Source: Prochlorococcus marinus str. MIT 0917 (GTDB lineage Bacteria; Cyanobacteriota; Cyanobacteriia; PCC-6307; Cyanobiaceae). From it: a stretch of 64,000 nucleotides of DNA. The notes beneath the pieces are model-generated. The model searched no databases. It was given only the letters and a program-made list of their open reading frames with translations, and was not told the origin of the DNA. The stretch covers positions 1,859,819 through 1,923,818 of the forward strand of contig NZ_CP114784.1 in the NCBI RefSeq assembly GCF_027359575.1. The letters run 5' to 3'. The translations under genes were made by a program, and so were the position numbers. Below are positions 1 through 64,000 of the stretch, one piece after another (the first letter of the stretch is position 1; each line of letters opens with the position of its first letter).

Positions 1-130
1 TAAAATATACATTTATTAGGTTAAAAATTAAGTAAAGCATGTTTTTTGTTGAAATTTTTCTAAATTATTTGCCAGAACTTCATTTGTATTTACTTCGTTG
101 ATTTACCATGTAAGAACATAAAAAAATACT

Positions 131-718
131 ATGGCTAACCTTGACCAAGCACCTAGCAGAATAATGCCTAATCTGCTTCATGTCTTACCTGCGTTTGCCA
201 ATGAATCTGAACATAGAGTCAATACAATTGTTGAGTTGAATTCAAATACAATAAATAAATATGAGCTCATTACTGAAACAGGACATTTAAAGCTTGATCG
301 AGTTGGATATTCTTCCCTCGCCTACCCGTTCGCTTATGGATGTCTTCCACGTACATGGGATGAAGACGGCGATCCATTAGATATCGAAATTGTTAATGTT
401 ACAGAGCCGTTAGTCCCCGGTTCAATTGTTGAAGCAAGGATTATAGGAATAATGACCTTTGATGATGGAGGTGAAGTTGACGACAAAGTTATTGGCGTAA
501 TAGCTGATGATAAGAGGATGGATCACATAAAAAGCTTTGAACAATTAGGAAAACACTGGATTAAGGAAACAACTTATTATTGGGAGCATTATAAAGATCT
601 TAAAAAACCAGGAACTTGTACTGTAAATGGTTTCTTTGGTGTTGAAAAAGCAGTTGAGATTATCAAATCCTGCGAGAAGCGTTACTTATCTGAAATAGAC
701 CCTAATTTAATTAATTAA
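131..718 (+). CDS. ppa: Inorganic pyrophosphatase, family I (first of two)
   Basis: Soluble family I inorganic diphosphatase of 195 residues, hydrolysing PPi to drive biosynthesis in the cytosol. The metal-binding signature DEDGDPLDIEIV is intact, followed by an acidic FDDGGEVDDK segment and the conserved WEHYKDL near the C-terminus, so all expected acidic ligands appear present. It has a roughly 30-residue N-terminal lead before the core, longer than the paralogue at 15919-16440. ATG start; the AT-rich 130 bases upstream show no other gene. It converges on hemC. Family assignment is firm; why two copies are kept is unknown. Confidence 0.9.
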   Translation: MANLDQAPSRIMPNLLHVLPAFANESEHRVNTIVELNSNTINKYELITETGHLKLDRVGYSSLAYPFAYGCLPRTWDEDGDPLDIEIVNVTEPLVPGSIVEARIIGIMTFDDGGEVDDKVIGVIADDKRMDHIKSFEQLGKHWIKETTYYWEHYKDLKKPGTCTVNGFFGVEKAVEIIKSCEKRYLSEIDPNLIN

Positions 719-732
719 ACTGCTTGAATGAT

Positions 733-1680
733 TTAGGCCCTTGCAGACTTGAAAATCTCTTCTAATATTTCTCCTGCACCACGGCCTTTTAATTCATTGG
801 CTAAGTCTATTCCTATTTCCTCTGCAGAGCTTACCGATCCTTTCTTTATATCTCTAATTAATCTTTTACCATCTAAACTTGCGACCATTCCTTCAAGAAT
901 TAATTCATCGTTGTTAATTTCAGTTCTAACGCCTATTGGAACTTGACATCCTCCTTCAAGCTCTCTGAGGAAAGACCTTTCTGCTAAACATCTTTTAGAT
1001 GTTGATTCGTGTTCAAGTGTTTTTAAAATATCTAATACCTCTTGTTGACCACTTACACATTCAATCCCAAGAGCTCCCTGTCCTACCGCATGTAGTGAAA
1101 TATCTGTTGGAATTAACTGATGTATTCGATTAGCAAAACCAAGTCTTTGCAATCCAGCAGCTGCCAAAATAAGACAGTCATATTCTCCTGAGTCAAGTTT
1201 TTCTAATCGTGTAATAACATTTCCTCTTACATCTTTGAAAACCAGATGAGGATAATGGTATCGCAATTGAGCAAGCCTTCTTAAAGAACTAGTCCCTACT
1301 ACAGAACCTTCCGGCAGAGTCTCTAGTTTGTGAATTTGATTTTTCTCATTCACGACTAACGCGTCTGAAGGATCCTCCCTTTCAGTTATGCAGCCAAGAA
1401 TTAATCCCTTTGGAAGATTGGTAGGTAAATCTTTCAATGAGTGGACCGCAATTTCGGCATGACCAACAAGCATTTGAGCTTCAAGCTCTTTAGTGAAAAG
1501 ACCTTTATCTCCTATTTTTGCTAAAGCCACATCAAGTATTTTGTCACCCTGTGTAGCCATTGCTTCGATAGTGATAGCAAGATCAGGATGTGCTTTTTGT
1601 AGTTCATCTCGTACCCAGTTCGTCTGAACCATGGCCAGCTGGCTTCGGCGAGAGGCGATGCGCAGTTGGTCTAGTGTCAT
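733..1680 (-). CDS. hemC: Hydroxymethylbilane synthase (porphobilinogen deaminase)
   Basis: Polymerises four porphobilinogen molecules into hydroxymethylbilane for heme, chlorophyll and corrinoids. The N-terminal [10 protein letters not shown] motif, the RGNVITRL stretch and the cofactor cysteine in GGCQVPIG are all present, and the length (about 315 residues) is normal. A TTG six bases upstream keeps the frame open, but the ATG at 1680 giving [10 protein letters not shown] is the more likely start. It lies downstream of rpoD on the same strand, separated by about 150 bases that hold a strong dyad. Confidence 0.95.
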
Positions 1681-1713
1681 TAGCAAATATTTTCTATTTC
1701 TTTACCTTAAGCA

Positions 1714-1763
1714 ATCAACCTTACCAAATTAAAATTCTTAGAAAATAATTTAATAAGGTTGAT
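1714..1763 (-). promoter_or_regulatory. Long dyad between rpoD and hemC
   Basis: A perfect 10-bp inverted repeat (ATCAACCTTA at 1714-1723 with TAAGGTTGAT at 1754-1763) encloses a second 6-bp pair (AAATTA at 1727-1732 with TAATTT at 1746-1751). The RNA could form a two-step hairpin. On the minus strand it follows the rpoD stop and precedes hemC. No T-run follows, so it looks more like a processing or leader element than a simple terminator. Confidence 0.5.
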
Positions 1764-1838
1764 GTGAAATGAATTCAATCTTCTAAAAAATTATTTGTAT
1801 TTATTGCTTGGAAAAGTAAAGGTTATAATTTAATTATT

Positions 1839-3104
1839 TTAATTTAGCTTGATATATTCTTTAAGAACCCCGTTTCTATTTGGATGACGGAGTTTTCTGA
1901 GAGCCTTAGCCTCTATTTGTCTAATCCTCTCTCTCGTTACATCAAAAATTTGTCCAATTTCTTCTAGAGTTTTCATTCTTCCATCATCTAAGCCATATCG
2001 AAGTCTTAAAACATCCCTCTCCCTAGGACTTAATGTAGCTAGAACACCCTCCAAATCTTCTCTTAATAAGGTTTTTGCCACATCTTGTTCAGGATTCTCT
2101 ATATCTGCTTCAATAAAGTCACCAAGTCTAGAGTCTTCTTCTTTCCCAATAGGGGTCTCAAGAGAAATGGGGAGCTGAGCGCTTTTGGCGATGAATCTGA
2201 GTTTCTCAATCGTCATTTCCATACTTTCAGCAATTTCTTCTTCGGTTGGTTTCCTGCCAAACTCTTGACTTAAAACTTTGGTGGTTTTCTTGATCCTGGA
2301 AATTGTTTCGTATAAATGCACAGGCAAACGAATTGTTCTGCTTTGATCTGCAATTGCTCTGGTAATAGCCTGTCTGATCCACCAGGTAGCGTAAGTTGAG
2401 AATTTATATCCCTTTTCATGATCAAATTTTTCTGCTGCACGAATTAGACCAAGACTTCCTTCTTGGATTAGATCTTGAAAAGACAGCCCTCTATTCATAT
2501 ATTTCTTGGCAATTGAAACTACTAATCGAAGATTAGATTGCACCATTTTTTCTTTTGCTCGTCTGCCAAGCATCAATCGCCTGCGGAAGCGAGTTAATGG
2601 CATTTCTGCAAGAACCGCCCATTCTTTCACTGATGGGAAATGGCCATTCTCACTTTCAAACTGCGCAGCTTCTTCCTCTAATTGAAGAAGATCAGCTATC
2701 TTTCTGGCCAATTCAATTTCTTCGTCTGGCCTGAGAAGCCTTATACGACCAATTTCTTGGAGGTAAACCCTGATAGAGTCTTCTGTGTAAACACCCTTTG
2801 GTCCTATTTTTATACTTGCTAAAGCTTTAGCGGCTGCTTCTTGAGCACTCGATAGCACTGAGGCATTATCATCATCATCATCATCTAGATCGATACCTGC
2901 TTCAGTTACTTTATTGGCTTCGGCAATTAATTTATCCGCCTCTAGATCTAAATCAATTTTTAGATCATTTGAAGATTCTTGAGGAAGAGTTTGGGTTTCT
3001 TTGGTCACGTTTAATTTGGCGGCTGTTTTTTTAATTTTTTTGGAATTATTTTTAGTTTCCTGATTAAGAGAAATATTTTTAGATGTCTTTTTTTCCTTTA
3101 ACAT
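1839..3104 (-). CDS. rpoD: Principal RNA polymerase sigma factor (group 1 sigma-70)
   Basis: Housekeeping sigma factor of 421 residues. The N-terminal third is Lys/Glu-rich and contains an acidic DLDDDDDDN run. It is followed by region 1.2 ([13 protein letters not shown]), region 2 with the [10 protein letters not shown] segment that recognises -10 elements, region 3, and region 4.2 with the [20 protein letters not shown] helix-turn-helix. Intact region 1.2 and the long N-terminus favour the principal factor over a group 2 paralogue. Transcribed towards hemC. The 411 bases upstream are noncoding or hold only a doubtful short ORF. Confidence 0.93.
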
Positions 3105-3515
3105 GATTTCCCTGATGGTTTTGTGGTCTATTGAAGAGCTCAGGTTGTTACCTGAAGATTGATCGGAATCTCCTAGAGATAATATTTCAGGAAAAACTAT
3201 TTAATTTGTAATAATCCAACAGAAACACTCTAATTTGAGATTGTCCTTAATCGTGATAAATCTTGCGAAAAATCACATGACATCAATATGGACTTGAAAT
3301 TATGAAGGATGTTTTGTTGAAGAATGGAAATGTGTAAGCAAGGGAGTCAGGGGATTTCTCAGACCGGCTTATCTAAGAATTGGATTTTTCCTACTCTTGA
3401 TAAAGCTTCTAGTCTTCCCTCTGGGTGGAATTTTGCAAGTTCCACAACAGCTTTAAAGCTGTTAACTACCCAATGGTAGAAAAAATTTCTAAAGTCGGCA
3501 AGTATTAAAAAAGAT
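3105..3515. other. Divergent rpoD/priA intergenic region with overlapping short ORFs
   Basis: This region must hold the divergent promoters of rpoD and priA. Two short reading frames overlap in 3324-3520. The plus-strand frame runs from ATG 3324 to a stop at 3479 (51 codons). The minus-strand frame is open from 3520 to a stop at 3359 and reads like protein (VVELAKFHPEGRLEALSRVG) but has no ATG; its only common in-frame start is the GTG at 3445. Neither has a clear ribosome-binding site. I cannot assign a function; it could be a small conserved gene, a gene remnant or chance. Confidence 0.35.
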
Positions 3516-5759
3516 ATGAATCATTTTATATTTGATATTTGGTTACATGTAGGTCGTGAAGGACGATGTTTTTCTTATCAAGATGGAAATAATTTAGATA
3601 TTGATCTAGGCGATGTTGTGACAGTGCGCCTGAAAGGCCAACTCATGCAAGGGTTGGTAGTTAAAAAGATGAAAAAAAATATAACGAGCACACACCAAAA
3701 TATAAATAATTTTTCGCTGAATAATGTAGAAACATTGGTTCAAAAAGCAGCTATCAAAAAAGAATGGAGAGAGTGGCTAGAAGAAATTGCTCTTGATTTA
3801 TATGTAAGTGATTTTCAGATGCTTAAAACTGCGCTACCTCCTGGTTGGTTGGGAAGGTCGAAACTATTGAATAGGCCTAAAAAACTCTGGTGGGTAAAAT
3901 TGTCTAGCAATAATTATGAGGGAAAGATATCTTCTCGACAGATTGAGTTAAAGAGAAATCTTCTCTTAAATGGAGGAGGAAAATGGCAAAAGGATTTGGA
4001 GGCTGAAGGATTTTCTTCTGTATTGATTAGAAACTTTGTCTTAGTTGGTTGCGGAGAAAGAGAAAAACGTCTTTCCCTTTGTAATTCTTTTGATGATGAA
4101 GAATATAATGACAAAAAGATTTTAAAGATTGAAGATCCTCAATCTTTAACGTTAGAGCAAAAATTAGCAAAAGAAAAATATGAGTCTCTTCCAAGTGGAT
4201 CAGCTCTTTTGCTTTGGGGTGTTACTGGTTCTGGTAAGACGGAGGTATACCTACAAATTGCAGCGCTTGAGTTATCTGAAGGTAGACATTGTCTTATCCT
4301 TACACCCGAAATTGGGTTGGTACCACAATTAGTTGATCGCTTTCAAAAAAGATTTGGATTAAATGTTTTTGAATATCATAGTAATTGCTCTACTAAAGAG
4401 AAAATTGATACATGGAAGAGATCTTTAGACACTACAAAACCTAGTATTTTTATTGGTACTCGATCAGCTATTTTTCTACCATTATCCAACTTAGGATTGA
4501 TAGTTCTTGATGAAGAACACGATAGCTCTTATAAACAGGAATCCCCTATGCCTTGTTATCATGCAAGAGATTTGGCAATTAATAGGGCAAAAAAAATAGG
4601 TGCTAAAGTAATACTTGGAACAGCAACTCCATCTTTAAATGTTTGGAAAAATTTAAAACCCAATGGAAATATAGTTGTTGCGAAATTAACCCAAAGGATT
4701 TCGAATCGTAAATTACCAACGGTTAGTGTCGTAGACATGCGAGAAGAATTAGCTATTGGAAATCGAAGCTTAATTAGTAGATATCTAAAAAAACAACTTT
4801 TGAGTATAAAAGAGAGTGGAAATCAAGCTATTATTTTAGTCCCTAGACGTGGATATAGTAGTTTCTTAAGTTGCCGTAGCTGCGGAGAGGTCGTTCAATG
4901 TCCACATTGTGATGTCGCACTAACTGTACATCGTTCCAAAGAGGGTAATCAATGGTTGCGTTGTCATTGGTGTGACTTTCGTTCGAAAATTAGTGATAGA
5001 TGTGGAGAATGTGGTTCAAATGCTTTTAAACCGTTTGGAACTGGAACACAAAGAGTAATGGATCATTTAGAAAGAGAACTAGAGGGTATAAGTTTATTAA
5101 GGTTTGATAGAGATACAACTAGAGGCCGTGATGGCCATAGATTGTTGCTAGAAAGATTTGCTCATGGTGATGCCGATATTTTAGTAGGTACTCAGATGCT
5201 CTCTAAGGGTATGGATTTACCAAAAGTAACTCTTGCCGTCGTCTTAGCCGCAGATGGTTTATTGCATCGTCCTGATTTAATGGCTACTGAAGAAACGCTT
5301 CAACTATTTATGCAATTAGCTGGTCGTGCAGGACGAGGTGAGCAATCTGGAAAGGTTGTAGTGCAAACTTATTGTCCTGATCATCCAGTGATTCTTCATT
5401 TGATTGATGGGAGTTACGAAGAGTTTCTGAGAAAAGAAGATAAGACTAGAAAAGAAGCCTCGATGGTTCCATACAGTCGAGCCTGCTTATTAAGATTCTC
5501 TGGCGAATCGTCAGAGTTGACATCACATGGAGCATTTCATATTTCATCAAAAATAAAGAATGCTTGCAGTCAAAAAGGTTGGAAAATAGTCGGTCCAGCA
5601 CCTTCATTGGTTGAGAGGGTTGCAGGTAAAAGTCGTTGGCAACTTCTTTTATACGGTCCAGAATCAAGTCATATCCCACTTCCTTATGGACCTGAATTGT
5701 GGAAAGATTTACCAAAAGGAGTAACTCTTTCTATTGATCCTGATCCTCTACAATTATGA
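3516..5759 (+). CDS. priA: Primosomal replication restart helicase PriA
   Basis: Superfamily 2 DNA helicase of 747 residues that reloads the replicative helicase at stalled forks. An N-terminal DNA-binding domain (about residues 1-200) precedes Walker A GVTGSGKTEVY, the DEEHDSSYKQ Walker B motif and GTATPS. Zinc-binding cysteine pairs follow (CRSCGEVVQCPHCD, CHWCDF, CGECGS), then helicase motifs ending in QLAGRAGRG. All are intact. ATG start; divergent from rpoD and convergent with the DUF3153-like gene. Confidence 0.94.
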   Translation: MNHFIFDIWLHVGREGRCFSYQDGNNLDIDLGDVVTVRLKGQLMQGLVVKKMKKNITSTHQNINNFSLNNVETLVQKAAIKKEWREWLEEIALDLYVSDFQMLKTALPPGWLGRSKLLNRPKKLWWVKLSSNNYEGKISSRQIELKRNLLLNGGGKWQKDLEAEGFSSVLIRNFVLVGCGEREKRLSLCNSFDDEEYNDKKILKIEDPQSLTLEQKLAKEKYESLPSGSALLLWGVTGSGKTEVYLQIAALELSEGRHCLILTPEIGLVPQLVDRFQKRFGLNVFEYHSNCSTKEKIDTWKRSLDTTKPSIFIGTRSAIFLPLSNLGLIVLDEEHDSSYKQESPMPCYHARDLAINRAKKIGAKVILGTATPSLNVWKNLKPNGNIVVAKLTQRISNRKLPTVSVVDMREELAIGNRSLISRYLKKQLLSIKESGNQAIILVPRRGYSSFLSCRSCGEVVQCPHCDVALTVHRSKEGNQWLRCHWCDFRSKISDRCGECGSNAFKPFGTGTQRVMDHLERELEGISLLRFDRDTTRGRDGHRLLLERFAHGDADILVGTQMLSKGMDLPKVTLAVVLAADGLLHRPDLMATEETLQLFMQLAGRAGRGEQSGKVVVQTYCPDHPVILHLIDGSYEEFLRKEDKTRKEASMVPYSRACLLRFSGESSELTSHGAFHISSKIKNACSQKGWKIVGPAPSLVERVAGKSRWQLLLYGPESSHIPLPYGPELWKDLPKGVTLSIDPDPLQL

Positions 5760-5772
5760 GTTTATATCTTTT

Positions 5773-6864
5773 TTAAGGTGGTAGCTCAGGAAAACCGAAG
5801 CCCATTTGGAGACGAAATCTTTGAAGGGATAAGCTCAACAAAGTTAAAGCAATTATCAAGATAATTCCAACTGAAATTTGGTTCCACTTCCAATTTGAAA
5901 TCTCCAGTTGATTAATCTTTCCAATTTCAAGAGGAAAGAAAGTTAAATCTTTTTTAAAAGTAGGTTCTAGAGGTTTAGTTTTGAAATTATTTTTATTGCC
6001 AATGTCATTAATGACTATGTTTAGTTTTAATCCAGGAATTTTTGGGATTTCTCTTAAATCCAAATAAATTTTATAATTTTGACTTGTACCAATTATCCAG
6101 TTTTTGTTGTTTGTAATTATTTCAGGTTTATTTATATTGAATCCGCTAGCTTTTGACGCGGCTGAAGCTATTTGCTGAAGTAATTTGTTTGCATCTTCAA
6201 AACGAATAGTTGGTGATTCAAAATGTTGCTTATCTTCCTGATCTTGAAGTTTTAAGATACTATTTTCTTTAGTAAGATTTTCTTCAAATTCCATCTGCCA
6301 TGGAATTGATACGCCAGAATTACTATTTATATCAAGTGAAATCTTTAGTCGATCTGGACCTGTAACACTCAAATTTGTTGATATGTCAACGCAACCACTC
6401 AAAAGGAAGGTTAATAATGAAATAATTAATAAAGTTATTATTGAAAATCCAAAGTCTAGACTTTTTGTTGGACCAGTTGGAGGATGATTAATTATCTCCT
6501 TCTTCTTTTTCGTTTTTGTAAATGACGATTTAAGAGATGGCTCCATCTCTATCTTCGGGATTTCTACAGACCAGTTTGATGGTCTTGGTAAATGTGGAGC
6601 ATCAAGTATTGATAAGAGCTGTTTAGATTGTTGACGGACGCTCTCTTTTTTATTGTGGATTAATGTTTGACAAATATTGATTGCTTTTTTCTCATCACAT
6701 TTTCCCATGTAGGCAGTAATGATAAGTAGTCTAAGTTTTCCTCCTATTTCAGTCTCTGCTTGGAAATCTAGAAGTAAAGGATCAATTGTTTTTATGCAAA
6801 AATTATAGTCACCTTTTTCAAGGGCCGCTTCAGCAGCTTTTATTGCTGAAGCTATATTTGACAT
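5773..6864 (-). CDS. Membrane protein with N-terminal repeat-like region and DUF3153-like domain
   Basis: A 363-residue protein of unknown function. Residues 1-100 are helical and TPR-like. A lysine-rich linker precedes a hydrophobic segment ending in LLSGC (about residue 155), which resembles a lipobox but is internal. The extracytoplasmic part resembles cyanobacterial DUF3153 proteins. A second membrane segment (VGIILIIALTLLSLSL) lies close to the C-terminus. Its ATG abuts the argB stop codon with no spacer, so it is probably co-translated with argB. The DUF3153 label is from recall of the fold pattern and is moderately sure. Confidence 0.65.
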   Translation of the reverse strand: MSNIASAIKAAEAALEKGDYNFCIKTIDPLLLDFQAETEIGGKLRLLIITAYMGKCDEKKAINICQTLIHNKKESVRQQSKQLLSILDAPHLPRPSNWSVEIPKIEMEPSLKSSFTKTKKKKEIINHPPTGPTKSLDFGFSIITLLIISLLTFLLSGCVDISTNLSVTGPDRLKISLDINSNSGVSIPWQMEFEENLTKENSILKLQDQEDKQHFESPTIRFEDANKLLQQIASAASKASGFNINKPEIITNNKNWIIGTSQNYKIYLDLREIPKIPGLKLNIVINDIGNKNNFKTKPLEPTFKKDLTFFPLEIGKINQLEISNWKWNQISVGIILIIALTLLSLSLQRFRLQMGFGFPELPP

Positions 6865-7779
6865 TTAACCTCTACCCATAACCATTGTTCCAATACCTGC
6901 ATCAGTGAAAACTTCTAATAGAAGTGAGTGGGGAGTTCTTCCGTCAATGATATGGGCAGCATTTACACCCTGGGCAAGTGAACGTATACAACATTCAACT
7001 TTTGGTTTCATGCCTGCTTTAACTATCCCTTTATCAATTAATTCTCTAGCTTCCGATAGACGTATCTTTTCTATTAAGGAAGAAGGCTCATTTTTATTCC
7101 TTAAAATACCAGGGGTATCTGTTAGAAGGATTAATTTTTCGGCACCTAGTGCTGCCGCAAGCTCCCCAGCAACAGTATCAGCATTGATATTGTGTGATCT
7201 GCCATCAGAAGAGTTGGCTACACTAGAAATTACTGGGACGTAACCTTCTTCGAGAAGAGGGCTTAATATCTTTGTATTTACTTTTGCAACTTCTCCAACA
7301 AGACCATGACTTCCACCTCCAAGCGTTCTTGCCTCAATAAGTCCACCATCTATGCCACATAGTCCAACAGCTAATCTTCCGTGATTGTTTATTCCACTTA
7401 CAATCTGTTTATTTACTCTTCCAGCAAGAACCATTTCTACGACATCCATGGTCTTGGTATCAGTAATACGTAAACCATCAAGGAAAACTGGCTTTATTCC
7501 TAATTTTTCTAACCATTGGTTTATTTCTGGGCCCCCACCATGAACGACTACTATTTGTACGCCAACAGATGAAAGAAGAGCTAGATCTCTAAATACTGCA
7601 TTCTGAAGTGTTTTATCTGCCATGGCTGAGCCACCATATTTGATTACAATTCTTTTATTTGCAAAACGCTGAATATAAGGAAGCGCCTCACTTAAGACTG
7701 AAACTCTTATTGAATCTTTGTCCGTAAAGGGTTTATTAAAATTCTTACTTTGGTTAGCTTGTTGATTTTCTTTATTCAT
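6865..7779 (-). CDS. argB: N-acetylglutamate kinase
   Basis: Catalyses the second step of arginine synthesis, phosphorylating N-acetyl-L-glutamate; in cyanobacteria it is usually controlled by PII and arginine. The amino-acid kinase motifs are clear: IKYGGSAM near residue 45, [19 protein letters not shown], and [12 protein letters not shown] with the LLTDTPGIL nucleotide loop. The arginine-sensitive N-terminal helix ([13 protein letters not shown]) is present. Length of 304 is typical. Its start overlaps the end of the upstream DUF2854-like gene by 8 bases. Confidence 0.95.
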
Positions 7780-8335
7780 TTTCTTGTGGCTTTTCTTCTT
7801 GTTTTTGCGGAAGTAGGATTAAATCTAGTGCACCGGGTGTGGGACAAAATAATTCAGCGCACAAACCTTTAGCAAAGAATCTTCCTAAACGTTCTTTTTG
7901 AGCATTCCATCTTTCTAAAGATACAGCAGCCATTTCAAATCTCATTCGTATTCCATAATTACCCTCTTCAACCAACTCTTCTACTTCTAAAAGTTGGGGA
8001 GGACTGTCTATGTCCCAAAGCTTTAATACTCTTAGAGATGCTTCAAGCTGGCAAGATTGACCATAGCGCCATCTAGTCACATCTTTAACTAGTTTCCTTA
8101 GCTCTTCAGGGGCTTTGTCTCTCTCTGAAGCAAACTTAGTTACAGGAACTACTCTTAGAGCAGGCGGAACTTCAGTAGTTTTCAGTGATATACCTATTAG
8201 AAAGATAGGTACTCCATAGAAGAAAGTTGGAACACTGAGGTTTGTTGCATCAGTAAAATAGGCTGTTAGGCCTATTAGAGAAAGGGATGCTCCTCCGATA
8301 GTGATGAGGCTTGCCGGTGAAAGAAGTTTATTCAT
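7772..8335 (-). CDS. DUF2854-like membrane protein
   Basis: A 187-residue protein with two hydrophobic segments near the N-terminus (about residues 8-28 and 36-50) followed by a soluble domain rich in charged residues ([20 protein letters not shown]). It matches my memory of the DUF2854 family shared by cyanobacteria and plastids, whose function is not known. First gene of a three-gene minus-strand unit with argB and the DUF3153-like gene. Confidence 0.65.
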
Positions 8336-8389
8336 GAGTGTGATTTTGGCTAAAATCGTGGGCAGATGGGTTTTTCAGGAGACAGTCTC

Positions 8390-8581
8390 ATGGCCTCACA
8401 CCAAAAACAATTTTCTGAGTTAACTGAACTTGTTGAAAAATTAAACAAGGATAGAGCTTGGATCCTTGAACAATTAGATAAAGGTAGCTGGCCTGAATTT
8501 AGACCTGATCTGGCAGCTTTGGAAAGAGAATTAGGTCAACTTTTAACTAGGGCTACAGAATACATTGAAGAAAATGGTTGA
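8390..8581 (+). CDS. Small conserved cytosolic protein, unknown function
   Basis: A 63-residue protein with a coiled-coil-like helical N-terminus (FSELTELVEKLNKDRAWIL) and a conserved-looking WPEFRPDLAALERELGQLL segment. A start at 8366 is possible, but the ATG at 8390 has an AGGAG motif 9 bases upstream and gives the compact MASHQKQF N-terminus, so I prefer it. No domain recognised. It is divergent from the DUF2854-argB unit and convergent with ssb. Confidence 0.65.
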   Translation: MASHQKQFSELTELVEKLNKDRAWILEQLDKGSWPEFRPDLAALERELGQLLTRATEYIEENG

Positions 8582-8587
8582 TTTTTT

Positions 8588-9025
8588 TCAGAATGGAATG
8601 TCATCTGTATCAGGAACTAATGGTGAACTGTCCCATTTAACACCTTCGTTATTTAAAGAATTTGCAGAATCGCTTTTTATCGTTGACTGAGTTTGAGAAG
8701 GTATGGATGAAACAGCTGTTTTAGAAGAAAAAGGGTGGATTCGAGAAAGAGTAAATTCAGCTTGTTTCTCTTTAGTCCCATCCTGGCGAGGAACAGTATT
8801 CATTCTTAAGCGACCTTCTATTACTAATTTAGAATTGACTTGAACTGTGTTTTGAAGTTCTTCTGCTAATTTCCCCCAACCAACTACCTTAATTGCGCAG
8901 GGAGGGTCATCGGCACGGAGGCTGTCAAATTCAACTTCTACTTCAGCTAGCGGAGTTTTGTTGTCTTGGGTGAAACGAACTGTTGGAGCCTTCTTTACCA
9001 AAACCTCAAGCATGCAATGGTTCAT
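8588..9025 (-). CDS. ssb: Single-stranded DNA-binding protein
   Basis: A 145-residue OB-fold protein. The N-terminal 105 residues carry an SSB-like core (VEFDSLRADDPPCAIKVVGWGKLAEEL, then VIEGRLRMN), followed by a Ser/Gln-rich linker and the hallmark acidic tail DTDDIPF that recruits partner proteins. The core is divergent from E. coli SSB, as is usual for the second SSB-like proteins of cyanobacteria, so it may not be the only SSB. Start could also be the ATG four codons downstream; neither has a good ribosome-binding site. Confidence 0.8.
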   Translation of the reverse strand: MNHCMLEVLVKKAPTVRFTQDNKTPLAEVEVEFDSLRADDPPCAIKVVGWGKLAEELQNTVQVNSKLVIEGRLRMNTVPRQDGTKEKQAEFTLSRIHPFSSKTAVSSIPSQTQSTIKSDSANSLNNEGVKWDSSPLVPDTDDIPF

Positions 9026-9057
9026 TTTTTTTTCTTTAGTTATTGAGGTTTATCTTG

Positions 9058-9867
9058 ATGGATATAAGGGAAAAATGCCAGCCACATCTTTGGTTGTTAA
9101 CAGGAACAGGCGAAGGTCATGTCTTTGCTGAGTCATTATTGAAAGAAGGTTGGAAAATTACTGTTAGTGTTGTTTCGGATCGAGCCTCGATTCCATATGA
9201 AAAATTAAATTTAGAGAAAATATTAATTGGTGCCTTAATTACTGAGGAAGAGATACGCGGAGTCATATTAAACGCAAGAATTCATCAAAATGGATTTCAT
9301 TGTGTTGTTGATCTGACGCATCCCTTTGCTATGAATATCACACGATCAATCTCAAAAGTTTGTAAGGAACTAGGTCAAACTTTTATAAGGTATGAAAGAG
9401 CCATTGATAATATTTCAAATGCATTTTTAATAGAAAAATTTAGTGACTTAAGAAATTATGATCTAAAGAATAAATCTATTTTGCTCGCTGTAGGAGTAAG
9501 GCATCTTCAGGACGCCTTGATTTTTACAAGAAATTCAGGGGCGAAAGTTTATGCAAGAGTTTTAGCTAATCCAGAAAGTATAAGAAAAACACTGTCTTCA
9601 TCTATTCAAAAAACAAATTTTGCGATATTAAACCCTTCAGCTTCTAGTAATGGAAAAATTGAAAAAGCACTTGTTAGGAAATGGAATATTTCTGATGTGA
9701 TTTGTAGACAGTCAGGAGGAAGTAATGAAATCTTATGGCATCAAATTTGTTTGGGTATGAGAATTAATCTTTGGTTGTTGGAAAGGCCTACTGAATTTAA
9801 AAATATTAATTCAGTAGATAGCTATGAAAAATTAATTAAAAAATTAAAATCTATTAGTATGGAATAA
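9058..9867 (+). CDS. cobK: Precorrin-6A reductase-like corrinoid biosynthesis enzyme
   Basis: CobK/CbiJ-type NADPH-dependent reductase acting on the corrin ring in cobalamin synthesis. The N-terminal nucleotide-binding segment LLTGTGEGHVFAESLL and the VDLTHPFA motif support the assignment; 270 residues is normal. The frame extends upstream to a TTG at 9043, but the ATG at 9058 has GAGG 9 bases before it and is the better start. It is divergent from ssb and followed after 15 bases by cutA. A cobO homologue lies at 27649-28341. Confidence 0.82.
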   Translation: MDIREKCQPHLWLLTGTGEGHVFAESLLKEGWKITVSVVSDRASIPYEKLNLEKILIGALITEEEIRGVILNARIHQNGFHCVVDLTHPFAMNITRSISKVCKELGQTFIRYERAIDNISNAFLIEKFSDLRNYDLKNKSILLAVGVRHLQDALIFTRNSGAKVYARVLANPESIRKTLSSSIQKTNFAILNPSASSNGKIEKALVRKWNISDVICRQSGGSNEILWHQICLGMRINLWLLERPTEFKNINSVDSYEKLIKKLKSISME

Positions 9868-9882
9868 AAAGTATTTAAGATC

Positions 9883-10206
9883 ATGACTTTATCTGATTTT
9901 AATCAAGAAATTTATATAATTATAACTAATGAAGTCGATAAAAAAAATGCATCTAAATTAGCTAACCTACTCTTGAGGGATAAATTAATACCTTGTGTAA
10001 CTTTTAAGAATATCGAATCATGTTTTTGGTGGGAAGGAAATATAAATCAATCACAAGAAGTACAATTAATGATTAAGTGTAAAAAAGAAAATGTAAATAA
10101 CGTTTGTCATAAGATTGCTGAATGGCATAGCTACGAAATACCAGAAATAATTTATTTTCGCGTTTCAGCTAATAAAAATTACCATCATTGGGTAAATTCT
10201 ATTTGA
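9883..10206 (+). CDS. cutA: CutA1-like protein
   Basis: A 107-residue trimeric CutA1-family protein, linked historically to divalent cation tolerance though its true role is unsettled. The IIITNEVDKKNASKLANLL start, the FWWEGNINQSQEVQLMIK core and the HSYEIPEIIYFRV C-terminus match the family well. ATG start just downstream of cobK, so probably the same transcript; convergent with the PfkB-family kinase. Confidence 0.88.
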   Translation: MTLSDFNQEIYIIITNEVDKKNASKLANLLLRDKLIPCVTFKNIESCFWWEGNINQSQEVQLMIKCKKENVNNVCHKIAEWHSYEIPEIIYFRVSANKNYHHWVNSI

Positions 10207-10217
10207 GCTTTCAATCT

Positions 10218-11225
10218 TTAGTGTTCTAAATGTGAATTGATCAAAGTCAAAAGATCAGTATTGGAACGAGATCCTAATTGTGTGACGATATGCCCTGCAC
10301 AAATAGATCCAATTTTTGCAGATAATTCTGGTTTTAGGCCATCTGCAAGCCCTTTTAAAAAACCTCCAGCATAAAGATCTCCTGCACCCGTGGTATCAAT
10401 AGCCTTTCCAAAAGTGAAAGGATTTATTTTCATTTCTTTGCCATTTGAAATTAGAATTGAACCTTTTTCGCCAATTGTGATTGCAGCAAGATCGCATTTT
10501 TTTTTCAATTCTTCAAGTGCTGTATTCAGAGAAGAGGTCTCATACAAAGTTGTTATTTCATCTTCATTGGCAAATAATATATCTATATGATCATCAACTA
10601 GTTTTATAAAACTCTCGCGGTGTCTACTTACACAAAATGAATCAGAAAGGGATAAAGCAACTTTTCGACCTGCATTTTTAGCTATTTCTGCCGCTTTGAT
10701 AAATGCATTTTTAGCAGCTGGGTTGTCCCATAGGTATCCCTCTAAATAAAGTATTTTTGCTTCCCTAACTACTGAGAGGTCGATATCCCTAGGTTCTAAG
10801 AGAACTGAAGCGCCCAGATAAGTGCACATAGTCCTCTCTGCGTCTGGAGTGACAAAAATTAGACATCTGGCAGTCGAGGGGCCAACGGATGAAGGTGCAG
10901 TCTTGAAAATGGTACCAGTTGTTGATATTTCTTTTGTGAAGATTTCCCCTAGCATGTCATCTCTTACCCTTCCAATAAAAGCTGATTTTCCCCCTAACTG
11001 GGCAACACATGCTAATGAATTGGCTGCAGAACCTCCTGACCTCTGAATTCTGTTGGTAGTTATTTCATATAGTTCTTTAGCTCTGTTTTCATCAATCAAG
11101 GTCATTGAACCCTTCTTTAAAGATAGTCTTTCTAGGAGAGAATCATCTGTTGTTGTTAATACGTCTACAATTGCATTCCCAATGCCTACAACGTCAAGTG
11201 AAGGGTCGTTTGTATTGTTAGTCAT
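10218..11225 (-). CDS. PfkB-family carbohydrate/nucleoside kinase (adenosine kinase-like)
   Basis: A 335-residue ribokinase-fold kinase. It has the GGSAANSLACVAQLGGK substrate motif and the C-terminal DTTGAGDLYAGGFL anion-hole and catalytic Asp motif. Overall pattern, including the N-terminal VVGIGNAIVDVL, resembles adenosine-kinase-like members widespread in bacteria and plants. The sequence alone does not fix the substrate. It lies downstream of purA on the same strand, which suits a purine-salvage role, but that is inference. Confidence 0.85.
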   Translation of the reverse strand: MTNNTNDPSLDVVGIGNAIVDVLTTTDDSLLERLSLKKGSMTLIDENRAKELYEITTNRIQRSGGSAANSLACVAQLGGKSAFIGRVRDDMLGEIFTKEISTTGTIFKTAPSSVGPSTARCLIFVTPDAERTMCTYLGASVLLEPRDIDLSVVREAKILYLEGYLWDNPAAKNAFIKAAEIAKNAGRKVALSLSDSFCVSRHRESFIKLVDDHIDILFANEDEITTLYETSSLNTALEELKKKCDLAAITIGEKGSILISNGKEMKINPFTFGKAIDTTGAGDLYAGGFLKGLADGLKPELSAKIGSICAGHIVTQLGSRSNTDLLTLINSHLEH

Positions 11226-11266
11226 TAAGTTGATTTATAAACTATAAAAGAATAATTGTTCGTTGT

Positions 11267-12649
<1,383 letters not shown>

Positions 12650-12660
12650 TCAAAGAAATG

Positions 12661-12681
12661 AATTAAAGATTATCTTTAATT
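12661..12681 (-). terminator. Palindrome overlapping the psb27 stop codon
   Basis: AATTAAAGAT and ATCTTTAATT form a perfect 10-bp stem around a single T at 12671. The dyad overlaps the psb27 stop codon on the minus strand and lies just before purA. It lacks a strong T-run, so it may act as a 3'-end stabiliser or weak terminator. Confidence 0.45.
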
Positions 12682-13110
12682 ATCTCTAACTGCTGATTTC
12701 TCTGCTTTAGATAATTCTTTGTTTAATCTTTCTTTGAGAGTTTCAGGAACTGGTCTGTTTGCAAAAGTCTTGTAATGACCGGATAAAGCATTTAATGCAG
12801 TCTGCATTGTTGTAAAGGTCGTAGAAGTATTGACTTGAGATCGATTTCTATATCTTGAGATATAATCGCTTATTAGAAAAACAGCTTCTTTTTCTGCTTC
12901 AGATAGTCCTTTATCTTCTTTAGGTAAAGTTATGGTCTCTTTTAAAGTTGAGGAGACAGCAATGGTGTCTTTCGCAAAATCTCCAGTCATAAATGTTTTA
13001 GCTGCATTCACTTCTGAAGCGAATTGGAAGAATATGAGGCAGAAGCCAAGGCATATAGCCAAAGCTGCCCTCACCAACCTTATGGAGAGGTGATGAAAGG
13101 CAGAAATCAT
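12676..13110 (-). CDS. psb27: Photosystem II assembly protein Psb27
   Basis: Lumenal PSII repair factor that binds CP43 and blocks premature manganese cluster assembly. The 144-residue precursor has a hydrophobic signal segment (about residues 12-36) ending in SEVNA-A and a four-helix mature domain with the conserved FLISDYISRYR. There is no cysteine at the expected cleavage site, so lipid attachment as in the freshwater cyanobacterial protein is unlikely. Lies between proS and purA, same strand. Confidence 0.88.
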   Translation of the reverse strand: MISAFHHLSIRLVRAALAICLGFCLIFFQFASEVNAAKTFMTGDFAKDTIAVSSTLKETITLPKEDKGLSEAEKEAVFLISDYISRYRNRSQVNTSTTFTTMQTALNALSGHYKTFANRPVPETLKERLNKELSKAEKSAVRDN

Positions 13111-13156
13111 TTGTTTTTTGCAATTAAATAAGACTCTAGAGTCCTTTGGGCTATAT

Positions 13157-14947
13157 TTACAGTTTTTCAGTATTAAATTCTTCAGAAAGTTTTTTTAAAA
13201 CGGAGTTTAGATCTAATGACTCTGTGGTTTTTGTTTTTCTATTATGTAATTCAACCAGTCCAGAACTAGATTCTCTACCAGCTACAATTCTCCATGGGAT
13301 GCCAATAAGGTCTGCGTCTTTAAACTTTATTCCAGCTCTCTCATCCCTATCGTCAAGGAGAGCATCAACTCGATTCTCTATTAATTTCTCATAGATATCT
13401 TCAGCTAAATATTTTTGTTCAGTATTTTTTATGTTGGCAATAATAATTATTACTTCAAATGGGGCAATTGATGCTGGCCAAATAATACCTGCGTCATCGT
13501 GATTTTGTTCTACTGCTGCTTGAGCTAATCTTGAAATACCAATTCCATAGCACCCCATCCAAAAGTGCTCTTCTAAACCTTTATCGTTGGTAAAGGTAGC
13601 ATTTAATGATTTTGAATACTTAGTTCCTAGTTGAAATATATGCCCTATTTCTATACCTCTACATTCTTTAAGCTTTTGTGTCTTGTCATGTACACATCTA
13701 TCTCCAGGTTTGGCTTTTCTAATATCACATGTCAGCTGCTTAGTATTAATTAGACTCCAATTATAAAATATTTTATGCTCGTTTTCGACGTTGTTTCCAC
13801 ATATAAAACTTTTAAGATCTTTTACAGAATTGTCTGCAATTCTTATGAATTTTTTTTCCCATACTTTTGCCGTTGATAATAAGTTATCGCTAACATCAGG
13901 ACCTATGAAGCCAAATGGTATATTAGTAATACCTTCCTTTTGTATATCTTCATTGGAAATCACTTTAATATTCAGTACAGTTTGTTTTAATTTATGAGAT
14001 ATTTCATTTGAAAGTTTAATATCATTTATTTCTTGGTCCCCTCTAATACTTACTAGCACTGGGTATTTTTTGTTGTCATCACACGTTGCTAGATAAGCTA
14101 TAACTTTTACAATTTGACTTGGATGGAAATTGTTGTAGCTACATAATTCCTCTATGCTTTTTTGATTAGGGGTTTCAATTATAGAAGGTTTATTAAGCTC
14201 TAATAATTTTGCTTCTTCGAGAATGGAAACAGCTTTTTCTTGATTAGCTCCATATTTTCCATCAGAACTTATTAAAATAAAGTCTTCACCAGATTCTGCT
14301 GTAACCATAAATTCTTGAGATGCTGCACCTCCAATAGCTCCACTATCAGCTTCGACACAAACAAAATCTAGCCCACATTTTGTAAATATATTTTTATAGG
14401 CATTTCTCATCTCTGAATAAGTTGATTGAAGATCATTTTCATTTGAATGAAAGGAATAAGCATCCTTCATAATGAATTCTCTGCTTCTCATTAATCCAAA
14501 TCTTGGTCTTATTTCATCTCTAAATTTTGTCTGGATTTGGAAAATATTGATTGGTAATTGTTTGTAGGAGTGAATAGTTTGAGATATTATTTGAGTAATT
14601 ACCTCTTCATGAGTTGGCCCCAGGCCTAATTCTTTACCTTGTCTATCTTTAAGACTAAACATAATTCCTTCTCCCTCTGTATATGATTTCCACCTCCCAC
14701 TTTTTTCCCATATTTCTGAAGGCTGAAGTTGAGGAAGAAGAGTTTGAAGGGAACCTTTAGCTGATAACTCTTCTTCAACAATTAGGGTTATTTTTTTTAG
14801 AACCTTCCAAAGCAATGGCATGTAAGCATAAATACCTCCAGCAAGACGTTTGATAAAACCTCCTCTTATAAGTAACTGATGTGAAATTATATCTGCATCT
14901 GCAGGTACGTCTCTGAGAGTGTTCAGCATTAGGCGAGAGACGCGCAT
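13157..14947 (-). CDS. proS: Prolyl-tRNA synthetase, bacterial type
   Basis: Class II aminoacyl-tRNA synthetase of 596 residues. Motif 2 (IQTKFRDEIRPRFGLMRSREFIMKD region), a central insertion (about residues 225-400, the editing-domain position) and motif 3 (FWMGCYGIGISRLAQAAVE) are visible, followed by an anticodon-binding domain with DDRDERAGIKFKDADLIGIPW. Begins MRVSRLML. Divergent from the HTH gene at 15120. Confidence 0.96.
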   Translation of the reverse strand: MRVSRLMLNTLRDVPADADIISHQLLIRGGFIKRLAGGIYAYMPLLWKVLKKITLIVEEELSAKGSLQTLLPQLQPSEIWEKSGRWKSYTEGEGIMFSLKDRQGKELGLGPTHEEVITQIISQTIHSYKQLPINIFQIQTKFRDEIRPRFGLMRSREFIMKDAYSFHSNENDLQSTYSEMRNAYKNIFTKCGLDFVCVEADSGAIGGAASQEFMVTAESGEDFILISSDGKYGANQEKAVSILEEAKLLELNKPSIIETPNQKSIEELCSYNNFHPSQIVKVIAYLATCDDNKKYPVLVSIRGDQEINDIKLSNEISHKLKQTVLNIKVISNEDIQKEGITNIPFGFIGPDVSDNLLSTAKVWEKKFIRIADNSVKDLKSFICGNNVENEHKIFYNWSLINTKQLTCDIRKAKPGDRCVHDKTQKLKECRGIEIGHIFQLGTKYSKSLNATFTNDKGLEEHFWMGCYGIGISRLAQAAVEQNHDDAGIIWPASIAPFEVIIIIANIKNTEQKYLAEDIYEKLIENRVDALLDDRDERAGIKFKDADLIGIPWRIVAGRESSSGLVELHNRKTKTTESLDLNSVLKKLSEEFNTEKL

Positions 14948-15043
14948 GAGCCTAAAATGTAGTCTTTATGAGATTAGTCCTTTGAGTGTTGGCCGTAAGA
15001 ATATCCATATTGATTGTGCGGGAATCATGTTGTTTTTTAAAAG

Positions 15044-15057
15044 TGTACTAATGTACA
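15044..15057. promoter_or_regulatory. GTAC-N4-GTAC dyad, LexA-box-like operator candidate
   Basis: The sequence TGTAC-TAAT-GTACA is a perfect palindrome in the divergent space between proS and the Xis-like HTH gene, 63 bases before the HTH start. The cyanobacterial LexA box is described as RGTACNNNDGTWCB; the GTAC-N4-GTAC core fits, but the two outermost bases do not. It could also be an operator for the adjacent HTH protein. Confidence 0.4.
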
Positions 15058-15119
15058 TGGTGTTAATTTGATTAATCTGCTAACTTCCTCCCATATTTTT
15101 CTAGAAGCTTTCTTTCGCA

Positions 15120-15584
15120 ATGTTTAACGGCTCAGTAAATTCAGGAACAAATGGAAGATCAGAGGAGTCTCTAGATAAAGGAATTATTAATACAGCTTCT
15201 AACTCAATTGATTCATTATTGACTATTGACGAAGTTCAGAAAACATTAAATAGATCTAGGGCCTCTGTATATAGATATACAAACACTGACTCCAGGAATC
15301 TTAATCCATCATTTAATCCTAGAAAACTAAACACCGAATTTAGAAGCGATCAAAAAGATCAATTGCTTTTTCATCCAAATGAGGTTGCAAGATTTGCAAA
15401 AGATATACTAAGAATTAAGGAAGTAACAGTAGAAGTATTAAATTCTCCATCATCTGAAACCCAAAATATTCTTAACTCAATACTTGAAGAGTTGAAAAGT
15501 ATAAGCAATAAACTTGATGGTAAATCTGATGTAAAGCACTCTATTCCCAATCATTTACAAGATACTGATAGAAAGGCAGCTTAG
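15120..15584 (+). CDS. Helix-turn-helix (excisionase-like) protein, unknown function
   Basis: A 154-residue protein. Residues 33-100 resemble a MerR/Xis-type winged helix: LLTIDEVQKTLNRSRASVYRY is the helix-turn-helix and LFHPNEVARFAKDIL the following helix. The N-terminus is Ser/Asn-rich and the C-terminus is a predicted coiled coil (ILNSILEELKSISNKL). Such proteins bind DNA, but no target is known. A GTAC palindrome 63 bases upstream could be its own operator. Confidence 0.6.
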   Translation: MFNGSVNSGTNGRSEESLDKGIINTASNSIDSLLTIDEVQKTLNRSRASVYRYTNTDSRNLNPSFNPRKLNTEFRSDQKDQLLFHPNEVARFAKDILRIKEVTVEVLNSPSSETQNILNSILEELKSISNKLDGKSDVKHSIPNHLQDTDRKAA

Positions 15585-15683
15585 TTATTCTTAAATGTGG
15601 GATAATATTTATAGTTTAAATGAATTAAAGATTTAATTGATTTAAACTCAGTCTACTAAAGGTTTATCTATTCCAAGGTATGC

Positions 15684-15932
15684 ATGGATTTAGAACCACA
15701 CTTAATTAAGAATCAATCTTCTGAGCTTGATCGTACTTTGTTCAAGAAAGAGAAAGATCAAGTATCTCCTGAGGATGAAGATCCTTACAGTTTTAATAGT
15801 ACCTCGACTTCTTTAATTGGTTTAGCAATAGTATTCGTAATGCTTGGGATACCTTTATTAGCTGTTATTAGTGAAAGGTCGGAAACAACAAAAAGCTTAC
15901 CAACTTCAATAATCAAAAATGGACCTGAGTGA
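15684..15932 (+). CDS. Small single-pass membrane protein, unknown function
   Basis: An 82-residue protein with an acidic soluble N-terminus and one strong transmembrane helix (TSLIGLAIVFVMLGIPLLAV, about residues 43-62). No signal cleavage site or known domain. Its 3' end overlaps the start of the second pyrophosphatase by 14 bases, which suggests translational coupling. Confidence 0.6.
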   Translation: MDLEPHLIKNQSSELDRTLFKKEKDQVSPEDEDPYSFNSTSTSLIGLAIVFVMLGIPLLAVISERSETTKSLPTSIIKNGPE

Positions 15933-16440
15933 TCTTCCTCCTTCACCATCGCCTGGATTAGTAAATCTAGTTGTTGAGATTCCTGCTGGCAGTAGAAATA
16001 AATACGAATATTTTAGCTCTGCAGGAATTATGGCTCTTGATAGGGTTTTGCATTCATCAGTGAGATATCCATTTGATTATGGATTTATTCCAAATACTCT
16101 TGCTGAGGATGGAGCACCGCTTGATGCAATGGTAGTTATGGAAGAACCCACTTTTGCCGGTTGCTTGATCCAGGCAAGACCTATAGGAGTTCTTGATATG
16201 CATGATTCGGGGGCCTATGACGGCAAACTTTTATGCGTCCCTACTGCAGATCCAAGACAAAGAGAAATTAATACTATTAAGCAGATAGCTCAAAATCAAT
16301 TGGAAGATGTAGCTGAGTTTTTTAGAACCTATAAAAGTTTGGAAGGGAGGGTGATCGTAATAGACGGATGGAGAGACTATGATGCTGTTGATGAATTATT
16401 AAAAAGCTGCATAGAGGCTCATTATTCTGATAACAATTAA
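15919..16440 (+). CDS. ppa: Inorganic pyrophosphatase, family I (second copy)
   Basis: A 173-residue family I diphosphatase close to the standard bacterial length. Conserved features are RYPFDYGFIPNTLAEDGAPLD, the DMHDSGAYDGK acidic loop and FFRTYKSLEG. The central signature reads DGAPLD instead of the usual DGDPLD, so one acidic residue is replaced by alanine, but the two aspartates at its ends and those of the later loop are kept. Overlaps the preceding small membrane gene. Of the two copies it looks more like the ordinary cyanobacterial enzyme. Confidence 0.92.
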   Translation: MDLSDLPPSPSPGLVNLVVEIPAGSRNKYEYFSSAGIMALDRVLHSSVRYPFDYGFIPNTLAEDGAPLDAMVVMEEPTFAGCLIQARPIGVLDMHDSGAYDGKLLCVPTADPRQREINTIKQIAQNQLEDVAEFFRTYKSLEGRVIVIDGWRDYDAVDELLKSCIEAHYSDNN

Positions 16441-16482
16441 ATAACTATTTTAATCTGACTTCTTTAGATAAAGTAATTGTTT

Positions 16483-16845
16483 ATGTGCTTTGAAAACTTG
16501 AAATTATTTAGTTACTCTTCATGCTCAACTTGCCGCAGAGCGATTAAGTGGCTTAAAACCAATGATATTACCTTTGAATTAATTGATCTTTTACAATCCC
16601 CACCCTCAAAGGAAATGCTTATCTCAGCTTTTGAGCTATATGGGGATAGAAAATTTCTTTTAAATACTAGTGGAATTATATATCGTTCTATTGGTTCGGA
16701 TGTTGTCAAGAAAATGACTGATAACGAATTGCTTGAGCAACTTATTATGGAACCCAGATTAATAAAGAGACCTTTTTTATATAAATCTAGTAAATGCCTT
16801 TTAGTTGGATTTAAAGAAGAAAATTGGGCAGAAAAATTACTTTGA
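16483..16845 (+). CDS. ArsC/Spx-family thioredoxin-fold protein
   Basis: A 120-residue protein with the N-terminal redox motif SCSTCRRAIKWL (CxxC) and the ELIDLLQSPPSKEML and RPFLYKSSKCLLVGF segments of the ArsC/Spx family. The RP dipeptide kept by both arsenate reductases and Spx is present. It could be an Spx-like RNA polymerase regulator, a reductase, or neither; the sequence does not decide. ATG 16483 is preferred over an upstream in-frame TTG. Lies between ppa and lepB on the same strand. Confidence 0.75.
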   Translation: MCFENLKLFSYSSCSTCRRAIKWLKTNDITFELIDLLQSPPSKEMLISAFELYGDRKFLLNTSGIIYRSIGSDVVKKMTDNELLEQLIMEPRLIKRPFLYKSSKCLLVGFKEENWAEKLL

Positions 16846-16925
16846 AATTAACACGATGTACATTATCGACTTAGAATAAGTAGTGTTTACAAATAAAGTA
16901 AATTATATTTATAATTGATAAAAAA

Positions 16926-17618
16926 GTGCAGCAAGATCATCCAGATTCGAGTAAAGAAAATAAAAATTTTTTCCGGTCTTCTTTCTTTGATACGTGGGGA
17001 CCTATTTCTCTAACTATTCTGTTGTATGTGGGTATTCGTCATTTTATAGCAGAAGCTAGATATATTCCCTCTGGTTCAATGCTTCCAGGATTGAAAATAA
17101 ATGATCGATTAATTGTTGAAAAACTTTCTTTGCGCAAAAGGTCTCCTTTCCGTGGGGAAATTGTAGTTTTCAACTCACCATATTCTTTTGATAAGAAATT
17201 GATAGCTGATAGAAATAAAAACCTTCCGTCTAAATTAAAATGCTCATTAATAACTTTTCCCTTGATTTCTTGGATCCCTACTTTATCAGATCGTGCTTGT
17301 GATGCTTATATAAAAAGGGTAGTAGCTGTAGGAGGAGATCGCCTTTTGATTAATGATAAGGGAGAGATTCTTTTGAATGGTAGGCCAATTAAAGAACCAT
17401 ATGTTGAATACTTCTGCCCAAGTAAAACTAAATTTAATTTATGTCGTACAATGACTACAACTGTTCCAAAAGGACATGTATTCGTTTTAGGTGATAACCG
17501 TGCTAATAGCTGGGATAGTCGTTTTTGGCCAGCAGGAGGTTTCTTGCCCCAGAAAGAAATAATTGGCAAAGCAGCCTGGCGTTTTTGGCCTATTAGTCGT
17601 TTTGGTAAGCCTGATTAA
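16926..17618 (+). CDS. lepB: Signal peptidase I
   Basis: Membrane protease that removes signal peptides from secreted and lumenal proteins. One N-terminal membrane segment (WGPISLTILLYVGIRHFI) precedes the catalytic serine in IPSGSMLPGL, the catalytic lysine in YIKRVVAVGGD and the LGDNRANSWDSR box. Length of 230 is typical. The frame starts with GTG at 16926. Its 3' end overlaps the convergent dihydroorotase-like gene by 26 bases. Confidence 0.93.
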   Translation: MQQDHPDSSKENKNFFRSSFFDTWGPISLTILLYVGIRHFIAEARYIPSGSMLPGLKINDRLIVEKLSLRKRSPFRGEIVVFNSPYSFDKKLIADRNKNLPSKLKCSLITFPLISWIPTLSDRACDAYIKRVVAVGGDRLLINDKGEILLNGRPIKEPYVEYFCPSKTKFNLCRTMTTTVPKGHVFVLGDNRANSWDSRFWPAGGFLPQKEIIGKAAWRFWPISRFGKPD

Positions 17619-18873
17619 TAAGACCACAATCTATAACTTTCCCAAGAATTTTTTTGTCTTTGATCGGTTGGTTCGTTGCGGCAGTCAGATGATTTTCTTC
17701 ATTAGATTGGTACCACTCTTTGTCGGGATCAAATAATAACCAACGGTTACTATTTAAACTTAATTTTTCTTCGGCTTGGTTGAGAAATTTAGATGGACCA
17801 AAACTAATTTTCTCCCATAATTTTTCTACTCTCCATCCTGATTTTCTTACTAATTGATCCCAGAGCAAAGGAAGAACAAGGTTATAACAACTGATCCCTT
17901 TTTTTCTTTTATTTGCAGGTAGCTTGGTCTCGGAGTCATCTGTAGGAGTGGAGTGAACAGATATTGCAGTTAAAACATTATCCTCTAAACTTTCTATTAG
18001 TGAGGCCCTGTCTCTGGGGGATCCTAATGAAGGTGTTACGCTCCATCCAATGTCAAAAGGAGAAAGACTTGAGTTGTCATTGACTAAATGCCACCATAAG
18101 ACAGTTGCCATTGGCTTAGAGGATGAATTTTTAAGTATTGAAACCCCCTCAGCTGTAGAAATATTCATTAACCTTAATTCAATGTCAGGGTATTGCTTAT
18201 GAAGCTCAAGTAATTGGATCAGAGGAATAATTTCACTCTCAACAGGATCAGGAGGCCAGCCTGCTCTCAGAGTATCTACACTTTGTCTAGACATCCCACT
18301 TGCTTGTAGTAATTTATCTCTGGGTGCAAATAGTACAGGGGAGTTTTTCATTTCTCCAAGTGAAAAACCTTGTTTAAGAAGCTCTATAGGAGGTAGAAAA
18401 TCGTCATCACTTAAGCCGATGGCTCCATTTTGTAGTAACTCATTATGTTTCGAAAGAGAAACCCCCTTCCCGCCTATACTAAAACCTCCCCATAGGTGTA
18501 TTAAAACCTCACTTTTGATAGTCTTTAAAGAAAGAATCGACTCGATTTGATCTCTCCATAAATCTCCTCTAGGTAGGATACCTAATTGGCCATATCCAGA
18601 AAATGTTGCTTTTTCTATAAGTGTATAGATACTCTCTTCTTTACCATTAAAGGGAGATTCCAAAAATGAATGTGGATCAACAAGACAAGGGGCTAAAAGC
18701 ATGTTCTTAGCTTTTTGAGGCTTGATTGCTAAATGTTCTTGTTCTGCATTTTGAAGAGCCTTACTGCCAAATGCTTTGATCACACCATCTTTGATTAAGA
18801 CAGTTTCTCTCTTTAGAGATGATCCAGCCTTTTCAAGAATTTGAATATTTTCAAACAAATAACTATTAGTCAT
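17593..18873 (-). CDS. Dihydroorotase-like protein, probably catalytically inactive
   Basis: A 426-residue amidohydrolase-fold protein aligning along its length with type I dihydroorotases. The binuclear metal site looks dismantled. The HxH motif is HSF at 68-70 (VDPHSFLESP), the carboxylated lysine position (GAIGL, 150-154) has no lysine, the histidine before the STAEGV motif is asparagine (N237), and the catalytic Asp region reads AISVHSTP. It is therefore more likely a structural or regulatory partner than an enzyme, comparable to the inactive dihydroorotase subunits known to associate with aspartate transcarbamoylase. The gene is otherwise intact, so selection has kept it. Four bases downstream of the tandem phosphatase gene. 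Confidence 0.78.
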   Translation of the reverse strand: MTNSYLFENIQILEKAGSSLKRETVLIKDGVIKAFGSKALQNAEQEHLAIKPQKAKNMLLAPCLVDPHSFLESPFNGKEESIYTLIEKATFSGYGQLGILPRGDLWRDQIESILSLKTIKSEVLIHLWGGFSIGGKGVSLSKHNELLQNGAIGLSDDDFLPPIELLKQGFSLGEMKNSPVLFAPRDKLLQASGMSRQSVDTLRAGWPPDPVESEIIPLIQLLELHKQYPDIELRLMNISTAEGVSILKNSSSKPMATVLWWHLVNDNSSLSPFDIGWSVTPSLGSPRDRASLIESLEDNVLTAISVHSTPTDDSETKLPANKRKKGISCYNLVLPLLWDQLVRKSGWRVEKLWEKISFGPSKFLNQAEEKLSLNSNRWLLFDPDKEWYQSNEENHLTAATNQPIKDKKILGKVIDCGLINQAYQND

Positions 18874-18877
18874 TAAA

Positions 18878-20206
18878 TTAAAGTGCTCCGGCAGCTGTTG
18901 AGTCGATAATTCCTCCCAAATGTGAGGTGATATTTAGACAGGTGATTTGATCAGGTTGACCTTCTTTCTCTGAGAGATCAATGACTGTAATACCTCCATT
19001 ACCTTGTTTGATCATCCAAATTTGTGATGGCATCAAACCTAATAGATGGCAAAGAATGGTTTTGTTAACTGCATCATGAGCTACAACCAATGCGGTTTCA
19101 TCGTTTTTTAGATCTTTGCAAATCTCATTCCAACCATGAATGGATCTCGTGGAGACTTCTTTTATATTTTCTCCTTCTGGCATTTGAACTTCTTCAGGAG
19201 AGACCTTCCATTTTTTTAATAGATCTGGCCAGTCGGTCTTGATCTCAGACTCCAACTTCCCTTCCCATTTACCGTGACCGATCTCTTTAAGGTTATCTTT
19301 GAGAGAAACTTCGATGCCTGGATGTTCGTTTAGAATTATCTGAGCTGTTTCTTTTGGTCTTGACAGAGAGCTACTAAAGGCTTTTTGTATAAGATTATTT
19401 TTTAAAAATTCACTTGCCGCCTTAGCTTGTGATTTGCCATTTTGATTTAAGGGGATGTCAATTTGTCCTTGGAACCTTCCCTGTTTATTCCAGTCTGTTT
19501 CACCATGCCTGACTAAAATAATTCTTTTTTTACTTCCTTTTTTTGGAATTGTAGGGTGTAAATGAGCGATATTATTGAGACATTGAAGTTGGACTTGTCT
19601 ATCTTTCCAATCATTAAAAGTAATATTACAAATTGATATTGAGGTATTATCTAACTTCAACCTCTTAAACCCTTTTGATGGTTCATTTATTAATTTCAGA
19701 ATCAAGCATCTAAGAATTGCATTATGGGCAACTATCAAAATAGTTTTATTAGAACCTGAATGAGCGTCAAATAAAGATTTTAAGAAATTTTCAGCTTGAT
19801 ATAAAAGTTCTTTAATTGGTTGAAATTTTGAACCGTCGTCTCTAGTAATGGTTAGTTCCTTTGGCTCTTTTTGCCAAGTAGCGAACTCTTCTGGGAACTG
19901 ATTTTTTATTTCATTTTTTGTTAAACCACTCCAAGGCTCAAGGTCAACCTCTAAAAGTTCATCAGTATAAGTTGCTTGAAGATCTTTATGGTGTTGTTTG
20001 ATAATGATTTTTGTGGTTTCTGAGGCTCTTTGTAGAGGAGAGCTGTAAATAGCATTTATTGGAATATAAGAAATTGTTTTTCCAGCCGCTTCAGCTTGTA
20101 ATTGCCCTTCTTTGGTTAATGTTGAAAGGTCGTTTCTTCCTTGAATACGACCTTCCTTGTTAAAACTGCTCAATCCATGACGGACAAAAATTAGACGCAA
20201 TGTCAT
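18878..20206 (-). CDS. Tandem-domain histidine phosphatase (phosphoglycerate-mutase-like)
   Basis: A 442-residue fusion of two histidine-phosphatase domains. The first has FVRHG with R9 and H10, the second has LVRHGETDWN with R233 and H234. Each half also carries the later catalytic histidine (VAHNAI near 160 and VAHDAV near 385). The cyanobacterial two-domain homologue slr1124 was reported to be the phosphoserine phosphatase of serine synthesis, so that role is possible here; annotation as phosphoglycerate mutase is less likely. It forms a unit with the dihydroorotase-like gene. Confidence 0.82.
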   Translation of the reverse strand: MTLRLIFVRHGLSSFNKEGRIQGRNDLSTLTKEGQLQAEAAGKTISYIPINAIYSSPLQRASETTKIIIKQHHKDLQATYTDELLEVDLEPWSGLTKNEIKNQFPEEFATWQKEPKELTITRDDGSKFQPIKELLYQAENFLKSLFDAHSGSNKTILIVAHNAILRCLILKLINEPSKGFKRLKLDNTSISICNITFNDWKDRQVQLQCLNNIAHLHPTIPKKGSKKRIILVRHGETDWNKQGRFQGQIDIPLNQNGKSQAKAASEFLKNNLIQKAFSSSLSRPKETAQIILNEHPGIEVSLKDNLKEIGHGKWEGKLESEIKTDWPDLLKKWKVSPEEVQMPEGENIKEVSTRSIHGWNEICKDLKNDETALVVAHDAVNKTILCHLLGLMPSQIWMIKQGNGGITVIDLSEKEGQPDQITCLNITSHLGGIIDSTAAGAL

Positions 20207-20315
20207 TAAATAAAGTGTCTTTTAGTTAATTATGGTATTAGCCATGAGGGCAATCTAATGTTCTTTTAGTAAAGATAGAAGTCTTTCTCCATGTCAGTCT
20301 TCACAAGTTGATTTT

Positions 20316-21662
20316 ATGAGACAAGCCAAAACTGGATGGAAATGGGCTATCGCTCTATTTTCATTGCTTTTAACTTTTTTAATATGGCGTCAAGGTTTGC
20401 AAGAAAGCTTTGAACGACCCTCTGTAGCTCCAAAGATTTCTTTGATGCAAACTGAGATGGCAGTATCAGCCACTTCATCTTTACCTGAAACAATACAAGA
20501 TGTATTTTTAGGTTCAGCACCTCAAAAAAAACTTTATCAAGCTCTCAGTGTAATTCCTTTGGAACAAATTGAGGATAGACAGAGACTGTTATTAGCAGTT
20601 CTGGAAGAGTCTGAGAATGAGCAAGAATTGATTCTGAAGAATGGTTTTAATGATAAAAACTTTGAAACAGTTAGAAGTTATATTTTAGATAGGCAAGAAG
20701 GTAAAGAACTAAATACATTTCCTGATTTTGATGAGATTGAATTAGACCCTTTACTTTATCAGGTTTCATGCTCTGCTTTGGGATTCTCTGATCAAAAGTG
20801 TATTAATCAAAAATATAACTCCCGTTGTGCCATAAGGCTTTTGATATCACAACTTTTGCCATTTTTTACTTCTTTTATAGGGGTTGTATTATTAATTAGG
20901 TATGCTTTGATTTTTCTAAGAAAGAAAAATACTCCATGGCCAGAAGTTATAGCTCCTCCCTTGTCATTAATAGATATGGTTCTACTTATTTCAGGCGGTT
21001 TTGTTGTTATTGGTGAAGTTGTTTTTCCCGCTCTAATTGTACCAACAACTGATTTATTGTTTAATAATTTAGCCTCTCCATTAAAAGAGTCTTTAAGAGT
21101 ATTTATTGGCTACTGTTCAATGACTATAGGTCCTTTATTTATAATTAGATATCAATTAATGGGCGTAGTTTCTTCTGGAGTTGATGGAGGATGGTTGCAA
21201 TGGAAAATCAAACCAATCAAAGAAGGACTTTTTAAATCAATAAGTGGATGGTTAATGGTTATGCCTTTAGTGCTGCTTGTTGGATGGCTAATGAATGAAA
21301 TTATTGGTGACCAGGGTGGAAGTAATCCATTGTTAGAACTGGTTTTAGGTAGTGATGAATTTATCCCATTGCTTTTCCTTTTGATTACGACTGTCGTTTT
21401 GGCTCCAGTCTTTGAGGAGTTAGTTTTTAGAGGTATTCTTTTGCCTGTATTGGTATCCAAAGTTGGCAAAATCAGCGGAGTTTTATTCAGTGCCTTGATC
21501 TTTGCTTTGGCTCATTTAAGTATAGGGGAATTACCTCCTCTATTCGTTTTAGGAATTGGTCTTGGTTTAATGAGATTGAGTTCAGGAAGGCTATTTCCTT
21601 GTGCACTTATGCATTCTCTTTGGAATGGAGTGACTTTTATTAGCTTATTGTTAGTAGCTTGA
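20316..21662 (+). CDS. CPBP-family intramembrane metalloprotease
   Basis: A 448-residue membrane protein. One N-terminal membrane segment and a soluble domain (about 40-180) precede six or so helices carrying the CPBP/Abi motifs: PVFEELVFRGILLP, ALAHLSIGELPPLF and LMHSLWNG. These supply the Glu-Glu and His residues of the intramembrane protease site. CPBP proteins process prenylated substrates or act in protein quality control; the substrate here is unknown. Divergent from the tandem phosphatase. Confidence 0.85.
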   Translation: MRQAKTGWKWAIALFSLLLTFLIWRQGLQESFERPSVAPKISLMQTEMAVSATSSLPETIQDVFLGSAPQKKLYQALSVIPLEQIEDRQRLLLAVLEESENEQELILKNGFNDKNFETVRSYILDRQEGKELNTFPDFDEIELDPLLYQVSCSALGFSDQKCINQKYNSRCAIRLLISQLLPFFTSFIGVVLLIRYALIFLRKKNTPWPEVIAPPLSLIDMVLLISGGFVVIGEVVFPALIVPTTDLLFNNLASPLKESLRVFIGYCSMTIGPLFIIRYQLMGVVSSGVDGGWLQWKIKPIKEGLFKSISGWLMVMPLVLLVGWLMNEIIGDQGGSNPLLELVLGSDEFIPLLFLLITTVVLAPVFEELVFRGILLPVLVSKVGKISGVLFSALIFALAHLSIGELPPLFVLGIGLGLMRLSSGRLFPCALMHSLWNGVTFISLLLVA

Positions 21663-21734
21663 TATGAAATAAAAAAAACATCAGTATTTCATCTCTTGCA
21701 GTTGCTTAATCAAGGTGTTTGACTTGAATTACTT

Positions 21735-22211
21735 TTGAATTTTGATTTGGTTAGTCGCACTCCATATAAACAAAAAGTAGGACAATTTCAAAAAAAGAAG
21801 TTGCCCAAGGGTTTGTTAAATAGTCTTTTCTCGTCAAAGCCGGTTCAACGAAAATTTTCAATTCAATCTGCTCTTCATATTGTTTTAGATGGTGCATTAC
21901 TAGGCATACTCATGACAGTGGCGATAATGTCATCCGTTGCTCTTCACTCTCAATATTTGTGGACTAAATCTTTTACTAAACTTGAAACTACTAGGGATTT
22001 GAACCGAAGGATATTGGAATCAACTTCAATTCTTGAAAGCTACCTATTGAAAAATCAAAAGTTGGCTAGACATTTAGTTTCGACTAAAGCTGAAGATCTT
22101 TTATATGTGGACAGACCAAAACCTGAAGAAACAAAAAAACTATTCGATATGACATTTAAAAGTAAATTACTAGAGAGAATATCTTCTTTCCCTATTAAGT
22201 CAGGTTATTAA
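21735..22211 (+). CDS. FtsL-like single-pass division protein candidate
   Basis: A 158-residue protein with a basic cytoplasmic N-terminus (about 50 residues), one membrane helix (ALLGILMTVAIMSSVALHS, about residues 54-72) and an extracytoplasmic helix likely to form a coiled coil (about 80-125). That topology and its place 8 bases before ftsI resemble FtsL in other bacteria. The sequence itself is not recognisably FtsL, and FtsL is poorly identified in cyanobacteria. The frame has only TTG starts near the beginning, and the exact start is uncertain. Confidence 0.55.
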   Translation: MNFDLVSRTPYKQKVGQFQKKKLPKGLLNSLFSSKPVQRKFSIQSALHIVLDGALLGILMTVAIMSSVALHSQYLWTKSFTKLETTRDLNRRILESTSILESYLLKNQKLARHLVSTKAEDLLYVDRPKPEETKKLFDMTFKSKLLERISSFPIKSGY

Positions 22212-22219
22212 TAATTTAC

Positions 22220-24016
22220 ATGAGAAGTATTAATTCTAGAAAGAAGAGAAAGAGTTTTAAAGTGAAAACTCTTTCACCCCTATCTCAGTCTAGATTTAGA
22301 ATTATTTTTCTTTTGTTATGTCTTGGACTTGGGGGGCTTTCTTTAAGAGTAGGTTGGCTTCAACTATTTCGGTCTGAGCAATTAAGAGCTCTTGCACGTG
22401 AAGTTCAAACAGAACAAAAGAACCCTTTGGGAACACGTCGATCTATTTTAGATAGAAATGGAAAGCTTGTCGCAATAGATGAGAGACGCTTTAAGATTTG
22501 GGCACATCCAAGGTATTTTAAGTTTCCTGGTGATTCATCTAGGACAGTGCGTAAGCCAGTGGAAGTAGCAAAACTTCTCTCTTCGCCACTATCCAAAAGT
22601 GTTGATGAGATCCTAAACAAATTAGGAAATTATTCTTCAGGGGTAAAACTTGCAGATGGTGTAACGCCTGAGAAGGCTAATACAATTAAGAAACTTGGGA
22701 TAAGTGGTATTGATTTGGAGGTGTATCCTCAAAGGCTTTATCCTCATGGATCACTTTTTGCAAATGTAGTTGGTTTTTTGGATTTAGATAGAAGACCTCA
22801 GGCTGGATTGGAATTAAGTTTAGATAGAGATCTAAAGCGTCTAGAGAAAGCAAGTGTAATCAGAAGAGGAGCTGATGGAACCCCTTTACCTATAGGTGTT
22901 CAACGTGGTGTTTTTGATGAGGATCAACTAAGTCTACAATTAACATTAGATGTAAGGCTACAAGAGGTAGCCGTTAAAGAAATAAGTAAGCAAGTAAAGA
23001 AGTGGAAAGCAAAAAAAGGTGTGGTAATCGTAATGGATATAGATACAGGAGAACTTCTGGCATTGGCTTCTACACCAACTTATGATCCAAATAAATATTG
23101 GGATTATTCTCCATCTCTTTTTAAAGAATGGTCAGTGCAAGAACTTTTTGAACCTGGTTCTACCTTTAAGCCAATTAATTTGGCATTGGCATTGGAGGAG
23201 GGAGTTATAAGCCCTAAGGGAGAAGTCAATGATGATGGTCTAATTACAGTAGGAGGATGGCCTCTCTCTAATTGGGATCGAAAGCCCAATGGGATATTGA
23301 CTTTCCCTGAGGTATTACAAGTCTCAAGCAATGTAGGTATGGTTAAGATCATGAATAAATTGAATGCGAGTAATTACTGGCAATGGTTAAGGCGCTTAGG
23401 TATTGATGAAATCCCAGAGACTGATCTTCCAGGAGCAGTCTCTGGGCAAATAAAATCAAAGCAGACTTTTGTTAATCAACCGATAGAACCTGCGGTAGCC
23501 TCCTTTGGTCAAGGCTTTTCTATTACTCCGCTTAAATTAGCTCAATTGCATGCTTTGATTGCAAATGGTGGCAGACTTGTTAAGCCTCATATCACTAAAG
23601 GCCTTAAAGGTGATTATGAGTCGTATTTCAATACTCCTTCAGAATCTAAGCAGATTTTATCTCCTGAAGTTACAAATACTGTTCTTGGATGGATGGAAAC
23701 AGTGGTGTCCTTTTACGATGAAAGTGGTATTGAGGTAAATGTTCCTGGCTATCGAATTGGAGGGAAAACAGGTACGGCACAAAAATCGCAAGATGGTTTT
23801 AACTATAATTCTAAAATTTGCAGTTTTGTTGCAAGTCTTCCTATCGATGATCCTCGCTTTGTCGTTTTAGCAGTTGTTGATGACCCCCAAAAGCCAAATG
23901 CCTATGGATCAACTGTGGCTCTCCCTGTGGCAAAGAAAATTATTGAGACTTTGCTTGTGATTGAAAAAATCCCGCCAAGTATTTCTAAAAAAGAGCATTT
24001 AGCTATCAAAAGCTAA
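22220..24016 (+). CDS. ftsI: Septal peptidoglycan transpeptidase FtsI (class B PBP)
   Basis: A 598-residue penicillin-binding protein. After a basic start, one membrane helix (IIFLLLCLGLGGLSLRVGWL) leads to the class B pedestal with GTRRSILDRNGKLVA. The transpeptidase domain carries all three active-site motifs: STFK in EPGSTFKPIN, the SSN triad, and KTGTAQ. Crosslinks septal peptidoglycan with FtsW. It sits directly after the FtsL-like gene, consistent with a division operon. Confidence 0.93.
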   Translation: MRSINSRKKRKSFKVKTLSPLSQSRFRIIFLLLCLGLGGLSLRVGWLQLFRSEQLRALAREVQTEQKNPLGTRRSILDRNGKLVAIDERRFKIWAHPRYFKFPGDSSRTVRKPVEVAKLLSSPLSKSVDEILNKLGNYSSGVKLADGVTPEKANTIKKLGISGIDLEVYPQRLYPHGSLFANVVGFLDLDRRPQAGLELSLDRDLKRLEKASVIRRGADGTPLPIGVQRGVFDEDQLSLQLTLDVRLQEVAVKEISKQVKKWKAKKGVVIVMDIDTGELLALASTPTYDPNKYWDYSPSLFKEWSVQELFEPGSTFKPINLALALEEGVISPKGEVNDDGLITVGGWPLSNWDRKPNGILTFPEVLQVSSNVGMVKIMNKLNASNYWQWLRRLGIDEIPETDLPGAVSGQIKSKQTFVNQPIEPAVASFGQGFSITPLKLAQLHALIANGGRLVKPHITKGLKGDYESYFNTPSESKQILSPEVTNTVLGWMETVVSFYDESGIEVNVPGYRIGGKTGTAQKSQDGFNYNSKICSFVASLPIDDPRFVVLAVVDDPQKPNAYGSTVALPVAKKIIETLLVIEKIPPSISKKEHLAIKS

Positions 24017-24108
24017 GAGATGGCTAAATTTTTCCAAAAGTACTAATTAAAGGGTGAAATCTATTACAAATATAGCTAGTCTATGACATATGAAAGACGT
24101 TTTTAATT

Positions 24109-25107
24109 ATGGAATCCCTTCTTAATCAGTTATCCTCAATGACTGTAGTTGTTGCTGATACGGGTGATCTTGAAGCGATCAAAAAATTTCATCCCAGAGA
24201 CGCTACAACAAACCCTTCTTTGATTCTCGCGGCCGCACAAATACCTGCTTATCAAAATTTAATTGATCAAGCACTTACTACTTCAAGAGAAATGTTAGGA
24301 GCCAGTGCTTCCAATACTGATGTGGTTAAGGAAGCTTTAGATGAACTTTGTGTTGTCTTTGGGAAAGAGATTTTGAAATTAATTCCTGGCCGTGTTTCAA
24401 CAGAGGTTGATGCTCGGCTAAGTTTTGATACTGATGCCACTATTGCAAAAGCAAGAAAAATAATTGCTAAATATAATCATGATGGTATTTCTAACGATCG
24501 GGTTTTAATCAAAATTGCTTCTACTTGGGAGGGGATAAAAGCTGCTGAGGTATTGGAAAAAGAGAATATTCATTGCAATCTAACTTTATTGTTTAATTTT
24601 TATCAAGCAGTTGCTTGTGCTGAGGCAGGTGTAACGCTTATTTCACCATTTGTTGGAAGGATTTTAGATTGGTATAAATCTGCGACAGGAAGAGATTCTT
24701 ATCCAGCGTCTGAAGACCCAGGGGTCGTTTCTGTTACTAAAATATTTAATTATTTCAAGTCAAACGACTATAAGACAGAAGTTATGGGAGCAAGTTTCAG
24801 GAATATCGAGGAAATAACAGAGCTTGCAGGATGTGATTTGTTAACGATTTCCCCTAAATTACTTCAGCAACTTAATGAAGCATATTCGGACTTGCCAATT
24901 AAGTTAAATGCACAAAAACCTTTAGTCATTGATGAGGCAATTCATTTGGATCAGACATCTTTTGAACTAATGATGGCTGGAGATAAAATGGCTACGGAAA
25001 AACTTGATGAAGGAATTAGCGGTTTTAGTAAAGCAATTGATAAATTAGAAAATCAACTGAACGAAAGACTTGAGTTGATTGAAGGAGGAATTGCCCTGAC
25101 TCTTTGA
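24109..25107 (+). CDS. tal: Transaldolase
   Basis: Transfers dihydroxyacetone units between sugar phosphates in the pentose phosphate pathway. The 332-residue class I enzyme has [24 protein letters not shown] at its N-terminus and the Schiff-base lysine region [19 protein letters not shown]-independent housekeeping carbon metabolism; in marine cyanobacteria the cyanophage-borne transaldolases are a separate shorter type. A strong hairpin with T-tail lies just downstream. Confidence 0.96.
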
Positions 25108-25110
25108 AAT

Positions 25111-26241
25111 TTAATTTTGAAAGAGTAATCTCTTGATTACTCTTTTTGCAATATCTTCATAACTCATCTCACCTGAAAGAATTTGTGCAATTCTTTTTGG
25201 AGCAGTTGGTCTTTTTACTCCTAGTTGATATCCAGCTTTGGGAAAACGATAAAAAACTTGAGAAATTCTTTTACCCCAAGCCATAGAATTCCCCCATTTT
25301 TTTTTCATTGTTTTTGTGTATGCATCTAAACAATCGACTTCTGCATCTAACCAATAAATAAGGCTTTTTGCGGCTTCAAATCCACTCATCAAAGCAGGTC
25401 TTAATCCTTCTGCTAAAAAAGGATCACATAATGAGGCGGCATCACCAACCAGAAGAATTCCTTCTCCGTTTAAATTACTGTGGCCATTCCATATCCTTAG
25501 TTTTTTTTTATGACCAATTACTTCAGAAGGTTCAAAACCTAAATCAGGAAGAAATGTTTTAAGTATTTCATTAACTGGAACTGAATTTTTATCATCTAGA
25601 AAAGTTCCCATCCCAATATTTACTTCATTGTTTAATGGAAATGCCCATGCAAACCCATTTTTTACTAGGCCAAACTCAAATCTAGCAGTTTCATTCCCTA
25701 ATTTCCCCCGCCTTTTAATTCTTCCTGAGAAAGTAGAGGCAAATTTTTGGTGATTTGGACCTAAATTAAAAGCTTTAGGCCATGGTGATTGAGAACCATC
25801 AGCAATAACAACTGCTTTTGCCTCTATTTGTCTCCCATCAAGAGCGGTGATATGCCAAATATTAGAATTTTTTTTTAAATCGACTACCTTAAAAGTAGTC
25901 AATAAATTACAACCAGAATTGAGTGCTTGATCTAATAAAAATGAATCAAGTTTTTCACGTTTAACTATCCAAAAAGGAGAAGATCCAGAGAGCTTAGCAA
26001 CGACTTTGTCGGTATTACACCAACTAAACTCTACATTTGTTATTACCTCATCAACTATTGGTAAAAGTTCAAAAGGAAACCAATTTTGCACAGCAGCAGA
26101 CATTCCACCTCCGCAGATTCTCAATGGAGAGGAAATATTTTTTTCAAGAATACATACCTTTTTATTTTTGCTAGCTAGATGAAATGCTGTAGTAGTGCCT
26201 GATACTCCCCCTCCAATAATGGCAACATCTATGAGGGTCAA
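25111..26241 (-). CDS. FAD-dependent oxidoreductase, geranylgeranyl-reductase-like
   Basis: A 376-residue flavoprotein with N-terminal Rossmann motif [16 protein letters not shown] and the C-terminal [22 protein letters not shown] segment. These are shared by geranylgeranyl reductases and related monooxygenase-fold enzymes. It probably reduces an isoprenoid or lipid, but the substrate is not visible; the true chlorophyll-pathway ChlP should be elsewhere. Its ATG overlaps the frr stop by 4 bases, so the two are translationally coupled. Confidence 0.8.
25120..25147 (+). terminator. Intrinsic terminator of tal, inside the convergent gene's 3' end
   Basis: AAAGAGTAATC and GATTACTCTTT form a perfect 11-bp stem with loop TCTT, followed by a short T-run on the plus strand. 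It fits a rho-independent terminator for tal. The bases also encode the last residues of the convergent oxidoreductase. Confidence 0.75.
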
Positions 26242-26786
26242 ACTTTTAAGATCTCAGCTTCTTTTTCAGAAAGTTTTTTTTCAATATCTTTAATAAAATT
26301 ATCAGTCTCTTTCTGAATTGTTTCCTGTTCATCTCTGCTTTGATCTTCGGAAAGATCACCATCCTTTTCAGATTTTTTGACTCTCTCTATTGCATCACGG
26401 CGTATATTCCTTAGGGCAACTTTTCCTTCCTCTGCATATTTGGATGCGAGTTTGCAAAATTCTTTTCTACGCTCTTCAGTTAAAGGTGGAACATTGATAC
26501 GAATTATTTTGCCATCATTATTTGGAGTAAAACCTAGATCACTTGTAGCAATTGCTTTTTCTATGGAGGCTAATGAGCCCAAGTCGAATGGTTGAATTGC
26601 TATCGTTTGAGAATCAGGAGTAGTTATAGTTGCAAGTGACTTTAGTGGAGTGTCAGTTCCATAGTATTCGACTGATATTCTGTCTAATAAGGACGTATTT
26701 GCTCTTCCCGTCCTGATGGTATTGAAATTCCTCTGAGCTGCTTCAACAGACTTTCTCATTGTGGTTTTTAGCTCTTGGTTTGACAT
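26238..26786 (-). CDS. frr: Ribosome recycling factor
   Basis: Splits post-termination ribosomes with EF-G. The 182-residue protein has the helical [28 protein letters not shown] opening, [10 protein letters not shown], and the C-terminal helices with [10 protein letters not shown]. Length is standard. It follows pyrH by about 50 bases in the common bacterial pyrH-frr order. Confidence 0.97.
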
Positions 26787-26837
26787 TTAGATAAAGCTAT
26801 TGCGAAGGGATCATTAAAAAGTTGCAGAAAATTAATG

Positions 26838-27551
26838 TTAACTTGAATTAGATATTCTTGATCCAATTGGTTCGCCAGAAATAGCCTTAGCAATATTCCC
26901 AGGTTGGAAAATATTAAAAACAACTATAGGGATTTTATTATCTTTGCAAAGAGCAATAGCAGTGCTATCCATGACTCCTATTTCGTTGGCTAATACATCT
27001 TGAAATGTGAGATTGTCATATTTGACGGCATCAGAGAATTTCTTTGGATCTCGATCGTAAACCCCATCAACTTTAGTAGCTTTGAAAACAACTTCTGCGT
27101 TGATTTCAGCTGCTCTAAGCGCAGCAGTGGTATCAGTTGTAAAAAATGGATTACCACACCCACCTCCAAAAACCACAACCCTCCCTTTCTCAAGATGTCT
27201 TATTGCTCTTCTTCTTATGTATGGTTCTGCAATCTGTTGCATGTCAATAGCAGATTGAACTCTTGTGGGAACCCCAGCTCTTTCTAATCCATCTTGAAGT
27301 GTTATTGCATTCATTACGGTTGCAAGCATTCCTACATAGTCAGCAGTGGCTCTATCCATTCCTGCAGCGGATCCTTTTAGACCTCTGAAAATATTTCCAC
27401 CGCCAACCACAATTGCTATTTGCGTGCCTTTTTCAACCACTTTTGAAACATCCTTGGCAATAGATTGAACTATTTCAGGATCAATTCCATAAGGTTTTTC
27501 TCCCATAAGAGCTTCACCACTGAGTTTTATAAGCGCTCTAGAGTATGCCAT
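26838..27551 (-). CDS. pyrH: UMP kinase
   Basis: Hexameric bacterial UMP kinase of the amino-acid kinase fold, allosterically regulated in pyrimidine synthesis. Motifs include [35 protein letters not shown] and [11 protein letters not shown]. The frame extends 10 codons upstream, but the ATG at 27551 giving [14 protein letters not shown] matches the family start. Upstream of frr. Confidence 0.96.
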
Positions 27552-27648
27552 TAAAAATTCATAACAAATTGACAGTAGCAAGTCCTGGGAGAACGTCTTT
27601 AAATCTGTATTGGATCCCTTGCGATGGAAATATTTTCATGATTAAAGA

Positions 27649-28341
27649 TTAATATTCGATTCCTTTTTGTGCTTTTACTCCCTGCTCTCTAAAGGGATGA
27701 TGGATTAATTTCATTTCTGTCACAAGATCAGCCGAATCGATTAATTTTTTTGAAGCTCCTCTTCCAGTCAAGACTACATGTGTAAGTTCTGGGCGCAAAT
27801 TTATGCCATTTATAATTTCATCTTCATTTATATATCCAAGTTTTATTGCAACAATGATCTCATCTAGAATTATAAGTTTATAATTTGGGTCTTTGATATA
27901 AGAGATCGCCTTTCTCCAACTTGACTTAACCAAATTTATATCTTTATTTCTATCTTGTGTTTCCCACGTGAAACCTTCCCCACACGCATGAAACTTTAAT
28001 TTGTCCCCAAATATTTTCAGAGCTAATGACTCACCTGGTTCCCATCCACCTTTGATAAATTGAATAATTGCAACTTTGTAGTTATGACCAATAGTCCTTA
28101 ATCCCATACCAAGAGCTGCTGTTGTTTTGCCTTTCCCTTGCCCAGTATTAATCATTATTAGACCTTTTTCTTGATTTCTTTCTTTCAATCTTTTTGTCTG
28201 AACTTCTTTCCTCTTCTTCATCCTTTCTCGATATTTTTCTTCGGTAATATTTGGTATTAAATTACCACCCATTCCTATCTTTTCTGCACTCTCATCTAAG
28301 TTATTAAGTATTGAATCTTTATTTGGAATTTTATTTTTCAT
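27649..28341 (-). CDS. cobO: Corrinoid adenosyltransferase (CobO/BtuR type)
   Basis: Adenosylates the cobalt of corrinoids to make the active cofactor. After a basic N-terminal helix (about 60 residues), the P-loop NTGQGKGKTTAALG, IIQFIKGGW, the LIILDEI Walker-B-like segment and VLTGRGA are all present. Length 230 is normal for the family. Acts with CobK encoded at 9058-9867. Confidence 0.93.
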   Translation of the reverse strand: MKNKIPNKDSILNNLDESAEKIGMGGNLIPNITEEKYRERMKKRKEVQTKRLKERNQEKGLIMINTGQGKGKTTAALGMGLRTIGHNYKVAIIQFIKGGWEPGESLALKIFGDKLKFHACGEGFTWETQDRNKDINLVKSSWRKAISYIKDPNYKLIILDEIIVAIKLGYINEDEIINGINLRPELTHVVLTGRGASKKLIDSADLVTEMKLIHHPFREQGVKAQKGIEY

Positions 28342-28384
28342 TTCTTTATTTTAACGAACATACTTGAATTATATAAGTTATGCT

Positions 28385-28433
28385 AAAGAATAATTTGTAG
28401 AAATCAAATAGCTATAAATATTAATTATTCTTT
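28385..28433. repeat. 11-bp inverted repeat between cobO and the recombinase gene
   Basis: AAAGAATAATT (28385-28395) and AATTATTCTTT (28423-28433) are perfect inverted repeats with a 27-base spacer. The repeat sits just downstream of the recombinase gene stop. It could be a terminator-like stem, a recombinase binding site, or chance in AT-rich DNA. Confidence 0.4.
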
Positions 28434-28439
28434 TTGCTA

Positions 28440-29597
28440 TTATTTGAATCTAGATAGAGCATTATCAACAGCAATTTGCTGATCTCTTCTTGTTATCCAA
28501 TGATGATAGGTTTTTGTATGTATTGACACTGAGTGTCCCATCATTTTTGCAGCTACAGTATTTGGTAGGCCTATTAGGATTGTTCTAACTGCCCATGCAT
28601 GTCTTAAATCATAGGGAGTAAAAGATATTTTATATCTTCTAAATTGCTCAGATACTCTTCTTCCGATATGTTGAAGAGTTGTCTCTTTTAAATTTGTTTT
28701 AATTTCTGGGAGTAAAACTGAAGTATCAGTTATGTTTTCCAGCTCAAATAAACCAACCCATTCAGGATGAAATGGCCAAACTTGATGCTCTCCTGTTTTT
28801 GTATTTGGGAAAACACGAAGTATTTTATCCCCACCTTTTTTTAAACACGATAAATCACTAAAAAAGACTTCATGATTTCTAAGCCCATAGGCTGCCATTA
28901 GACCAAAAACAAATCTCCATTTTGGGTTTGGTATTAATTTAAAGTTATTAATGATTTCTTCATCGCTAGGTAATTTTCTAAAATTAGATTCGTTTATTCC
29001 ATAACCACTTTGAAGTAGTTTCCAGTTCTCAGGTAGCTCTAATTTAAGATGTCTGGCTAAAGCACTTAAAGCAATACCACATTGTTGCCTGCTCCTTGAA
29101 TTTTCTTTGTAACTTAAAAGGATTTTCACTAGAAGCTCCCCGTTTAATGTAAGAGTCGATTTATGACTTACTTCAATTAATCTGTTTAAATATGGTTTGT
29201 AAGCAGACTGCCAAGTGCTTCTCATCCCTGCTGGTGATTTGCTCCTAGATGTCTCAGAAAAAAATTGTTTTTTAAAGCTTTCTATTTCATTGCTTACTTC
29301 TATTTTATTAGTCTTTGTTGATGAGATGGCTTTTTCTTTAATCCAATTAGACCAGCAAAATTGGTTTTTTTTAAGTTGAAAATCAATTAATTCTATAGCT
29401 TTTCTAGCCTCTTCGAGACCGTTATTGTTGTATGGAAGTTTAAGACTGATTCTTTGAACTTTAGAAAAATCATGAGATTTCTTGTCTGGCAAAGAACCAC
29501 GAATATTTAAAACTTTACCCCTTTTCTCAATTCTTAAATTGATTCCTTTTGATTCAAGATCTTGATTGATATCTAGTAACTTTTGATTCTCGTCCAT
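28440..29597 (-). CDS. Tyrosine recombinase (phage-integrase family), chromosomal
   Basis: A 385-residue site-specific recombinase. The C-terminal catalytic half has the arginine in YGLRNHEVF, the H-x-x-R box in YDLRHAWAVR, the following histidine in MMGHSV and the nucleophile tyrosine in TKTYHHW, so all key residues are intact. The N-terminal half (about 1-180) is a SAM-like DNA-binding region. No tRNA, att repeat, prophage or transposon gene is nearby. It lies between cobO and hemH, both housekeeping genes, and I recall the same order in other Prochlorococcus. It may serve a chromosomal function, but this is inference. Confidence 0.85.
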   Translation of the reverse strand: MDENQKLLDINQDLESKGINLRIEKRGKVLNIRGSLPDKKSHDFSKVQRISLKLPYNNNGLEEARKAIELIDFQLKKNQFCWSNWIKEKAISSTKTNKIEVSNEIESFKKQFFSETSRSKSPAGMRSTWQSAYKPYLNRLIEVSHKSTLTLNGELLVKILLSYKENSRSRQQCGIALSALARHLKLELPENWKLLQSGYGINESNFRKLPSDEEIINNFKLIPNPKWRFVFGLMAAYGLRNHEVFFSDLSCLKKGGDKILRVFPNTKTGEHQVWPFHPEWVGLFELENITDTSVLLPEIKTNLKETTLQHIGRRVSEQFRRYKISFTPYDLRHAWAVRTILIGLPNTVAAKMMGHSVSIHTKTYHHWITRRDQQIAVDNALSRFK

Positions 29598-29668
29598 GAT
29601 CCTGTAAATTTAGCTAGCTTTACTTTGATAAGGGTTTGTATAACCTTTTATAAGGAGTTTTTTCTAAA

Positions 29669-30844
29669 ATGGCTCGGGTTGGTGTCCTCTTATTAAATCT
29701 CGGAGGTCCTGAGAGGATTAAGGACGTAGGCCCGTTTTTGTATAATTTATTTTCTGATCCAGAGATAATTCGTTTGCCAGTTCGTGCTTTTCAAAAACCT
29801 CTGGCTTGGCTTATAAGCTTATTAAGAAGTAGTAAATCACAAGAGGCATATAGATCGATTGGAGGCGGATCACCTTTACGTCGTATTACCGAGCAGCAGG
29901 CAAGAGAACTTCAAAGTTATCTTAGAAATATAGGAATAGACGCTACAACATATGTTGCTATGAGGTATTGGCATCCTTTCACTGAGTCAGCAGTAGCGGA
30001 TATGAAGGCTGACGGTGTTAGCGAAGTTGTTGTTTTACCTCTTTATCCCCATTTTTCTATAAGTACAAGTGGATCCAGCTTTAGAGAATTGAAAAGGTTA
30101 AAAGATGCTGACTCTGAGTTTGCAGGATTATCAATTCGTTGTATTCGTAGTTGGTTTGATCATCCATCCTATGTTTCTTCAATGGCTGAATTAATAAAGA
30201 AACAAATATTAGCTTGTGATTTACCCCAAGAGGCCCACGTTTTTTTTACGGCACATGGTGTTCCAAAAAGCTATGTAGAAGAAGCTGGAGATCCTTATCA
30301 AGATCAAATACAGAACTGTTCACTTTTGATTATTGACCAGCTTGAAAATGCGCTTGAATTCAGCAATTCATTCTCGCTCGCTTATCAAAGTAGAGTGGGG
30401 CCAGAAGAGTGGCTAAAACCATATACCGAAGAAGTATTAGAAAAACTTGGAAAATCCGGTGTTAAGGAACTTGTCGTGGTCCCAATAAGTTTTGTGAGTG
30501 AGCATATTGAAACTCTCCAAGAAATTGATATTGAGTATAAAGAAATTGCTCAGAAAAATGGAATTGTTAATTTTAAAAGAGTTCAAGCTCTTGATACCTA
30601 TCCGTTGTTTATTGAAGGATTGGCTGATCTTGTTTCTTCTTGCTTAAACGGCGAGGGGATTAGTTTAGAGGAAGCATCGAAATTGCCAGAAAGAGTAAAA
30701 CTTTATCCTCAAGAGAAATGGCAATGGGGTTGGAATAACAGCTCTGAAGTTTGGAATGGAAGAGTTGCAATGATTGTTTTTCTTTGTTTCTTGATGGAAT
30801 TAATAATTGGGGATGGACCTTTACACCAAATAGGTTTGCTTTAA
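29669..30844 (+). CDS. hemH: Ferrochelatase with C-terminal chlorophyll a/b-binding domain
   Basis: Inserts ferrous iron into protoporphyrin IX, the last heme step. The catalytic core (about 1-320) contains [10 protein letters not shown] at the start, [28 protein letters not shown] with the catalytic histidine, and [14 protein letters not shown]. After a linker, residues about 350-391 form a membrane helix with [18 protein letters not shown], the light-harvesting-like chlorophyll-binding motif. That domain is known in cyanobacterial and plastid ferrochelatases and couples activity to pigment state. A GGAG motif precedes the ATG. Confidence 0.96.
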
Positions 30845-30989
30845 AGAATTAAAATAACTATTTGTGTTGATTAATTTGATAATCAGCTTCCTATTAAAAC
30901 TTAGAGAATTTAATTAAATCTTTGCTTAATTTAGTTTAATTGAAATTATTCATACTAAGATTTATTGTTAGTTTAGATTTTCTTCTGCC

Positions 30990-32753
30990 GTGACCCTGAT
31001 TTCTAAGCCTAACCAAATAGGAGATTCAGGAACACAAACTCAAAATGAGATCTCAGGAGCTGACGCCCTGATGGATTCTCTTCGTAGGCATGGAGTAGAT
31101 ACTATTTTTGGATATCCAGGTGGAGCTATTCTCCCAATATATGATGCCGTTTTTAAAGCAGAACAAGAGGGGTGGTTAAAACATATTCTTGTTCGACATG
31201 AGCAAGGTGGAACTCATGCCGCAGATGGTTTTGCTAGAGCGACTGGGAAAGTAGGTGTTTGTTTTGGTACATCAGGTCCTGGAGCTACGAATCTAGTCAC
31301 AGGGATAGCCACCGCTCAGATGGATTCTGTTCCTCTTGTCGTCATAACAGGACAAGTCCCTAGACCTGCTATTGGTACTGATGCTTTTCAAGAAACAGAT
31401 ATTTTTGGGATAACACTTCCAATTGTTAAACATTCATGGGTCGTAAGAGATCCATCTGAAATTGCAAAAGTTGTAGCGCAAGCTTTTCTTATTGCCTCAT
31501 CGGGGAGACCAGGACCTGTTCTGATTGATATACCAAAAGATGTTGGACAAGAGATGTTTAAATATCTTCCTGTTGAACCAGGTTCAATAAAGCCACCAGG
31601 ATTTGAATTACCATTCGCGCCGGAACATAAAGCTATAAGAGCAGCCTTAGATTTAATTGAAAATGCTGAGCAACCACTCCTTTATGTTGGAGGGGGTGTT
31701 ATTTCTTCGGGGGCACATGAAACTCTTGCCGCGATTGCTCATAGATATCAAATACCCGTAACAACAACTTTAATGGGAAAGGGTGCGTTTGATGAACGTG
31801 AGCCTTTATCTGTTGGGATGCTAGGTATGCACGGAACAGCTTATGCCAATTTTGCTGTTACTGAATGTGATTTGTTGATTGCTATTGGAGCAAGATTTGA
31901 CGACAGAGTTACTGGTAAATTAGATACTTTTGCTCCTAAAGCAAAAGTAATTCATTTTGAGATTGATCCGGCTGAAATAAATAAAAATAGAGTAGTTGAA
32001 GTTTCTGTATTAGGTGATGTTGGAATTAGCCTTGTTAAATTATTAGATCTCAGTAATCAAAGAAAAACAAATCCAAGAACTTCCAACTGGCTTAACAAAA
32101 TTAAAAACTGGAAAAATAATTTTCCTTTGATAACTCCCCCTAAAGAAGGAGAAATTTATCCACAGGAAGTGTTAATAGCGTTAAGAGATTTGGCACAAGA
32201 TGCTTACATTACAACTGATGTTGGACAACATCAGATGTGGGCAGCTCAATATTTGTTGAATGGACCAAGGCAATGGATTAGCAGTGCTGGACTTGGAACA
32301 ATGGGTTTTGGAATGCCCGCTGCAATGGGAGTCAAAGTTGCTTTACCTAAGGAGCAAGTAATTTGCATCGCCGGTGATGCAAGTATCCTCATGAACATTC
32401 AGGAGCTTGGAACTATTGCTCAATACAAATTGAATATAAAAGTAATTATAATTAATAATCATTGGCAAGGGATGGTTAGGCAATGGCAAGAAAGTTTTTA
32501 TGATGAAAGATATTCTGCCTCTAACATGTCTGTTGGGGAACCTGATTTTATTTCGCTATCTAAGGCTTTTGGGATTGAGGGTATTGTGATTTCTGAAAGA
32601 GACAACTTAATCCCTGAACTTCACAAAGCATTGGCGAATGAAGGACCAGTTCTTGTTAACGTAAATGTTAGAAAAGGTGAAAATTGTTACCCCATGGTGC
32701 CACCCGGGAAAAGTAATGCTCAAATGGTTGGTATACCTGAGATTAAGAAATAA
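30990..32753 (+). CDS. ilvB: Acetolactate synthase, large subunit
   Basis: Thiamine-diphosphate enzyme condensing pyruvate units to start branched-chain amino acid synthesis. It has DTIFGYPGGAILPIYDA, the VRHEQGGTHAADGFARATG segment with the catalytic glutamate, and the GDASILMNIQELGT cofactor motif ending in NNHWQGMVRQWQ. At 587 residues it is full length. The start is GTG at 30990. The 145-base AT-rich gap upstream carries its promoter; the regulatory subunit ilvH is not in this window. Confidence 0.95.
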   Translation: MTLISKPNQIGDSGTQTQNEISGADALMDSLRRHGVDTIFGYPGGAILPIYDAVFKAEQEGWLKHILVRHEQGGTHAADGFARATGKVGVCFGTSGPGATNLVTGIATAQMDSVPLVVITGQVPRPAIGTDAFQETDIFGITLPIVKHSWVVRDPSEIAKVVAQAFLIASSGRPGPVLIDIPKDVGQEMFKYLPVEPGSIKPPGFELPFAPEHKAIRAALDLIENAEQPLLYVGGGVISSGAHETLAAIAHRYQIPVTTTLMGKGAFDEREPLSVGMLGMHGTAYANFAVTECDLLIAIGARFDDRVTGKLDTFAPKAKVIHFEIDPAEINKNRVVEVSVLGDVGISLVKLLDLSNQRKTNPRTSNWLNKIKNWKNNFPLITPPKEGEIYPQEVLIALRDLAQDAYITTDVGQHQMWAAQYLLNGPRQWISSAGLGTMGFGMPAAMGVKVALPKEQVICIAGDASILMNIQELGTIAQYKLNIKVIIINNHWQGMVRQWQESFYDERYSASNMSVGEPDFISLSKAFGIEGIVISERDNLIPELHKALANEGPVLVNVNVRKGENCYPMVPPGKSNAQMVGIPEIKK

Positions 32754-32767
32754 TCTAAAACCTTTTT

Positions 32768-33115
32768 ATGAATAAATTTTTTACAAAGATTTTAATATTA
32801 TTAATTTCGTTTTTTTGTTTTTATTTGGAAGTTGATGCAGCTGAAATCTTGCAAGTGACTAGCTCGTCTGTTTTGCTTATTGGAGATCATAACCGTACCT
32901 ATACTGTGAAATTAGCATGTACAGAAATCAGCCCTGATTTAGAAGAGAAATCTCAAAAGTGGCTCAAAAAACAACTGCCAAGACATACAAAAGTAAATTT
33001 AAAACCAAAAGGATCGGTCGATGGTATCCTTGTCGCTAAAGTTATTCCTTTTGATAGTGATATTGACATAAATGAGAAATATATAAATGAAGGATTTGCA
33101 ACAAATAAATGCTAA
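32768..33115 (+). CDS. Small secreted SNase-fold protein, probably non-catalytic
   Basis: A 115-residue protein with a cleavable signal peptide (hydrophobic ILILLISFFCFYL, cleavage likely after VDAA). The mature part resembles a shortened staphylococcal nuclease/OB fold: YTVKLACTEISPD, RHTKVNLKPKG, DGILVAKV and INEGFATNKC. The arginines and glutamate that catalyse cleavage in the nuclease are replaced (for example VKL where R is expected), so nuclease activity is doubtful. 15 bases after ilvB. Confidence 0.6.
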   Translation: MNKFFTKILILLISFFCFYLEVDAAEILQVTSSSVLLIGDHNRTYTVKLACTEISPDLEEKSQKWLKKQLPRHTKVNLKPKGSVDGILVAKVIPFDSDIDINEKYINEGFATNKC

Positions 33116-33575
33116 ATTAATTATAAAATGCTATTTACATTTATTAGTTTTTTTAGATTAATTACTTTTAAATAGATTTTAGTCCAGCTTGAAGAGCTAA
33201 GGTGTTTCTCATGTCAGTAATTACTTTAGGGATACAATATTATTTATTTATCCATAAGATTTGATATCACTATTTCTTTATTAGAGAATCATTGATTTTA
33301 GGCTTTAAATTTAATATATTATTAGTTTGAATTACTTTATGGCTATGTACTTGCTGCTCCTAATGAATATAGGAAGTAGATTTATTTGGTTTTCTAATTC
33401 TTTAGGTGCATTATTATTAGATTTATTGGTAAAATAAATATATAAAATTATTTTCTCTTAATAGATCAGATTGATGAAAATTTAACATCCTTATAAGTTA
33501 ATAAACCATTGTTTTTTTATGAATCTATTTTTAAGCAGATAAATTTACTTGAACTGTGTCCTTAGAGAAAATGGT
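33116..33575. other. Intergenic region with no confident gene
   Basis: AT-rich region between two convergent genes. I saw no tRNA-like or rRNA-like sequence. One 32-codon hydrophobic frame starts at ATG 33339 and stops at 33437 (MAMYLLLLMNIGSRFIWFS), but it has no clear ribosome-binding site. It might hold a small membrane protein or an undetected small RNA. Confidence 0.4.
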
Positions 33576-34463
33576 TTAAATTTCTCCAATATCCTTTAGC
33601 ATCCAAAACCCATCTAGAGAATTTTCTTCAGGGCTTTTTTGAACTGAAATAAATTGAAGACCATCTGCATTTAGCTTTGTATTTAGAAAATTATTCTCAA
33701 TAGCTTGTTTTGCTTCTTCTTCGACATCAGTTACCAACCATCTATCAGCTTGCCCTGCTTCTAAAATTATTTGGGTGCCTTCTATTAAAAGCCTTGCTGG
33801 CTCAAGTCCCCCAAGCCAAGCGGCAAGTGCTAAGGATCTTTTTGAACTAAAAAGTCTAATACCTGGAATAGAAATATTTTGATTAATTGAATCTTTTATG
33901 GGAATTAACTTGGAGAACTCTATTGCCCATTCATCAGCCTCTTTAAGTGTATTTAGAGATAGGGAAGCAAAACTCCAGGAGTCACCTCTTACTTCCTCTG
34001 GTAATGGGATCGCTTGGTTTGTAATTGGGTTTGAAGGAGGAGCAAGATTTACGCCGGTATATCCTTTTTGCTGAGGATAAAAACTCCTTTCTCTATCAAT
34101 AAGCCATTCCAATAATGAATATGTTCTTCTGCTTGAAATAAGTTCAATTCCTATTTGCTCTGCTGCACGTTTTATCATTGTTTTCATAGAGGAACGCCAG
34201 CAACGAATAACGGAAGGTTTATTCCAACCTTGTGAAGATGCTTCATCAATAGCTTCTTCTAATGCGTCTTTTAACCAAATAGAGTTAACACTTGATGCTG
34301 GACATATTTTTTCCCATTTAAATGTTTTCGTATCTTTGAAATTATTTGTAGATGTAATTAGTAATTCCCATCTTTTTTTTCCATTTTCATCAATTATTGG
34401 GCGGGAATAAAAGTCTATTTCCCATTCTGCCTTTTTTAATTCAGATTCTTTTGAAGCGATCAC
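33576..34463 (-). CDS. Tab2/Atab2-like RNA-binding protein (DUF1092)
   Basis: A 295-residue protein matching the Tab2 family. The Chlamydomonas member is needed for translation of psaB mRNA and the Arabidopsis member for photosystem I and II messages. The conserved EIDFYSRPI opening, GKKRWELLITST, FYPQQKGY and LPEEVRGDSWSF segments are present, as is the C-terminal GLEPARLLIEGTQI part. The start is GTG at 34463. It follows the S1-domain gene by 24 to 25 bases, a likely operon. Confidence 0.82.
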   Translation of the reverse strand: MIASKESELKKAEWEIDFYSRPIIDENGKKRWELLITSTNNFKDTKTFKWEKICPASSVNSIWLKDALEEAIDEASSQGWNKPSVIRCWRSSMKTMIKRAAEQIGIELISSRRTYSLLEWLIDRERSFYPQQKGYTGVNLAPPSNPITNQAIPLPEEVRGDSWSFASLSLNTLKEADEWAIEFSKLIPIKDSINQNISIPGIRLFSSKRSLALAAWLGGLEPARLLIEGTQIILEAGQADRWLVTDVEEEAKQAIENNFLNTKLNADGLQFISVQKSPEENSLDGFWMLKDIGEI

Positions 34464-34487
34464 AATCTCTTTTTCTTAAATGTAAAG

Positions 34488-35702
34488 TTATGAGGATAAG
34501 TTGATGTCTTTCTCTTCCTTATGAGGATCAACTTTTTCTTTATTCAAACTATTTCTTGCTTTAATTGCTCTCTCATTTGCCTCTTCCATAACTTTTGCTT
34601 TATCGGTAATAAGTTCTCCTGGAGGCCCCTCTAGAAGAGCTGTATTTAATCCGATTCGTCCCCGGGAAGGATCTAAATCAGTTACTAAAGCCTTGATGGA
34701 TTCGCCTGTTTGAAAAACTTCTCTAAGGCTTCTCATGCTTCCATTGGTTACCATTGAATGATGCAACAAACCACTGACGCCCTTCAAATCAACAAAAAAA
34801 CCATAAGGTTTTATGGTTAAGATTTCACCCTCGATTAATTGTCCAATCTCTAATTCGGAAAATCTTGAAGCAATTGCAGCTTTCTTTTCGGATAGTACAA
34901 GTTTTCTTCTTTCTGGATTTACCTCTAAAAAAGCAGTATTAATTGTCTTTGAAACAAGAGATTGATGATTCTCTCCATCTTCAAGTTGAGATCTAGGAAT
35001 AAAACCTCTTAAACCTTCGAAGTCGCAAGTAACACCACCACGGTTAAAGCCATTTACCTTAACTCGAATAACTTTTCCTTCTTTTGCAAGATTTTGAACT
35101 TTGTTCCAACTTTTTCTTAGTTCTAATGCCCTACAACTGATTGTTACCATCCCATCTGCATTTTGTTCTCTGGTGACAAGAACTTCGACTGTTAATCCTT
35201 TTGGGAAGCGCTCTTTTAAATTTGTAATTACACCTAGACCGCATTCATTTTTCGGCATAAATCCAGGAGCTTTTCCACCTATATCTACATAAATACCATC
35301 ACTTTCAACTGCTATAACTGAACCTTTTGCAATTTCTCCTGTTGTCCCGATTGGTTGATTTTCTTCTAAGGCTGCTAAGAATTCGTCTTCATCAAAATCA
35401 AATTCATCAACGGTTCTACTTTTTTGATTAAAAACATTTTGATCATCAAAATCTTCAATATTTTTTTTATAGTCAGAATTTTTTTCAGATCTAAGAAGAT
35501 CTTCCATTGTGGTTGCCTGGAAACTATCGCTAGAGTCTTCCTGTATTAACTTTTGCTGTTCAGGTGCCTTATTTAATTTAGAAATTTCTTTTTTAGCTAG
35601 AACTTTTTCATCAAATCTTTTATCTTTAGTTTGTTCAGATAATTCTTTATCAGATGATCCTTCATTAATTAATTCTTCCTCAGTCTTTCTACTGATATGC
35701 AT
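34488..35702 (-). CDS. rps1b: S1-domain RNA-binding protein (ribosomal protein S1 paralogue)
   Basis: About 404 residues: an acidic low-complexity N-terminus (residues 1-115 or so) followed by three S1 domains. These start near GEIAKGSVIAVESDGIYVDI, GKVIRVKVNGFNRGGVTC and GQLIEGEILTIKPYGFFVDL. Cyanobacteria carry two S1-type proteins that bind mRNA 5' regions; this looks like the second type, though the assignment to Rps1b is by recall. A TTG start 3 codons upstream is possible; ATG 35702 is preferred. Co-transcribed with the Tab2-like gene. Confidence 0.78.
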   Translation of the reverse strand: MHISRKTEEELINEGSSDKELSEQTKDKRFDEKVLAKKEISKLNKAPEQQKLIQEDSSDSFQATTMEDLLRSEKNSDYKKNIEDFDDQNVFNQKSRTVDEFDFDEDEFLAALEENQPIGTTGEIAKGSVIAVESDGIYVDIGGKAPGFMPKNECGLGVITNLKERFPKGLTVEVLVTREQNADGMVTISCRALELRKSWNKVQNLAKEGKVIRVKVNGFNRGGVTCDFEGLRGFIPRSQLEDGENHQSLVSKTINTAFLEVNPERRKLVLSEKKAAIASRFSELEIGQLIEGEILTIKPYGFFVDLKGVSGLLHHSMVTNGSMRSLREVFQTGESIKALVTDLDPSRGRIGLNTALLEGPPGELITDKAKVMEEANERAIKARNSLNKEKVDPHKEEKDINLSS

Positions 35703-35857
35703 AACCTGCAATGGTTTGCGCGGTGCATTTATTGCCGGCCTTGGGGAGTCGCTTTTTTAGGCTGAGGATCTGACCCGGCCATAATACCCTTCGTAGTAAG
35801 TGAAACATTCTTACAGTCAAGGGTAAGTTGTTTTTTAATTATTAGGAGATTTCTATC

Positions 35858-36661
35858 ATTTTTCAAACTCGTCGATTTGAGCATTTGACCTGGCCTGAGG
35901 CTTCTAAAGCCGCTTCAGAGAAGGGGTCTACATTGGTTTGGCCCTTTGGTGCATGTGAACAACATGGACCTCATTTACCTTTAATTACTGATACTTTTTT
36001 TGCTGAAAATATTTTAATCAAGACTCTTCAAGCGTTGCCTGAAAATTTGCCGATATGGATGATGCCATCTCAATCCATTGGTTTTTCTCCTGAGCATCAA
36101 GCTTTTCCAGGAACTTTGTCCTTATCAGCTGATGTTTTGCTTTCAATGGTTACTGATGTTGGCCAGCAAATAGCTTCTATGGGGTTCAATAGATTAGTTT
36201 TTTTTAACGCTCATGGCGGGCAAATTGGTCTGCTACAAGCGGTTTCAAGACAATTGAGAATTCAATGCCCTTCACTAGCTGTATTGCCTTGTTTCCTTTG
36301 GAGTGGTGTCCCAGGATTAGATCAACTTCTACCGGAAAAGGAGGTAGAAGAAGGTCTTCATGCGGCACTAGCGGAAACAAGTCTTATGTTGCATATGGCT
36401 GGAGATTTGGTACGAAATGATTCTTACTTACAGAAAAAGGATGTAGATCAAGAAAAAGTTAATATTCCAAAGGGTTGGAGCCTAGAGGGCGCCTCTCCAT
36501 GTGCATGGCTTACTGAAGATTTGAGCTCTTCTGGAATTATTGGCGATGCAAGTTCTTCAAATTCTGCATTGGGTGCCGCTTTGGAAAATGCCCTAATAGA
36601 TCATTGGAAGTCCCTATTCGCAAGCCTTTTGGACAGTGATTGGCCTCCAGTCATGTCTTGA
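35858..36661 (+). CDS. Creatininase-family amidohydrolase
   Basis: A metal-dependent hydrolase of about 267 residues, related to creatinine amidohydrolase and to formamide hydrolases of riboflavin and F420-type pathways. Metal-site motifs are WPFGACEQHGPHLPLITD, NAHGGQ and the glutamate in LHAALAETSLML. The first in-frame TTG is at 35885, but the frame encodes family-like residues FQTRRFEHLTW before it. An AGGAG at 35844-35848 sits 9 bases before ATT 35858 (6 before ATC 35855). A rare AUU or AUC start is therefore probable. Substrate unknown. Confidence 0.75.
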   Translation: MFQTRRFEHLTWPEASKAASEKGSTLVWPFGACEQHGPHLPLITDTFFAENILIKTLQALPENLPIWMMPSQSIGFSPEHQAFPGTLSLSADVLLSMVTDVGQQIASMGFNRLVFFNAHGGQIGLLQAVSRQLRIQCPSLAVLPCFLWSGVPGLDQLLPEKEVEEGLHAALAETSLMLHMAGDLVRNDSYLQKKDVDQEKVNIPKGWSLEGASPCAWLTEDLSSSGIIGDASSSNSALGAALENALIDHWKSLFASLLDSDWPPVMS

Positions 36662-36756
36662 AGACCTGTTTCTAGCAGTTAAGTTGTGGTAACTGAACTA
36701 CCATTTTGCTTTTAATTCTGTAAGATCACTCAGATTGACAAATTTCTAATAGATCT

Positions 36757-37482
36757 ATGCAAGCTTTTGCATCCAACAATTTAACCGTAGAAAAAGAAGG
36801 GTTGGTTTCTGACTCTCTTCCTGATTTCACCTCTGAATCTTACAAAGATGCATATAGCAGAATTAATGCAGTTGTAATCGAAGGTGAGCAAGAAGCTTAT
36901 TCAAATTTTCTTGATCTCGCCAAGTTGATTCCTGAACACGCTGATGAGCTGGTTAGGCTTGGAAAGATGGAAAAAAAACATATGAATGGGTTTTGTGCGT
37001 GCGGAAGAAATCTTGCCGTAAAACCTGATATGCCTTTTGCAAAAACCTTCTTCTCAAAACTCCACAATAATTTTATAGAGGCTTTTAATGCTGGCAATAC
37101 AACTACTTGCCTTCTAATTCAATGTATTTTGATTGAATCTTTCGCAATATCTGCTTATCACGTTTACATACGTGTAGCTGATCCTTTTGCAAAAAGAATT
37201 ACAGAAGGTGTTGTTCAAGATGAATATTTACATTTGAATTATGGTCAAGAATGGCTTAAGGCAAATCTTGAATCAGTCAAAAAAGATCTAATGAAGGCTA
37301 ATAAAGAAAATTTGCCTTTAATAAAATCAATGCTTGATGAAGTATCAAATGACGCGGAAGTTCTTCATATGGATAAGGAAGAGTTGATGGAAGAATTTAT
37401 GATTGCGTATCAAGATTCCCTTTTAGAAATAGGTTTAGATAATAGAGAAATCGCAAGAATGGCTCTTGCTGCAGTGATTTAA
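36757..37482 (+). CDS. ado: Aldehyde deformylating oxygenase
   Basis: Ferritin-like di-iron enzyme of 241 residues converting fatty aldehydes (C16/C18) to alkanes plus formate. The di-iron ligands match the crystallised MIT9313 enzyme with an offset of one: E44, E72, H75, E127, E156 and H159, found in EGEQEAY, MEKKHMNGF, IQCILIESF and QDEYLHLNYG. Works with acyl-ACP reductase encoded 145 bases downstream. A strong terminator lies between the two genes, so they are probably separate transcription units. Confidence 0.96.
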   Translation: MQAFASNNLTVEKEGLVSDSLPDFTSESYKDAYSRINAVVIEGEQEAYSNFLDLAKLIPEHADELVRLGKMEKKHMNGFCACGRNLAVKPDMPFAKTFFSKLHNNFIEAFNAGNTTTCLLIQCILIESFAISAYHVYIRVADPFAKRITEGVVQDEYLHLNYGQEWLKANLESVKKDLMKANKENLPLIKSMLDEVSNDAEVLHMDKEELMEEFMIAYQDSLLEIGLDNREIARMALAAVI

Positions 37483-37515
37483 GGATTTTCAATTTACATT
37501 TTTCTGTTTGGATCC

Positions 37516-37556
37516 ATTCCTCAAGAACTTTAAGTTCTTGAGGAATTCTTTTTTTT
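37516..37556 (+). terminator. Strong intrinsic terminator after ado
   Basis: ATTCCTCAAGAACTT and AAGTTCTTGAGGAAT form a 15-bp near-perfect stem around a single T at 37531, followed by an almost unbroken T-run (37549-37556). It fits a rho-independent terminator and would separate ado from aar. Confidence 0.85.
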
Positions 37557-37627
37557 GTGACCTTGGTGGTCTAACCTTCAAACTTGGATAAATATTTAGT
37601 TTCAATTTTGATCTTTCTTGGTGCAAA

Positions 37628-38668
37628 ATGTTTGGGCTAATTGGACATTCAACAAGTTTTGAAGATGCCAAGCGCAAGGCATTGGGCTTGGGGTATGACC
37701 ATATTGCTGAAGGTGATTTGGACGTATGGTGTACTGCACCTCCTCAGTTGGTAGAACATGTAAAAGTCGTAAGTGCGATTGGAAAGACTATTGAGGGAGC
37801 ATATATAGACTCATGTTTTGTCCCTGAGATGCTAGGTCGCTTCAAAACTGCAAGAAGAAAAGTTTTGAATGCAATGGAGTTGGCTCAAAAAAAAGGGATC
37901 AACATCACCGCTCTAGGTGGATTTACATCAATAATTTTTGAGAATTTTAATTTGCTTCAAAATCAACAAGTTAGAAATACTACTCTTGATTGGCAAAGAT
38001 TTACTACTGGCAATACTCATACGGCTTGGGTGATTTGTAGACAGTTAGAGCAAAATGCACCTCGAATAGGAATTGATTTGAGTAAATCAAAAGTAGCTGT
38101 TGTTGGGGCTACTGGTGATATTGGTAGTGCTGTTTGTAGGTGGCTTACCAATAGAACGGGTGTTTCTGAACTTCTTTTAGTTGCTAGACAGCAAAAGCCT
38201 TTAGTTGAACTCCAGTCTCAACTTGGCGGGGGTGAAATTCTTACCTTGGATCAGGCTTTACCTGAAGCAGATATTGTGATTTGGGTTGCAAGCATGCCAA
38301 AAACCTTAGAAATTGACCCATCTAAAATTAAAAGACCCTGTTTAATGATTGATGGTGGATATCCTAAAAATTTAGGAGAGAAGTTTTCAGGACCTGGTAT
38401 TCATGTATTAAAGGGTGGAATAGTTCAATTTTTCAAAGATATTGGTTGGAGCATGATGGAGCTCGCTGAGATGGAAAATCCTAAAAGAGAAATGTTTGCG
38501 TGTTTCGCTGAGGCAATGCTTCTTGAGTTCGAGAATTGTCATACCAATTTCAGTTGGGGGAGGAATAATATTACTTTGGAGAAGATGGATTTCATTGGCC
38601 AAGCTTCTGAAAAGCATGGATTTTCTGCTGTTGGTTTGAAATCAAATATTCAGACATTAACTGTCTGA
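37628..38668 (+). CDS. aar: Acyl-ACP reductase
   Basis: Reduces fatty acyl-ACP with NADPH to the aldehyde used by ADO; 346 residues. The N-terminus ([18 protein letters not shown]) matches the family. A Rossmann motif [14 protein letters not shown] (near residue 158) and the likely active-site cysteine in [14 protein letters not shown] are present. The gene lies between ado and accA, next to the enzyme that supplies malonyl-CoA for its substrate. Confidence 0.95.
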
Positions 38669-38674
38669 ATATTT
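38644..38674 (+). terminator. Hairpin overlapping the aar stop codon
   Basis: AAATATTCAGACA and TGTCTGAATATTT form a perfect 13-bp stem with loop TTAAC, spanning the aar stop codon 15 bases before accA begins. No T-run of note follows, so partial termination, mRNA 3' protection or control of accA translation are possible. Confidence 0.55.
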
Positions 38675-38688
38675 GGTTACTTTTAATT

Positions 38689-39678
38689 ATGGCTAGACGT
38701 TTTCTTCTCGAATTTGAAAAACCTCTTGTTGAGTTAGAGAATCAGATTGATCAAATCAGAGAATTAGCAAGAGATTCAGAGGTTGATGTAAGTCAGCAAC
38801 TTCTTCAATTAGAGACACTTGCAGCAAGAAGGCGAGAAGAAATATTTAATGCACTCACACCAGCTCAAAAGATTCAAGTAGCTAGACACCCTCAAAGACC
38901 TAGCACACTTGATTACATACAGATGTTTTGTGACGATTGGGTTGAGTTACACGGCGACAGGAACGGAACTGATGATCAAGCTCTCATAGGAGGGTTAGCG
39001 AGAATAGGTCAAAAATCTGTCCTTTTAATTGGACAACAAAAAGGTAGAGATACAAAAGAGAATGTTGCTAGAAACTTTGGCATGGCAAAGCCAGGAGGGT
39101 ATAGAAAGGCTTTGAGGTTAATGGATCATGCTGATCGCTTTAGTTTACCAATAATCTCTTTTATAGATACTCCTGGAGCTTATGCGGGCCTCATAGCAGA
39201 AGAACAAGGCCAGGGAGAGGCAATTGCGGTGAATTTGCGTGAAATGTTTAGGCTTAAAGTTCCCATAATTGCAACTGTAATTGGCGAAGGTGGTTCTGGA
39301 GGTGCTTTGGGGATAGGTGTCGCAGACAGGTTGCTAATGTTTGAACATAGTGTTTACACAGTCGCAAGCCCTGAAGCGTGCGCTTCGATTTTATGGAGGG
39401 ATGCTGGCAAGGCTCCAGAAGCAGCATCATCATTAAAAATTACTGGACCTGACCTTATGAAATTAGGAATTGTTGACGAGGTTTTAAAAGAGCCTTCTGG
39501 GGGGAATAATTGGGCCCCGCTTCAGGCTGGAGAAACTTTAAAAAATGCTCTTGAGAAGCATTTATCCGAATTATTGGCTTTATCACCTAATGAATTGAGA
39601 GATAATAGATATTCCAAATTTAGAAAAATGGGAAAGTATTTGGAATCTCAGTCTATCGAAAGCGAAATTTCAGTTTAA
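38689..39678 (+). CDS. accA: Acetyl-CoA carboxylase carboxyltransferase, alpha subunit
   Basis: With AccD moves the carboxyl group from biotin to acetyl-CoA, giving malonyl-CoA for fatty acid synthesis. The 329-residue protein has the N-terminal coiled helices ([19 protein letters not shown]) and the core motifs [27 protein letters not shown] and [16 protein letters not shown]. Length is typical. Directly downstream of aar. Confidence 0.97.
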
Positions 39679-39704
39679 AGTTTTAATGTTTGCTTCTAAC
39701 TTTT

Positions 39705-40412
39705 TTGTCAACAGTATTAATCACAGGCGCCTCAAGAGGAATTGGGAAAGCAACTGCTAAGGCTTTTGCTAATTCTGGATGGGATTTGCTACTTCTAGCT
39801 AGATCTGAAGATGACCTAGAAAAAATTGTCGAAGAAATTGAAAACAATAAAATTAAGGTCTTCTACAAATCCATTGATCTTAGTAATCCTAAAAATATAT
39901 CTAAGGGAATAGCTGAATTAATGAATAATGGCTTGATTCCCTCAGTTCTAATAAATAATGCTGGAGTTGCTTGGACTGGAGATCTTTTATCCATGCCACT
40001 TGAAAAATGGGAATGGATTATTCAAATGAATCTCACCAGTATCTTCCAGGTTTGCTCCGATGTAGTTCCTTTCATGAGAAAAAAAGGGGGATTAGTTATA
40101 AACGTTAGTAGTCATGCTTCTCGAAATGTTTTTCCACAATGGGGTGCCTATTGTGTTTCCAAAGCAGCTTTAGCAAGTTTTACAAAATGTTTGGCAGAAG
40201 AAGAACGTAAGAATTTAATACGAGCATGCACACTTACTCTTGGATCTGTAAATTCATCTCTTTGGGATTCTGACTCTGTTGGTATGCAATTTGATAGAGA
40301 TTCGATGCTATCAGTTGATCAAGTTGCATTTGAACTGTTACATCTTGCTAGTCAACCGATTAATCAAATTATCGAGGATGTAACTCTGATGCCTTCTGCA
40401 GGGGCACTTTAA
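39705..40412 (+). CDS. Short-chain dehydrogenase/reductase
   Basis: An NAD(P)-dependent SDR of about 235 residues. TGASRGIG near the N-terminus, the INNAGVAW motif, the catalytic serine in NVSSHAS and YxxxK in AYCVSKAALA are all present. Possible starts are TTG 39690 and TTG 39705; the latter gives the usual short N-terminus before VLITGASRG. Neither has a strong ribosome-binding site, and an ATG at 39686 is out of frame. Substrate unknown; its position after accA allows a role in lipid or isoprenoid metabolism. Confidence 0.75.
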   Translation: MSTVLITGASRGIGKATAKAFANSGWDLLLLARSEDDLEKIVEEIENNKIKVFYKSIDLSNPKNISKGIAELMNNGLIPSVLINNAGVAWTGDLLSMPLEKWEWIIQMNLTSIFQVCSDVVPFMRKKGGLVINVSSHASRNVFPQWGAYCVSKAALASFTKCLAEEERKNLIRACTLTLGSVNSSLWDSDSVGMQFDRDSMLSVDQVAFELLHLASQPINQIIEDVTLMPSAGAL

Positions 40413-40442
40413 GCTTAGAGAAATTATAAATTATATCCTTGA

Positions 40443-41117
40443 TTAATTTTGCTCTCTTATTTCGCGTACAAGAGATTCAACTTTATTGATATCTTTAATA
40501 CCTGGAGATATCTCTAGTCGACTAGAGGCATCAACTCCATCAGGTCTAAGCTTAGAAAAAATTTCAGGTATTATTTCAGCAGATATTCCACCAGCTAAGA
40601 TCCAAGGAGCTTTAAAAGTTTTATTAATTAGTAAGTCTATTGGGACTCTATTTCCAGTCCCTCCAAGTGATTTATTATCCCAGGCATCTATGAGAATAGC
40701 ATCAATATTCTTCTCGTATTGACTTATTTTTTCTAAATCATGAATAGATTTTAACCTGAAAGCTTTCCATAATTTTATTGTTGGAAATTTATTCTTTAAT
40801 TCACGACAATAATCAACTGATTCATTCCCATGTAATTGGATTACTGATGGAGGGGTTGATCTGTTATTTATACATTTGACTTCCTCTAGTTTTTCATTTG
40901 CTATTACTAGTACTTTTTCAATAATTGAAGAAGCTTTTTCTACTTCATTAAAAATTTTTATACATTCTTCTTCTTCTACAAAACGAGGTGAATTTTTAAC
41001 GCCAATAACTCCAATAGCATTTATTTTTAATTGAGCTATAGATTTTGCTTGTGAAGCCTTTGTTAGTCCACAAATTTTTATTGCTGTTGACGTTTTAGAA
41101 GTGGATTTTCTGATCAT
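40443..41117 (-). CDS. trpF: Phosphoribosylanthranilate isomerase
   Basis: TIM-barrel enzyme of tryptophan synthesis, 224 residues, isomerising PRA to CdRP. The KICGLTKASQAKS opening, VIQLHGNESVDYC and LAGGISAEI motifs are all recognisable, with GVDASSRLEISPGIKD at the C-terminus. It lies alone on the minus strand, convergent with the SDR gene and divergent from the site-2 protease gene. Confidence 0.93.
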   Translation of the reverse strand: MIRKSTSKTSTAIKICGLTKASQAKSIAQLKINAIGVIGVKNSPRFVEEEECIKIFNEVEKASSIIEKVLVIANEKLEEVKCINNRSTPPSVIQLHGNESVDYCRELKNKFPTIKLWKAFRLKSIHDLEKISQYEKNIDAILIDAWDNKSLGGTGNRVPIDLLINKTFKAPWILAGGISAEIIPEIFSKLRPDGVDASSRLEISPGIKDINKVESLVREIREQN

Positions 41118-41180
41118 TACCAGAACTTTTATTAGGATTGATTTAAATAGATTTTATTGAGAGATTGGAGGAATTTAAGC

Positions 41181-42419
41181 TTGGGTAGTTGGGAAGTTAT
41201 GAAAATCAGAGGTATTCCTTTGAGAATCCATCCAAGTTGGTTTTTGGTCTTCTTATATTTTACTTTGTCAGCCAGAGATCAGTTCGAGTCTCTTTTGGAT
41301 GGTCAAGCATCTGTATGGAATGGATGGGTGATTGGTGCTTTGACCTCTTCTCTTTTGTTTATATCTGTTTTATTGCATGAATTGGCTCATTCTTTTGTGG
41401 CAATTGGAGAAGGTCTAAAAGTTAGAAACATAACACTTTTTTTTCTTGGAGGTATGGCAAATCTTGAAAATGAATGTCCGACATCAAAAGGAAGTTTTAA
41501 AATCGCAATTTCAGGTCCCGCTGTTAGTCTTTTATTGGCTTTCTTAATGCTTTTATTAAGTAATAATTTATCAGTATCAAATATCATTCTGTCTAATTTA
41601 TTTAAACAGGTTGGTAGTCTCAATCTTTTGATAGGTGTATTTAATTTGCTTCCGATAATTCCTCTTGATGGGGGCATAATATTAAAATCTTTAATTTGGT
41701 ACTTTACAGGGAGTAAAAGAGCAGGGATTAAAGGAGCTATAGCTTCTGCAAGATTAATTTCTTTTCTAGCTATTTTTATTGGTATATTAAACTTATTTAG
41801 GGGCAACTTATATATTGCAATTTGCTTTTCTATAATTGGTTTATTTGTTTTTTCTTCATCTAAATCACAGAGCCAAATTATTCAAATACAAAAGATATTA
41901 TCTGAATTACATGTAAATCAAGTTTGTAGTCGTTCATACAGGGTTCTAGAGGATCATTTGCCTGTGAAAGTTTTATCTAAATATAGTTCATTGAATAAAG
42001 CTAATATCTTGAATGAAGAATGGATTCTATTGTGCAGAGAAGGGCGATGGACCGGCTATGTTAATGAAAAAATCTTACAGAATATTTCTGTTCAATACTG
42101 GGATAAAAAATTTCTTTATGAGTTTTCTTCCCCAATAAATGAATTGCCATCAATTAGTGACAAAGAATCATTATGGAAGGCAATAATAAAAATAGAAAAA
42201 ACAAATTATGGAAGACTACTGGTCCTATCAGTTTCTGGCCTTCCTCTTGGAACTTTAGATAGAGTAGATATAGGCAAAGCAGTACTAAAAAAAATAGGAT
42301 TGAATCTTCCAGATCAATTAATTAAAATTGCAAGAAAAGATAATATTTATCCAATAGGATTAAATCTATTTAATATTGCCCAATCAATGGCTTCTAGTGA
42401 TTTAGAAAAGGATCAATAA
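41181..42419 (+). CDS. Site-2 protease family zinc metalloprotease (M50)
   Basis: A polytopic intramembrane protease. HELAHSF (HExxH) lies in the second helix, and LLPIIPLDGG supplies the third metal ligand. The last 170 residues are soluble and look like a degenerate CBS pair (VNQVCSRSYRVLEDHLPVK and following). The frame opens at TTG 41157, but TTG 41181 has GGAGG 9 bases upstream and is preferred. Substrate unknown; such proteases cleave anti-sigma factors or membrane regulators. Overlaps the convergent lipoate-ligase-like gene by 7 bases. Confidence 0.82.
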   Translation: MGSWEVMKIRGIPLRIHPSWFLVFLYFTLSARDQFESLLDGQASVWNGWVIGALTSSLLFISVLLHELAHSFVAIGEGLKVRNITLFFLGGMANLENECPTSKGSFKIAISGPAVSLLLAFLMLLLSNNLSVSNIILSNLFKQVGSLNLLIGVFNLLPIIPLDGGIILKSLIWYFTGSKRAGIKGAIASARLISFLAIFIGILNLFRGNLYIAICFSIIGLFVFSSSKSQSQIIQIQKILSELHVNQVCSRSYRVLEDHLPVKVLSKYSSLNKANILNEEWILLCREGRWTGYVNEKILQNISVQYWDKKFLYEFSSPINELPSISDKESLWKAIIKIEKTNYGRLLVLSVSGLPLGTLDRVDIGKAVLKKIGLNLPDQLIKIARKDNIYPIGLNLFNIAQSMASSDLEKDQ

Positions 42420-43162
42420 TGATTTATTTTTTTGAATTTATCTATAGCCAAACTTTTTATTATCTCTTGATCTTTTTCATCTAATGTATAATTAGATAAC
42501 TTTATGTTGGGCCATGTTTTGCCTATAGATTGTTTAAGAAAATTTATCACTTTCTCTTTCTCTTTGATTTCATTTTTTATCTTTGGTGGATCTGCGTTGA
42601 AAACTTTTTTCCATAATTGTTTTGACGGTTCCATTAAGATTTCTCCATGCTGAAGCAAGTGCCCCTTTTTCCAGTACTGAGCACTTCCAATATGCTTGTT
42701 TTTATCTTCATCAACCAAGTCAGCTAGTGTTGAAGTTGAAAAACAATTACTATTAGATATATTCACAGGTTGATTCCCAAAAAATAGATCTACGCCAGCT
42801 TTTTTAAAACCATCTTTTAGCCATTGCGTTGTCTTTAAATATGATTCTTTTTTATTTCTCGGTGGATATTTCCATATAAGAGCGTAAGTGAGTCCTCTGC
42901 TATGAAGAACAGCTTTCCCTCCACTAGGTCTTCTTACAATTTTTAACTGTTCATTTTTTAAAAGTTCAATCCATTTCCTTGGCAGTTCTTTTTGATTTTT
43001 TCCAATGGATAACCAGTCTCCATCCCATGTGTAAAAACGTATTGCCATATTAAAATTATGGTAAGTGAATGATTTCTCTAATAGGAAGAGATCAATTGCC
43101 ATTTGCTCTGGCCCACTTAATTCAAGAGGATTTAAATAAAGGACTTCTTCTATATTGTTCAT
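42413..43162 (-). CDS. Lipoate-protein ligase A-like protein
   Basis: A 249-residue member of the LplA/BirA/LipB fold. Key motifs are the RRPSGGKAVLH loop that binds lipoyl-AMP and GSAQYWKKGHLLQHGEILM, which contains the ligand-loop glycine and the histidine. It probably attaches lipoate to lipoyl domains of 2-oxoacid dehydrogenases or glycine cleavage H protein, but members of this fold can also be octanoyltransferases. It is isolated on the minus strand. Confidence 0.78.
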   Translation of the reverse strand: MNNIEEVLYLNPLELSGPEQMAIDLFLLEKSFTYHNFNMAIRFYTWDGDWLSIGKNQKELPRKWIELLKNEQLKIVRRPSGGKAVLHSRGLTYALIWKYPPRNKKESYLKTTQWLKDGFKKAGVDLFFGNQPVNISNSNCFSTSTLADLVDEDKNKHIGSAQYWKKGHLLQHGEILMEPSKQLWKKVFNADPPKIKNEIKEKEKVINFLKQSIGKTWPNIKLSNYTLDEKDQEIIKSLAIDKFKKINHY

Positions 43163-43316
43163 TTTAATTTTTAGTTTTTCATCATAAAAACGTCAGTTTA
43201 TTTATACTCCTTTATTTATTTTCTTTTTGAATTTATAAATGCATTGGAAAAAGTCAAAGAATTGATTCCATTATTAATTAAGTTACCATGAAAAAATCGA
43301 GACATTTTAATTTGAT

Positions 43317-43721
43317 TTGGGACAACCTCAACGAATCGAAGAGCCATTCAGAAGGAAGCGTTCAAAAAGAATTAACAAAAGCATTCCTTCAGTAAATAAA
43401 AAAATTGATGCTTTTACTAAAGTTTCTGAATTTCAGAAAGAAGAAGTTAGGCGAGAGCTTCTATATAGCTATGTGGGATTAATTTTGAAGTGTGGATTAT
43501 TTATTGTATTTTCAACTAGCCTCGTGAACTTAGGACTTGCTTCTCATCAACGCGTGAATAGAAATCTAGAGTTGTCATATCTATTAGAAAAAGAATCAAA
43601 AAAACTTCACAAGTTAAGACTACGTTTTGATGAAATGTTTACTAATGGTGGAGAACAAAGTTTCTTTAAGGAGCAAGATCAGTGGATTACTCCAAATAGT
43701 GTCAGAGTTATCTGGCGATGA
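43317..43721 (+). CDS. Small single-pass membrane protein, unknown
   Basis: A 134-residue protein with a strongly basic N-terminus (residues 1-70), one membrane helix (YVGLILKCGLFIVFSTSLVNLGL, starting near 50) and a helical C-terminal part that may form a coiled coil (LLEKESKKLHKLRLRF). The only usable start is TTG 43317, with a stop codon just upstream and no clear ribosome-binding site. An ATG at 43288 is in another frame. It precedes por on the same strand, 69 bases away. Confidence 0.6.
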   Translation: MGQPQRIEEPFRRKRSKRINKSIPSVNKKIDAFTKVSEFQKEEVRRELLYSYVGLILKCGLFIVFSTSLVNLGLASHQRVNRNLELSYLLEKESKKLHKLRLRFDEMFTNGGEQSFFKEQDQWITPNSVRVIWR

Positions 43722-43790
43722 TTAACTTTGCTTCTGTTCGGTTTAGATTTATGTTTGAAAATTGATTAAAAATAGTTTTTACTAAAGAAT

Positions 43791-44804
43791 ATGGCTCTAG
43801 TACAAGCTGCACCAGGAACTGTCTTAATTACTGGAACAACATCAGGAGTTGGACTATATGCAACAAAGTCTTTAGTAGATAGGGGTTGGAGGGTTATTAC
43901 GGCAAATAGATGTTCTGTTAGAGCTGAAGCTTCTGCGTCAGCAGTTGGATTACCTACTAATAGTCCAAGACAACTTAAACATATACAGATTGATCTTGGC
44001 GACCTAGATAGCGTTCGCAATGGGGCTAAAAGTCTTCTAGAGGATTTGGAAAAGCCATTGGATGCTTTGGTTTGTAATGCGGCTGTATATCTTCCTCGTT
44101 TAAAAAAACCTTTGAGATCTCCCCAGGGATATGAAATATCAATGGCAACAAATCATTTTGGACATTTTTTATTAATTCAGTTACTTTTAGAAAATCTTAG
44201 TAAGTCTTCAAGACCAGTCTGGAAGGGAAGATCTTGGGGAGTGGAATCATCTCGAGTAGTTATCTTAGGAACTGTAACTGCTAACAATAAAGAACTTGGA
44301 GGAAAAATCCCAATACCAGCACCTGCTGATCTAGGAAATCTATCTGGCTTTGAAGAAGGATTTTGTGACCCTATATCAATGGCAAGTGGTAAAAAATTCA
44401 AACCAGGGAAAGCATATAAAGATAGTAAGTTATGCAATATGATTACAACCCAAGAATTACATAGGAGATTTAATTCTTCTCCAATTCTTTTTAGCTCTCT
44501 TTATCCTGGGTGTGTAGCTAATACCAGATTATTTAGAAATACTCCTAAACTCTTTCAGTGGTTGTTCCCCTGGTTTCAGAAATTAATAACTGGAGGTTTT
44601 GTAAGTGAAGCGCTTGCTGGGGACAGGGTAGCCCAAGTCGTTTCAGATCCTCAATTTGCTATTTCTGGCGTTCATTGGAGCTGGGGTAATAGACAGCGCA
44701 AAGACAGACAACAATTTTCCCAAGAATTGTCCGATCGAGTGACAGATCCAGTGACTTCTAGAAAAGTTTGGGAGTTATCTATGGAATTAGTTGGTCTGAA
44801 ATAA
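43791..44804 (+). CDS. por: Light-dependent protochlorophyllide oxidoreductase
   Basis: Reduces protochlorophyllide to chlorophyllide when light is present. This 337-residue SDR has the NADPH motif [13 protein letters not shown], the NATNHFGHF-type segment and YKDSKLCN, the YxxxK catalytic pair. Length and motifs are standard for POR. It is convergent with chlL, so both enzyme types for the same step are encoded adjacently. Confidence 0.97.
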
Positions 44805-44820
44805 ACCTTTAACCAGTTCT

Positions 44821-47323
<2,503 letters not shown>

Positions 47324-47327
47324 TCTT

Positions 47328-48905
47328 ATGGAATTAACTCTCTGGACATACGAAGGACCTCCGCATATTGGAGCGATGAGGATAGCTACGTCGATGAAAA
47401 AACTACATTATGTTTTACATGCCCCTCAAGGGGATACTTACGCTGACCTTCTTTTCACTATGATTGAACGCCGCGGAAGTAGACCACCTGTAACTTATAC
47501 AACTTTTCAAGCTAGAGATTTAGGCGGTGATACAGCAGAGCTTGTAAAAGGACATATAAAGGAAGCCGTAGACAGGTTTAAGCCAGAGACTCTTTTAGTT
47601 GGCGAAAGTTGTACAGCTGAATTAATTCAAGATCAGCCTGGATCATTAGCAAAAGGTATGGGCTTTGATATCCCAATTGTCAGCCTCGAATTACCTGCGT
47701 ATAGCAAAAAGGAAAACTGGGGTGGATCTGAGACCTTTTATCAAATCGTAAGAACTTTACTCAAAGACCAATCGAATGAATCCAAGCATACGTGGCAGGA
47801 GGAAAAAAGAAGACCGAGAGTAAATTTACTTGGCCCAACTTTGCTTGGCTTTAGATGTCGAGATGATGTTTTAGAAATACAAAAATTACTTGGTCAGTAC
47901 GGGATAGATGTCAATGTTGTAGCGCCATTAGGAGCATCACCGGCAGATATAATGCGAATCCCCAATGCTGATGTGAATGTTTGCCTCTATCCAGAAATAG
48001 CGGAGTCAACTTGTATTTGGCTTGAAAGAAATTTAAATATTCCTTTTACAACAACAGTTCCTCTTGGCGTCGGGGCAACCCAGGATTTCCTTAAAGAATT
48101 ACATGAAGTTTTAGAGATGGAAATCCCTCAATCAGTAAACGAATCTAATAATTCAAAATTAACATGGTACTCGAATTCAGTGGATTCAAATTACTTAACA
48201 GGAAAAAGAGTCTTTATTTTTGGGGACGGAACACACGCTCTTGCTGCAGCAAGAATTGCTACTGAGGAACTTGGCTTTAAAGTTGTTGGCCTAGGAACTT
48301 ATAGTCGTGAAATGGCTAGGAAAGTTCGTCCAGCCGCTAAGGCACTTGGCTTAGAGGCATTGATAACAAATGACTACTTAGAAGTTGAAGATGCGATAAA
48401 AGAAACATCTCCAGAGCTAGTCCTTGGTACACAAATGGAGCGACATAGTGCAAAAAGACTTGGCATACCATGTGCAGTAATCAGCACACCAATGCATGTG
48501 CAGGATGTACCTGCTCGATATAGCCCTCAGATGGGTTGGGAGGGGGCAAATGTCATTTTTGACGACTGGGTGCATCCCCTGATGATGGGACTCGAGGAAC
48601 ATTTAATTGGAATGTTTAAGCATGACTTTGAATTTGTTGACGGTCATCAAAGTCACTTAGGCCATTTAGGTGGAAAAGGAACTGAAAATATTAATCAAGG
48701 AGTTAAAACTACAATTTCGAATGATTCAACAAATACAAGTAATAATCCTATATGGACACATGAAGGTGAAAGAGAACTTTCGAAAATCCCATTTTTCGTT
48801 AGAGGTAAAGTAAGGAGAAATACAGAGAATTATGCGCGCCAAGCGGGATGTAGAGAAATCAACGAAGAAACTCTTTATGATGCTAAGGCTCATTATAAAG
48901 CCTAA
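47328..48905 (+). CDS. chlB: Light-independent protochlorophyllide reductase, ChlB subunit
   Basis: The 525-residue partner of ChlN in the catalytic heterotetramer. It opens with [20 protein letters not shown], has [14 protein letters not shown], and ends in a C-terminal domain ([17 protein letters not shown]) typical of ChlB. Length is standard. Followed after 10 bases by a convergent HTH-like gene and then the carboxysome region. Confidence 0.96.
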
Positions 48906-48915
48906 TTTGGTCATC

Positions 48916-49281
48916 CTAATTACGCCAATGAGAACTTTCTTGGCTTGATTTGATTAATCTCCAAACATTTCTTGATAACTTCTTAGCAATAAGACCACCT
49001 CTCTCAACTTTTGAGGAGCCTGGTCTAACGCCTAAAAGTTTTGATACTTCTGTAGTGCTTAGTGGGGCTCCTGTTTCTATAGCTAGAGAAGTTAGTTCAA
49101 GTCTTTGGCGCAGCTCATATGTATCACATTTTTCGTCTTCTTTTAACCAATTCAAGTCGGCAATACCTTTGTCAGATAATTTTTGCATAAGACTTAATGA
49201 GACTAAGCCAAGCGCTTGCTCCGGATTGATTTCAGCGTTTGAGTTATTGTTTTTCGGATCCTTTGGCTGAGGTAAAGACAT
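48916..49281 (-). CDS. Cyanobacterial HTH-like protein, unknown
   Basis: A 121-residue protein between chlB and csoS1D. Residues 70-110 (GAPLSTTEVSKLLGVRPGS, then VWRLIK) resemble a small winged helix that binds DNA. The N-terminus is polar and low-complexity. I recognise no named family. Its position next to carboxysome and chlorophyll genes makes it a possible regulator, but this is inference. Confidence 0.6.
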   Translation of the reverse strand: MSLPQPKDPKNNNSNAEINPEQALGLVSLSLMQKLSDKGIADLNWLKEDEKCDTYELRQRLELTSLAIETGAPLSTTEVSKLLGVRPGSSKVERGGLIAKKLSRNVWRLIKSSQESSHWRN

Positions 49282-49382
49282 TCTTCAATCAGATCTATTT
49301 ATATTGAATTTATCGGCTTAAATTCAGCATGCAAGTCTAAATTGCTGGCTAAAAAGACAATCTTTGAGGTAGTATCCCGCCC

Positions 49383-50159
49383 ATGACAAGATTCGCCACA
49401 TTTGAAAATAATGAAAGGCGTCTAGGTGGCAGCCAGAGAGTTACTGGTGCAGAAGTAAATGAATATCTTGCTGACGATCCCAAAAGAGTCATAACAACTG
49501 ACTCGGAAAAATCGTTAGTTGCTCGTCAAGCAAGTCATGTAAAACAAATTGAATTAAGAACATATGTATTCCTAGATTCTTTGCAACCTCAACTTGCGGC
49601 TTATATGGGAACTGCAAGTTCAGGCTTTTTACCCATACCTGGTGATGCTTGTCTTTGGATGGAGGTTTCTCCGGGAATGGCTGTGCACAGGGTTACAGAT
49701 ATCGCACTAAAAGCCAGCAATGTTCGATTAGGACAAATGATCGTTGAAAGGGCATTTGGATCACTTGCTCTTTATCACAGAGATCAGAGCACAGTTCTAC
49801 ATTCGGGAGATGTAGTTTTAGATGCAATAGGAAGCACAATTGATAGGAGAACTAATCCTCAAGTTACTTGGACTGAAGTTATTCGAGCTATTACTCCGGA
49901 TCATGCTGTTTTAATTAATCGCCAAAATAGACGTGGCTCAATGATTCAATCCGGTATGAGTATGTTTATTCTTGAGACTGAACCAGCTGGATATGTTTTG
50001 ATGGCTGCAAACGAGGCGGAGAAGGCATCAAATATCACAATTGTAGATGTGAAAGGAGTTGGCGCTTTTGGAAGACTCACTTTGGCGGGTAAAGAGGGTG
50101 ACGTTGAGGAGGCTGCAGCGGCTGCGATGAGATCTATTGATCAAATAAATAGAAATTAA
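49383..50159 (+). CDS. csoS1D: Carboxysome shell protein CsoS1D (tandem BMC domain)
   Basis: A 258-residue protein with two consecutive BMC domains (about 50-155 and 155-258) after a flexible N-terminus. It corresponds to CsoS1D first described from Prochlorococcus MED4, which forms a pseudohexameric trimer with a gated pore. The gate residues E120/R121 of MED4 align with E122/R123 here (MIVERAFGS). It is placed upstream of the main operon and transcribed separately, converging on rdgB with a 4-base overlap. Confidence 0.92.
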
Positions 50160-50746
50160 TTATTTTTAATTCCTATAGCTTTCAAAAGGTAAGGAGCTAA
50201 TTCTCTAGCTGCTTTCCCTCTGCTTCCATGTTTTGATAGTTGTGCATTATTTAATTCTCCATAAGTGCAATTAGTTTCACGAACCCAAAATAATGATTCA
50301 AATTCCCCATTTGGATAAGCAGGTTTTTTTAAAATTTCACCCCAGCAAATTCCTATTGTATTTTTGATTATCTCTCCACGGTTAGTGCAAAGCACCATTA
50401 CGCTGCATACTTTTGCGCTTCTATAAGGACTGTCTCCAAGAGCAGTTAGAATCTTCTCTATCTTTTTTTCATTTGTTTCGGCAAGTCGCGCAGAAAAGAT
50501 ACCGGGAGCATTACCAAGAGAATCAATCTCAAGTCCAGAATCATCTGCAATAGTCCAACTGTTTGTTAATGCTGCTGCTGCTTTCGCTTTCAATATTGCA
50601 TTGTCCAGGTAAGTTTTTCCTGTTTCTTCAACATCTAAAGAACTAGGTTGTTTTTTAACTTCAATTGGTAGCTGCCCAAGCATTGCCTCTATCTCGGCAA
50701 CCTTCTTGGGATTACCACTAGCAATGGTTATTAGTGGTTTTTTCAA
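50156..50746 (-). CDS. rdgB: Non-canonical purine NTP pyrophosphatase (RdgB/HAM1)
   Basis: House-cleaning enzyme of 196 residues that removes ITP, dITP and XTP. Key motifs are [16 protein letters not shown] at the N-terminus, [11 protein letters not shown], and [17 protein letters not shown]. All are standard. It is the only non-carboxysome gene between csoS1D and csoS1, which may explain why csoS1D is transcribed separately. Confidence 0.95.
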
Positions 50747-51103
50747 ATGGAATAATTTAACTAGTCTTATATAGTCTTACAAGAAGAAGTCAAAAACAAT
50801 AGTCGTTGAATTTTATAGATGATTTTGAGACAGTTTTTGGGCGAACATTCCAACCCTGACATAGCCAGGAAGCTGTCTCGTGGGTAAAAATAACTACATG
50901 AACTTGTTTACGCAATGCAATATCAGTATGTCCTGACTGTTGATCGAACAGTGTTACTCAACTGTCGTAGCAAGGGTGATAAGCTCAGCTTATGAATAAG
51001 ACTAGAAACTGTAATCAGCGCTATTAGAAAATCCCCTTGACTAATTGCTCTTTGACGGGCCATTGTCCCTCCTGAACATTCCATCCCTTTACAGAAATAG
51101 GAC
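50747..51103 (+). promoter_or_regulatory. Upstream regulatory region of the carboxysome operon
   Basis: No gene here. Two dyads are seen: ACTGTT-N5-AACAGT at 50936-50952 and ATAAGCT-C-AGCTTAT at 50980-50994. Both contain a T-N11-A pattern typical of LysR-type regulators, and the second reads TAA-N7-TTA, which fits the TNA-N7-TNA CbbR consensus. Their centres are 43 bases apart, about four helical turns. TTGACT at 51037-51042 could be a -35 element, but no strong -10 partner was found. Confidence 0.6.
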
Positions 51104-51415
51104 ATGGCTAGCGAAACAATGGGTATTGCTCTCGGCATGATCGAGACACGCGGATTAGTACCAGCTATTGAAGCTGCTGACGCGATGACCAAGGCAGCAG
51201 AAGTGCGCTTGATTGGTCGTGAGTTTGTTGGTGGTGGTTACGTTACAGTTTTAGTTCGCGGAGAAACTGGTGCTGTAAACGCAGCAGTTCGTGCAGGCGC
51301 AGACGCTTGTGAGCGTGTAGGTGACGGACTCGTTGCAGCTCACATCATTGCTCGTCCTCATCGTGAAGTTGAGCCAGCTTTGGGTAACGGTAACTTCTTA
51401 GGTCAGAAGGACTGA
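51104..51415 (+). CDS. csoS1: Carboxysome shell hexamer protein CsoS1
   Basis: The major shell facet protein, a single BMC domain of 103 residues (GIALGMIETRGLVPAIEAAD) with GGGYVTVLVRGETGAVNAAV. Six subunits form the hexagonal tile with a small central pore. First gene of the main operon. The short C-terminal tail after the BMC core differs from the CsoS1E-type paralogue at 57970. ATG start preceded by AGGA. Confidence 0.97.
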   Translation: MASETMGIALGMIETRGLVPAIEAADAMTKAAEVRLIGREFVGGGYVTVLVRGETGAVNAAVRAGADACERVGDGLVAAHIIARPHREVEPALGNGNFLGQKD

Positions 51416-51424
51416 ATTTTGACT

Positions 51425-51446
51425 AAGTCCTAAGAGGAGAGGACTT
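51425..51446 (+). promoter_or_regulatory. Hairpin between csoS1 and cbbL
   Basis: AAGTCCT (51425-51431) and AGGACTT (51440-51446) form a 7-bp stem with an 8-base loop, followed by TTTCAAATTTT. It could stabilise the csoS1 mRNA end or attenuate transcription so that csoS1 is made in excess of cbbL. It sits 42 bases before cbbL. Confidence 0.5.
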
Positions 51447-51487
51447 TTCAAATTTTCAACCTTCTAACTAATTAACAGGAGCTATCA

Positions 51488-52900
51488 ATGGCTAAAAAGT
51501 ATGATGCTGGAGTTAAGGAGTATAGAGATACTTACTTCACTCCTGATTACGTCCCCCTAGATACTGATCTACTAGCATGTTTTAAATGCACAGGTCAGGA
51601 AGGTGTACCAAAGGAAGAAGTTGCAGCAGCTGTTGCGGCTGAATCCTCTACAGGTACATGGTCAACAGTTTGGTCAGAATTACTTGTAGATCTTGAATTC
51701 TACAAAGGCCGCTGTTACCGCATTGAAGATGTCCCTGGTGACAAGGATGCCTTCTATGCATTTATTGCATATCCGTTAGACCTTTTTGAAGAAGGATCTA
51801 TAACTAACGTTTTGACATCACTTGTTGGAAACGTCTTTGGTTTTAAAGCCTTGCGACATCTTCGTCTTGAAGATATTCGCTTCCCAATGGCATTTATCAA
51901 GACCTGCGGCGGACCACCTAGTGGAATCGTAGTTGAACGTGATCGTCTTAATAAATACGGTCGTCCATTACTTGGTTGTACTATTAAGCCAAAACTTGGT
52001 CTTTCAGGTAAAAACTACGGTCGTGTTGTTTACGAATGCCTTCGTGGCGGTCTTGACCTAACTAAAGATGATGAGAATATCAATTCTCAGCCATTCCAGC
52101 GTTGGAGAGAGCGTTTTGAATTTGTTGCTGAAGCTGTAAAGCTAGCTCAACAGGAGACTGGTGAAGTTAAAGGTCACTACCTGAATTGCACAGCAACTAC
52201 TCCTGAAGAGATGTATAAGCGTGCTGAGTTCGCTAAAGAACTTGACATGCCAATCATCATGCATGACTACATCACTGGTGGTTTTACTGCTAATACTGGT
52301 CTTGCTAATTGGTGCCGTGAAAATGGCATGCTTCTTCATATTCACCGTGCTATGCATGCGGTTATCGACCGTCATCCTCAGCATGGTATCCACTTCAGAG
52401 TTCTTGCTAAGTGTTTGCGTCTATCTGGCGGAGATCAACTTCATACAGGAACAGTTGTTGGAAAACTAGAAGGAGACCGTCAAACAACTCTCGGTTATAT
52501 CGATAACTTACGTGAATCCTTTGTTCCTGAAGACCGTACTCGCGGTAACTTCTTTGATCAAGATTGGGGTTCTATGCCTGGTGTATTTGCTGTGGCATCT
52601 GGTGGTATTCATGTTTGGCATATGCCAGCATTGCTTGCAATCTTTGGAGATGATTCATGTCTCCAGTTTGGAGGTGGTACTCATGGACACCCTTGGGGAT
52701 CAGCTGCTGGTGCGGCTGCGAACCGAGTAGCTCTAGAAGCATGTGTGAAAGCGCGTAATGCAGGTAGAGAAATCGAAAAAGAAAGTCGCGATATCCTTCT
52801 AGAAGCTGCAAAGCATAGCCCTGAATTGGCAATTGCTCTTGAGACATGGAAGGAGATTAAGTTCGAATTCGATACAGTCGATAAACTCGACGTTCAGTAG
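51488..52900 (+). CDS. cbbL: Rubisco large subunit, form IA
   Basis: Catalytic subunit of ribulose-1,5-bisphosphate carboxylase, 470 residues. The carbamylated lysine lies in [17 protein letters not shown], with the active-site lysine region [19 protein letters not shown] and the phosphate site [10 protein letters not shown]. Form IA is inferred from the alpha-carboxysome setting and sequence feel. AGGAG precedes ATG. Confidence 0.98.
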
Positions 52901-52909
52901 AAAAGATAA

Positions 52910-52972
52910 AGAGGTGACATTTTAAGTTGCCTCTAACTTTCTTAAATTCATCAGTCGATATTTAAATCGACT
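52910..52972 (+). promoter_or_regulatory. Two hairpins between cbbL and cbbS
   Basis: The first stem pairs AGAGGTGAC (52910-52918) with GTTGCCTCT (52926-52934), with two G-U wobbles. The second pairs AGTCGAT (52953-52959) with ATCGACT (52966-52972). They may protect or punctuate the polycistronic message. Neither has a strong T-run. Confidence 0.5.
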
Positions 52973-53000
52973 TTCACTCATTCACTAACTTAAGTTCACC

Positions 53001-53342
53001 ATGCCTTTCCAGAGCACAGTAGGTGACTATCAAACAGTCGCCACCCTGGAAACATTCGGCTTCTTACCGCCGATGACCCAGGACGAAATCTACGATCAAA
53101 TCGCTTATATCATTGCTCAGGGTTGGAGCCCAGTTATTGAGCATGTTCAACCAAGTGGTTCAATGCAGACCTATTGGTCTTATTGGAAATTACCTTTCTT
53201 TGGTGAGAAAGATTTAAATTTGGTTGTTAGCGAGTTAGAAGCTTGCCATAGAGCATATCCTGACCATCATGTTCGTATCGTTGGATATGACGCATATACA
53301 CAAAGTCAAGGTACTTGCTTTGTAGTTTTCCAAGGCCGCTAA
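53001..53342 (+). CDS. cbbS: Rubisco small subunit
   Basis: The 113-residue form I small subunit. FQSTVGDYQTVATLETFGFLPPMT, YWSYWKLPFFGE and VRIVGYDAYTQSQGTCFVVF are typical. It completes the L8S8 holoenzyme that is packed in the carboxysome. Contacts with CsoS2 N-terminal repeats span large and small subunits. Follows cbbL by 100 bases that hold two hairpins. Confidence 0.97.
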   Translation: MPFQSTVGDYQTVATLETFGFLPPMTQDEIYDQIAYIIAQGWSPVIEHVQPSGSMQTYWSYWKLPFFGEKDLNLVVSELEACHRAYPDHHVRIVGYDAYTQSQGTCFVVFQGR

Positions 53343-53363
53343 ATAATTAGGCTTTGATAAAAT

Positions 53364-53388
53364 TAGCCTCAAAAATTTTTTGGGGCTA
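53364..53388 (+). terminator. Terminator-like hairpin between cbbS and csoS2
   Basis: TAGCC (53364-53368) pairs with GGCTA (53384-53388) and an inner CAAAAA/TTTTTG segment extends the stem. It resembles a partial terminator that would lower csoS2 expression relative to Rubisco. Confidence 0.45.
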
Positions 53389-53442
53389 GTCATTCTTTAG
53401 AGAATTTTAATTTATTTTTTGTAACCTCTCCATTGGGTTGAT

Positions 53443-55830
53443 ATGGCAAAACAAACAAGTCGACAATTAGTTCTTGAACGCCGCCAGGCTCTAAGTCAAG
53501 GAGGTAAAAATGCTTCTGTTAAAGGCTCTACGGCTAATAGAGTGCGTTCTTCTGGTGATGCGAGAGCTACGAGGACAAACTCTGGTTTTGTGAAACCCAA
53601 TAAATCTATGGCTAATTCAAATAATTCTTCCTCTCAACCAAGTACTAGTAGTTTTCAATTAAGTACTTCTGGTAGCTCAAGTAGTTCAAGATCATATAGA
53701 AGTTCTGTAGCACAACCAAGTCGTCAACTTGTTATTGCAAGAAGAGAAGCATTGTCACGTAGAGGAAAATCTGCAGATAATAGTAAAGATATAACTCGAG
53801 TTGATGTTGAGAGGAAAAAGGTTCAAAACTCTCCTTCTTATGAACCAAAAAAGGCTGAACATTGTTGTCCAGAATGTGAGCAAAAATCTTTACAGGAGAC
53901 TAGTAATACAATTTCAAAGCCAGAAGTCAGCTTGAAATTAAATAAAAGAGCAAGTGATCACCGTTCAACTGTTAAAAGAAAAGCAATTACGAATTCAAGT
54001 AGAGCTTTTGTCCTGGCTCGAAGAGAAGCCTTATCAAAGCACGGTAAATCTGCTGGAAAACAACCAACAACAGCTGCATCTGTTGCGAGGCAAGGTAATC
54101 CAGATCTAACAACTAAGGAAATAGCTCAAAGAGTAAGAGAACTTAAAAGTAAAACTGGTGCAACTGGATCAAAACGTACTTCAGTAACTCGACCTTGTGG
54201 TCCCAATAAAAATGGTGCAAAGCAAAATGCTAGTGCTCCTGATGCTCATTGGAAAGTAGGAATGAGTGAGACCGCAACTGGTCAACTTGTTACTGGAACT
54301 CAAGCAAATAGATCTATAAAAACTACTGGTAATGAAGCAAGTACTTGCCGATCAATAACAGGTACTCAGTATCTTGGTTCAGAAGTTATTGATTCTTTCT
54401 GTAATGGTTCAAATACTCCTATAAGCCAGCCAGCAAAAGTAGGTGTTACGAATACAACTCATGGAAATTTAGTAACGGGTAACGAGGTTGGTAGATCAGA
54501 AAAAGTTACTGGTGATGAGCCTGGTACTTGTAAAAACCTTACTGGTACAGAATATATTTCTGCTAATCAATCCAATCAGTATTGCGGAGGAGTTAACCCT
54601 TCACCATCAAAAATTGGCTATAGCCAAACTATTGATGGTCAAAATGTCAGTGGAACTATGACAGGAAGGTCAGCTTTAGTTACCGGAAATGAAGCAGGAT
54701 CAAATAAAGGTTTAACTGGCGATCAGTATTTAGGTTCTGATCCACTACCTTCTGGTAGACCAGCAGAAAAGGTTAGCTCATTAACTACAATTCGTGGGAC
54801 CGGAGTAACTGGCACTGATGTCTCGAGAAAAGAGAATGTTACTGGCAATGAGGCTGGTAGTTGTAAGAATGTGACGGGAGATGAGTATGTGGGCTCTGGG
54901 CAATATGATGCTTTTTGTGGAAGCAAGCCTGCTCCTGATCCAGGAAAAGTTGGTCTAAGTATTACTAATAAAACTCAATCTGTTAGTGGAACTATGACAG
55001 GAAGATCGCAGCTTGTAACAGGAGATGAACCTGGTACTTGTAAAGCAGTAACAGGTACTCCCTATGCTGGACTGGAGCAAGCAAATCAGTGGTGTGATAA
55101 AGCAGCTTCTTCAGAGATAGAAGCTAGAACTCCTAGAAAAGTTGCTACTCCTGGAGCAAGATTGACTGGTCAGCAGCCAGGTATAGGTGGGAAAATGACA
55201 GGTGCTCATAAAGGTGCCTGTGAGCCTTTAACTGGAACTCCATATGTTGGCGGTGATCAATTGGTAGATAATTGTGGTTTATCAAATATTCCCGAAGGTT
55301 ATGCTCACCAGGAAAATACTGAAAAAGCAGCTGCATGGACAAGTTTCAGCGTGAAATCTCCAGCAAGGCAAGCTCATATTCAAAATGAAATAAATGCAGG
55401 TGTAACAGGTACGAGCTACGAAGATAGCTCAAGAATTACTGGCCCATTCGACATGGCTGCAAATAAAGTGACTGGTACTGAACAATTTCGCTTTGACAGA
55501 AAACCATCAAATTCTCAGAATAATAAAGTTGATCAAATAGTCAATGAAGAAGCTAAGCAACGCCCAACCTCACAAATAACAGGAGAAGGACAATCTGCAG
55601 GATTGAATATAACTGGTGATGATTGGGCTAGAGGAGAACATGTCACTGGAACAGAAGGTGCCTCTGCTAAGCGTAGAAATCCTTCACGTCCAGGACCAAT
55701 GAGTGCAATGAAAGCATCTGAATTAAAGAGAAACGAAGAAGTTCCTGAACCAGATTTCCTAATCACTGGCTCTAGTGGTAACACAAGGGATGGTCAACTG
55801 GTTACTTTCTCTGGTGGAGCAAGGGGTTAA
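53443..55830 (+). CDS. csoS2: Carboxysome scaffold protein CsoS2
   Basis: Intrinsically disordered scaffold of 795 residues linking Rubisco to shell. Three N-terminal Rubisco-binding repeats are visible (RQLVLERRQALSQGGK, RQLVIARREALSRRGK, RAFVLARREALSKHGK). About six M-repeats follow (roughly residues 270-610), each with two or three VTG/ITG/LTG motifs and paired cysteines; the third lacks the final cysteine. The C-terminal shell-binding region follows. An AEHCCPECEQ cysteine cluster lies near residue 140. An in-frame A-AAA-AAG heptamer (53847-53853) precedes it. Confidence 0.96.
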   Translation: MAKQTSRQLVLERRQALSQGGKNASVKGSTANRVRSSGDARATRTNSGFVKPNKSMANSNNSSSQPSTSSFQLSTSGSSSSSRSYRSSVAQPSRQLVIARREALSRRGKSADNSKDITRVDVERKKVQNSPSYEPKKAEHCCPECEQKSLQETSNTISKPEVSLKLNKRASDHRSTVKRKAITNSSRAFVLARREALSKHGKSAGKQPTTAASVARQGNPDLTTKEIAQRVRELKSKTGATGSKRTSVTRPCGPNKNGAKQNASAPDAHWKVGMSETATGQLVTGTQANRSIKTTGNEASTCRSITGTQYLGSEVIDSFCNGSNTPISQPAKVGVTNTTHGNLVTGNEVGRSEKVTGDEPGTCKNLTGTEYISANQSNQYCGGVNPSPSKIGYSQTIDGQNVSGTMTGRSALVTGNEAGSNKGLTGDQYLGSDPLPSGRPAEKVSSLTTIRGTGVTGTDVSRKENVTGNEAGSCKNVTGDEYVGSGQYDAFCGSKPAPDPGKVGLSITNKTQSVSGTMTGRSQLVTGDEPGTCKAVTGTPYAGLEQANQWCDKAASSEIEARTPRKVATPGARLTGQQPGIGGKMTGAHKGACEPLTGTPYVGGDQLVDNCGLSNIPEGYAHQENTEKAAAWTSFSVKSPARQAHIQNEINAGVTGTSYEDSSRITGPFDMAANKVTGTEQFRFDRKPSNSQNNKVDQIVNEEAKQRPTSQITGEGQSAGLNITGDDWARGEHVTGTEGASAKRRNPSRPGPMSAMKASELKRNEEVPEPDFLITGSSGNTRDGQLVTFSGGARG

Positions 55831-55837
55831 AAAGTAG

Positions 55838-57397
55838 ATGGCCTATCGTAATTTGGCCAAGAAATCTCTTCGTGGGCCAACAGCTCCTATGAAGAGATTT
55901 GTCGACCTAGAAAACCAGGGCTTGAATTCTGAAGTAATTAAGACTACTAATTCTTTCTCTGATGAAATAAAAACCATTAGCTCTTTTTCCAAGGATCATC
56001 CATTAACTAATTCTCAAGAAAATCAGAAGTTAAATCAATACGAAAAAAAGGTTAAAGGTCGATTTGATAATATTGTCCCTCTTCTAAAAAGAGTCTCTAG
56101 TCTTCAAAATGATTTGAATTTTGTAGAAAGAGCTCAAAATTTATGTCGCTCAGAATTAGGTTATGAATTACCACTGCACATACTTGAAAAGGCGTGGGTT
56201 GGAAGTGTTGATATAAGTGCCTTGTTTGCATGGTGTGTTTTTCAATCACACCAATTAACGAGTAATGAATTTTTTAATTCAGATCCAATAGAGGGATCTG
56301 AAAATAGTCAATATGCTAAATCTTTTCAGTCATTTCTCTATCAATGTGGCTTTCATCTTTTAGATATAACTCCTTGTGCAGATGGTCGATTAGCTCATGC
56401 TATTTCTTATGCATTACGTATACCTTTTAGCTCTGTTAGGAGGCGTTCTCATGCAGGTGCACTATTTAATATTGAAAAAACAGTTAATCGTTGGATTAAA
56501 ACCGAACATAGTAGATATAGAGAGTCAACTCCGAATTCTGCAACTGAGCCAACAAGATATTTAAAATCAGTAATCTATCATTTTAGTTCTGTTGATCCTA
56601 CACACCAAGGATGTGCTGCTCATGGTAGTAATGATGAATTAGCAGCATCAGAAGGCCTACAGCGATTATTGGATTTTAGGGAAGCAGTCGAAAATAGTTT
56701 TTGTTGTGGTGCCTCTGTTGATTTGCTTTTAATTGGAATTGATACTGATACAGATGCAATAAGAGTTCATACGCCTTCGAAAACCAATGAAGTTGATTTG
56801 AAATCATGGGTTTGTGCAAATGAAATATACAAAGAGACTCAATTTCTAAAAGCTGAAGAGGCTCTTCAAAAAATTCAAGAAAATATCAAAGGTGTTTGCC
56901 CTGGAGAAACAGATCCAAATATGGTTATGTTTATTACCCGACTCATTTCAAATAATATTTCTCAAATTGATTATGTAAAAAACTTTCACGATGGAAGTTA
57001 TAAAGATGCAGGTCATGCTGAGAGGTTTATTGGTGTAGGTATTGGTTTTAAAGAAGTTCACTTAAGGAATCTTACTTATTTTGCTCATTTGGAGACTGTT
57101 GAACAAGGAGCTCCTGATCTCGACGTCGGAGTGAAAATTTTTACAGGTCTAAATATCTCGAGAAGTTTACCAATCCCTATTGTTATTCGCTTTGATTACT
57201 CAGGTAGTGTCCCTCATGCTAGAAATAGAGCATTATCTGATTGTCATAGAATTAATGAGGCTATTAAGTCTCGTTATCGAGATTTAATCGATAATGGTTC
57301 ACTTCACACATTTCTTACTATTCGAGATCGAGATAAAAAGGCTCCTGCAGAAGTTGTAGGTTCTTCCCTCGATCCAGTCACTCAGGAGGCTCACTAA
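55838..57397 (+). CDS. csoSCA: Carboxysomal carbonic anhydrase CsoSCA (CsoS3)
   Basis: Beta-like zinc carbonic anhydrase of the carboxysome lumen, 519 residues, supplying CO2 from bicarbonate. Candidate zinc-site and catalytic segments are TPCADGRLAHAIS, CAAHGSNDELAAS and ENSFCCGASVD; I did not align them residue by residue. Basic disordered N-terminus (about 1-50) may dock to Rubisco. Seven bases after csoS2 and directly abutting csoS4A. Confidence 0.95.
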   Translation: MAYRNLAKKSLRGPTAPMKRFVDLENQGLNSEVIKTTNSFSDEIKTISSFSKDHPLTNSQENQKLNQYEKKVKGRFDNIVPLLKRVSSLQNDLNFVERAQNLCRSELGYELPLHILEKAWVGSVDISALFAWCVFQSHQLTSNEFFNSDPIEGSENSQYAKSFQSFLYQCGFHLLDITPCADGRLAHAISYALRIPFSSVRRRSHAGALFNIEKTVNRWIKTEHSRYRESTPNSATEPTRYLKSVIYHFSSVDPTHQGCAAHGSNDELAASEGLQRLLDFREAVENSFCCGASVDLLLIGIDTDTDAIRVHTPSKTNEVDLKSWVCANEIYKETQFLKAEEALQKIQENIKGVCPGETDPNMVMFITRLISNNISQIDYVKNFHDGSYKDAGHAERFIGVGIGFKEVHLRNLTYFAHLETVEQGAPDLDVGVKIFTGLNISRSLPIPIVIRFDYSGSVPHARNRALSDCHRINEAIKSRYRDLIDNGSLHTFLTIRDRDKKAPAEVVGSSLDPVTQEAH

Positions 57398-57673
57398 ATG
57401 CTCATTTGTAAAGTTCTCAAACCACTTGTCTCAACCAATCGTATTCCAGGCTTTGAACATAAGCATTTACAGGTTGTATTAGACGGTAGCTCAAAAAAAG
57501 TTGCTGTTGATGCTGTTGGATGTAAACCAGATGATTGGGTTATATGTGTAGGAAGTTCTGCCGCTCGCGAAGCTGCAGGTAGTAAGTCTTATCCAAGTGA
57601 TTTAACTATTGTTGGTATTATTGATCATTGGGATCCAGAGACACAACAACAGATTTCTGGAGGAGCAAAGTAA
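57398..57673 (+). CDS. csoS4A: Carboxysome vertex pentamer protein CsoS4A
   Basis: The 91-residue bacterial microcompartment vertex protein (CcmL/EutN family) that caps icosahedral vertices. It opens with KVLKPLVSTNRIPGFEHK, has KVAVDAVGCKPDDWVICVGSSAAREA, and the terminal TIVGIIDHW. Starts right after the csoSCA stop codon and overlaps csoS4B by one base. Confidence 0.95.
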   Translation: MLICKVLKPLVSTNRIPGFEHKHLQVVLDGSSKKVAVDAVGCKPDDWVICVGSSAAREAAGSKSYPSDLTIVGIIDHWDPETQQQISGGAK

Positions 57674-57924
57674 TGGAGATTATGCAAGTTATGGGCCGCT
57701 TGGTATGTACACAGAGAGTGGAAGGGCTAGGACACATGCACTTAAGAATATTGTGCAATAACAAAGGGAAAAGACTTGTGGCTGTTGATCCTGTCGGTGC
57801 TAGAGAAGGTAATTGGGTTTTTACCGCAACAGGAACCGCGGCGAGGTGGGGATGCCCAGACCCCAATGTTCAAACTGATTTAACTATTGGTGGGATTATT
57901 GATAATTGGTCACCCGATGAATAA
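57673..57924 (+). CDS. csoS4B: Carboxysome vertex pentamer protein CsoS4B
   Basis: The second vertex pentamer protein, 83 residues, with MGRLVCTQRVEGLGHMHLRIL, LVAVDPVGAREGNWVFTATG and DLTIGGIIDNW. A longer frame opens at 57628, but the TAATG overlap with csoS4A at 57671-57675 makes ATG 57673 the natural start. Paired with csoS4A, consistent with one operon. Confidence 0.93.
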   Translation: MEIMQVMGRLVCTQRVEGLGHMHLRILCNNKGKRLVAVDPVGAREGNWVFTATGTAARWGCPDPNVQTDLTIGGIIDNWSPDE

Positions 57925-57969
57925 TTTGATCACTGTTCAATAAAGCTTAATTTTATAAATTCCTAAACT

Positions 57970-58518
57970 ATGACTAACTCTTCAAATCGTCGATCAAAAA
58001 GTAGTAATAAAAATACTAAACCTAAAGATCAGGTTGTTGATGTTACTCCTTTGAATTCAACAGGGCAACCAAAAACTTCTTCTGAAATTAAGTCTCCGTC
58101 AAATGAAAATTCCTCTACTACTATAAAAACTACTACTTCTAAAAAAAATTCCAATGCTTCTGGGATTGGTGGATCATCCAAATCCCAAATTGGAAAAAAC
58201 AAAGGTTTCGAACCAAATTCAAATTTTGGAATTGCTTTAGGAATGATTGAAACTCGTGGACTAGTACCAGCAATAGAAGCAGCAGATGCAATGACTAAGG
58301 CTGCTGAAGTTAATTTGATCGTTAAGGAGCTTGTTGGTGGAGGATATGTAACAGTAATGGTTCGTGGTGAAACTGGCGCTGTAAATGCTTCCGTGAGAGC
58401 AGGTGCTGATGCTTGTGAGCGAGTAGGGGATGGGTTAGTTGCTGCACATATAATTGCTCGACCTCATGTTGAGGTCGAGCCAGCATTGAAAGGAAGTGGA
58501 GCGAAAAGGAGAAGCTGA
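57970..58518 (+). CDS. csoS1E: Carboxysome shell protein CsoS1E-type (extended BMC)
   Basis: A 182-residue protein whose last 95 residues are a BMC domain nearly identical to CsoS1 (GIALGMIETRGLVPAIEAAD). It is preceded by an 85-residue Ser/Lys/Asn/Thr-rich, basic, probably disordered N-terminus. Extended CsoS1-like proteins are known as CsoS1E in some marine Synechococcus and low-light Prochlorococcus. The extension could face the lumen or cytosol and bind partners; this is inference. It lies 46 bases after csoS4B. Confidence 0.88.
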   Translation: MTNSSNRRSKSSNKNTKPKDQVVDVTPLNSTGQPKTSSEIKSPSNENSSTTIKTTTSKKNSNASGIGGSSKSQIGKNKGFEPNSNFGIALGMIETRGLVPAIEAADAMTKAAEVNLIVKELVGGGYVTVMVRGETGAVNASVRAGADACERVGDGLVAAHIIARPHVEVEPALKGSGAKRRS

Positions 58519-58593
58519 GTAATTTTTAATTAATAAATTATTTCTTCAATCAATTCACGATGTAGTAGCTTTTATAAAAGATAAGTTTTTTTC

Positions 58594-58857
58594 ATGGAAG
58601 GGTGGAGGCAAAAAAAAAGACCTGAGTCTCTAGAAAAAAGATTTGAATTTAAATCTTATGAAAAAAATAGAGATTTTCTTGATGCTCTAGGTGATTTTTG
58701 TGAGAAGGTCAATCGCTTTCCCGATATAAGTTTCGGGAAAACTTATGCAAATATAACTATCAGGCCTCTAGAAAATAATGAGAAAGAGGAAATATCAAAA
58801 GATGATCATGATTTTGCAAGTAAAATAGATTTTTTAAATAAACAACAAGAAAATTAA
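58594..58857 (+). CDS. acRAF-like Rubisco assembly factor (pterin-dehydratase fold)
   Basis: An 87-residue protein with the pterin-4a-carbinolamine-dehydratase-like fold: KRFEFKSYEKNRDFLDALGDF, then VNRFPDISFGKTYANITI. Carboxysome-linked members (acRAF) lack dehydratase activity and help fold Rubisco large subunits. The residue pattern and place at the operon end favour that role. Overlaps the convergent gene by 4 bases. Confidence 0.82.
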   Translation: MEGWRQKKRPESLEKRFEFKSYEKNRDFLDALGDFCEKVNRFPDISFGKTYANITIRPLENNEKEEISKDDHDFASKIDFLNKQQEN

Positions 58858-59129
58858 TCTTCCTCTTTTGGTTGCTCTAAATCTCGTTTTATTAATGCCA
58901 TTAGATAGGAGGGGGTTTTATATCTTCCTGGTAAACACCTATTAAGAGTCTCTAAGTGGCTCCAGCAAACAGTTCTTTGAATTTGATCAGAGGTACGACC
59001 TTGTTGCAAAAGCCTCCTAAGTGCTTTGCAGTAAAGAGGGTATCCTGCTTCTAGTTCGCCAATAGTCAACTTGGCAGTGGACATTATTTGATGCGAATCA
59101 ATTATTAATTTAGACAATAATGGGTCCAC
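58854..59129 (-). CDS. Small DUF3136-like protein
   Basis: A 91-residue protein with a conserved-looking core: LTIGELEAGYPLYCKALRRLL, then TVCWSHLETLNRCLPGRYK. It fits my memory of DUF3136, found in marine picocyanobacteria; function unknown. It overlaps the acRAF-like gene by 4 bases tail to tail. Confidence 0.65.
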   Translation of the reverse strand: MDPLLSKLIIDSHQIMSTAKLTIGELEAGYPLYCKALRRLLQQGRTSDQIQRTVCWSHLETLNRCLPGRYKTPSYLMALIKRDLEQPKEED

Positions 59130-59170
59130 TTAGCAAAGTGGCAAGGTTCTATTTAGTCACAATGTTGTTT

Positions 59171-59578
59171 TTACTTCTTGTTTTCTAACCAGGCTATGCA
59201 ATCTATCTCGATTTTTCCTCCTTTCGGAAGATTTGATACTTCAACGCAAGCTCTTGCGGGGCTTACTGTTTCGCTAAAAGTTTCTGCATAAATTTCATTT
59301 ACTTTTGCGAAATCATTTAAATCAGTTAAGTAAATGGTTGTTCTTATGACGTTTGAACTTTTTCCTCCAGCTGCTTTGACTACTGCGATCAAATTTTTTA
59401 GAACTTGTTTGGCTTCTTCTTCTATATCTCCATTCCCGATCATTTCGCCAGTTGAAGGATCTAAAGCAATTTGTCCTGAGCAATACAAAAAGTTTTCTAC
59501 CAAAATAGCTTGGTTGTAGGGGCCAACGGGTTTAGGCGCAAATTTTGTTTCGATTGGCTCTATCGCTGAACTTTTCAT
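59171..59578 (-). CDS. ridA: Rid-family enamine/imine deaminase
   Basis: YjgF/RidA-family protein of about 135 residues that hydrolyses reactive enamines from serine/threonine metabolism. KPVGPYNQAI, FCSGQIALDP-like CSGQIALDPSTG, VIRTTIYLTDLNDF (with the conserved arginine) and PARACVEVSNLPKGGKIEID match. A TTG seven codons upstream keeps the frame open, but ATG 59578 is the usual start. About 50 bases after gloB, so likely one unit. Confidence 0.92.
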   Translation of the reverse strand: MKSSAIEPIETKFAPKPVGPYNQAILVENFLYCSGQIALDPSTGEMIGNGDIEEEAKQVLKNLIAVVKAAGGKSSNVIRTTIYLTDLNDFAKVNEIYAETFSETVSPARACVEVSNLPKGGKIEIDCIAWLENKK

Positions 59579-59623
59579 GAATGATTCGTCTTGATTCAAG
59601 AGATTTGATACACAAATTGGAAT

Positions 59624-60379
59624 TTAACATTTCCAACAATCTTTGTGTCTCCTTAGAATTGTAAATTGATCTACATTTTCTGCTCTTAAAAATAGATTTG
59701 TTTTTCTTTCTTCTGATAGTGTTGATGGGAGACTAGGCATTCCTTTCTGAAGTTTATTTTGAATGAGCTTTAATCTTTCAATAATAGAAATATTTTCAGG
59801 TTCTAATGTTAAGGCCCACTTTAAGTTGTTTTCTGTATATTCATGAGCTGAGTATATTTTTGTATTTTTTGGAAGGGAATTTAGTTTATATAAACTTTGA
59901 AACATTTGAGTAGGAGTTCCTTCTAGTAGACGCCCACAACCTCCACCAAATAAGGTATCTCCAGGAAATAATATATTATACTTACTGGTTGCTTTTGATA
60001 TATAAAAAGCTATATGGTTGTTAGTGTGTCCATTTACTTCAATAACTTTAATCTCACTATCCATTAAACGAAAAATATCATTATCATCCACTGAAAAAGT
60101 TTGAAAAGGGATTCTTTTAAGTTCTTTTTTCGAAGCAATTACATTTGCATCCGGCCATCGTTTAATTAACTTTTGTGTCCCACCAATATGGTCATCATGA
60201 TGATGAGTTTGAAGAATAGCTTTTAATGTTAGGTCTTTTTCTGACAGCCATTTTTCTACTGGGCCAGAGATGGAAGGATCTACTACCACTGCATTGCAAT
60301 TGTGGACCCATACCCATACGATATTGTCCTGTAAGACAGTGATTGGGTAAATAGTGAACTCGCTTTTTTTCTCTAGCAT
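59624..60379 (-). CDS. gloB: Hydroxyacylglutathione hydrolase (glyoxalase II-like)
   Basis: Metallo-beta-lactamase-fold hydrolase of 251 residues, converting S-lactoylglutathione to lactate and glutathione. Metal-binding QTHHHDDHIGG is followed by EVNGHTNNHIAFY and FPGDTLFGGGCGRLLEG, then a C-terminal HEYTENNLKWA segment typical of glyoxalase II. All are intact. It is divergent from hisG. Confidence 0.93.
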   Translation of the reverse strand: MLEKKSEFTIYPITVLQDNIVWVWVHNCNAVVVDPSISGPVEKWLSEKDLTLKAILQTHHHDDHIGGTQKLIKRWPDANVIASKKELKRIPFQTFSVDDNDIFRLMDSEIKVIEVNGHTNNHIAFYISKATSKYNILFPGDTLFGGGCGRLLEGTPTQMFQSLYKLNSLPKNTKIYSAHEYTENNLKWALTLEPENISIIERLKLIQNKLQKGMPSLPSTLSEERKTNLFLRAENVDQFTILRRHKDCWKC

Positions 60380-60429
60380 TGTTTATCTAGTAAATGGAAT
60401 AGTTAAAGTCCACCCCAATAGTTTTTGAC

Positions 60430-61074
60430 ATGTTTACTGTTGCTTTAGCTAAAGGTGCCTTATTGAAAGAATCAGTCTCAATGTTCTCTGACGTTGGACT
60501 TGACTTCTCAGCTGTTTTAGAAGATAGCAATAGGCAATTAATGGTTCCTTCAGTTTGTGGCCGAGCGAAAGCTCTTTTGGTTCGAAACAGTGATGTTCCT
60601 GTCTATGTATCTTATGGCCAGGCGCAACTAGGAATAGTCGGTTTTGATGTACTACAAGAGCAGAAATTGCAAGTATCTAATTTAGTAGACCTTGGTTTTG
60701 GAGAGTGTCATATGTCTGTTGCAGTTAAATCGAGCAGTGGTTATTTGAGTGCTTCTGATTTGCCTCCAAACTGCCGGGTGGCAAGTAAATTTACTAATTG
60801 CTCTAAGAAATTTTTTGATCAAATTGATTTGCCCGTTCAGTTGGTACATCTGAGTGGATCAGTTGAACTTGGTCCTATAACAGGTATGGCTGAAGCAATC
60901 GTTGATTTGGTCGCGACTGGTCGTACTCTTAGAGATAATGGTCTTATAGAAATTGAAGAACTTTTTAAATCAAGTGCTCGGCTGGTTGGGCATCCACTAT
61001 CCCTAAGACTTGATAAAGGACCCCTTCAAGAAATTATTGACTCACTTCAAATCCAATCTCAGACTAGATTTTGA
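60430..61074 (+). CDS. hisG: ATP phosphoribosyltransferase, short form
   Basis: First enzyme of histidine synthesis. At 214 residues it is the short HisG type, which lacks the C-terminal regulatory domain and needs HisZ, not seen here. [19 protein letters not shown] opens it, followed by [11 protein letters not shown] and the [21 protein letters not shown] loop. Overlaps the ABC transporter start by one base (TGATG). Confidence 0.94.
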
Positions 61075-62870
61075 TGGCAAAAAATGATTTTCGAAGAGTT
61101 AAAAAGCTTGGCAAGTATTTGAAAAAAGAGAAAAAACGTTTGATTCTGATACTTTTTATTTTAATACCTGTTGCATTAGCGGGTGCAATTCAACCTCTTC
61201 TAGTAGGACAAGCTATTTCTGTTTTAAGAGGAGAAGAAACAATACCTTTTTTTGATAACTTGTCTAATCAAATGTCAATTCGGTTGATAATAGTAATATT
61301 ATTTATAACTGTCTTGTTAAGGCTTGGATTACAGGGATTTCAGTCATACAATATTCAGGCTGTAGGTCAGAGGCTGACTGCGCGCATTAGGAATGATTTG
61401 TTTTCTCATTCCATGTCATTGTCGTTGCGCTTTCATGACAAAATGCCTGTTGGTAAATTGCTTACAAGGTTAACTAGTGATGTTGATGCATTGTCAGAAG
61501 TTTTTGGTAGTGGAGCTGTAGGTGTTTTAGCTGACTTTGTAAGTCTTATAGTTATATCAGTAACTATGATTTTAATTGAATGGAGGTTAGGTATTCTACT
61601 TTTGATAGTTCAAATACCTGTAACGTTATTTATACTATGGTTACAAAAACGTTATAGAAAACAAAATTATAAAGTTAGAGAAGAACTTTCCCAATTGAAT
61701 GCAAACTTTCAGGAAAATCTTCAAGGCCTCGAAGTTGTTCAAATGTTTAGAAGACAATCATTAAACGGTCAAAACTTTTCTAAAACAGGAACTAATTATA
61801 AAAATGCTGTAAACGGAACCATCTTTTACGATAGTAGTATTTCTGCATTTATTGAATGGGTCTCATTGGCAGCAGTCGCTTTAGTTATTTCTCTTGGAGG
61901 TTACATGGTTACGGCAGGAACAATGGGATTAGGAACTCTCACTACATTTATTCTTTATTCACAAAGGCTATTTGAACCATTAAGGCAGTTGGCAGAGAGA
62001 TTTACGCAAATACAGGGAGGCTTAACAGCAGTTGAGAGGATAAGTGAATTGCTTGAGAAAAAAATTGAGATTTATGATCAAATCAACCCTAAAGCAGAAA
62101 ATAAAAAATTAATAAATTCAAGCAAAATTGTTTGTGGGGAAGTCTTATTTGAAAACGTAAGCTTTTTTTACAGAGAAGATGAACCAATAATAAATGATTT
62201 AAGTTTCATAATTAAACCTGGTGAGCATGTTGCTCTTGTAGGCCCAACTGGTTCAGGGAAAACAACTTTAATTAGATTATTATGTAGACTTTATGAACCT
62301 CAAAGGGGAAATATTTATATTGATGGTCAAAATATTAAAAACATACCTATCGATTCCTTAAGGAAACAATTGGGAGTTGTTCTTCAAGATACTTTCCTAT
62401 TTAGCGGAAATGTTGCAGATAATCTTCGTTTAGACTCTTCAATAGATAATCAACGCTTAAAAAATATATGTAGTGATTTAGGCCTAAATAATTTATTGAG
62501 AAAGTTGCCAAATGGATTAGATACTTATATACGAGAAAGAGGAGGGAATCTTTCTTCAGGTGAAAGGCAGCTTTTATCTATTGCACGAGTTGCAATAAGA
62601 GATCCAAAAGTATTAATCATGGATGAAGCAACTGCTTTTATGGACCCATCAACTGAAGCGACATTGCAAAGAGATCTTGATAGATTGTTAGAGAAAAGGA
62701 CAGCGCTTGTAATTGCTCATAGATTAGCGACAATAGAAGCTTCTGATCGAATACTCGTAATCAGAAAAGGAACCCTAATTGAACAAGGTACTCATGAAGA
62801 ATTGAGAGCTTTAGGCGGACTTTATTCTCAACTTTCTGATTTGCAAGAAAAAGGTCTAACAACCATCTAA
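61074..62870 (+). CDS. ABC exporter, MsbA-like (fused membrane and ATPase domains)
   Basis: A 598-residue half-transporter. Six membrane helices (about 20-310) with GKLLTRLTSDVDAL coupling region precede an ATPase domain with Walker A GPTGSGKTTLI, signature LSSGERQLLSIAR and Walker B VLIMDEAT, then the H-loop AHRLATI. It probably exports lipid, drug or peptide as a homodimer. The frame also opens at TTG 61071; ATG 61074 is preferred. Coupled to hisG and followed by the GNAT gene. Confidence 0.88.
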   Translation: MAKNDFRRVKKLGKYLKKEKKRLILILFILIPVALAGAIQPLLVGQAISVLRGEETIPFFDNLSNQMSIRLIIVILFITVLLRLGLQGFQSYNIQAVGQRLTARIRNDLFSHSMSLSLRFHDKMPVGKLLTRLTSDVDALSEVFGSGAVGVLADFVSLIVISVTMILIEWRLGILLLIVQIPVTLFILWLQKRYRKQNYKVREELSQLNANFQENLQGLEVVQMFRRQSLNGQNFSKTGTNYKNAVNGTIFYDSSISAFIEWVSLAAVALVISLGGYMVTAGTMGLGTLTTFILYSQRLFEPLRQLAERFTQIQGGLTAVERISELLEKKIEIYDQINPKAENKKLINSSKIVCGEVLFENVSFFYREDEPIINDLSFIIKPGEHVALVGPTGSGKTTLIRLLCRLYEPQRGNIYIDGQNIKNIPIDSLRKQLGVVLQDTFLFSGNVADNLRLDSSIDNQRLKNICSDLGLNNLLRKLPNGLDTYIRERGGNLSSGERQLLSIARVAIRDPKVLIMDEATAFMDPSTEATLQRDLDRLLEKRTALVIAHRLATIEASDRILVIRKGTLIEQGTHEELRALGGLYSQLSDLQEKGLTTI

Positions 62871-62883
62871 ATAGTATTAATTT

Positions 62884-63426
62884 ATGATTAATTTAGGATC
62901 AAAAAAAATAGGCATGCCAGGATGGAGAAATGAAAATATTCTTTCGGATGAAACATTAAAAGATATATACGGACAACAAGCTCTTCAATACTTTAATCAA
63001 GATAATACATCTCTTTTCGTTTTTAGTAATTCAAAATCTTTTGATTTAATTGAACTTGAGCAACTTCTTCAAGCGGTTGGTTGGGGCAGAAGACCACTAA
63101 GGAGGGTGAAACGAGCACTAGACAATAGCTTGCTTAAGGTTGGTCTATGGCAACATGATCCTAAATTCCCAAGATTGATTGGTTTCGCAAGATGCACAGG
63201 AGATGGATTTATTGATGCAACAATATGGGATGTAGCAATTAACCCTGTTTATCAAGGTTATGGGCTAGGAAAACAACTTATGTCATATTTGATGAGATGT
63301 TTAAAAAGAGAAGGTATTAGTAGGGTTACTTTGTTTGCTGATTCCGATGTGATTACTTTTTATAAAAGGCAAGGTTGGACTTTAGAACCAAAAGGTAACA
63401 AATGTGCATTTTGGTATTCAAATTAA
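62884..63426 (+). CDS. GNAT-family N-acetyltransferase
   Basis: A 180-residue acetyltransferase with the acetyl-CoA motif NPVYQGYGLGKQLM and C-terminal FADSDVITFYKRQGW. It resembles the plastid/cyanobacterial GNAT group whose members include N-alpha and lysine acetyltransferases and proposed serotonin acetyltransferases. Its substrate cannot be read from sequence. It follows the ABC exporter by 13 bases, likely the same transcript. Confidence 0.82.
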   Translation: MINLGSKKIGMPGWRNENILSDETLKDIYGQQALQYFNQDNTSLFVFSNSKSFDLIELEQLLQAVGWGRRPLRRVKRALDNSLLKVGLWQHDPKFPRLIGFARCTGDGFIDATIWDVAINPVYQGYGLGKQLMSYLMRCLKREGISRVTLFADSDVITFYKRQGWTLEPKGNKCAFWYSN

Positions 63427-63448
63427 GTATTTAGCTCAGTTTAAAAAA

Positions 63449-64000
63449 TTATGAATTGTATTCTTTGGATAGGTCATCAATATCATGCCCCTGGCGCCAC
63501 TTTTTTCTTAATTTAGCGTTTTTAATTGCACGATCAATTATATTCGAATTAGACCACTTTATGTCATCTGTATATATATTTTCTCTGATACGCAGTACTT
63601 TGGACCTTTTAGTAATTCTTGTTATAAAATCTATATCTTCCATTATTTTTAAAGCAGAGTACTCACCTGAATTTAAATATAGATCTTTATGTATTAGTAA
63701 ACCTTGATCTCCATAAGGTCGTTTTAAGAATTGACTTCTTAACGCTACAGCTAATTCTAATAATCTGAACTCTATATTATGTTTTTTTATTTTAAAGTCG
63801 AAATACCATGCAAACTTTTCTGATGTTTTATTTTGTATTATTTTATATATGCTTTTTGCCCAAGTCGAATCTAATCTGCTATCAGCATGAAGAAATAAAA
63901 GCCACTCTCCAGTTGCATTTGAAGCCCCGATTTTTAATTGATACCCTCTATTCTTTTTGGGGCTTTTAATAACATTTAGTCTTTGTATATTTGCAATTGA
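63449..64000 (-). CDS. Family 2 glycosyltransferase, TIGR04283-like (partial, cut by the window end)
   Basis: The minus-strand frame is open from 64000 to a stop at 63449, about 183 residues, and lacks its N-terminus because the window ends. NRGYQLKIGASNATGEWLLF then LHADSRL is the GT-A DxD-like region, and KRPYGDQGLLIHKDLYLN with KIMEDIDFITR complete the acceptor side. The pattern fits the TIGR04283 subfamily of inner-membrane-linked family 2 transferases. Sugar and acceptor are unknown. The gene converges on the GNAT gene. Confidence 0.78.
   Translation of the reverse strand, partial: SIANIQRLNVIKSPKKNRGYQLKIGASNATGEWLLFLHADSRLDSTWAKSIYKIIQNKTSEKFAWYFDFKIKKHNIEFRLLELAVALRSQFLKRPYGDQGLLIHKDLYLNSGEYSALKIMEDIDFITRITKRSKVLRIRENIYTDDIKWSNSNIIDRAIKNAKLRKKWRQGHDIDDLSKEYNS

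Follow-up and report, generated by a model that had tools for sequence, protein, structure and literature searches.

Within a 64,000-nucleotide stretch of the Prochlorococcus marinus str. MIT 0917 genome (hereafter the window), we found that a gene of a family named 'dihydroorotase' encodes what, judged from its sequence, is a protein of the type I dihydroorotase (DHO) fold that lacks a functional metal site. The explanation that we favor, with confidence just short of even, is that the product is a non-catalytic pseudo-DHO of ancient origin that most likely serves as a dispensable subunit of aspartate transcarbamoylase (ATCase; PyrB). Under this explanation, a type I DHO would have given up the binding of zinc and substrate prior to the divergence of the known oxygenic cyanobacteria, and would then have been kept as a non-catalytic protein. 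By a mechanism like that of class A2 ATCases, pseudo-DHO dimers would bridge PyrB trimers and stabilize or tune the enzyme, in a partnership that would be non-obligate in Prochlorococcus. A literature search of incomplete coverage found no paper characterizing a cyanobacterial pseudo-DHO.

A dihydroorotase fold with an apparently dismantled active site

The open reading frame begins with ATG, contains no internal stop codons and starts 4 bases past the end of an upstream histidine phosphatase gene (Table 1), bearing out the intact frame and tight coupling of the original prediction. Its best family match was NCBIfam NF005614/PRK07369, 'dihydroorotase', over the full length (E 5e-70), with a score of 236 bits that lies below the curated cut-off of 456; a Pfam search of the protein returned no match. 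Synteny and tree placement indicate that it is probably a diverged PRK07369 orthologue. Many freshwater members of that family likewise have the phosphatase upstream and the signal peptidase gene lepB downstream, but the window protein differs from the family in its pocket, which reads H-x-N-H rather than Y-D-R-D, as well as in scoring under the cut-off.

An AlphaFold2 model built from an input alignment of 56 sequences was confident (pLDDT 91.7, pTM 0.93), and Foldseek placed type I DHOs first among its PDB matches (TM 0.82-0.86), the ATCase-bound Aquifex DHO (3d6n, 4bjh) being among the best. The structure prediction that had been proposed as a check thus returned a type I fold, and the protein aligns with type I DHOs over its full length. 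Despite this likeness to the active enzymes of Aquifex, Bacillus and Staphylococcus (3d6n, 3mpg, 3gri), identity to them is only ~20%, and the window protein has lost the counterparts of H63, H180, H232, D305 and the substrate-binding residues.

Table 1. Features of the window at and around the pseudo-DHO gene, with the positions of its active-site counterparts.
Feature	Coordinates	Strand	Basis or relation
Pseudo-dihydroorotase, 426 aa (PRK07369-related; type I DHO fold, active site apparently lost)	17593..18873	-	ORF, profile, alignment, AlphaFold2, Foldseek
Two-domain histidine phosphatase (gpmB/PspA-like)	18878..20206	-	Conserved upstream operon neighbor, 4 bases from pseudo-DHO
Signal peptidase I (lepB)	16926..17618	+	Convergent, downstream of pseudo-DHO, 26-base 3' overlap
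H68-S69-F70, remnant of HxH metal motif (Aquifex H61/H63)	18664..18672	-	Alignment
D156, position of Aquifex metal ligand Asp153, Asp retained	18406..18408	-	Alignment, one-residue ambiguity
A183, position of Aquifex His180	18325..18327	-	Alignment
N237, position of Aquifex His232 (Arg in other cyanobacteria)	18163..18165	-	Alignment
H307, in 'VHST', position of catalytic Asp305	17953..17955	-	Alignment

To map residues we used Aquifex DHO (3d6n) as the reference in an alignment anchored on the structures 2z00, 3gri and 3d6n, in which Aquifex H61/H63/D153/H180/H232/D305 fall on window H68/F70/D156/A183/N237/H307. The metal ligand set H61, H63, D153 and D305 is therefore incomplete, with F70 in place of H63 and H307 in place of D305. 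Aquifex R65, N95 and H309, which we take to be substrate contacts of type I DHOs, align with E72, R102 and T311, and N278 aligns with T280. The readings of the HxH motif as HSF, of the later histidine as N237 and of the catalytic Asp position as VHST all recurred in this alignment. Since it is anchored on several structures, the metal ligands are not simply shifted to nearby positions, an outcome that had been named as grounds for discarding the prediction. N278 has itself been named as a substrate contact (PMC3880350). The same work reported that the type I DHOs of A. aeolicus and S. aureus use Asp153 as a ligand instead of a carboxylated lysine, and that the Aquifex enzyme tolerates loss of H180/H232 alone (PMC3880350). 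The lysine whose absence had also been counted against activity is thus uninformative, the subtype being of the Asp153 kind and D156 being present, and we dropped that argument; what counts is the damage to H63, D305 and the substrate residues.

Nearly all of these substitutions are common to 21 close relatives, among which the gene has a dN/dS of 0.15, indicating purifying selection (compared with 0.13 for gpmB, 0.18 for lepB, 0.15 for caax and 0.03 for ppa). This combination makes the apparently dead site more than a chance occurrence, and the fold and reading frame are shown by these rates to be maintained, as far as codon comparison can tell, by selection. The intact frame, the many intact relatives and the low dN/dS also rule out that the window copy is a pseudogene or a sequencing artefact.

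We infer from the replaced residues that the protein is catalytically dead. That it nonetheless retains dihydroorotase activity through an unconventional site is highly improbable: H68 and D156 are still present, activity was reported for a P. aeruginosa PyrC paralog without zinc ligands (PMC2770081), and Aquifex withstands the loss at 180 and 232, but H63, D305 and all four substrate residues are replaced and the pathway step is otherwise covered. The separate active PyrC whose presence had been suggested as a check is found, to judge by its residues, elsewhere in the window genome, as an intact type II enzyme with H-x-H, K, H, H and D all present, and type II PyrC scored over the cut-off in 17/17 Cyanobiaceae tested.

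Loss of the site appears to predate the oxygenic cyanobacteria

In a survey of the phylum, the PRK07369 gene was present in 104/104 genomes of the same class outside Cyanobiaceae, 103 of them scoring over the family cut-off, among the matches listed; the 104 are rows counted in a kinship-ordered listing in which 91 genomes without matches are not itemized, and none of those listed from this class outside Cyanobiaceae lacked the gene. Within Cyanobiaceae it occurs in 144 of 161 genomes, one pseudogene included in the count. None of the 42 non-Cyanobiaceae members that we inspected (loci L025-L054, L075-L085 and L094) had an intact site: at the Aquifex positions, 41/42 carry Y61, 41/42 carry R232, and D305 is retained in 40/42. 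R232 aligns between Asp positions 153 and 305 in members of the family, where it perhaps fills the metal void. In two freshwater genomes (G036 and G129) a further DHO gene (L075 4990-6318; L080 6137-7288), immediately past lepB as seen from the pseudo-DHO, encodes an intact type I enzyme with the carboxylatable lysine motif GIKIFMG.

All cyanobacterial copies formed one clade (SH-aLRT 100); both its stem and the branch leading into Cyanobiaceae (1.54) are long. Two families of the same phylum, f31 and f37, retain a complete active site, with pyrB directly adjacent in 6/6 loci of f31; genome size and placement outside the class suggest that both are non-photosynthetic. Alphaproteobacterial copies, when added to the tree, fell nearest to the cyanobacterial ones (SH-aLRT 89), and those sampled have also lost the site and lie beside pyrB. 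Long-branch attraction is possible at this join, so a single loss of the site shared with alphaproteobacteria is not established. Residues and tree together show a metal-site loss that is apparently ancient and shared, predating the divergence of the known oxygenic cyanobacteria. Copies from Listeria, Monoglobus and Hymenobacter were also beside pyrB. Phage and plasmid matches were distant DHO relatives, with <25% identity among the matches listed; two records named Listeria phage (OR846851 and OR846840, our H19 and H20) that carry a dihydroorotase homologue are probably host chromosomal DNA.

Across the family the pocket occupies two states at Aquifex positions 61/153/232/305, Y-D-R-D in 37/42 other cyanobacteria and H-x-N-H in 21/24 Cyanobiaceae. 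Two fixed alternatives do not resemble random drift and are what would be expected had the pocket been re-used for a new sensing or catalytic function, either with a new ligand or, in picocyanobacteria, as a re-made metal site (H68-N237-H307), and the long branch leading into Cyanobiaceae agrees with a second remodeling. Conservation was indeed higher at pocket positions than at randomly chosen positions of the barrel (p about 0.003), but the excess was not significant against the opposite barrel face, a stricter control (p = 0.07 and 0.27), and fixed residues, such as an arginine in place of the metal, could be structural plugs. We regard re-use of the pocket as rather unlikely.

Prochlorococcus has lost the gene repeatedly

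Prochlorococcus lineages have lost the pseudo-DHO gene on at least four occasions, either through clean deletion or with stubs or a stop-riddled pseudogene left behind. The clade names for these lineages (HL, LLI) are our own assignment. The gene was absent from 13/14 sampled genomes of the HL-type genus g2, and in those inspected it has been removed cleanly from between lepB and gpmB; lepB borders the deletion scar in lineages without the gene. The sole HL-type copy found (L065, in G211) is very diverged: its branch measures 1.73, where the median is 0.33, which could reflect decay or a change in selection. In g1, the genus of the window genome, the tree of neighboring genes indicates at least three independent losses: three genomes keep N- and C-terminal stubs, one keeps nothing, and G398 has a full-length relic with nine stop codons (L172, about 3192-4441). 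G398 and the window genome are closely related.

These losses raise the alternative that Prochlorococcus is in the course of shedding a remnant it can do without, a gene whose ancestral role matters only in other cyanobacteria. Intact copies, those of the window genome's close relatives included, are however as constrained as the genes beside them (0.15 against 0.13-0.18), and we consider a mere leftover quite unlikely.

A conserved histidine phosphatase neighbor

In 21/21 Cyanobiaceae loci and in 26/42 other cyanobacterial loci the gene immediately upstream, transcribed in the same direction, is that of the phosphatase (5-44 bases away by alignment ends in Cyanobiaceae); in no locus does it have the opposite orientation. 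In the window it has an RHG motif in both histidine-phosphatase domains, and its best NCBIfam match was the phosphoserine phosphatase PspA, below the cut-off. For Synechocystis Slr1124, which we liken to it by annotation only, the published annotation is phosphoglycerate mutase or phosphoserine phosphatase (PMC11257934).

No other positional evidence in cyanobacteria is as strong as this link, and it sustains the reading in which the pseudo-DHO serves this two-domain, PspA-like enzyme (a putative phosphoserine phosphatase/phosphoglycerate mutase), rather than ATCase, as a subunit or regulator. We nevertheless judge it unlikely, as the phosphatase survives intact in every inspected lineage without the pseudo-DHO, the two genes showed no rate covariation (r = 0.13, p = 0.44), and no phosphatase was found upstream in 16/42 other loci, many of which have only ~1.5 kb of upstream sequence. 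We know of no precedent for a pseudo-DHO as the partner of a histidine phosphatase. Rates of the pseudo-DHO covaried most strongly with those of caax, a CPBP protease gene (r = 0.52), a value that we leave uninterpreted. A bolder version, which we hold to be about equally unlikely, is that an ancient, phylum-wide pseudoenzyme left ATCase and came to serve the adjacent phosphatase as a partner or as a ligand-sensing subunit, its pocket having been rebuilt twice, as Y-D-R-D and then, in picocyanobacteria, as H-x-N-H.

ATCase as the most probable partner

Returning to the favored explanation, a non-catalytic subunit of ATCase, we consider PyrB the most probable partner because this is the experimentally supported role of inactive bacterial type I DHOs (PMC7053772, PMC5929573), and because relatives of the gene lie beside pyrB. 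ATCase of P. aeruginosa requires its pDHO (PMC7053772), and disruption of an inactive, pyrB-adjacent DHO gene in S. meliloti causes pyrimidine auxotrophy (PMC5929573). Such pyrB-adjacent relatives may be either intact or inactive. The cyanobacterial protein resembles the PyrC'/PyrX pseudo-DHO of class A2 ATCases (Pseudomonas; Sinorhizobium smc01361) in having lost metal and substrate residues while an active PyrC is encoded elsewhere, and the sampled alphaproteobacterial copies are its nearest branch outside cyanobacteria. It differs in its replacement residues, in its linkage to the histidine phosphatase rather than to pyrB, and in having been lost repeatedly while PyrB was kept. The fungal CAD-like Ura2 of yeast, which we compared by description only, similarly keeps a zinc-ligand-free DHO domain for structural purposes (PMC7053772), but fused within a multienzyme polypeptide.

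No PyrI regulatory chain was detected in 22 genomes, in a search that detected its controls, making it unlikely that cyanobacterial ATCase is class B and leaving class C or a class A enzyme that contains a pseudo-DHO. Among PDB structures, PyrB matched best the autonomous trimers of the B. subtilis type, with Aquifex behind them. In no cyanobacterial locus examined was pyrB found beside the pseudo-DHO (~3-kb flanks), and the window genome's own pyrB is far from it; rates of pseudo-DHO and PyrB showed no excess covariation (r = 0.21, p = 0.21).

All lineages that lost the pseudo-DHO retain PyrB, and 4/4 of those tested retain PyrC. PyrB of three g1 losses had a single shared difference from that of carriers, and in the HL-type PyrB several otherwise conserved sites are changed. 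These g2 proteins (e.g. L134, L135, L137, L138 and L152-L156) have STRTK for STRTR and changes at P118, L181 and P221, and the changes occur only in the clade without the pseudo-DHO. The idea that PyrB Leu181 (GDILHSRV) contacts the pseudo-DHO, and that the HL clade has lost this contact, was rejected, as Aquifex ATCase has Lys there and g1 losers keep Leu.

The structural ATCase partner put forward in the original prediction thus remains plausible by homology, given that inactive relatives partner ATCase in Pseudomonas and have been proposed to do so, as PyrX, in Sinorhizobium. Its obligate version is made less likely by the absence of pyrB adjacency and by at least four Prochlorococcus losses that kept PyrB. 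The repeated losses indicate that the partnership, if real, is optional here: Prochlorococcus PyrB evidently manages without the pseudo-DHO, and streamlined lineages could drop the gene time and again.

Implications

Since every inspected family member from oxygenic cyanobacteria lacks an intact site, the gene named dihydroorotase throughout cyanobacteria is, as far as residues can tell, almost certainly not a dihydroorotase. The PRK07369 members inspected are themselves site-less and the family name therefore misleads, a misnaming that touches genome annotation and metabolic models across the phylum. Pseudo-dihydroorotases were already known; what stands out in this case is the phylum-wide spread, the misleading name, the changed neighborhood and the natural knock-outs. 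The finding raises the question of whether cyanobacterial ATCase is a class A2 complex or whether the pseudo-subunit has changed its partner. Because Prochlorococcus offers independent losses beside intact close relatives, the contribution of the gene may be tested in these natural knock-outs without engineering.
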